Shown: in pieces, positions 1 through 64,000 of the stretch
Layout: each line of letters starts with the position of its first letter
How positions within the stretch are numbered: position 1 is the stretch's first letter
DNA from: Spiroplasma endosymbiont of Poecilobothrus nobilitatus
GTDB taxonomy: Bacteria; Bacillota_I; Bacilli_A; Mycoplasmatales; Mycoplasmataceae
DNA: 64,000 nt
Assembly (NCBI RefSeq): GCF_964030655.1
Contig: NZ_OZ034915.1
Coordinates: 1,054,001 to 1,118,000, forward strand
Direction of reading: 5' to 3'
The notes under the pieces: model-generated
Databases searched by the model: none
Told to the model about the DNA's origin: nothing
The model's input: only the letters and a program-made list of their open reading frames with translations
Translations under genes and position numbers: made by a program

Positions 1-36
1 TATTACCTTAATCCTCAAATACATAAATGTTTTTTT

Positions 37-2430
37 CTAGCGAATTTGTAATTGTAATTTCTTCAAATTCATTTTAATTTGTTCAAATTGTTGGTTAATA
101 TCTGTTTCAGTTAACTGTTTTGCCATATCATTAAATGTAAAACTAATTGTTAAAGCAACATGATTAGGCATTTCTTTATGATCAAAATACTGGTCAATAA
201 CTTCTATTGCAACAACATTTTTAACTCCTGTTAAAATCTTTTTCTTAATTTGTTCGTAGGTTACTGTTACTGGTACTCAAATTGAAATGTCACGACTACT
301 TGCACTAAATTTAGAAGGCGGTGTGAAAAATGTTTGTTTTTTATGCGGATAATTAAAAATTACCTCAAAATTAATTTCGCCAAAATAAGTTGCACTTTTT
401 AAATCAACTTTTTTTTGATAACTAGGATGAATCACACCAATAATTGCTAATAATTGTTTTCCTAAAAAAACATGACTAGTTTGATAAGGGTGGTAAATTT
501 TATTTTTTGGTGCTGGTTGATATGATAATTCATCAATATCAATTTGTTCACTTTGCAAATAAGCTTCCAATAAACTTTTAATATAATAATACGAATTAGA
601 AAGACTATCGCCTGTTATTTTATTTTGGACAATTTCTGTTTGACTTGCAAATGCACCATGATAATAACTTTTCTCATTTGCATAAATTTTTTCAACAGTA
701 AATAATTTAACATTTTTTTGATTTCGAGCATTATTATATTTGACACTGTTTAATAAACTATTTGTTAAACTTAACCGCATTACGGCATGTTCTTCCGATA
801 ATGGAGATAGTAATTGATATGGTTTTTGATAATTAAAAAAGTTAAAATGAGTAATTTCTTCTTGTTTAACTAACGCATATGTTTTTGCCTGATAAAAACC
901 ATTATTTAAAAAGAAAGTTTCAAAATTTTTAATTTTTTTTTCAGTAGGACATTTAGCTTTAACTAAATTTGGTAAGACTGGCGGTTGAGAAACAATGTTA
1001 TTATAACCAAATAACCGTGCAATTTCTTCAATCAAATCAGCTTTTTGAAAAATATCGGTGCGAGTTACTGGTGGTGTCACAAATAATTGTCCGCCTTCTT
1101 CTTTAAATTGGAAAGTTAATGGTTCTAATAAATCTTTAATTTCTAATAAGGTAAAAGAATGACCGATAAATTGATTAATCTCAAGTAAAGTAATGTTAAT
1201 TGGATCAACTGTTTTCTTATATTCTTTAATAAAGTTTAAAACTGATAACTCGGCTAAGAAACCATTAATTTTTAATAAATACAAATAACGTGATAATCCT
1301 AATCCCACAGTAGCATAACTAAGGGGTTTGATATAACGTTGTAAATTAATGTTACTAATACCAACTTTTCGTTGTTGTTGGCGCATTATAATATGATTTA
1401 AATGGAGTGCTAACACTGTTATTTGCGTTGTTGTAGCACTAATAGCATAAGTCGGATTAACTCGAACACCAATTAATTCAACAAATTCATTCCCATCAAG
1501 AACTACTAAATCACCTTTTTTAATATTAAAAGTTTTATTTTCATAATCATCAGTAATTTTTAAAGGGTTTTTAATTTTATTAAAATCATAAAGTAATAAT
1601 GGTTGCCCTGTTTCAAGTGTTGCTTTAATTGCTAAATCGCCAAATGGGTCTGCTACATTTGATTGATATTCATTAATTTTTAACCAAATTCGATCTGATA
1701 ATTTTAGCGGATTTTTTTCTGGCGTTAATTTAACATTAACACTAATTGCTGATTCAACTGTTGATGTTGCAATTACTACTTTTAATGGATTTTGATATTC
1801 TTTTAAATTTTCTGTTGATTCTAATTCTAACGGAAATAATTCACGTTTAAAATAGCCCGCTAATTCACGTGCTAATTCATAAGCACTTAAACAATCACTG
1901 CGATTTAATGTTGAATCAATCTCAAATAAATAATCAGTTAAACCAATTTTAGTTAAAACATCCTCAGCACCAATCATATCATATGAACCTTCTTTTTCAT
2001 TAAAAGTTAAAATAATTTCATCTTGTTCAGCTGGGGTTAAATATTTTTCAGCAATTCCTAATTCACTTAATGAGCACATCATTCCTTCCGAAGCATATCC
2101 TTTAATTTCACGTTTTGCAATTTTTGCGCCATCTGCTAACACTGCTCCTGAACGAGCAACAACAACATATCCATTTTCCGCTGGGTTACTAGCTCCGCAA
2201 ACAATTGGGTCAACTAATTCTTGTCCTGTATCAACTAGACAAAACTTTAAATGCGTATCAGTAATTTCATTAACAACTTGAATTCGACCACAAACAATAT
2301 TGCTATTACGATCAAAATTATGCGTACGTTCTACTTCAAAACCTAAGATATTTAAAGCAGCAACAATATCAGTATTACTAATATCAGTAAAATCAATATA
2401 TTTATTTAATCATCTTCTTGTAATAATCAT
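37..2430 (-). CDS. pheT: Phenylalanyl-tRNA synthetase beta subunit
   Basis: Beta subunit of the (alpha-beta)2 enzyme that charges tRNA-Phe in the cytosol. The 797-aa frame has the usual domain order: an N-terminal tRNA-binding OB domain (starting MIITRRWLNKYIDF; GASNPAENGYVVVA near residue 80), the B3/B4 editing region, a B5 domain (VTRTDIFQKADLIEEIARLFGYN), and the C-terminal anticodon-binding FDX-ACB domain (FSASSRDISIWVPVTVTYEQ). The start at 2430 lies 10 nt after the pheS stop, giving a pheS-pheT operon. Normal family length, no damage seen. Confidence 0.97.
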
Positions 2431-2440
2431 TTTAAACCTC

Positions 2441-3478
2441 CTAATCAAATTTCTTAAATTGTTCTAAAAAGCGGATGTCATTCGTATAAAAACGACGAAT
2501 ATAATCAATGCCATATTTTAACATCGCAATTCGTTCAATGCCAATTCCAAAGGCAAAACCAGTTAATGTTGGATCTTGTCCACATGCTTGATAAACAAGC
2601 GGATTAATCATCCCAGACCCCATAATCTCAATTCAACCAGTTTGCTTGCAAATTGAGCAACCTTTACCTTGACAATTAACACAAGTAACATCAACTTCAA
2701 CAGATGGTTCTGTAAATGGAAAAAAACTTGGCCGTAAACGGATTTGCGTTGTTTCACCAAACATCCGTTGGCAAAAGTATTGAATTGTTCATTTTAAATT
2801 AGCAAAAGTTATATTTGGAGCAACTAAAAACCCATCAACTTGCATAAATTGATGTGAATGTGTAGCATCATCATCATCACGACGATAAGTATTTCCAGTT
2901 GAAATCATTGCAATAATTTCATTTTTACTTTTCATCTGTGAAATTGCACGGGCTGTCATATTGGTACAATGTGTTCGTAATAATGTGTTTTTAGACAAAT
3001 AAAATGTATCTTGCATATCACGAGCTGGATGCCCTAATGGTAAATTTAAGCGTTGAAAATTATATTCATCATCATCAACTTCAGTTCCAAACACAATATC
3101 ATATCCTAATTCTTGAAATAATTGCGAAATTTCATCAATAACTTGGTTTAATGGATGCTTTGTTGCTAATACTAAATTATATCCTGGTAATGATAAATCA
3201 ATTTTTTCTTGTTCAATTATTGCAATTAATAAAGCATTTTCTAATTCGGTTTTTTTAACTTGACATAATTCAGTTAATTCCCCTTTAATTTGATTTGCTT
3301 TTTGACCAATTGTTAAACGTTCTTGATGCGTTAAATCTTTCATTTTTTTTAATAAATCATTCAACATTGATTTTTTCCCCAAATATTTTAATTGAACTGC
3401 ATTAACTTCCGCCACTGTTTTTGCTGCTTTAATGCTTTTTGTTGCTTGGGTAAATAATAAGTCTAATTCTTTTTCCAT
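2441..3478 (-). CDS. pheS: Phenylalanyl-tRNA synthetase alpha subunit
   Basis: Catalytic alpha subunit, 345 aa, with an N-terminal coiled coil (residues 1-90) and a class II synthetase core. Motif 2 region is [20 protein letters not shown] and motif 3 is [20 protein letters not shown] CxxCxGxGCxxC stretch ([20 protein letters not shown]) is present between them, as in many bacterial PheS. Several conserved Trp are TGA. ATG 3478 follows an AAGGA ribosome site. Expression is controlled by the upstream T-box, which should open when tRNA-Phe is uncharged. Confidence 0.97.
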
Positions 3479-3509
3479 TGTTTAATCCTTTCTTGCTGAA
3501 GCCTAATTA

Positions 3510-3760
3510 AGTTAGAAAAATCCTTGTCTATATTAAAAAAATATAAACAAGGAGCAATTTTTACGGCACTATCTTTTTTTACTAATAAATAGTCTTAATT
3601 ACAGTTAACGAATCATTAATATCAATAATCCGGCTGGGATTAGCGGCTCTCATTAGGTGAATTCCTTAATATCTCACCAGTTATTTGCACCAATCATAAC
3701 CTCTCTGACGATAAGCGTATTAATTACTATTCCTAAATCAACGATTTAATCTAAAATTTT
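3510..3760 (-). promoter_or_regulatory. T-box leader specific for tRNA-Phe
   Basis: Read on the minus strand, the 280-nt leader of pheS has a Stem I with AGAGAGG and TTGGTG signatures, then a specifier hairpin holding GGAATTCACC, where TTC (a Phe codon) is followed by a purine. Farther down lies a degenerate T-box bulge (GATAGTGCCGTAA against the consensus GGTGGTACCGCG) directly before an intrinsic terminator. The specifier codon matching the downstream pheST genes is strong support. Confidence 0.87.
3522..3552 (-). terminator. T-box-controlled terminator hairpin
   Basis: Arms CCTTGTTTATATT and AATATAGACAAGG around a T-rich loop, followed by ATTTTT on the minus strand. Placed just after the T-box bulge, so antiterminator and terminator can exclude each other. 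Confidence 0.8.
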
Positions 3761-3784
3761 ATAATTTTATTATAACCTATTTTA

Positions 3785-6700
3785 CTAAGTTAATTCATTT
3801 AGTTTTTGTTTTTTTACTAAATACATAGATAATAGTCATGATAGAACTAAAATAATACTAATAATAGTTCCAACTTTTAATGATGTTTGTCAATTTAATA
3901 GTAAATTAATAACAAATTTAAACTGTTCTAAAATAATGTTAACAGCAAAGTACCAAATTATTAAGGAAATGACATATGAAAGGAAGAAGGTAAATAAAAC
4001 ACCAAGAACATAATTACCAATTACAATAAAGTTTACTTGCCATGGTTTATATCCTAAGGCTCGCATTGTTAAAATAACTTGGCTAGCTTCATCAATTACC
4101 GAAGAAGTAATAACTGCTAAAATAATGAAAATAATAATTCCATTTAATATTTGTAAAATTAACAATGAATCATTTAATATTTCCAATCCTGCTGATGCTA
4201 ATAATTTTTGCAAGGTAATTAATTCAACATTATTTGGGCCCGTAAAGATACTAATATCACTACCATCACTAGTTATTGTTGTCATAATTTTTCCTAAATT
4301 GTCAGTAATATCATGGTTAAAAATATTAATTGTTAAGTTTTGCAATGTAATCTTATAATCTTGTTTACCCATTAGTAAATCTTTTGGGTTAATCTTATCA
4401 TAAATCATTTTTTCCTTAGAAATGACCCCATCATAAAAATCATTTGGTACTTGTTTTTCGTTAAAATCATAAAATAAAAACCGAATAGTATTAGCATTAA
4501 TAAAAACATCGCTTCCTGTTGTATCGTTTTTATTAATTCCCTTTACAACAATTGATAAATTATACGGAGATCTTACATTTTTAACAGTAAATTCAAAAGT
4601 GTCATTAATTTTTAAATTATTTAATTTAGCTATTTTTTCTGAAATAATTGCAGGAATTTGTGTTCTTATTAATTGTGCTGCAAACAATTCGTTAATAACC
4701 GTTTTGTTAACAACTTCCATTTGGTAAAACTTTGTCCAAGTATTTGGTTCAATCCCTTTTAAATTAAGATCACTAATTACTGCTGTTTCACGATTGCTTG
4801 GAGTTACAGCTAAATTAAGAACTGGCAATTCTGTTTGGGGATTATAATACAATGTATTAAAACTAACAACTGTCTTAATATGTGTTTGGTCAATCAGATT
4901 ACTTAAATTAACAATATTTTTTACTCAATCTAGTAAATTTCCTCCTGTTATATTTTTTATATCTTTAACAACTTGAATTAAATCAGTTAAATAAACTGAC
5001 TGATAAATTGGCTGATAAAGAAAGAGTTTTTTTCATAATTCCATATCCATCGGATTATGATGAATGTCCATTGCTAATTCATTAAATTTTGTTAATGAAA
5101 CAGCTTGGGTTTGTTCAACATCGCTTGTTGGTAACACTCGAAAATGATTATTATTTATTAATTTTAATTTTTCTTCTCCTGTTGGAGTTTGATGACTTGT
5201 TGCCATTGTTAATAAACTTGGAAATTGGAATCAATGATCAACATCTTTTTGATAAACATTACTAAACGAATAAACAATTTGACGAAAAATATCAGATGCA
5301 TTAAATTGAATGATAAAGAGTAATGAAGAAATAAAGAAAATAAACATTACAATTATTCATTTTCAAAATCCTTTTAAAGTAAATGCTAATTGAATTCGAA
5401 ACAAGAAACTTGTTTTACTAAAAATTTTTTTAATCCCAATTATTAAACCATAAAAATGCATTTTTCCAGCACCATTAATTAATACCAAACTTGGTTTTTT
5501 TAAATAACTCATTGTAAATAAAAATGATAAAGTAGTAAAAAAGATTGGGATAACTAAAAACAAAATTAGCATAAATCATCAGGAAACATAAATTAGTTTA
5601 AATGGAATTAATAATCCCGTTGTATATAATGTATTAACATATAACTGAATAGGAATACTAACACAATATCCTAAGACAATACCAAATAGCATCGTGACAA
5701 AAAACTTTGTTGAAAAAATTCATGATAATTCCGTTGTTTGATAACCAAAAGCTTTAAAAATTCCAATTTGGCGACGAGTTTTATTCATCTCTTTTTTCAT
5801 CGTATAATTAATAAAAATAAAACCTAAAAATAAAAGCACCGAACCAATTGCACTATATAAAATAATTTGAATATTAATATTTTGCGTTTGCATTGCAATA
5901 TAATTATTTTCATATGGAATTAAAGTTTCTGTTGGATTAATATAACCCCGCGCTAAATTTTCTTTTAAAGTTAAAATTGCATTTGTTGAATTTAATTTAA
6001 TTAAAATTTTTTGACTTGGTTTTAAAGTAATATTCCCTAACTCACCACGAACATTTGCATCCTGCAATTGAGTTTGGAAACGCTCAGTTGTAAATAACAC
6101 ACCGTATTTACGAATATCATTGTTACTATTAATTTTTAAATTTGTCCGCTTAATAAAATTATCTAAATTATTTCCAATCCCAACAATTTTTAAATTAAAT
6201 TTTGGGTTGTTTTGAATGACTGGAAAAATATCTCCAATTTTTAAATGATTTTGCTCTGCAAATAAACTACTAACAACCGCTTCGTCATCTGCTGTTAGCA
6301 ACTGTCCTTGGTATAATTTCAATTGGCTAAAATTAACGGGGGCTGTCTGTTCTAGATTTTGTACTACCGCAGGAGTAATCTTTAAAGTATAATTTGAACC
6401 ACTTTCTTGTTTAAAATAAATGGTTTCAAAAACACCAACAGAATATTCTGACAAAGTTTTTTTTAGTAATAAGCGTGTTACCATTTCTTTTGGTTGATTT
6501 CAATTATATTTTTTAAAATAAAAATAGCCAATCGGATTAACGCCATCAATGTTTTGCTTCATTCCTCGATATTGCGCAACTTCTGCTAACTTAGTAATAA
6601 TTTGACTTGTTGAACAAATTTGCTGTAATTCTGTACTTGCAATAGTACCACACACACTTTTTGTTGTTTTTCACCAACTGCTGTTTTCATTTAAAATTGC

Positions 6701-6985
6701 TTGAGGAAATCCTGTAACATTAATTTCTTGCTTATTTTTATCAATAAACTTATTATGTAAATAATAATCTTCCATAAAATTAGGTTTATAATCTTCAACG
6801 CTAAAATCATAATCTCATTGTTCAGATGTATATACTAAATCATTATATTTTATTTTATATTGTAAAGCACCTGATAAAATTCCGGCAATTGTTGCAATAA
6901 TAATGATAATAAAAAGAATTAAACCTCCGGCTTCAATTCAATTTTTAAAATATGATTTTAAATAACTTTTTAAAATTTGGCGCAT
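3785..6985 (-). CDS. FtsX-like (MacB type) ABC transporter permease, 1066 aa
   Basis: Large membrane protein with two FtsX-like halves. A first TM segment lies at the N terminus (AGGLILFIIIIIATIAGIL), followed by a long extracytoplasmic MacB-PCD-like region. A cluster of TM segments (SAIGSVLLFLGFIFINYTM, ending in KTRRQIGIFKAFGYQTTELS) marks the first FtsX core. The C terminus repeats the pattern (LLILQILNGIIIFIILAVIT, then QVILTMRALGYKPWQVN). The RxIGxxKAxGxxxxE-like motif is a hallmark of FtsX permeases. It probably works with a separate ATPase, which is not in this window. Many Mollicutes carry such long permeases for lipoprotein or peptide export; the substrate is unknown. Continuous when TGA is Trp. 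Confidence 0.85.
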
Positions 6986-7010
6986 TATTATTCTCCATCT
7001 TTCATTTTAA

Positions 7011-8588
7011 TCAATTTATAACAAATTCAAAAGTTATCGAAATAACCAAAATAACTATTTTTTTGAAATTAATAGAATCTTCACTTCCAATAAGTTCTGC
7101 TAAAACAAAACCAATTTGGTCAATAATGTCTGTTGGTAAAACTGGTTTTTTGTATTGTGAAATTTCATCACCAGCTAACCCGTGTAAATAAGTTCTAACA
7201 ATTGCTGCTTCAAATAATTCATAACCCCGACCAACTAAACTAGCAATTAAACCAGTTAGCGTGTCACCCATGCCAGCAACAGCCATATATGGATTACCGG
7301 TGCCGTTAATATACACGCGATTACCATCCGCAATAATTGATTGATATCCTTTTTAAAACAACAATAATTTTATACTTATTAGCAAATTCTTTTGCAATAT
7401 TAATTCGATTACTTAAAATTTCCGGCACACTTTTATTAATTAAGCGTGAGAATTCCAATGCATAGGGTGTTAAAATTGCTCGTCCACGTAATTTACGTAA
7501 TAACGGGACGTCTAGAACATTAATTCCATCAGCATCAACAACAATTGATCCTTTATAATTATCTAAAATATAATTTAAAGTATTATATGCCCGTTCTGTT
7601 TTTCCTTTTTCCATTCCATAGGCAACTACATTAACTTTGTTTGTTAATAAATCTAAAATTCGGGCTCGATCAGAAGCATCACAAAACGTGATTTCAGGAG
7701 CGGTATTATTGGTTTTTCCTAATAATTCTGGTGACAATGTTCAAATTACTAATCCAATTCCAATATTTAATGCCATATTAGCAACTAAAGTCCCAGCATT
7801 TAATATTCTAAACTTGAAGCAAAAATAAGTAAATTTCCATAAATTCCTTTGTGTGAAATTAGTGAACGGGAATGTAATTGAACACTATCCGTATAAAATA
7901 AGTTGTTATCAATTAATTTTGCGCAAATCCTATTAATTTCTTGCTGACGAAACCCCAATTGTCATACAACAACTTTTCCTAAGCAAGGAACAATATCATA
8001 ATTAATAAAAGCTGATTTATAAGTAAAAAAAGTGACAGTTTTATTGGCCTTAATTGCAATTGTTGGAATTGTTGCACTATCATTTTCAATTACACTTGGA
8101 ATATCACATGCTAAAACATATTTTTGACTTTCATTAACTTTTTTAATAATTTCAGCAATGGCAGGTGGCATTTTTCCATGATAACCAATACCAAAAATGC
8201 AATCAATAATAATATCAGTTCATAAAATTACTGCCTCAATATTATCATCAAGAAAGGTCATTGTTACATTCCACAACTTTTTAACTAATTAATAATAATA
8301 TGCCACTTCTGGGGTTTTAGCAGTATCAAAGGTTTTTTTATAAGTGCAAATATGAATATGAATCTTTTTTGTTCCATCATAATCACTAATTAATTTTGCT
8401 AAACAAAAACCATCCCCACCATCATTACCAACGTTAGCTAAAATTAAAAAACTATGAACTGCTAAATTCAAATAATGAAATAAACCTTCGGCTGCTTTTG
8501 CCATTAATTTAACTTCTGAAATATCAAATTGATTAAAAATAAAATTTTCAAGATTTTTAGTGTCTTGTTGATTACTAATATAAAGCAT
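7011..8588 (-). pseudogene. nnrE-nnrD: Bifunctional NAD(P)HX epimerase/dehydratase, frameshifted
   Basis: Metabolite-repair enzyme that restores hydrated NAD(P)H. The N-terminal YjeF_N (epimerase) half starts at 8588 (KAAEGLFHYL, then NVGNDGGDGFCLAKLI). The C-terminal carbohydrate-kinase-like dehydratase half has DADGINVL, LTPYALEFSRL (from the LTPHxxEF motif) and the nucleotide site NPYMAVAGMGDTLTG. The pieces lie in different frames: breaks occur near 8290, near 7800 and near 7350. At least three frameshifts make it a probable pseudogene unless the assembly has homopolymer errors. Confidence 0.82.
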
Positions 8589-8637
8589 ATTTCTTAACTC
8601 CTTACTTATATTATGTTAAATTAAAAAGAAAACCATA

Positions 8638-9327
8638 TTAGATTCCTGGTTTTTTTAAAATTTCAACTTTTTCACGATAATTTGGCGTATATTTTTCAAC
8701 ATGATATCAAAACGCCTTAGAATGATTATTATGAACTAAATGTGATAATTCATGAATAATTACATATTCCAATACTGTCGGATCAAAATGAATTAACTTT
8801 GTATTTAAAACAATTTTTTCCGTTTGTGGATAACACACACCTCATTTACGAACCATTACTTTAATTGTTAAATTTTTATAAGATAAATTCATTATTGTTG
8901 CTCATTTATTTAATAACTGTTCAAATTTATAACTAAATTTTTGTTTTAAAAAATGGTGTAACTTTTTAACATTTTCATCATAACTACCAGCATCTTTTAA
9001 TAAAAAATATTGTCGATTAATAATTTTCGTATGAATATTTTTATTGGTTAATTGCAACAGATATTTTTCATTAAAAACATAAACATAACCTGTTCCATTT
9101 GGATTAATAACAATCTTTCGATAATTATCGTGAACATTAATTACAGTAATAATTTTTTTAATATTTTTATAAATTAGAGCTTCAATTTCCCAATCATGGG
9201 CATAGCTAGGGGCCGATACTTTAATTTTGCCGTTATTAACATTCAACACAATATTATTCTGTTCTTTAATAATTAAATCATATTTAATTAAATTACCCTG
9301 ATATGGTAGCACTTTTTCCAATGCCAT
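8638..9327 (-). CDS. YgjP-like zinc metallopeptidase
   Basis: 229-aa protein of the YgjP/DUF45 family (WLM/SprT-like fold). The zinc site HELSHLVHNNHSKAFW contains HExxH plus a third histidine, and it is preceded by the family signature RKWGVC (usually RxWGSC) in the same order and spacing as in known members. The N-terminal half is a beta-rich domain (LIIKEQNNIVLNVNNGKIKV). Family members are predicted M48-like peptidases; the substrate is unknown. Start ATG 9327 has a GGGGGGAGA ribosome site. Confidence 0.85.
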
Positions 9328-9362
9328 GCTGTTCTCTCCCCCCTATCATAAATATGGATTAA

Positions 9363-10685
9363 TTAATGATTATCATCTATTTTATCATCATTTTCATTCT
9401 CAAAATTATGGTGTAAATCCGATGATTGCAAAGAATTATTAGTTGCTGGTTTTTTTGTAATATCTTCACGGTATTTTTTTCCTGCTGTTCAAATTTTATC
9501 AATATCACCCAAAAAAACTTTACCATCATAAGAACTATCAACACGGGCATTGGGATTAATGCGTTGCTTACCACTTGGTTTTGGAACCGAACCAATTCGT
9601 TCCGCTAATTCTGTTTTTTCTAATGACATATGTTGTTTTGATTTTGGAATAATAATTGAATCATAGGCATTGAAATTTCCTTTTGAAGGCGAAGTTTCTG
9701 CACTAAAAATAGGCGCTGAATAATCACGATGTTTAATAATATCACCTTTTTTCACAAAGTCACCTTTTTGTTCAATAAGTAACCCTGCTGGTGATTCATC
9801 AACAATTCCTTCACCCTCTTTAATTGTGCGTAAATATTGGCATTCTGCACCAACACGAATTGTTGGCTTTGAATTATCAGAATTATTATCTTCTTCCTCT
9901 GGAACAAGATGTGCTTCACCTCGCTCATGCAAAAGAGCATTCCGAGCCATCTTTGCTTTCAATAATGCCATCTTTGCTTTTAAATCATTTGTTGTTGAAA
10001 CTGATTTGTTGTTAATAGGAGTTTTTGTTTCTTCAATAGGAGTAAGTTCAGCTTGATTGACCATTTCTTTTTGTGGCGTTAACCCACGAGCACCAATTTT
10101 ACCAGTTTCAAAATTAATCGCTGTTAAACGATTTTTTTGATCTTGCGTTAATGATTTTGCTTTTCGTGTTGTATGATAATAAGTTATTTCAAATCAACTA
10201 CCAAAGAAGGTTAAGGATGGCCCAATAAATAGTAAAATAAAACCTGAATTAATTGGTAAATTTAACTTAAAAATATTTAAACCAGTTTTAGCACTTATTG
10301 GTTGGCCAGCAAGCACAACAGCCATTGTTAATAAAATGCAAGATATTAATCCAATAACAAAAGCTCCACTTATGCCAAAAATTTTATAACCATTATTTTT
10401 TGATAAATAATTTGGAATTAAATACAGCAATACTAAAAAACTAGAAATTCCAATTAAAATACCCCCAACTAATTCTGGTTTTGCAATCACATTATGATAT
10501 ACTGTCATATTTGAAAACTGTAAAACTAAAAGAGCAATATCTTGTAATAGCATGTATGCAGCATTATAAAGGAACATTTGATTATTAATTTTATTTGCTA
10601 GCATAATTAATATTCCGAACAGTAACGCACTAAAAATTCCGCCAATTGTTAAGAAAGTTAATGACACTCTACCTAATTTCTCCAT
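9363..10685 (-). CDS. Conserved Spiroplasma membrane protein with long disordered tail
   Basis: 440 aa. Residues 1-165 hold four predicted TM segments (LTFLTIGGIFSALLFGILIM; YMLLQDIALLVLQF; LVGGILIGISSFLVLLYLIP; ISGAFVIGLISCILLTMAVV) and a fifth near GFILLFIGPSLTFFGS. Residues 190-440 are charged, low-complexity and probably cytosolic. The tail contains the paired motif LKAKMALLKAKMARNALL, which is related to DIKAKMARLRA in the protein at 26733-27500. Function unknown. The continuous frame includes one TGA (Trp) at the membrane/tail boundary. Confidence 0.72.
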
Positions 10686-10896
10686 TTTTTTCGCCTACCT
10701 TTTAATCATAACAAACCATACATATATTATTAGGTATATATACAATTATACCCTATTTCTATTAAAACCAATAATAAAATGTAAAAATCGTTTGTTATTT
10801 ACCATTTTAATTAAAACAATTGGATGGGTTAAGATAAATTGGACAACAATAATGTAGAGTAAATATTTATAATTAAACTACAATGGAGGTGTAATT

Positions 10897-11113
10897 ATGG
10901 CAAAGAATCATTATACTGATGAATTTAAGCAACAAATTGTTGGTCTTTACAAAATGGGTCAAACTCCTGAACAATTAGTCAATGATTATCAAATTGGTAA
11001 ATCTACTGTTTGTAAATGAGCTCACCAATTTAGCAACTCGGGCTCATTTAAAGCAAAAGACAATCGCACACTAGAAGAAAATGAAATAATTCAATTACGT
11101 AAAAAAGTTAAAC
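10897..11113 (+). pseudogene. IS-B orfA fragment
   Basis: N-terminal helix-turn-helix ORF of IS-B (MAKNHYTDEFKQQIVGLYKM), cut by IS-A after the RLRKKVK-like region. Binds the inverted repeats in intact IS3 elements. Preceded by an ATGGAGGTG ribosome site. Confidence 0.8.
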
Positions 11114-11241
11114 TGGAATGGCAACACTTTTTAGGACACTTTTTATATAGACATTTGTTTTCTAAAAGTAACTGGAGATAAATAATTTAAACTGCCATGA
11201 ATTCGAATATTGTTATATCAATGCACAAAATCAAAAAGTTC

Positions 11242-11922
11242 TTATTTTAATTGTGTTAAATTTTTAAATTTTTTACCCTTAATAAATTCATTTTTAAAAG
11301 TTTTGTAAGTTGTTTCAGCCACAGCATTATTATAAGGGCAGCCTTTATTGCTTAATGATCTTTTAATATTAAAAGTTATTAAAATTTCATCAATGATTTT
11401 ATTTTTAAACTCATTACCACGATCAGTATGAAATAGAGTTATTTGATTTAATGGTCGTGTTATTTTATGAAAAGCTTGTTGGACCATTTCGGCTGTTTTA
11501 TTCGGCCCAGCACTATAACCAATTATTTCACGATTAAACAAGTCAATTAATAAACAAATATAATGTCATTTAGCGCCAACTTGAACATATGTTAAATCAC
11601 TAACAATAACTTCATTAGGTTTTTTGTTGTTAAATTGACGATTTAAAATATTATTAATTTGGTCATTATTGACTGTTGTTTTATGATTATGATATTTTAA
11701 TTTGGTGTATTTAGAAACCAAATTATTTTTGATCATAAAGAATCTGATTTTTCGCCGCGATAAGATGATATCTTTTCTGTTTAAAATAACTTTAATTTTG
11801 CGAGCCCCATAAATTTTGCGACTTTTATTAAAAGCACTGATAATTTCTTGTTCATAATTATTAACTTGCTTGTTAATACATTTATTAGTTTGATAATAAT
11901 ACGTTGATTTTGATAAACCCAA
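11242..11922 (-). CDS. IS-A orfB transposase, premature stop
   Basis: DDE integrase-core ORF (rve domain): HTH-21 linker at SRKIYGARKIKVILNRK, catalytic Asp in VSDLTYVQVG, second Asp in FHTDRGNEF, Glu in AVAETTYKTF. A C-to-A change relative to copies 2 and 3 turns a Tyr codon (TAC) into TAA at 11242, removing about 33 residues. In intact copies the frame runs on to 11143. Normally made as an OrfAB fusion. Confidence 0.85.
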
Positions 11923-11975
11923 AATCTTACATATTTTTCTTACTGAATATTTTGTTTTGTTGTTATTAATTATTG

Positions 11976-12254
11976 TTATTTTTTGGACATTATCAGTGCG
12001 GCTTGCTTTAAAATGTCATTTTCCATTTTCAAGTCTTTAAGTTCTTTTCGTAAAGTTATTATTTCATTTTCTTCTAGTGTGCGATTGTCTTTTTCTTTAA
12101 ATGAACCAGAATTATTATAATTTTTAACTCAACTATAAATAGTTGGTTTTGGTAAATTATATTCTTGTCCTAGATTAATAACACTTTTACCATTTTTATA
12201 TAGCATGACAATTTGTTTTTTAAATTCTTCAGAGTATGAAGTTTTATTTCCCAT
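11976..12254 (-). CDS. IS-A orfA
   Basis: 92-aa helix-turn-helix protein ([20 protein letters not shown]) of the IS3 family. It ends at an AAAAAA run just before its stop, where a -1 shift enters the orfB frame, the usual IS3 route to the OrfAB transposase. One substitution at the slip region changes Ala to Ser but keeps the six A. Confidence 0.85.
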
Positions 12255-12335
12255 TTTTATATTCCTTCTTTCTTAATAATTTTATATAATTTTGAAGTCT
12301 ATATAATTATGGTCCTAATAATTGGAGCCTATCCA

Positions 12336-12883
12336 TTCACAACTGATGTTACATATAAATATAACAATTTGTTAAATCAAGATTTTGATAGTTATATAAA
12401 CTACATGAAGTTGTTGTCAGTGATTTAACCTATGTTTTTATTAGTAACAAATGATATTATGTCTGTTTCTTAGTTGATTTATTTAATCGATAAATTATTG
12501 GTTATGATGTTAGTTTACACAAAAATGCCAAATTAGTTGAAAGCAGCTTTAATAAACTTCAATTTTCATTAAGCAATATTAAAATATTTCACACTGATCA
12601 AGGCAGTGAATTCAATAATAATCTTATTTATAACCTGTTAGTTAAAAATGGGATTCAAAAATCTTACAGTAAACCAGGTTGTCCTTATTATAATGCTGTG
12701 GCTGAAACAACTTACAAAACTTTTAAAACTGAATTTATTAAAAATAATAAATTTAAAAACGTTGAGCAGTTTAAATTAGAATTATTTTATTACATTAATT
12801 GGTACAATAATATTCGAATTCATAGCAAACTAAATTATTTAACACCAGTGTAATACAGAAATTATTATTCTACATAAAATTTG
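12336..12883 (+). pseudogene. IS-B orfB 3' fragment
   Basis: C-terminal part of the IS-B DDE transposase (TDVTYKYNNLLNQDFDSY, FHTDQGSEFNNNL, AVAETTYKTFKTEFI). It has frame damage near 12400 and a TAA in place of Gln at 12851. Belongs to IS-B copy 1. Confidence 0.8.
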
Positions 12884-12969
12884 TCCAAAAAACCCTTACC
12901 ATTCCAAAAAATAATCATTCAATTAATGATTTGTACACTAGATTTCTTCTAATTTCTGTATATATAATT

Positions 12970-14172
12970 TTTTAGCTACTCATAAATTATCTAATTGTTT
13001 CTATTACATTTATATTATTTAATTTAGCTAATTTTAAATATAGTAAGTTTTTATATGTTTTATATGCATATGCTTTTGCCCCATAACCCAAAGTTGATTT
13101 GATAAATCAAGATATATCACTTTCAGCTGAAACTCCAATATTATACTCTAATTTTTGATTTTTAATGCCTTTACTATGATTTTTAATATATCTAATTAAT
13201 TCAGTTTTATGATAAGAATTAGCAATTTTTAATAATTTATCGTACTTACCATTAATAAATAAGTTATAACATTCATTATTCATTATAAATATTTATTTTT
13301 GCTTCGGTTTTTCTTCTTTTTAAAAAGGCTCTTTTTAATTCTTTAGAAAAATGAAATCGATCTAAAACATATTTTGCTTCTAAATAAGACGCTGTTTCCA
13401 TAATTCAACCATCACCATCTCCACCAACAACAATTTTAATTTTTTTTGGTAAAATATAATATTTTTCTAATTCCATTAATATTCTTTGAACATAATCTTA
13501 GGTATTAATTTCTCCTGTTTTTTGTTCTTTTAATATAACAAAACCTCTTTTATTTGCTAATGTTTTTCTGTTATATTTACATTCTTTTAAATTAAAACCA
13601 GTATTAAATGTTGTAATACGACATCTAAATTTTTTAATTTGTTTTTCTTTTTTTAATGTTATAAATCCTTCATCCATAAAAATATAAAGACATGAATTTT
13701 ATTCTAAATTAATCTTTTCAAATTCATTAAATAAATGGCTGCTAAAATACTCAATATCATATTTTCTAATTGTTCGTGAAATAGTCATTTTTGATAAATT
13801 TAATCAAGGAAAACAATCAATAATATCTTTTTGTCTTTTTCCTTCTGTTAATTCTAATATTTTTAGTTCTAAATATAAGGTAAGTTTTTGATATTCCTTT
13901 ATTCCTAATTCCTCATCTAAAAATGATTTAGATTCTCAACAATTATCTTCATAATTTCATCTTCTATAAATTCTTCTAAGATATTTTAATTCTCCATGTA
14001 CATCAACTATATTACGGATTCGTTTTTCTTTTGGTTTTCATCCTCCATCTATTAATTTACATGATTTATAAATTTCTTCATCTCTTTCCATTAAAGTTTG
14101 TGATAACGTGTTAATTGCTAAATTATGTTGGGTTGTAAAAAAATCATTAATCGAATTAACATTTAATTTCAT
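12970..14172 (-). pseudogene. ISLre2-like (UPF0236) transposase relic
   Basis: Reading from ATG 14172, the protein begins MKLNVNSINDFFTTQHNLA and shows the ISLre2/UPF0236 pattern: DVHGELKYLRRIYR, TISRTIRKYDIEYFSSHLF, FMDEGFITLKKEKQIK, and VVGGDGDGWIMETASYLEAKYVLDRFHF near residue 270. Several TAA stops interrupt it (for example after FEKINLE and after KTGEINT), so it is inactive. The element ends were not identified. Confidence 0.72.
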
Positions 14173-14243
14173 ATACAGTTACTCACTTTCTTAATTTTGG
14201 TTTTATAATTAAAATTATACCGCTAATAAAAGGAGTTTAAAAA

Positions 14244-14288
14244 ATGGAACAATTTAGTAATATCAATGGCAAAAAACGAGTAACATAA
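14244..14288 (+). pseudogene. Short gene remnant
   Basis: ATG with a good AAAGGAG ribosome site starts MEQFSNINGKKRVT and meets TAA after 14 codons. The frame continues YQHLNKKYDLNWSYK up to the edge of the repeat at 14322. Looks like the 5' end of a gene destroyed by a stop and the repeat insertion; I do not recognise it. Confidence 0.35.
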
Positions 14289-14321
14289 TATCAACACTTA
14301 AATAAAAAATATGATTTAAAT

Positions 14322-14435
14322 TGGTCGTATAAATAAAATAAGGGTTTTAGACAAATAAGAAAAAAAAATACCTTTTTAATTTATTGAACTAAATAACATT
14401 TAAAAATAAAAACCCTTATTTTCTTTATACGACCA
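14322..14435 (-). repeat. MITE-like repeat R1 with 12-bp perfect ends
   Basis: 114 bp. Ends TGGTCGTATAAA and TTTATACGACCA are perfect inverted repeats, followed inward by AATAAGGGTTTT-type arms. The middle (AAATGTTATTTAGTTCAATA in reverse orientation) is shared with R2 (15264) and R3 (19579), but the arms differ in sequence while still pairing. Confidence 0.75.
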
Positions 14436-14497
14436 ATAATTAAATAAACATTTTGGTTATCATATGTTTCATCTACAAAGTTTTTCATTTTTGCCAT
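14436..14497 (-). pseudogene. Gene start truncated by repeat R1
   Basis: ATG 14497 with an AAAGGAG site encodes MAKMKNFVDETYDNQNVYLI and then runs into the repeat arm, where the frame is lost. Unknown gene; only the 5' end remains. Confidence 0.35.
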
Positions 14498-14523
14498 AAG
14501 TTTTTCTCCTTTGTGAAACAATT

Positions 14524-15185
14524 CTATTTATCTGCTTCGGTAAACTCTTCAATAAAATAAGAGTTTTTTTCAATATAATTTAATAAATCTTCAATTAAAA
14601 ATAAAATGTCATTAATATTATCATGGTCAAATTCCTTAATTTTATTAATATTCATCATATATAATTTTTGAATTAATTCATGTCCGTCATCTTCTTGATG
14701 AAGAATTCGATAACCAAACAAACGGGCAATTCCTAATGCTGCCCCCCTAAAATATGACTTAAAAAAGGATTAATATTAGGATTCTCAAGATGTTCATCAT
14801 GAAAAGTTGTTCGAATATAATTGGTTTTAGTTATTTCCGAAATAATGGTTAATAATAAATTAGCATAATCAGTAATAGCAATTATATTTTCTCCATAAGC
14901 TTGGATTTCATCATCAATTTTAACAAAAACATTCATAATTCCTTTATATAAAGGAATTAAATATTGATAACGTTCAAAAGCAATTTTTGTTCCTCATACA
15001 GCAGTCGAATAAATACTTTCAAAAACTTCTTGCGATGGGCGATATCATTTAAAACGTAAAATAATTTTAGGATCAACAGTCCCAGTTTCTTCTGCTAAAA
15101 CCTTTTGGGTCAAAGCCATTGCTGTTCTATAATTTAAAGTTGCATCCTTTTTTGCTAATATTTTAATTAAATATTTTTTCTCCAT
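14524..15185 (-). pseudogene. Hypothetical protein, frameshifted in a G6 run
   Basis: The frame from ATG 15185 (MEKKYLIKILAKKDATLNYR) runs about 150 codons to SHILGGQH and then stops. In the next frame the protein clearly continues as ALGIARLFGYRILHQEDDGHE to 14524. The switch falls at GGGGGG (about 14742-14747); removing one G joins the halves (HILGAALGIARLF) into roughly 220 aa. Mostly alpha-helical, acidic C terminus, no recognised motif. It could be a pseudogene, a phase-variable tract or a sequencing error. Confidence 0.6.
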
Positions 15186-15263
15186 AAATTTTATATCATC
15201 TTTTTTTTCAATTAATATCATTATAACATTTTTCCCTAAAAAAGTCTTATTAACAAAATAAAT

Positions 15264-15371
15264 GGGTGAATAAAAAAGATGCGGGTTTTTATTTTTAAAT
15301 GTTATTTAGTTCAATAAATTAAGGATATTTTTTTATTGTTTTTATAAAACCCGTAAAAAATTTACTCGCCC
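15264..15371 (+). repeat. MITE-like repeat R2 flanked by AAATAAAT duplication
   Basis: 108 bp, ends GGGTGAATAAA and TTTACTCGCCC, inner arms GCGGGTTTTTA and TAAAACCCG. Both sides carry AAATAAAT, an 8-bp duplication fitting transposition. The core matches R1 and R3. Confidence 0.75.
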
Positions 15372-15427
15372 AAATAAATCACAACTTAAATTCCTTTAAT
15401 ACTAGACTTTTATTAATAACACCAAAG

Positions 15428-15453
15428 AAAAAACCCTTTTCAAAGGGTTTTTA
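15428..15453 (-). terminator. Bidirectional terminator hairpin
   Basis: AAAACCCTTT and AAAGGGTTTT around a short loop, with T runs on both sides. On the minus strand it lies just after the gene at 15482-15805. Confidence 0.7.
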
Positions 15454-15481
15454 TTGTTTTACTTTAAAATCAAAGAATGAA

Positions 15482-15805
15482 TTAATTAGTAAAAGCAAAA
15501 TCACGAACACTATAACGAGTTTTACCAGTAAAATCATTAAAATTCTTTTTATAAGTAATAGTAATTGCTGTAAAGCTTTCAAGATTAAATTCATCATTTA
15601 ATTTTTGTGCTAAATCATTTCATACTACACATTGCACTTCTTCACCATTATCTAAAACTCAAAATTCACATAAATCTCTTATTTGTCCATCTTTACTAGT
15701 CACTGTTTTTAATTGCGGTTGTTTTGATGCTAATAAAAACTTTTCATCGTTAATAAATTGTTCATTTTTTTTATTAAATATGTGTTGTGGTTTATTATTA
15801 TACAT
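15482..15805 (-). CDS. Hypothetical protein, possible OB fold
   Basis: 107 aa, start chosen at ATG 15805 behind a strong AGGAGGGC ribosome site. Beta-strand pattern CEFWVLDNGEEVQCVVWNDL followed by a short helix and FTAITITYKKNF, FTGKTRYSVRDFAF suggests a nucleic-acid-binding OB fold, but this is inferred from pattern only. Followed by a terminator, so probably monocistronic. Confidence 0.6.
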
Positions 15806-15937
15806 TCTTGCTGCCCTCCTTTCTTATTCAAATGAATATCTAAAATCATACTTTAAATTTTAAAAAGAAAAAAAGGAAGATTTATTATATTGTCATATGA
15901 ACAACAATATTATATCATTAAATTTTTTTTAAAGAGA

Positions 15938-16304
15938 TTATTTTGTAAAAGATTCTCCATTTTCTTTGCCATTAATACTAATATTGTCTTTTTGCTTTTT
16001 AGTCTTTAATTTCTGAGCACATCATTTTTTAACATAATAAAGTGGATAACCACTTAACATGCCACCTAATACAAGTAAACAATTTCATAATTCTCACATA
16101 TTATGGGTATTTTGTGCGTAATAATACATTGCTAAGATTAAGATTGAACCAATAAAAGTAATCAAACAAGAACTTAATGCTAAAATAACTAAGATAATAA
16201 AAAGCGGTTTTTGATATAATGGCTCATACTTTGGATCATTAATCCGTAAATAAATTAAACTAAGCATTGTAACAAATTTTAAAACACTAACTGCTAAAAT
16301 AAAA
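15938..16304 (-). pseudogene. Membrane protein truncated at 5' end by IS-D
   Basis: The C-terminal about 120 residues of a multi-TM protein: FILAVSVLKFVTMLSLIYL, LFIILVILALSSCLITFIGS and a third segment WNCLLVLGGMLSGYPLYYV, ending in a charged tail. The N terminus is missing because IS-D begins at 16305. The missing part is not found on the far side of the IS cluster, so it was deleted. Function unknown. Confidence 0.55.
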
Positions 16305-17433
16305 CTTTAATTTTGTAGAAAACTCTTGATATTTATAAAATATACCTAAAATTAGGTATATTTTTAATATAAGAGGTGAATAATTAATGGAAAAAATAAT
16401 TGAAGAATTAATAAATAGTTTAACAGATGATCAATTTTTAGAATTTCATGAAAAAGTCAAAAAAGAAGCAGAATTAATTAAAAAACAAAAACGCTTAAAT
16501 TAAATTGATCAAAAATTTAGGGATAAAGGTATTAAATGTCCTAATTGTCAATCTTTTTATTGTGTTAAAAATGGTCATAATCCTGAAGGAAAACAAAAAT
16601 ATTTATGCAAAAAATGTCGTGCTAGTTTTGATGATTTTCGTGATCATTTTACGTATTGAAGTCATTTAAATTATGAACAGTGAAATTTATTGATTCAAAT
16701 TTCATTATTAGGCCAATCTAGTAAAATGATTTCCCACTTTATTAAAACATCACCGAAAACCGTTTGATATAATCGCCAAAAAATAATGAAATCAAAACAA
16801 TTAGAAAACACCCAATTAAAATTTAAAACGTTAAATGGCAAAATTCAAATCGATGAAACATTTATTAAAGAAATCCACAAAGGTAATTTTAAAGATAAAT
16901 TTGATAAAAGAAAAATTCATCTTGATTCATTTTCAACCAACACTAAATGTTGTATTAAAATGGCTGTTGATAGCAATAATAATATTTATGTTAAATCAAC
17001 CAACACAAAACTATTACAAAAACAGTGAATTATTGAAAATATTAATAAACAATTAATCAAAGAAAATTCAATTATTATTTCTGACAGGCAACCATTATAT
17101 TTATTAGTAGCAAAACAAACAAATTCTATTTTATTAGCAACTAAAACTAGTACAAATCCTGATGCTAGTTATCGGAAGTTAAATAAAATTAGTAAATTAC
17201 AATCAAATCTTAAAGAATCCTTAATTCATTATCATGGCTTAGGTTTCACGAACATTCAAAATTATTTAAATCTCTGAAAATGAAAATACCAGCATAAAGG
17301 TTTAACACCAAACCAACAATCATCGGTATTATATTTTAACGTATAAAAAAGTTAAATAACAATATTAAAAGTTTATATAATTTTCTTTTAAAGTTATCAT
17401 ATTGATGATTTTTTTTATTTCATCAAGAGTTTT
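16305..17433 (+). mobile_element. IS-D copy 1 (IS1595/ISXO2-like), 3' end cut by IS-A
   Basis: Left end CTTTAATTTTGTAGAAAACTC; the matching right end (GAGTTTTCTACAAAATTAAAG in copy 2) is lost at GAGTTTT, where IS-A begins. Confidence 0.85.
16387..17346 (+). pseudogene. IS-D transposase with one internal stop
   Basis: 319-codon ISXO2-like transposase. N-terminal acidic helix, a zinc ribbon (CPNCQSFYCVKNGHN ... YLCKKCRASF, residues about 57-80), then a DDE-type core: IQIDETFIKEIHKG, MAVDSNNNIYVKS, ISDRQPLYLLV and the C-terminal NLWKWKYQHKGL. TAA at 16501 replaces Glu (LKRLNEIDQKF in other copies), a G-to-T change. All other codons are open. Confidence 0.85.
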
Positions 17434-17462
17434 TGGAATGGCAACACTTTTTAGGACACTTT

Positions 17463-18242
17463 TTATATAGACATTTGTTTTCTAAAAGTAACTGGAGATA
17501 AATAATTTAAACTGCCATGAATTCGAATATTGTTATATCAATGCACAAAATCAAAAAGTTCGTATTTTAATTGTGTTAAATTTTTAAATTTTTTACCCTT
17601 AATAAATTCAGTTTTAAAAGTTTTGTAAGTTGTTTCAGCCACAGCATTATCATAAGGGCAGCCTTTATTGCTTAATGATCTTTTAATATTAAAAGTTATT
17701 AAAATTTCATCAATGATTTTATTTTTAAACTCATTACCACGATCAGTATGAAATAGAGTTATTTGATTTAATGGTCGTGTTATTTTATGAAAAGCTTGTT
17801 GGACCAGTTCGGCTGTTTTATTCGGCCCAGCACTATAACCAATTATTTCACGATTAAACAAGTCAATTAATAAACAAATATAATGTCATTTAGCGCCAAC
17901 TTTAACATATGTTAAATCACTAACAATAACTTCATTAGGTTTTTTGTTGTTAAATTGACGATTTAAAATATTATTAATTTGGTCATTATTGACTGTTGTT
18001 TTATGATTATGATATTTTAATTTGGTGTATTTAGAAACCAAATTATTTTTGATCATAAAGAATCTGATTTTTCGCCGCGATAAGATGATATATTTTCTGT
18101 TTAAAATAACTTTAATTTTGCGAGCCCCATAAATTTTGCGACTTTTATTAAAGGCACTAATAATTTCTTGTTCATAATTATTAACTTGCTTGTTAATACA
18201 TTTATTAGTTTGATAATAATACGTTGATTTTGATAAACCCAA
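17463..18242 (-). CDS. IS-A orfB transposase
   Basis: Intact DDE core to its natural end (NYLSPVTFRKQMSI). D-D-E residues as in the family: SDLTYV, HTDRGNEF, AVAETTYK. Entered by a -1 shift at the A6 run near 18300; the start at 18242 is only the first in-frame start-like codon. Confidence 0.88.
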
Positions 18243-18295
18243 AATCTTACATATTTTTCTTACTGAATATTTTGTTTTGTTGTTATTAATTATTG

Positions 18296-18574
18296 TTATT
18301 TTTTGGCCATTATCAGTGCGGCTTGCTTTAAAATGTCATTTTCCATTTTCAAGTCTTTAAGTTCTTTTCGTAAAGTTATTATTTCATTTTCTTCTAGTGT
18401 GCGATTATCTTTTGCTTTAAATGAACCATAATTATTATAATTTTTAACTCAACTATAAATAGTTGGTTTTGGTAAATTATATTCTTGCCCTAGATTAATA
18501 ACACTTTTACCATTTTTATATAGCATGACAATTTGTTTTTTAAATTCTTCAGAGTATGAAGTTTTATTTCCCAT
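18296..18574 (-). CDS. IS-A orfA
   Basis: 92-aa HTH protein with a C-terminal leucine-rich helix ([20 protein letters not shown]). Ends at GCC AAA AAA TAA, the probable -1 slip site. Confidence 0.88.
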
Positions 18575-18655
18575 TTTTATATTCCTTCTTTCTTAATAAT
18601 TTTATCTAATTTTGAAGTATATATAATTATGGTCCTAATAATTGTGGCCTATCCA

Positions 18656-19183
18656 AACTGTTCCATAATTTTTACGACTTTTTAGAAAAATACTGATAAC
18701 AGCATTATCAATGTTTTGAGTATTCTTGGGATTATTTGCTTTTAATTGATAGTAATATATTGATCTAGCAAATTTCAATGTTTCACATAAATTAATAATT
18801 GGATATTTTGCTTTGTTATTTTTAATGATTGCTATTTTTTGCCAATTATCAGTGTTGCTTGCTTTAAAATGTCATTTTCCATTTCTAATTGTTTAACTTT
18901 TTTACGTAATTGAATTAATTCGTTTTCTTCTGGCGTTCTATTGTCTTTAGCTTTAAATTAGCCCGAGTTGATAAATTGGTGAGCTCATTTCCAAACAGTA
19001 GATTTACCAATTTGATAATCATTGACTAATTGTTCAGGAGTTTGACCAATTTTGTAAAGACCAACAATTTGTTGCTTAAATTCATCAGTATAATTATTCT
19101 TTGCCATAATTACACCTCCATTGTAGTTTAATTATAAATATTTACTCTACATTATTGTTGTCCAATTTATCTTAACCCATCCA
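18656..19183 (-). mobile_element. IS-B copy 2, 5' remnant
   Basis: Holds the orfA end of IS-B (right repeat CTTAACCCATCCA at 19183) and the first part of orfB, cut by IS-A. orfA starts at 19107 and carries a TAA stop where the intact copy has Ser (TCA), so it is dead. Confidence 0.85.
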
Positions 19184-19285
19184 AGTGATATTATTTATTT
19201 GGTATGGGCTATTATTTCCTACAACACCAGGCATAATGCTGCTAGCAATTGTTGTGATCCCTAGTATGATTATTAATTTTTTCAT
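19184..19285 (-). pseudogene. Secreted protein start truncated by IS-B
   Basis: ATG 19285 begins a signal peptide, KKLIIILGITTIASSIMPGV, followed by NNSPYQ, then IS-B begins. The SPYQ after a predicted cleavage site also occurs in the secreted protein at 47023-48018 (AASPYQKQ), so both probably belong to one Spiroplasma family of exported proteins. Confidence 0.6.
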
Positions 19286-19578
19286 TTTATTTTCCTTCTT
19301 TCATTTTCAATATTTAATATTTTAATATTTTGATATATAAAAATGAAAATAAAGCACAGGGGTGGTTGGTACTCGAATTTAAATAACTTAAGATATTTGG
19401 TATGCAAAAAATTAATTCATAATATTATTATTAAATTAAAAAAACAGTAACAGACATAAATATTTCACACTCGTATTTCCAGTATCATTGTCAATATATT
19501 TTTGATAATTTGATATAAATTTAATAATATTCATAGTATAACACTAATTAATGACTTAATCAATAATTATTTAAAAAC
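19286..19578. other. Intergenic stretch with one small ORF remnant
   Basis: On the minus strand a 32-codon frame starts MNIIKFISNYQKYIDNDTGN near 19535 and stops in a hydrophobic run; it may be the 5' end of a lost gene. Otherwise AT-rich sequence without other features. Confidence 0.3.
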
Positions 19579-19685
19579 GGGTGAATAAAAAAGATACGGG
19601 TTTTTGTTTTTAAATGTTATTTAGTTCAATAAATTAAGGATATTTTTTTATTGTTTTTATAAAACCCGTAAAAAATTTACTCGCC
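19579..19685 (+). repeat. MITE-like repeat R3
   Basis: Nearly identical to R2 over its full length (ends GGGTGAATAAA and TTTACTCGCC). No clear target duplication here. Confidence 0.72.
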
Positions 19686-19747
19686 ATTAAACCAAATATT
19701 TTATTATTTAGAACTATCTGAACCCTTTTTTCACCTTAATTTTATAG

Positions 19748-19753
19748 TATAAT
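19748..19753 (+). promoter_or_regulatory. -10 box TATAAT
   Basis: TTTATAGTATAATGA precedes the gene at 19788. The same 15-nt string stands before the photolyase gene (27601-27615), indicating a shared promoter form. Confidence 0.55.
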
Positions 19754-19787
19754 GAATAAGTGAGAAAAAAGTATGGGGGTTTTAATA

Positions 19788-20834
19788 ATGGAGGATAATA
19801 AAAAAGTAATTGATTATTGAGATGATTATGACCCAAATGATTTTGATCCAACAAAACGACCAACTTCAATTTTGCAAGATAAAACGATATTAAATAATAA
19901 TCAAAATTCTGTTGATAAAATTACTATATTAACTAATGATTTTGAGACATATTCATATTATAATAATAAATTTAATGTTAAACAAAATAATGTTCAAAAT
20001 GATGTTTTTGATCACAATGATAATTATGATGAATTAGATTATTATGAATTTCAGCCAATAGAAAGGGCAGAAATTAACCAAGCAACAGAATTAACTGATC
20101 TAGATGAGCTAAATTTAAATAATAAGAATCGATTTGTTCCATTTAATGAAAATGATATGGTTACTACAACACTTGATGTTAATGTTAATCAAATTTATGA
20201 TCGTTGGCAAAAATCAAAAGCTAATTTAATTACGCGTAAATTAGATGTCCTACGGAATCGAGTTCAAGAACCGCGGATTGAAGGACGCCGAAAATATAGT
20301 TTTTATGTTCCTAAATCATTAGAAGAATTATTAAATAAACCAGCCCAAGTTGTATTAGATGCGACTCCACGCGTTGGTGTTGGCGGTGATGAGGTTTATC
20401 CTGACCAAAAATATTTTAATAATCCAGCTTTACTTTCAAAAGTACAGGGTAAAAATAATGATAATTTGTCATTATCTAATAGTAATGATGAAATACCACT
20501 AATTTCAGATGAAACATTAGTCAGTGAACCATTAACAATGAGCAATATCTTAAAAAATGCTAAAATAAATATTGATGAAAGTAAAAAAAAAGCAATCTTT
20601 ATTAATGATGAGGATATGTTAGATCCCAATAATTTAAATTATGAACAACGTTTGCGTTTATTAAAATTAGCAGCCGACCCCAATAATGAAGAACGAAAAA
20701 AATTATTACAAATGAAATTAAATAATGGTAGTTTACTTTCCTTATCAGCAATAGTTAAAGAACGATTACAAAAAGTTCAAACTGGAGATATTGAATTAAT
20801 TGAGGAAACAACCCTTACAAAAGATAACAATTAG
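19788..20834 (+). CDS. Hypothetical acidic cytosolic protein
   Basis: 348 aa, strongly acidic and Asn/Asp-rich, no TM or signal peptide. Start ATG 19788 is behind GGGGG; the frame passes a TGA (Trp) at residue 11. Middle part QIYDRWQKSKANLITRKLDVL is basic and helical. Near the C terminus TMSNILKNAKINIDESKKKA resembles TIQYILENAKKNNENIKHKL in the protein at 26733-27500. Function unknown; looks like a structural or scaffold protein specific to Spiroplasma. Confidence 0.72.
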
Positions 20835-20898
20835 AATAAAAAGAAAAGAAAAAAATATTTTTTAGCACAATAACCTATTAATGTTTACACTTTTAAGC

Positions 20899-20904
20899 TA
20901 TAAT
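20899..20904 (+). promoter_or_regulatory. -10 box TATAAT
   Basis: TATAAT about 50 nt before the membrane protein start at 20956; no convincing -35. Confidence 0.45.
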
Positions 20905-20955
20905 ATGAGGAGTATCAGTTTATTTTATTATTTATAATAGTAGAGGATGATTACG

Positions 20956-21744
20956 ATGATATTAGGAAATAGTGAAATAGCCTTTATTTTAATTGTATTT
21001 TTTATTGCGATTAATATTATTATATTAATTTTTTTAATTATGTCTTACCGAAATATTTTAGTTCCGATTCCAAATTTAAATAATGCCCCAAGTCAATCAA
21101 TGATTTCATTAGAAGTAATTGATCGTTATTTAACGAAAAAGAAAATTACTGGCTTAAAAGTTGTTCGTAAACCGGGTCAAGTTTTAATTACACATTCTTA
21201 TAAAAAGAAAACATTTTATATTAATGATTTACAATTATTTAATCAGTCTTATTTTTTATCAGGGATGGGATTAGATTATGTTTTAGGGCGAACATTTTTT
21301 GCAACCCAATTATATTTAAAAAATAAACATGTTCAAACAATGCATTTCTTATTATATTTGTCTCCATCATTATTATTGCTATTCTTTATTATCGTCTCAT
21401 TATTTACAATTATTTTTATTACCATTCTAAAAACTAACCCCGCCTTGTTAGACCATAATAATTTCTTTTATTTTATTAATCGCTATGGAGTCTTAAATTT
21501 ATTATTAATTTTTATTATTTCAGCATATTTAATTTTATTAAGTTTTAATGGCCATTTTAAGCAAAATTTAGAAAATTGATATGAAACAGAAATGCGACCA
21601 TTTGTTAAAAAGCAATTTCCGGAATTATATGATGATTGAATTATTGCTCGTAGTTATTCACGGAGTATTCAGTTTACATATATTTTTGGTTATAATTTTA
21701 TTTTTAAAAAAATTTATAAATATACAGGACCATTTGGCCTTTAG
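20956..21744 (+). CDS. Hypothetical membrane protein
   Basis: 262 aa. One N-terminal TM (AFILIVFFIAINIIILIFLI), a soluble part (residues 30-110, LVRKPGQ-like beta pattern with RTFFATQLYLK), two further TM segments (LLYLSPSLLLLFFIIVSLF; YGVLNLLLIFIISAYLILL) and a hydrophilic C terminus with several TGA-encoded Trp. Start at 20956 is preferred because GAGG stands 9 nt upstream; ATG 20947 would abut it. Ends 20 nt before dinB, suggesting one operon. Unknown function. Confidence 0.72.
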
Positions 21745-21764
21745 CAGAGTAGGGGAGAGAAAGA

Positions 21765-23039
21765 ATGAAAGTTATTTTTCATATTGATATGAATAGTTTT
21801 TTTGCTAGTTGTCATCAAGTTGCTAACCCCCGCTTTCAAGGAAAACCACTTGTTGTTGCTAATTCTTCACGTCGAGCAGTTGTAACAACAGCGAATTATG
21901 AAGCACGACAATTAGGCATTAATAGTCCAATGCCGTTATATAAGGCAAAAGAAATTTGCCAGCACCTTGAAATTGTTAAGCAAGATTTTGGTTTATACGT
22001 TGATTTTTCGCAAAAGTTATTTGATTTTATTAGTATGCATTATACTGGCAAAATTGAAGTGGCTTCAATTGATGAGTGTTATATTGATGTAACTGATATT
22101 TATTTAAAATATGGTTCGGCAATGCAATTAGCGCTTGATATGCAACAAAATGTTTTTCAACAAATTGGATTACCAAATAGTATTGGTATTTCATATAATA
22201 AATCACTAGCAAAAATTGCTAGTGATATGAAAAAACCAATGGGAATTACTTTAATTCGGCCAGAAGATGTTACTGACTTAGTTCAACTATTGCCGGTCAA
22301 TAAAATATTTGGGATTGGTAAACAAGCAACTCATCGTTTAAATGAAATTGGAATTTATACGATTAAAGATTTAGCAGAATTTGTTGATCTTGCAACATTA
22401 GAAACCATTTTAGGAAAACCAGCACATGATTTTGTTGAACGGGCTAATGGTGGTGGTGAACAACAATTAACTTTTGAACATAATCAATTAAAACAAATTG
22501 GCAATGAAACAACTTTTAAATATGACTTAATTGATTATGAAGACATTAAGAATAAAATTTATTTATTAGCAAAACATGTTATTCAACGAGCAGAAAAACG
22601 AACAATGGTTGGCAATGTCATTTATGTTACATTTAAAAATGCTAATCGAAAACGCTTTACAAGGCAAAAAACAATTAAAAAGTATACTAACTTACTAGAT
22701 GATATTTATTCAGTGGCAATTATATTATTTGATCAATTTTGATCGGGTCAGCCAATTCGGTTAATTGGTATTGGTTTACGAGGAATTATTAGTAAATATA
22801 ATTTAAGAGAACAAGTTTCATTTGAAACATTAGGAACTTTACAACCAGATACTGCAACAAATAAATTAATTAAGGGAATTAATAAAAAATACCGCCAAGA
22901 TGTGTTATTAACTGGTCAAAAATTAGAAGAAATAAAATACTTATTACATAGCCAAACGAAATATATTCAATCAGATCAACGTATTTTAGATGAAACAAAA
23001 TTAAAAGAAAAGGGGAAAAGACTGCACCCCAAAAAGTAA
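21765..23039 (+). CDS. dinB: DNA polymerase IV (Y family)
   Basis: Error-prone translesion polymerase, 424 aa. Palm motifs FHIDMNSFFASC (metal-binding Asp) and ASIDECYIDVTD (catalytic Asp-Glu) are intact, with the fingers SSRRAVVTTANYEARQLG, the helix-hairpin-helix LPVNKIFGIGKQATHRL and a little-finger domain. The last codons (RLHPKK) are read from the left end of IS-C (GACTGCACCCC at 23020), so the natural C terminus, which usually carries the clamp-binding motif, was replaced by the insertion. Catalysis may be unaffected, clamp binding may be lost. Confidence 0.93.
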
Positions 23040-23279
23040 GTAAAATAAAAAAAGATTTTGTTAAATTTTTATAGGGGGTAAATTTTTATATGGCAAAAAA
23101 GGGCAAAAATATAACAAATATACATCAGAATTTAGAACAAAAATCATTGAGGAAATTAAACAAAAAAGTTGTTGAATAGTAGCAAAACAATATAATATAA
23201 ATGCAAATACAGTAGAATCTTGATGAACAAATCATAAAAAAGGAAAATTAAACAATCCTAAAGGACATAAAATTTCTTT

Positions 23280-24418
23280 TTAATTTTGTAGAAAACTCTT
23301 GATGAAATAAAAAAAATCATCAATATGATAACTTTAAAAGAAAATTATATAAACTTTTAATATTGTTATTTAACTTTTTTATACGTTAAAATATAATACC
23401 GATGATTGTTGGTTTGGCGTTAAACCTTTATGCTGGTATTTTCATTTTCAGAGATTTAAATAATTTTGAATGTTTGTGAAACCTAAGCCATGATAATGAA
23501 TTAAGGATTCTTTAAGATTTGATTGTAATTTACTAATTTTATTTAACTTCCGATAACTAGCATTAGGATTTGTACTAGTTTTAGTTGCTAATAAAATAGA
23601 ATTTGTTTATTTTGCTACTAATAAATATAATGGTTGCATGTCAGAAATAATAATTGAATTTTCTTTGATTAATTGTTTATTAATATTTTCAATAATTCAC
23701 TGTTTTTGTAATCGTTTTTTGTTGGTTGATTTAACATAAATATTATTATTGCTATCAACAGCCATTTGAATACAACATTTAGTGTTGGTTGAAAATGAAT
23801 CAAGATGAATTTTTCTTTTATCAAATTTATCTTTAAAATTACCTTTGTGGATTTCTTTAATAAATGTTTCATCGATTTGAATTTGGCCATTTAACGTTTT
23901 AAATTTTAATTGGGTGTTTTCTAATTGTTTTGATTTCATTATTTTTTAGCGATTATATCAATCGGTTTTCGGTGATGTTTTAATAAAGCGGGAAATCATT
24001 TTACTAGATTGGCCTAATAATGAAATTTGAATCAATAAATTTCACTGTTCATAATTTAAATGACTTCAATACGTAAAATGATCACGAAAAGCATCAAAAC
24101 TAGCACGACATTTTTTGCATAAATATTTTTGTTTTCCTTCACGATTATGACCATTTTTAACACAATAAAAAGATTGATAATTAGGACATTTAATACCTTT
24201 ATCCCTAAATTTTTGATCAATTTCATTTAAGCGTTTTTGTTTTTTAATTAATTCTGCTTCTTTTTTGTCTTTTTCATGAAATTCTAAAAATTGATCATCT
24301 GTTAAAATATTTATTAATTCTTCAATTATTTTTTCCATTAATTATTCACCTCTTATATTAAGAATATACCTAATTTTAGGTATATTTTATAAATATCAAG
24401 AGTTTTCTACAAAATTAA
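23280..24418 (-). mobile_element. IS-D copy 2, both ends present
   Basis: About 1139 bp with inverted repeats CTTTAATTTTGTAGAAAACTC at both ends, inserted in orfA of IS-C. Similar AAATTT sequence on each side is compatible with, but does not prove, an 8-bp duplication. Confidence 0.88.
23379..24338 (-). pseudogene. IS-D transposase with two stops
   Basis: Same 320-codon frame as copy 1 with the Glu at the position of the copy 1 stop intact. CAA-to-TAA changes truncate it at 23946 (YNRQKIMK region) and again near 23609 (VAKQTNS region). Zinc ribbon CPNYQSFYCVKN has lost one cysteine. Confidence 0.85.
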
Positions 24419-25279
24419 AGAAATTTATTTTGTCAAAAGAAATTTAGAATATTATAAAACAAGGTATGAATTATTAAAAAAGCTCCATGACTTTTACAAT
24501 TAAACAAACTAAGAATAGTCTCTTTTATTAAAAAAAATGTCGTGAATATTCAATAAAATTATTACTAGAAGTAACAGGGTTAAAACGTAGTTATTGAGAT
24601 AAATATAAAAATTATGACAGTAGCAAAAAAGATAAAAAAGCAATAAATGATATTGTAAAAGTCTATGAAGAAAATTTAAAACAATTTGGTTATCGAAGAA
24701 TTAATAAATATTTAAAAGAAGATTATGGTATAAAATATAATTCAAAAAAAGTTTTAAGAATTATGCGTGATAACAAATACAACCTGAATATGTAAGAAAA
24801 ATGAGAAGAAAAATAAAGTATAAACAGAATAAAGAAAAAAGATTATTGCAATATCCTGATTTAATTAATCGTAAATTCAATGATATAAAAACAAGGTTTT
24901 CAGTACTATATACTGATGTAACATATTTAATTTCAAAAGGAGAAAGATATTATCAATCAACAATTATTGATGGATATACTAAAGAAATAGTTGATGTAAA
25001 GTGATCTAAATATAATGACAATAAATTAGTAATGGATAATTTAAATGATGCAATTAATAAAATAAAATTAATAAAAAAAGATCTGAATGGAATAATAATT
25101 CACTCAGATCACGGATATCAATATACATCCACTATTTATCACGATAAATGTTTATCTAACGGTATTATAATTTCAATGGGGAAAAAATACCACTGTGCAG
25201 ATAATATTGTTATAGAAAGTTTTCATTCATTACTTAAGAAAGCTACAATCTGGAATGGCAACACTTTTTAGGACACTTT

Positions 25280-26059
25280 TTATATAGACATTTGTTTTCT
25301 AAAAGTAACTGGAGATAAATAATTTAAACTGCCATTAATTCGAATATTGTTATATCAATGCACAAAATCAAAAAGTTCGTATTTTAATTGTGTTAAATTT
25401 TTAAATTTTTTACCCTTAATAAATTCAGTTTTAAAAGTTTTGTAAGTTGTTTCAGCCACAGCATTATCATAAGGGCAGCCTTTATTGCTTAATGATCTTT
25501 TAATATTAAAAGTTATTAAAATTTCATCAATGATTTTATTTTTAAACTCATTACCACGATCAGTATGAAATAGAGTTATTTGATTTAATGGTCGTGTTAT
25601 TTTATGAAAAGCTTGTTGGGCCAGTTCGGCTGTTTTATTCGACCCAGCACTATAACCAATTATTTCACGATTAAACAAGTCAATTAATAAACAAATATAA
25701 TGTCATTTAGCGCCAACTTGAACATATGTTAAATCACTAACAATAACTTCATTAGGTTTTTTGTTGTTAAATTGACGATTTAAAATATTATTAATTTGGT
25801 CATTATTGACTGTTGTTTTATGATTATGATATTTTAATTTGGTGTATTTAGAAACCAAATTATTTTTGATCATAAAGAATCTGATTTTTCGCCGTGATAA
25901 GATGATATCTTTTCTGTTTAAAATAACTTTAATTTTGCGAGCCCCATAAATTTTGCGACTTTTATTAAAGGCACTGATAATTTCTTGTTCATAATTATTA
26001 ACTTGCTTGTTAATACATTTATTAGTTTGATAATAATACGTTGATTTTGATAAACCCAA
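25280..26059 (-). CDS. IS-A orfB transposase
   Basis: Intact DDE frame to the natural end. Shares GSNKTAELAQQAF with copy 4, so these two are sister copies. Confidence 0.87.
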
Positions 26060-26112
26060 AATCTTACATATTTTTCTTACTGAATATTTTGTTTTGTTGT
26101 TATTAATTATTG

Positions 26113-26391
26113 TTATTTTTTGGCCATTATCAGTGCGGCTTGCTTTAAAATGTCATTTTCCATTTTCAAGTCTTTAAGTTCTTTTCGTAAAGTTATTATT
26201 TCATTTTCTTCTAGTGTGCGATTGTCTTTTGCTTTAAATGAACCAGAATTATTATAATTTTTAACTCAAATATAAATAGTTGGTTTTGGTAAATTATATT
26301 CTTGCCCTAGATTAATAACACTTTTACCATTTTTATATAGCATGACAATTTGTTTTTTAAATTCTTCAGAGTATGAAGTTTTATTTCCCAT
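26113..26391 (-). CDS. IS-A orfA
   Basis: 92-aa HTH protein, intact, ends at the A6 slip site. Confidence 0.87.
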
Positions 26392-26472
26392 TTTTATATT
26401 CCTTCTTTCTTAATAATTTTATCTAATTTTGAAGTCTATATAATTATGGTCCTAATAATTGTAGCCTATCCA

Positions 26473-26569
26473 ATATTCGAATTCATGGCAGTTTAAATTA
26501 TTTATCTCCAGTTACTTTTAGAAAACAAATGTCTATATAAAAAGTGTCCTAAAAAGTGTTGCCATTCCA
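26473..26569 (+). mobile_element. Inverted 97-bp end fragment of IS-A
   Basis: Matches the orfB-end terminus of IS-A in reverse (ends ...GTTGCCATTCCA), directly abutting the right end of copy 3. Same head-to-head layout as 34786-35224. Confidence 0.85.
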
Positions 26570-26732
26570 ATCCATAATAAAATATATAATTCACATTAAG
26601 AATATATACAAGATGTTATAAAATGAAATACATGATATTCAAATCGTAAAGAAAAAGATATAATTAAAAAAATAGTAAATACTTTTTATTAGTACTTACT
26701 AAAATGGGTGCACTCTATAAGTAAATCATTTT

Positions 26733-27500
26733 TTATTCTCCCCTTTTCTTTTTATTATTTTTTTCTTTTGTGATTGCTTTAACAACAGCTTTTTCAATTA
26801 AAGTTTCAATTTCTGTTGCAGTTAAGATAATAGTTGGTTCAACTGGTTTATTTTTTTCCTTAGTAGTAGCTTTTTGTTTCTTTTTTTGTGCTGGATTAGG
26901 TTTATTATTGGTTGACTTTTTTTGTTTCGATGCGTTTAAAACGGTTTTTTTTCCTTGGTTAGTTTGCATTTCAAAATTTAATTGATCTAAGTCATTATTA
27001 TAAAAATCACTAATTGTTTCTAGCGGTTCTTCTTCAGATGAACTTTTGATGCGTTCAATGCCACTATTAACTCGATAAGCATGATCGATTATTTCTTGTA
27101 AGCCAGGATCTTTTTTACTAGTACGACGAGTAGGGGAAGATAAATTATTATTATCTCTTTCACCTACTTCTTGTTGGTTAGTAACTGCAGCACGCAAACG
27201 AGCCATTTTTGCTTTAATATCATTTTCATCAACACCAATCGCTTTTTCATCTTCATTTGGAATTCCTAATTTGTGTTTAATGTTTTCATTATTTTTTTTA
27301 GCATTTTCTAAAATATATTGAATTGTTCCCTTTTCAACTACTGCTGGTTTAATAGGTTCATTACTAGTCGTATTTGGATTTAGCATTCGATTCATTTTTG
27401 ATTTAATTTTATTTTCAGTTGCTCTTGAAATAGCTTTATTACTATTTTCTGAACATTCATGAATTTTTAAATGAATTGGACAAAATGTTGGTACTCCCAT
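26733..27500 (-). CDS. Hypothetical Lys-rich cytosolic protein
   Basis: 255 aa, no TM. N terminus has a CPIHLKIHEC motif that could bind metal. Helical middle part TIQYILENAKKNNENIKHKL and DENDIKAKMARLRAAV, then a Lys/Gln/Pro-rich low-complexity stretch and a short C-terminal helix. Shares the KAKMARL motif with the membrane protein at 9363-10685 and the ILxNAKxN motif with the one at 19788-20834. IS-C ends 17 nt past the stop. Unknown function. Confidence 0.7.
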   Translation of the reverse strand: MGVPTFCPIHLKIHECSENSNKAISRATENKIKSKMNRMLNPNTTSNEPIKPAVVEKGTIQYILENAKKNNENIKHKLGIPNEDEKAIGVDENDIKAKMARLRAAVTNQQEVGERDNNNLSSPTRRTSKKDPGLQEIIDHAYRVNSGIERIKSSSEEEPLETISDFYNNDLDQLNFEMQTNQGKKTVLNASKQKKSTNNKPNPAQKKKQKATTKEKNKPVEPTIILTATEIETLIEKAVVKAITKEKNNKKKRGE

Positions 27501-27607
27501 TATAACTCCCCGCTTCTCTTTAATATCTGTATATAATTATAACTTAAATTGGGGTAAATGTGTATTAGATTAAATTTAACCTTTTTTATGTGACAGAATA
27601 TTTATAG

Positions 27608-27613
27608 TATAAT
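27608..27613 (+). promoter_or_regulatory. -10 box TATAAT of the photolyase gene
   Basis: TTTATAGTATAATGA, 34 nt before the start codon; identical string before 19788. Confidence 0.55.
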
Positions 27614-27646
27614 GATAAAAAATAAATTAGAAAGTGGTTGTAATCA

Positions 27647-28942
27647 ATGAACATTTTTATTTTTAATCGTGATTTTAGAATTGAAGATAATCTTGGCCTT
27701 GCTCAGTTGGCTAATGAAGAAGATAAAATTTATTTATTATTTATTTTTACAAAAGAACAAATAAAAGCAAATAATTATTTTTCACCTCGTAGTTTTCAAG
27801 CAATGGTTCATTGCTTAAAACAATTAAGGAAAAAGGTTCATGTTAATTTTCTAAAAAGTGAAAATGAACAAACTGGAATTAAATTTTTGTTAGACCAAGG
27901 TTATAAAATTAATAAAATATATACAAACCGTGATTATACACCATTTTCTCTTAACCGAAGTAAAGCAATGCGTCAATTATCAAAAGAATATAATTTTATT
28001 TATCGTGAATTTAATGATTATGTATTACTAGAACCATGAACAATAAAAACTACTCAAAATGAATATTATACTGTTTTTACACCATTTTGAAATAAATTAA
28101 AAGTACATTTTAACGATAATAAGATTATTACTTATAAGGTTAAATCCTTTTTGCCCCAACAATTAAAAAATCTTGAGATTTTACAAGACATTACAAATGT
28201 TAAATCTAGTGATTTTAATTTACCATTAGAACCTGAAAAAGTTAAAACAGCAATTTTTCAGTTAGATCAAAACTATCATCAAACTCGTGATTTTGTTGAT
28301 TTAGAAACTAGTACAGCAAAAATTAGTACTGCTTTAAAATTTGGAATTATTTCAATTCGGCAATGTTATCTTTGAAGCATTGAAAAATTTGGTGCTTTTG
28401 ATAACGCTTTTGCGCGCCAATTAGCATGGCGAGATTTTTATTATCAAGTAACTTATAATGCGCAATTATATCAACAATGATGTTTTAGTGAAAATTGAAA
28501 TAAAAAAATAACAATTAACTGGACAAATAATCCAGAATGATTGCAAAAGTGACAAAATGGTGAAACTGGTTATGATTTTATTGATGCAGGAATGAAAGAG
28601 TTAAAAGAAACAGGGTTATTACATAATCGAGCAAGAATGGTTTGTGCTTCGTTTTTAGTTAAGAATTTACAAATTGATTGACGTAAAGGCGAACAATATT
28701 TTGCTCAACAGTTAATAGATTATGACCCTATTATAAATCAATGTTCATGACAATGAGTAGCGGGAACGGGATTTGATGCTCAACCATTTTTTCGAATTTT
28801 TAATCCTGAGTTACAACAAAAAAAATATGATTCAACATCAAACTATTATAATAAGTTTTTAAAAAACCGCCCCGCAATTAATAAAATTGTTGATTACAAA
28901 ATGTCAGTTAAAAAAGCGTTAGAAATTTATAAAGGTAAATAA
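27647..28942 (+). CDS. phrB: Deoxyribodipyrimidine photolyase
   Basis: 431-aa class I CPD photolyase that splits UV-made pyrimidine dimers with light and reduced FAD. N-terminal Rossmann domain ([20 protein letters not shown]) and C-terminal FAD domain with [58 protein letters not shown] and FFRIFNP. About ten Trp, many at electron-transfer or substrate positions, are TGA codons. Intact and of normal length. Single gene with its own promoter. Confidence 0.95.
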
Positions 28943-29254
28943 CTAACATTATGGAAAAATGCTAGCAAAGTCCATATTTTTAGTTTGGAAAAATATTTTA
29001 TTTTATTAAAAAATAAAAAAATATTATATTATTTTAATATTAATAGTATACTATGGGTAAAGAAAAGTATTTTTCCTAAATCTCTAAAGTAAACAAAATA
29101 ATTATATAAAAGATTTATAATTACACTACTATCTCTCCCCTTTAGGTTATCTCTTATCTTTTCTTTTTATTAATTAAGTTACCATAAAAAAATAATTTAC
29201 ATAAATCCTTATTTCGCCAACATAATTATTTTCGTTACCCAAACAGAAAAAGAA
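28943..29254. other. Intergenic, no feature seen
   Basis: Convergent gap between the photolyase gene and a minus-strand operon. Very AT-rich with short low-complexity hairpins only. Confidence 0.4.
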
Positions 29255-29284
29255 CAATCAACTGGTTTTCCCAACAGGTTGATT
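29255..29284. terminator. Terminator hairpin between convergent genes
   Basis: AATCAAC and GTTGATT arms with a further short inner pairing, followed by ACTTTTT on the plus strand. Confidence 0.6.
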
Positions 29285-29289
29285 ACTTT

Positions 29290-29811
29290 TTAATTTGTTA
29301 ATTTAATTTGTTCTAAAAATTGAAATGTTTTTTTCCCAACAATAACTTTTTTTTCAATTTCTCCATCAACTTTATAAATAACTTTATTAAACAAACCATT
29401 GATATCAATACCAATCACTTGCGATAAGATAATTTCTTCATCTAAAAAGAAAATGGTTTCATCATTTACTTTAATTCATAAACTATTATTAACTAATGTT
29501 TGAATAATTAAATAACTTAAAATTAATCCATAATTACAAATTGCAATAATTACAAATAAATAAGTAAACGTATTTGAGATACTTGATAAAGTCATTAATA
29601 AAATATAATCAATAATAATAAAAATATTAAGTGGAGTTAAAAGAAGATATATGGTAATAAAGATAAAAATTATCATTGCTTTTCATTTGTATTCTTTAAT
29701 TGCCTTATTATTTTCTTTTTGTTTTTGATAATGAATAAAAAATAAATTATGAAAAGTATATAAAGCTAACATTAAAATTAATGAAAAAACTAAAATAATA
29801 TGCATTTTCAT
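29290..29811 (-). CDS. Small membrane protein, last of a cluster
   Basis: 173 aa with three or four TM segments (HIILVFSLILMLALYTFHNLF; KAMIIFIFITIYLLLTPLNI; FTYLFVIIAICNYGLILSYL) and a soluble C terminus of beta character (IFFLDEEIILSQVIGIDING). AGGGGAGG precedes ATG 29811 and overlaps the end of the previous gene, so translation is coupled. The C-terminal part may be a PH-like domain as in the two genes upstream. Function unknown. Confidence 0.7.
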
Positions 29812-29818
29812 TGTTCAA

Positions 29819-30430
29819 TTAGCCTCCCCTATTTTGCTGTCATGTTTTAAAAATCGTCATTGATATTTTAACATCATTTGTAATAAAGCGATAAATTTTT
29901 TCAGTAGTACTAATAAAAAAACCGATTTGATAAAAACCATTAAGATTAAAAACACTTGGCAAAACAAAATTAATATCTTTTAATCAAATAATAAGATTTT
30001 GATCTTTAGTTTCAAAAACTAAGCGGTAATTTGTAACATAAATGGTTCCATTAATTGTTTCCTTACTATTATTAGTAGTAAGATTTAAATAACCAGCCAA
30101 GTATTCAATATAATATTGCTCTTTCATTTGTTGAGTTAAGTAGTAGACATTTTGTTGAAGTTCTTTTTGTTTTGTTATTTCATAACCAATAATTAATGCT
30201 TGATAATAACAAATTTCATTTTTTGGCAATTCATATTTAATTTTAATTACGACTAAATTATCATTTAAGAATGTTTGATTATTATCAACCATTGTTTGTA
30301 GTTCATTTTTCTTTTGTTTAAAATGTTTTATTTTTTGTTGCTGGCATAAAGCTAAAATAGCAACAATAATTATTGCAACACCTAAAATAGTACTAAATAA
30401 AATAATTCCAATTAAATAACTATGATTCAT
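29819..30430 (-). CDS. Membrane-anchored protein with PH-like C terminus
   Basis: 203 aa. One N-terminal TM (IGIILFSTILGVAIIIVAIL), a coiled-coil-like region (residues 35-60), then ETINGTIYVTNYRLVFETKD and a final helix FITNDVKISMTIFKTW. The GTIYVTNYRLVFE pattern resembles bacterial PH (bPH/GRAM-like) domains. Its start overlaps the end of the previous gene by 11 nt. Function unknown. Confidence 0.7.
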
Positions 30431-30944
30431 GCTTTCACACCTTATAAATTAGATATGGCGTTTCTAAGCCTTTTACAATAATAATAAAACGTTTTTGTTC
30501 CGTATATAAATAAAAGCCTTGATATAGAATATTATTAATTCGAAAAATACTTAATTCAAGATTATTAATTTCACTTAATGGTCAAGTCGTAGTAATGTCT
30601 TCATTTATAATTAAAATTCTTTGGTTTGTAATAAACATATGACCATTTTGAAATGGAATTTGATACATTTCTTTAATTCTTTTCCCTTGCCCATAACCAA
30701 CACTAATTCCATTTTCAAATGGAATTGTATATTTGGAATTAGTTTGATTGTTTTTTAATTTATGTTGAAGGTAAACAGTAACAAGAATATTACTAAATAC
30801 TTTTTCGCCTGGTTCTAATTTAAATTTAACGTTAATTTCTTGCAAAGTTAATTTTGATAAATTATTATTAATATATTCTTGATTTTCAACTTCTAGTTGT
30901 TTAAAAATTTGAAAAAAAGTTGCTGTTTTTTTTGATAAAATCAT
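30420..30944 (-). CDS. PH-like domain protein
   Basis: 174 aa, soluble: NIKFKLEPGEKVFSNILVTV-like start of a domain, then GHMFITNQRILIINEDITTT and FYLYTEQKRFIIIVKG. The MFITNQRILII stretch is typical of GRAM/bPH domains. The neighbouring paralogue at 29819 has a TM in front; here the TM lies in another frame (30894-31022), so a frameshift in the A-rich run near 30925-30940 may have split one gene. Confidence 0.65.
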
Positions 30945-31022
30945 CCTAAAAAACCAACAAAAATAAATAATAAACTAAGAAAAACTCCAATTATAATTCA
31001 TCCTAAGATTGTCATTTTCATC
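30894..31022 (-). CDS. Small one-TM protein or displaced N terminus
   Basis: 42 aa, KMTILGWIIIGVFLSLLFIF followed by GFLGWFYQKKQQ. Overlaps the next start by 51 nt in another frame. Either a micro-protein or the true N terminus of the PH-like protein after a frameshift. Confidence 0.45.
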
Positions 31023-31138
31023 AACTTCCTATTTTAAAATATTAATGCCATTATTAAAATTATTAATAAAAATTTGGAGCATTAATTCTTCTGCTGAATT
31101 TCGTGGTTGTTCAAACCGATTATAATAATAAATATTAA

Positions 31139-32275
31139 TTAAATCTTTTTTTTTTGATTTAGTTTATCATAATATTTTTTGTTAATTAAAAAATGGGTGC
31201 CTTGATTAAGAATAATACTTGATAGATAATTTTGTCATTGTTTTTCATTTTTATTTTTTTCTTCTCATTCAGCAAAGTAAACATTAAAAATCCGATTATT
31301 TTTATGATAAATAAAATGAATTTCCATTTTTTTCGCATTATTAACTAATATTGTGTATAAAATTTTATTTTGTAAAAACGGATTATTCGGTGAATTAATT
31401 GCTTGAAAAGTAATTGGAGTTAATTGTGCTAATAGAATATCATTGCAAACAATTGAATGAATTTCTTTTGGCAAAGTTATTTTTTTAACAACATAGCTAT
31501 GTTGTTGATTATCTAAATCATTTAGTAAACGTGATAATTCTAATTGATAAACTAACGCTAATTTCATAATTCGGCGAAGTTTAATTGTTAAAATCACTTG
31601 TTCAGAAACACTTAAACTATAATAATAATTAACATATGTTTCATAAAGTTCTTGATGATCCACTAAATTATCGTTAATATTCATTAATAATGCTTCTAAC
31701 TGCGGTACAAGTGTTTTGCCTGACTGAAGATATTCATTAAAATGTTTTTGACAAAAAACATCAAAAAAATAAGGCACTTTCTCTGTTGGTGTTAAATCTA
31801 AAAAAGATGTTTTAATATTTTTAAAAAAATGTTTAGAATGATAACGATTTAAATAATAATGATTTTTACTAATATCAAGCGAATAAAGATTATGCTGACC
31901 AACTTTATTATTACATTCTTGTAAAATACATTTTTGTTTAGTACATTTTTTTAAAACTTGTTGATAATGCTTTGTTTCTTGTTCAATATATTGTTCTTTT
32001 AATGTTAAGTCACCTACTGCTTGTAAAATTGAAATATATTGAGCACGATTTTTAGTTGAATTTAATACCTTCGTTTTACAGCAATTTGCATATTGTTCAT
32101 TACTTAAACAAATACATGCTTCATTATCATCAAAAGTAAAAATTGGTCGATAATGTTTATGCAAATAATCTAATTGATCATCATCTAAATAATAACTTTT
32201 TAATAAAGCATCAAACATTGCTTGTTCGGAACTTTTAAACGTATCTTCCAACTGATTTTCTAATCTATTTTGCAT
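31139..32275 (-). CDS. SEC-C-like motif protein, possible A10 frameshift at the end
   Basis: 378 aa. Residues 52-66 (EACICLSNEQYANCCK) match the CxCxS...CC spacing of SEC-C zinc motifs, known in SecA and many stand-alone proteins. The rest is helical and unrecognised, with another Cys cluster (KKCTKQKCILQEC). The frame ends NQKKKI at a run of ten A (31146-31155). In another frame the coding pattern goes on (DLINIYYYNRFEQPRNSAEE) to 31029, so the true protein may be about 36 residues longer. Confidence 0.7.
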
Positions 32276-32326
32276 GTAAAATAATTCTCCTCTGTTGTTT
32301 ATACTCTATTATGATTATAAACTTAT

Positions 32327-32419
32327 CTAGTTAATTTTGCTATAAAAAATCGTTTTACTGTTAGTAAAACGCTCAAAGGCAACATATAAATTTTTTTCAC
32401 CAACATTGCAATTAGTGAA
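32327..32419 (-). pseudogene. 3' remnant of a small gene split by an IS cluster
   Basis: Frame FTNCNVGEKNLYVAFERFTN then SKTIFYSKIN and TAG. Its likely 5' part is at 35225-35368 on the far side of the IS block. A hairpin (CGTTTTAC/GTAAAACG plus T6) overlaps this end and could also be a terminator. Confidence 0.4.
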
Positions 32420-32448
32420 TGGAATGGCAAGGTTTTTTTGGGCAAATT

Positions 32449-33228
32449 TTATGTAGAATAATAATTTCTGTATTGCACTGGTGTTAAATAATTTAGTTTG
32501 CTATGAATTCGAATATTATTGTACCAATTAATGTAACCAAATAATTCTAATTTAAACTGCTCAACGTTTTTAAATTTATTATTTTTAATAAATTCAGTTT
32601 TAAAAATTTTGTATGTTGATTCCGCAACAGCATTGTCATAAGGACAACCTGGTTTACTGTAAGATTTTTGAATCCCATTTTTAACTAACAGGTTATAAAT
32701 AAGATTATTATTGAATTCACTGCCTTGATCAGTGTGAAATATTTTAATATTGCTTAATGAAAATTGAAGTTTATTAAAGCTGCTTTCAACTAATTTGGCA
32801 TTTTTGTGTAAACTAACATCATAACCAATAATTTCTCGATTAAATAAATCAACTAAGAAACAGAAATAATATCATTTGTTACTAATAAAAACATAGGTTA
32901 AATCACTTACAACAACTTCATGTAGTTTATAACTATCAAAATCTTGATTTAACAAATTGTTATATTTATATGTAACATCAGTTGTATTTGAATGTTTGTA
33001 TTTGATTTTTGTATAATTTGAAATTAAGTTATATTTTTTCATTATGTTTCTGATTTTTACACGAGATAACATGATATTTTGCTGAGCTAATATAACTTTA
33101 ATTTTGCGTGTTCCATAATTTTTACGACTTTTTAGAAAAATACTGATAACAGCATTATCAATGTTTTGAGTATTCTTGGGATTATTCGCTTTTAATTGAT
33201 AGTAATATGTTGATCTAGCAAATTTCAA
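32449..33228 (-). CDS. IS-B orfB transposase
   Basis: DDE core: VSDLTYVFISNKWYY, IFHTDQGSEFNNNL, AVAESTYKIFKTEF, ending NYLTPVQYRNYYST. Intact. Start given is a TTG in frame; the protein is expected as OrfAB through a -1 shift at GGC AAA AAA TAG near 33285. Confidence 0.88.
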
Positions 33229-33281
33229 TGTTTTACATAAATTAATAATTGGATATTTTTCTTTGTTATTTTTAATGATTG

Positions 33282-33557
33282 CTATTTTTTGCCGATTATC
33301 AGTGTTACTTGCTTTAAAATGTCATTTTCCATTTCTAATTGTTTAACTTTTTTACGTAATTGAATTAATTCGTTTTTTTCTGGCGTTCTATTGTCTTTAT
33401 CTTTAAATGAGCCCGAGTTGCTAAATTGGTGAGCTAATTTCCAAACAGTAGATTTACCAATTTGATAATCATTGATTAATTGTTCGGGAGTTTGGCCCAT
33501 TTTGTAAAGACCAACAATTTGTTGCTTAAATTCATCAGTATAATGATTCTTTGCCAT
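33282..33557 (-). CDS. IS-B orfA
   Basis: 91-aa HTH protein (YTDEFKQQIVGLYKMGQTPE) with the leucine-rich helix [18 protein letters not shown]. Intact, ATG behind GGAGGTG. Confidence 0.88.
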   Translation of the reverse strand: MAKNHYTDEFKQQIVGLYKMGQTPEQLINDYQIGKSTVWKLAHQFSNSGSFKDKDNRTPEKNELIQLRKKVKQLEMENDILKQVTLIIGKK

Positions 33558-33691
33558 AATTACACCTCCATTGTAGTTTAATTATAAATATTTACTCTAC
33601 ATTATTGTTGTCCAATTTATCTTAACCCATCCATAATTAAACTGCCATGAATTAGAATATTGTTATATCAATGCACAAAATCAAAAAGTTC

Positions 33692-34372
33692 TTATTTTAA
33701 TTGTGTTAAATTTTTAAATTTTTTACCCTTAATAAATTCAGTTTTAAAAGTTTTGTAAGTTGTTTCAGCCACAGCATTATCATAAGGGCAGCCTTTATTG
33801 CTTAATGATCTTTTAATATTAAAAGTTATTAAAATTTCATCAATGATTTTATTTTTAAACTCATTACCACGATCAGTATGAAATAGAGTTATTTGATTTA
33901 ATGGTCGTGTTATTTTATGAAAAGCTTGTTGGGCCAGTTCGGCTGTTTTATTCGACCCAGCACTATAACCAATTATTTCACGATTAAACAAGTCAATTAA
34001 TAAACAAATATAATGTCATTTAGCGCCAACTTGAACATATGTTAAATTACTAACAATAACTTCATTAGGTTTTTTGTTGTTAAATTGACGATTTAAAATA
34101 TTATTAATTTGGTCATTATTGACTGTTGTTTTATGATTATGATATTTTAATTTGGTGTATTTAGAAACCAAATTATTTTTGATCATAAATAATCTGATTT
34201 TTCGCCGTGATAAGATGATATCTTTTCTGTTTAAAATAACTTTAATTTTGCGAGCCCCATAAATTTTGCGACTTTTATTAAAGGCACTGATAATTTCTTG
34301 TTCATAATTATTAACTTGCTTGTTAATACATTTATTAGTTTGATAATAATACGTTGATTTTGATAAACCCAA
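33692..34372 (-). CDS. IS-A orfB transposase, truncated
   Basis: Stops at the same Tyr-to-TAA change as copy 1 (C to A). DDE residues remain but the C-terminal helix is lost, as is the element end. Confidence 0.82.
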
Positions 34373-34425
34373 AATCTTACATATTTTTCTTACTGAATAT
34401 TTTGTTTTGTTGTTATTAATTATTG

Positions 34426-34704
34426 TTATTTTTTGGCCATTATCAGTGCGGCTTGCTTTAAAATGTCATTTTCCATTTTCAAGTCTTTAAGTTCTTTTCG
34501 TAAAGTTATTATTTCATTTTCTTTTAGTGTGCGATTGTCTTTTGCTTTAAATGAACCAGAATTATTATAATTTTTAACTCAACTATAAATAGTTGGTTTT
34601 GGTAAATTATATTCTTGCCCTAGATTAATAACACTTTTACCATTTTTATATAGCATGACAATTTGTTTTTTAAATTATTCAGAGTATGAAGTTTTATTTC
34701 CCAT
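34426..34704 (-). pseudogene. IS-A orfA with early stop
   Basis: GAA-to-TAA (G to T) at the ninth to tenth codon, just after GNKTSYSE, kills this copy. Confidence 0.83.
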
Positions 34705-34785
34705 TTTTATATTCCTTCTTTCTTAATAATTTTATCTAATTTTGAAGTCTATATAATTATGGTCATAATAATTGTATCCTATCCA

Positions 34786-58061: not shown

Positions 58062-58976
58062 TTATGCTCATTCAAAAGCATCTTCACTATTAACTGGTAC
58101 TACATTTGATATATCTTCTTCTTTAACCACATTGTCATTAGTTTATACTATTTCTTCATTATATATGATATTATTATTTATATTATTTGATAAGGTTTTG
58201 TCGCTCATTTGCCCCTGATTTTTACCAAAATTGCCATCATTATCAATATAAATCTTTTCATCATTAGTTGTAATAACTGCTTGGTCTGATTTATATGCTT
58301 GTTGTAATTCAACAGACATAATACCTCATTTTCTTAATAATGATGTTAATACAGTTTTTAATGCCATTTCATCAAAACTAGCAATATAAAATGATTTATT
58401 TTTAGCATAAGTTTTAGAGTATTTAATAAAATGATTTTCCATTTGTTCTTTTGTCATATATAATGTTTTTTCAAAACCATTAACCATTTTAAAATATGCT
58501 ACATAACCAATAATTGATAATTTTTCTCTTTCATCTTCATTTTGTATTCAATTAAAACTAGTTCCTTTTAATCGATCATAATTTACTAATTCACCAGTTC
58601 TAACATCTGATACTGACATATCTAAATATTGACCACTTCTTTGTGCTAATTGAATATAACCTTTATAACCCATTTGAAATTTAGCTTGATTAATTCATTC
58701 TTGTATTTCGCGACCATTAATATTTCTTGTTATTTTAGTGTTATATGGAACAACATAAGCATAACCAAATTATCTTTCCATAGGTAAGTTTAATAAAACA
58801 CCTTGATAACAAGCAGTCATTATAGTTTTTGGGTCTGCTTTTTGTAATAATTCATTACTATTTGATATTGCTACAATATTACTTTTAAATCTTGCAATTT
58901 CATTTTCATTTGAAAATTTACTTTTTATTCAATCATTTGCCTTATCTGTTCTTAAAAATTATACTATATTTGCCAT
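58062..58976 (-). pseudogene. recT: RecT-family single-strand annealing protein, three stops
   Basis: Phage recombinase that anneals complementary strands. RecT signatures: DPKTIMTACYQGVLLNLPME, FGYAYVVPYNTKI, QAKFQMGYKGYIQLAQRSGQ, SFDEMALKTVLTSLLRKWGI. 305 codons, normal length. TAA stops after MANIV, after LPMER and after NEEIV. Overlaps the resolvase start by 10 nt and follows the next gene by 1 nt, forming an early recombination operon. Confidence 0.88.
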
Positions 58977-58977
58977 A

Positions 58978-59658
58978 TTATTTTTCTCCTTTATTTATTT
59001 TAAAATTAATACCTTTAATACCAATTAAATTAATATCTTTATTACTATCTCATTATTCTTTAATTTCATTTTTAACAATTTGTTCATCAACAATTAAATA
59101 GTTTTTAATAAGATTAATAAGTTCTAATTTACCATCATTTTGTAAAAAATCATCATTAATACCAATAACTTCAATATCTTTAATTAATAATTTATCTTTA
59201 CGAAAATTACTAGTAATAATTTTTAATTATTGCTCTTGTTTTGCTACACTTTTAATTTCTAAAAATTGTTCTTTTTTATGAGTTTCAATAATTTCATTTT
59301 GTTTTTGAAATTGAATATTAATTACACTATTTTTTAAAGAATCATGATTATTCTTAATATTATTTTCTAAATTTAAAATATCTTTTCTAATAAAATTTAA
59401 TTCATCTTTAAAAATTTTTATTAATTCTAATGGTTCTCTAAAAACATAATCAATTTTTGAAACTATTAATTTTAAATCTTTTAGTGATTGTGATTTATAT
59501 TCTCCATTTATTAATCAAGCTTGTTGTCAATATATAAATTCTGCTAATTCTTGCCCATTTTCATCAATTCATTTTTTAATTGTTAATGCTTTTAAACTTA
59601 ATTCTTTAAAATCATTTCCTTTTAAATAAAACGGATAAGTAATATTTTTTAACTTCAT
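58978..59658 (-). pseudogene. RecT-operon protein (possible DUF1351-like), two stops
   Basis: 226 codons: LKNITYPFYLKGNDFKELSL, then a coiled coil (FIRKDILNLENNIKNNHDSL) and a C-terminal domain DIEVIGINDDFLQNDGKLEL. Position directly before recT and the central coiled coil recall DUF1351 proteins of Gram-positive phages; not proven. TAA after VAKQEQ and after KNEIKE. Confidence 0.6.
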
Positions 59659-59682
59659 TATTTAACTTTAAATCTGCCATAA

Positions 59683-59820
59683 TTAAATTTCCTCCAAATT
59701 ATTTTCCATAATTAATGTATCAATATACTCATAAGCACTATCTTCTGAATGACATTCTTCAAGTGCTTCATTAAATAATTCTTCTTCGGTATAAACATTG
59801 CCATCTTCATCTTTTCACAT
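59683..59820 (-). CDS. Small acidic phage protein
   Basis: 45 aa, WKDEDGNVYTEEELFNEALE. Very acidic, helical; ATG 59820 overlaps the stop region of the gene upstream. Unknown role; acidic early proteins often mimic DNA or inhibit host enzymes, but no evidence here. Confidence 0.5.
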
Positions 59821-59821
59821 A

Positions 59822-59986
59822 TTATTCACATCCTTGTCATTTAATATTTTCGTCTTCTAAATCAATAATAGTTGTTTTACAATAATTTAAATTTTCAGAA
59901 TAAATTCTTGCTTCATCAAGTGTATAAAAATATATAGTATTTAAGCTATATTTATCTTTCATTACTAATAAATATCTTTTATTCAT
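59822..59986 (-). CDS. Small phage early protein
   Basis: 54 aa, NKRYLLVMKDKYSLNTIYFY followed by TLDEARIYSENLNYCKTTII. Starts inside the end of the previous gene. Unknown. Confidence 0.5.
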
Positions 59987-60104
59987 AATTTATTACCTCG
60001 TAATCTGCTTCTTCATCTTCTAAATAATCACTAATTAAATCTTTAATCCCATCAATTTCATATCATTTGCAATTTAAGTCAAAGTCTACGTCTACTACCA
60101 ACAT
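59979..60104 (-). CDS. Small acidic phage early protein
   Basis: 41 aa, LVVDVDFDLNCKWYEIDGIK then DLISDYLEDEEADYEV. Overlaps the previous ORF in another frame; could be the real continuation of it after a frameshift. Confidence 0.42.
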
Positions 60105-60225
60105 GTCGTTCTTCATTACCAAATTTAAGATATAAATTTAATTCTCAATTATCTAAATAATAACGATTAATTTGTGCATAAATAATATCTTTATTAGTAA
60201 TTTTTAATGCTTTATTACATATCAT
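60043..60225 (-). CDS. First small protein of the phage early operon
   Basis: 60 aa from ATG 60225 behind a strong TAGGAGGAA site: ICNKALKITNKDIIYAQINR, YYLDNWELNLYLKFGNEERH. The last part (Trp-rich) overlaps the next ORF and is doubtful. Unknown function. Confidence 0.5.
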
Positions 60226-60244
60226 TTTTTAATTCCTCCTAGTT

Positions 60245-60573
60245 TTTAAATCGCTGGCACTCACTCCCGAGTGAAAGTGCCAAAGCGAAGATTGGTTATA
60301 TAAGTATTTATCTATTTATTTACTACGCCATCCGTTTCGCCGGGGGTGATCGATGGCGGTATGATGTTGTTTGTTTAATAATCGACAGTTGTTTTTATAA
60401 GGTAAAGCCAGAGAATTCTCTCTCTTCATCCGCACCATTTCAGGTTAAAACGTTCAGTTTTTAAAATAAATTCACTTGCACCTTGAAGAGCCTAGTGCTG
60501 GCTTTGTGGTTTTTAAACCGCCGCCATCCTCGATGGGACAAATCTATCGCAAATTTATTTATAAAGTGTTCAA
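60245..60573 (-). ncRNA. Structured noncoding RNA candidate, 3' part
   Basis: No ORF, visibly richer in G+C than its surroundings, and full of hairpins: TGGCACT...AGTGCCA enclosing CACTC/GAGTG (near 60252-60286), CGCCATC/GATGGCG (60328-60360), the AGAGAATTCTCT palindrome (near 60412), and CCATC/GATGG near 60530. Lies directly before the early operon on the same strand. IS-C interrupts it at 60574 and related sequence resumes at 61799. Functional class unknown; strand is inferred. Confidence 0.4.
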
Positions 60574-60643
60574 GACTGCACCCCAAAAAGTAAGTAAAAT
60601 AAAAAAAGATTTTGTTAAATTTTTATAGGGGGTGCATTTTTAT

Positions 60644-60872
60644 ATGGCAAAAAAAGGACAAAAATATAACAAATATACATCAGAATTTAGAACAAAAATC
60701 ATTGAGGAAATTAAACAAAAAAGTTGTTGAATAGTAGCAAAACAATATAATATAAATGCAAATACAGTATAATCTTGATGAACAAATCATAAAAAAGGAA
60801 AATTAAACAATCCTAAAGGACCTAAAATTTATTTTGGCAAAAGAAATTTAGAATATTATAAAACAAGGTATT
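60644..60872 (+). pseudogene. IS-C orfA with stops
   Basis: KKGQKYNKYTSEFRTKIIEE as in copy 3, but TAA replaces Glu in NTVESWW (60770, G to T) and again in TRYELLK (near 60871). Confidence 0.8.
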
Positions 60873-60889
60873 AATTATTAAAAAAGCTC

Positions 60890-61758
60890 CATGACTTTTA
60901 CAATTAAGCAAACTAAGAATAGTCTCTTTTATTAAACAAAATTGTCGTGAATATTCAATAAAATTATTACTAGAAGTAACAGGGTTAAAACGTAGTTATT
61001 GAAATAAATATAAAAATTATGACAGTAGCAAAAAAGATAAAAAAGCAATAAATGATATTGTAAAAGTCTATGAAGAAAATTTAAAACAATTTGTTTATCG
61101 AAGAATTACTAAATATTTAAAAGAAGATTATGGTATAAAATATAATTCAAAAAAAGTTTTAAGAATTATGCGTGATAATCAAATACAACCTGAATATGTA
61201 AGAAAAATGAGAATAAAAATAAAGTATAAACATAATAAAGAAAAAAGCTTATTGCAATATCCTGATTTAATTAAACGTAAATTCAATGATATAAAAACAA
61301 GGTTTTCAGTACTATATACTGATGTAACATATTTAATTTGAAAAGGAGAAAGATATTATCAATCAACAATTATTGATGGATATACTAAATAAATAGTTGA
61401 TGTAAAGTGATCTAAATATAATGACAACAAATTAGTAATGGATAATTTAAATGATGCAATTAATAAAATAAAATTAATAAAAAAAGATCTGAATGTAATA
61501 ATAATTCACTCAGATCACGGATATCAATATACATCCACTATTTATCACGATAAATGTTTATCTAACGGTATTATAATTTCAATGGGGAAAAAATACCACT
61601 GTGCAGATAATATTGTTATAGAAAGTTTTCATTCATTACTTAAGAAAGCTACAATCCATAATAAAATATATAATTCACATGAAGAATATATACAAGATGT
61701 TATAAAATGAAATACATGATATTCAAATCGTAAAGAAAAAGATATAATTAAAAAATAG
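60890..61758 (+). pseudogene. IS-C orfB transposase with one stop
   Basis: Nearly complete DDE transposase: KKVLRIMRDNQIQPEYVRKM, LYTDVTYLIWKGERYYQSTI, IIIHSDHGYQYTSTIYHDK, ADNIVIESFHSLLKKA, ending YSNRKEKDIIKK. One TAA (GAA to TAA) at about 61389 in GYTKEIVDV. Expressed by frameshift from orfA in intact copies. Confidence 0.82.
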
Positions 61759-61798
61759 TAAATACTTTTTATTAGTACTTGCTAAAATGTGTGCACTA

Positions 61799-61995
61799 TA
61801 TTCATCTCTTTTTTTATTGTCGTTTGATGTTGACCTTGCACTTATCACGACTATCGCTTAGTTCTAATGAACCAACGCCGATTTACATTTTTCCTCATAC
61901 ACTATTTCAGCACTTGCCTCGGCCGGCTGTGGGAATGAGTTTAAACTCATGTTCTTATGGAAGCACTTAGTTATTTAAAATAACCGTCCCACACT
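61799..61995 (-). ncRNA. Structured noncoding RNA candidate, 5' part
   Basis: Continuation of the region at 60245-60573 across IS-C. No ORF, G+C above background, with the perfect palindrome ATGAGTTTAAACTCAT (near 61937-61952) and GGCCGGCC-like CGGCCGGC. Together the two parts would be about 520-530 nt before the IS insertion. Confidence 0.38.
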
Positions 61996-61998
61996 GCA

Positions 61999-62238
61999 TT
62001 AAGTTGTTTTATAAAATCAAAGTTTAAAATAACCATTTTTATCATCAAAGATAATTTTTGAATTTTCTAAGCGTTTATAAAACCGCTTTTGTTTTTTATC
62101 TTTTGTCCGATTTAATAAATCTTTGTGTTTTTCACAAGTTCATAAAATTTTATTTGATAAAAATTCTTCGGTAATGAGTGATATTAATTTATAACAATCA
62201 TTAACATCACATATTGTTTGTTGCTTATTAATTTCTAT
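61999..62238 (-). CDS. Small phage protein with Cys/His cluster
   Basis: 79 aa: EINKQQTICDVNDCYKLISL, then ILWTCEKHKDLLNRTKDKKQ and a basic C terminus. CxxxxC plus CxxH could bind zinc. AAAGGAG stands correctly spaced from an ATA codon, so either ATA starts translation or the ATG was mutated. Unknown role. Confidence 0.45.
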
Positions 62239-62286
62239 TACTTACTCCTTTCTTTTATTAAGTTTTTTTATTAACAAATTAATTAA

Positions 62287-62455
62287 CTGAAACAGAGAAA
62301 GGACAACACCTTAAAATTGGAGAAAAACAGGTACACTTTGTAAAGATTTCTAAGATATTTAATAAATTTGCAAACAACTTAAAGAGGGTATCAAAAAGTT
62401 GTTATAAAAAGTTTCTATTTTAAGAATTTAAGATGCTGTCCTTTCTCTGAAACAA
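62287..62455. ncRNA. Long hairpin RNA candidate near attR
   Basis: Perfect 13-bp arms CAGAGAAAGGACA (62293-62305) and TGTCCTTTCTCTG (62437-62449), then inner helices CTTAAAAT/ATTTTAAG (62310/62417) and AACAACTT/AAGTTGTT (62373/62396), making a rod of three stacked helices with internal loops, about 157 nt. No ORF. The strand is not decided by the sequence. Confidence 0.45.
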
Positions 62456-62477
62456 TAAATAATTTGGTTTTATAAAT

Positions 62478-62515
62478 AAAAAAACAACCTTTTTATTTAA
62501 CAAGAGTTGTTTTTT
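62478..62515. terminator. Terminator next to attR
   Basis: AAAAAACAAC and GTTGTTTTTT arms, T-rich on both strands; it can end transcription entering or leaving the prophage. Confidence 0.7.
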
Positions 62516-62537
62516 GCCGCTTCATCGTACATGATAC

Positions 62538-62544
62538 ATTGTGT
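62538..62544. repeat. attR core ATTGTGT
   Basis: Preceded by phage sequence GTACATGATAC and followed by IS-D sequence TAAAAATGG. Confidence 0.8.
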
Positions 62545-63325
62545 TAAAAATGGTCATAATCCTGGAGGAAAACAAAAATATTTATGCAAAAAATTTCGTG
62601 CTAGTTTTGATGCTTTTCGTGATCATTTTACGTATTGAAGTCATTTAAATTATGAACAGTGAAATTTATTGATTCAAATTTCATTATTAGGCCAATCTAG
62701 TAAAATGATTTCCCGCTTTATTAAAACATCACCGAAAAACGCTTGATATAATCGCCAAAAAATAATGAAATCAAAACAATTAGAAAACACCAAATTAAAA
62801 TTTAAAACGTTAAATGGCCAAATTAAAATCGATGAAACATTTATTAAAGAAATCCACAAAGGTAATTTTAAAGATAAATTTGATAAAAGAAAAATTCATC
62901 TTGATTCATTTTCAACCAACACTAAATGTTGTATTCAAATGGCTGTTGATAGCAATAATAATATTTATGTTAAATCAACCAACACAAAACGATTACAAAA
63001 ACAGTGAATTATTGAAAATATTAATAAACAATTAATCAAAGAAAATTCAATTATTATTTCTGACATGCAACCATTATATTTATTAGTAGCAAAACAAACA
63101 AATTCTATTTTATTAGCAACTAAAAATAGTACAAATCCTGATGCTAGTTATCGGAAGTTAAATAAAATTAGTAAATTACAATCAAATCTTAAATAATCCT
63201 TAATTCATTATCATGGCTTAGGTTTCACGAACATTCAAAATTATTTAAATCTCCGAAAATGAAAATACCAGCATAAAGGTTTAACGCCAAACCAACAATC
63301 ATCGGTATTATATTTTAACGTATAA
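62538..63325 (+). pseudogene. IS-D transposase C-terminal part
   Basis: From VKNGHNPGGKQKYLCKKFR (zinc ribbon half; the last Cys changed to Phe, G to T) through IKIDETFIKEIHKG, ISDMQPLYLLV to KWKYQHKGLTPNQQSS. GAA-to-TAA stop near 63195. Ends FNV-TAA. Confidence 0.87.
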
Positions 63326-63474
63326 AAAAGTTAAATAACAATATTAAAAGTTTATATAATTTTCTTTTAAAGTTATCATATTGATGATTTTTTTTATTTC
63401 ATCAAGAGTTTTCTACAAAATTAAAAAAATTTCTTGCAGTTTTTTCCAACAATGTTAAGATAATATTGTAATTG

Positions 63475-63560
63475 ACAGAGGTAGCTTATAAAACATAAGT
63501 TTGAGAAATACTCTTAGAACCTGATCTAGTTAACGCTAGCGTAGGGAGTTCAAATTCGTT
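63475..63560 (+). promoter_or_regulatory. TPP (THI-box) riboswitch
   Basis: Core TTGAGAAATACTCTTAGAAC then CTGATCTAGTTAACGCTAGC and GTAGGGAG match the THI element (CTGAGA, GAACCTGATCTGG-TAATGCCAGC-GTAGGGA). P4/P5 pairings CTAG/CTAG present. It stands 85 nt before a membrane protein gene and should repress it when thiamine pyrophosphate is plentiful. Confidence 0.9.
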
Positions 63561-63644
63561 ATTTATTTAATTTAATAAATTTAATTTGATGCTCACTTTC
63601 ACAGAAGTTAATTACAAAATTATTTGTGTAAGGAGATTTTTTAT

Positions 63645-64000
63645 ATGGTTACAATCCCATCTTTTAAGGTTAAGTTAAACCAACAAAACATTATTTTATG
63701 ATACAATAAAGAAACTATTTTTATTGTCATAAGTTTATACCTTGGTATTTTAATAACGCTTAGTATTTTACCACTATCAAGATTAAGTAAATTATTTCAT
63801 TTAAATAATGACCAATATTTTAAAAATATATGAGTTTTTTGTTTAACGATTTGTGGACTTGGTTTAATATTTAGTATCATATCTGCAATAAGTGTTTGAT
63901 TAACAAATTATGAAGAATATATTAATTGTAAGTTTCAGTTTATTATTTTAAATATTATTAGTTTGAATTTTCTTAATTTAATTAGTAATATTATTATTTA
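63645..64000 (+). CDS. Membrane protein, likely thiamine-compound transporter (partial)
   Basis: ATG 63645 with a TAAGGAG site; continues past the window. At least three TM segments: TIFIVISLYLGILITLSIL, IWVFCLTICGLGLIFSIISA and FQFIILNIISLNFLNLIS, Trp by TGA. I do not recognise the family. The riboswitch argues for uptake of thiamine, its phosphate or a precursor, since Mollicutes generally import this vitamin. Confidence 0.65.

Follow-up and report, generated by a model that had tools for sequence, protein, structure and literature searches.

A strand-specific rod RNA element near the ends of transposable Spiroplasma phages

The stretch analyzed here—64,000 nt of contig NZ_OZ034915.1 from the Spiroplasma endosymbiont of Poecilobothrus nobilitatus, hereafter the window—carries near its right edge an inverted repeat whose arms, CAGAGAAAGGACA (62293–62305) and TGTCCTTTCTCTG (62437–62449), match exactly on the plus strand and span 157 nt (62293–62449). 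Is this repeat the trace of an RNA and, if so, of which strand, in what element, and to what effect? We conclude with high confidence that the rod is real and that it is a conserved RNA element, specific to one strand, belonging to a transposable phage. Our best reading of identity and mechanism together, at a probability of about 0.5, is a structured 5′ leader of the recT early transcript of a transposable dsDNA phage.

Fold, strand, and genomic setting

Folding supported the rod on both strands but distinguished between them (z = −3.88 for plus and −6.98 for minus; 0 of 200 shuffles folded as well on either strand). An 8-bp apical helix (AACAACTT/AAGTTGTT) lies within the rod. On the plus strand the rod helix is broken into 13 + 2 + 6 pairs, whereas on the minus strand two G-U pairs bridge the gaps and make one continuous 23-bp helix of the 13-bp arm and the inner helices. 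A plus-strand RNA was rejected as the rod's product because it forms fewer pairs, and the sequence assigns the structure to a minus-strand RNA. The rod repeat is also the first listed of the window's 13 inverted repeats. The perfect 13-bp arms, the 157-nt length, and the 8-bp apical helix had been described in an earlier note, and all stand; the note had overlooked the better minus-strand fold, the outer pairing, and the repeats elsewhere in the genome.

62293–62449, minus strand: rod RNA core, comprising a 23-bp closing helix (P1), an internal loop, and an apical hairpin (folds, P1 covariation, G-U retention)
62273–62469, minus strand: weaker outer extension of the rod helix, with 43-nt arms that are 77% complementary (inverted-repeat search and folds)
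62478–62516, no strand assigned: terminator-like hairpin at the phage end, with a T-run on both strands (sequence and fold)
62519–62538, minus strand: prophage right end, TGTATCATGTACGATGAAGC reading inward, the shared edge at which host flanks diverge
62539–62541 (left counterpart 38306–38308), no strand assigned: TTG target duplication (flank comparison; joined flanks give an open transposase frame)
38309–38335, plus strand: prophage left end, TGTATTATGTAAATTC reading inward

A decayed transposable prophage of 24.2 kb (38309–62538) contains the rod, 89 bp in from its right end. This prophage carries IS insertions, and both of its ends bear TGTATYATGTA. The prophage sits inside another IS and is bounded by a 3-bp TTG target duplication; the empty site is readable, and joining the flanks there restores one open transposase frame like those of the window's other copies of that IS. 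Across copies the host flanks vary while the phage edge stays constant, with two end types, GGTCGYATG and TGTATCATG. Differing insertion flanks, together with the TTG duplication and empty site of the window copy, mark the element as a transposable phage. What had been called attR is thus a different kind of site, produced by transposition and marked by a duplicated 3-bp target.

Three other features of the window were observed. A solo or miniature element occupies 14320–14437, with two facing type A phage ends (ATTGGTCGTATAAA...) that are 60 nt apart and 97% complementary. Three places (16330–16371, 24354–24395, and 38076–38117) carry near-identical palindromes centered on ATACCTAA/TTAGGTAT, probably the ends of an IS1595-like element. 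A TPP riboswitch scoring above the Rfam gathering score lies at 63467–63565 on the plus strand, past both the prophage and the IS that it interrupts.

Distribution, covariation, and gene context

The rod stretch occurs in five copies in its own genome and in dozens of copies in other Spiroplasma. A DNA search of 14 Spiroplasma genomes matched it in five, one of them (G004) with a 28-base scrap only, and a covariance model, with only nine candidates scored per genome, placed it in 5 of the order's 320 genomes, every one a Spiroplasma. A second rod family was found by pattern in S. phoeniceum P40, and this citri/phoeniceum family is also present on S. citri plasmids. The pattern search of genome contigs returned 38 stretches; the 11 from outside Spiroplasma were taken as chance hits, the three inspected being devoid of the longer helix. 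The exact rod pattern had no match in viral contigs, and a literature search found no paper on the rod RNA. Recent acquisition, proposed earlier for the perfect arms, is not needed to explain a phage module with two diverged families.

Covariation was assessed on an alignment of 45 distinct rods. For P1 we used 33 sequences, hand-picked and with repeats omitted: 26 came from this alignment and seven from the citri/phoeniceum family. In this set, 99.0% of 718 P1 cells were paired, falling to 49–57% when the partners were slid by one to three columns, and 6 of 22 P1 pairs changed on both sides, 4 of these 6 resting on a single split between the two rod families. The P1 covariation score of 0.215 was reached by 0 of 500 shuffles, which ignore relatedness. 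P1 cells in the 45 sequences held 117 G-U against 7 A-C combinations; this excess indicates that it is the minus-strand RNA whose pairing has been retained, and it speaks against a palindrome of DNA alone. The inner helices are weakly supported (94.7% paired vs 94.3% in shuffles), and we make no claim for the interior helices P2–P4. P1 therefore shows both compensatory changes and strand-specific G-U pairs, as expected of a conserved structured RNA. The arms are conserved in homologues, and P1 covariation together with one-strand G-U retention supports the note's proposal of selection on them; the same evidence and the location in a prophage favor its idea of a phage regulatory RNA.

The apical part varies among copies. 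It is missing from three (L071–L073), and L021 1503–1659 and L051 941–1099 have apical hairpin loops of exactly opposite orientation (TTCGTTAACTT vs AAGTTAACGAA), as by template switching or inversion between arms.

Inward from the phage end, the window reads terminator, rod, orf78, RNA2, recT:

62245–62251, minus strand: Shine–Dalgarno-like AAAGGAG before orf78 (sequence; in copies sharing this Shine–Dalgarno, e.g., L133, 8 nt are complementary to the rod 3′ arm)
61999–62238, minus strand: orf78, a small ORF with Cys and His residues, here of 79 codons and carrying ATA in place of the MSRO-P1 ATG
61804–62005, minus strand: 5′ part of RNA2, interrupted by an insertion (DNA matches at genome 1115804–1115859 and 1115961–1116005)
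60406–60567, minus strand: 3′ part of RNA2 beyond the insertion (match at genome 1114406–1114567; RNA2 model match)
58143–58673, minus strand: recT fragment of the early operon (Pfam RecT, 2.4e-32)

A flank survey tested how far this order holds: 62 rows, less four antisense and two non-Spiroplasma (sorted by reading), left 56 sense rods with distinct flanks. The end terminator stood upstream of the rod in 55 of the 56; downstream, orf78 followed in 45, RNA2 in 34, and either in 48. Six of the eight sense rods with neither form one diverged group with a different downstream sequence (L057–L060, L062, L063). In this group, from G012, a hairpin-bearing region, TGGCACAC...GTGTGCCA, replaces orf78 and RNA2.

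RNA2 is a large structured RNA that may be a larger novelty than the rod. Its start follows all five rods of the own genome. A DNA search found it in 8 of 14 Spiroplasma genomes, and a model search in 8 of the order's 320; a further copy lies at L075 440–780. Thirty-two sequences gave compensatory changes in 7 of 47 predicted pairs, and its G+C looks, by eye, higher than that of its surroundings. No Rfam family matched RNA2 at the gathering score, and none was credible at E up to 10. For orf78, there was no Pfam or PHROG match below E 0.05. Some copies carry RNA2 but no rod (L092, L076, L033), so the rod is not essential to the early operon.

In the window (62470–62516), the sequence past the end terminator matches the terminator's 3′ arm and shifts together with that arm from one end type to the other. 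This match averaged −4.76 kcal/mol against −3.59 for shuffled partners, with 1 of 2000 shuffles as low under a scheme that ignores relatedness. An antiterminator on the sense strand was rejected, since the sequence lies downstream of the U-run and cannot prevent sense termination; on the other strand it would lie ahead of the terminator, in the place of an antiterminator.

An early-transcript leader and its alternatives

The opposite prophage end suggests where such a transcript might start:

38355–38382, minus strand: predicted outward-facing promoter-like site, TTGCAT-16-TATTAT (equal spacing and similar boxes in L076 and L031)

The outward promoter-like sites near the ends differ by end type, with TTGACA-16/18-TANNNT accompanying type A and TTGCAT-16-TATNAT type B; the spacers have diverged between the window, L076, and L031, and the pattern also matched one unrelated site (L024). 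Joined phage ends occur in two phage-particle contigs (OL689226, OL689227) and in the circular 22-kb plasmid NZ_CP047430, from which the rod is absent. By eye, no clear promoter lies between terminator and rod. Together with the outward site and the joined ends, this leads us to propose that circular forms transcribe the early leader from their junction.

The mechanism that we sketch for the rod is tentative. In the integrated prophage, the end terminator would keep host transcription out of the early genes. Once circularization had brought the ends together, the outward promoter of the opposite end would read across the junction toward the rod, and transcripts passing the terminator would carry the rod at their 5′ side. 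There the helix of 23–28 bp would act in cis, as an RNase III-type substrate or a protective 5′ hairpin, and the message so processed or stabilized would cover orf78, RNA2, and recT. By analogy with known leaders, the rod is probably an RNA-processing or stability hairpin; we infer all three of the start at the left-end promoter, the crossing of the terminator, and the processing of the helix. Against the leader reading, the end terminator stands between the putative promoter and the rod, and read-through must be assumed; the rod's absence from the joined-end plasmid and from some RNA2 copies also weighs against it. An extended version is doubtful on our assessment: a topology switch in which the early operon would be silent when integrated and on when the ends join, because the outward promoter of one end would then run through the terminator into a rod-plus-RNA2 leader. 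The same doubt applies to its corollary that rod and RNA2, as new RNA families, would determine how the early message is terminated, processed, or translated.

Among the alternatives, the least unlikely is a stand-alone RNA acting in trans, either 6S-like or an immunity RNA silencing other phage copies. Its length, its rod shape, and the many copies per genome would suit such a role, and the own genome yielded no 6S match in a search whose control detected 6S in 5 of 14 genomes. However, no terminator-like U-run directly follows the rod in the sequence, and the longest antisense targets in L031 and L032 were 13 and 15 nt against a control maximum of 16; the 15-nt match in L032 falls within the other phage end, where a terminal repeat resembles part of the rod interior. 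The Rfam search of the rod gave no family at the gathering score and none credible at E up to 10, 6S included. We accordingly rejected a 6S identity, to which the earlier note had likened the rod; the two have in common only a general rod shape.

Slightly less likely is a translational switch in which the rod 3′ arm (UCCUUUCU) covers the orf78 Shine–Dalgarno (AGAAAGGA) and the 5′ arm frees it, so that only whole-rod transcripts are translated; we hold both parts to be improbable. Most poulsonii-type rods with a recognized orf78 Shine–Dalgarno offer complementarity of at least 8 nt, at about −8 to −12.7 kcal/mol, but the citri/phoeniceum family offers only 5–8 nt at about −5 kcal/mol, rods persist where orf78 is lacking (L043–L045, L075), and the rod 5′ arm resembles any Shine–Dalgarno.

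More improbable again is a DNA element of the phage end—a pac site, a replication origin, or a transposase site acting as a cruciform. The fixed place near the phage end, kept with two different end types, fits such an element, yet DNA pairing leaves the one-strand preference for G-U over A-C unexplained, and some related ends have no rod. A short independent mobile element (MITE), whose ends the arms would be as the note had alternatively suggested, or a chance palindrome, is very improbable despite the multiple copies per genome: homology among the five own-genome copies continues past both arms and, across loci, up to the phage end, so that the edges are phage ends rather than arms; none of the copies seen ends exactly at its arms between target duplications; and P1 covaries.

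Relation to known systems

The rod-bearing phages are multi-copy in S. poulsonii MSRO; some members of this species are male-killing symbionts of Drosophila. Plasmids of S. citri, a pathogen of citrus, carry related phage modules. A covarying RNA at phage ends offers a handle on how a transposable phage might silence and then activate its early genes, and RNA2 is a second candidate RNA family worth curation.

Among known RNAs, 6S RNA (RF00013) is a rod of similar length, but the covariance model gave no match. RNase III-processed leader hairpins are known from phage early messages, in the lambda N leader and at the T7 early sites. The rod resembles them in presenting a long helix in what would be an early-operon leader, a likeness of architecture. 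IS circles provide a second parallel through their junction promoters. In IS3/IS30-type elements the ends join in the circle (PMC3299598). The phage likewise joins its ends, which would turn an outward promoter toward its own genes; unlike in IS circles, a single end contains the complete promoter-like site, and terminator and rod intervene.

The closest counterpart is Spiroplasma phage MaM-2019a, described in PMC12453411 as contigs of about 19 kb from phage-like particles. All three of its records (OL689226, OL689227, OL689230) carry rod and terminator at the start of the early genes, as in the window, and the rod is unannotated in them; after the rod come orf78 and RNA2, and then a series of genes that runs on to recT and ruvC. 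Unlike these contigs, the window copy is a decayed prophage with IS insertions.
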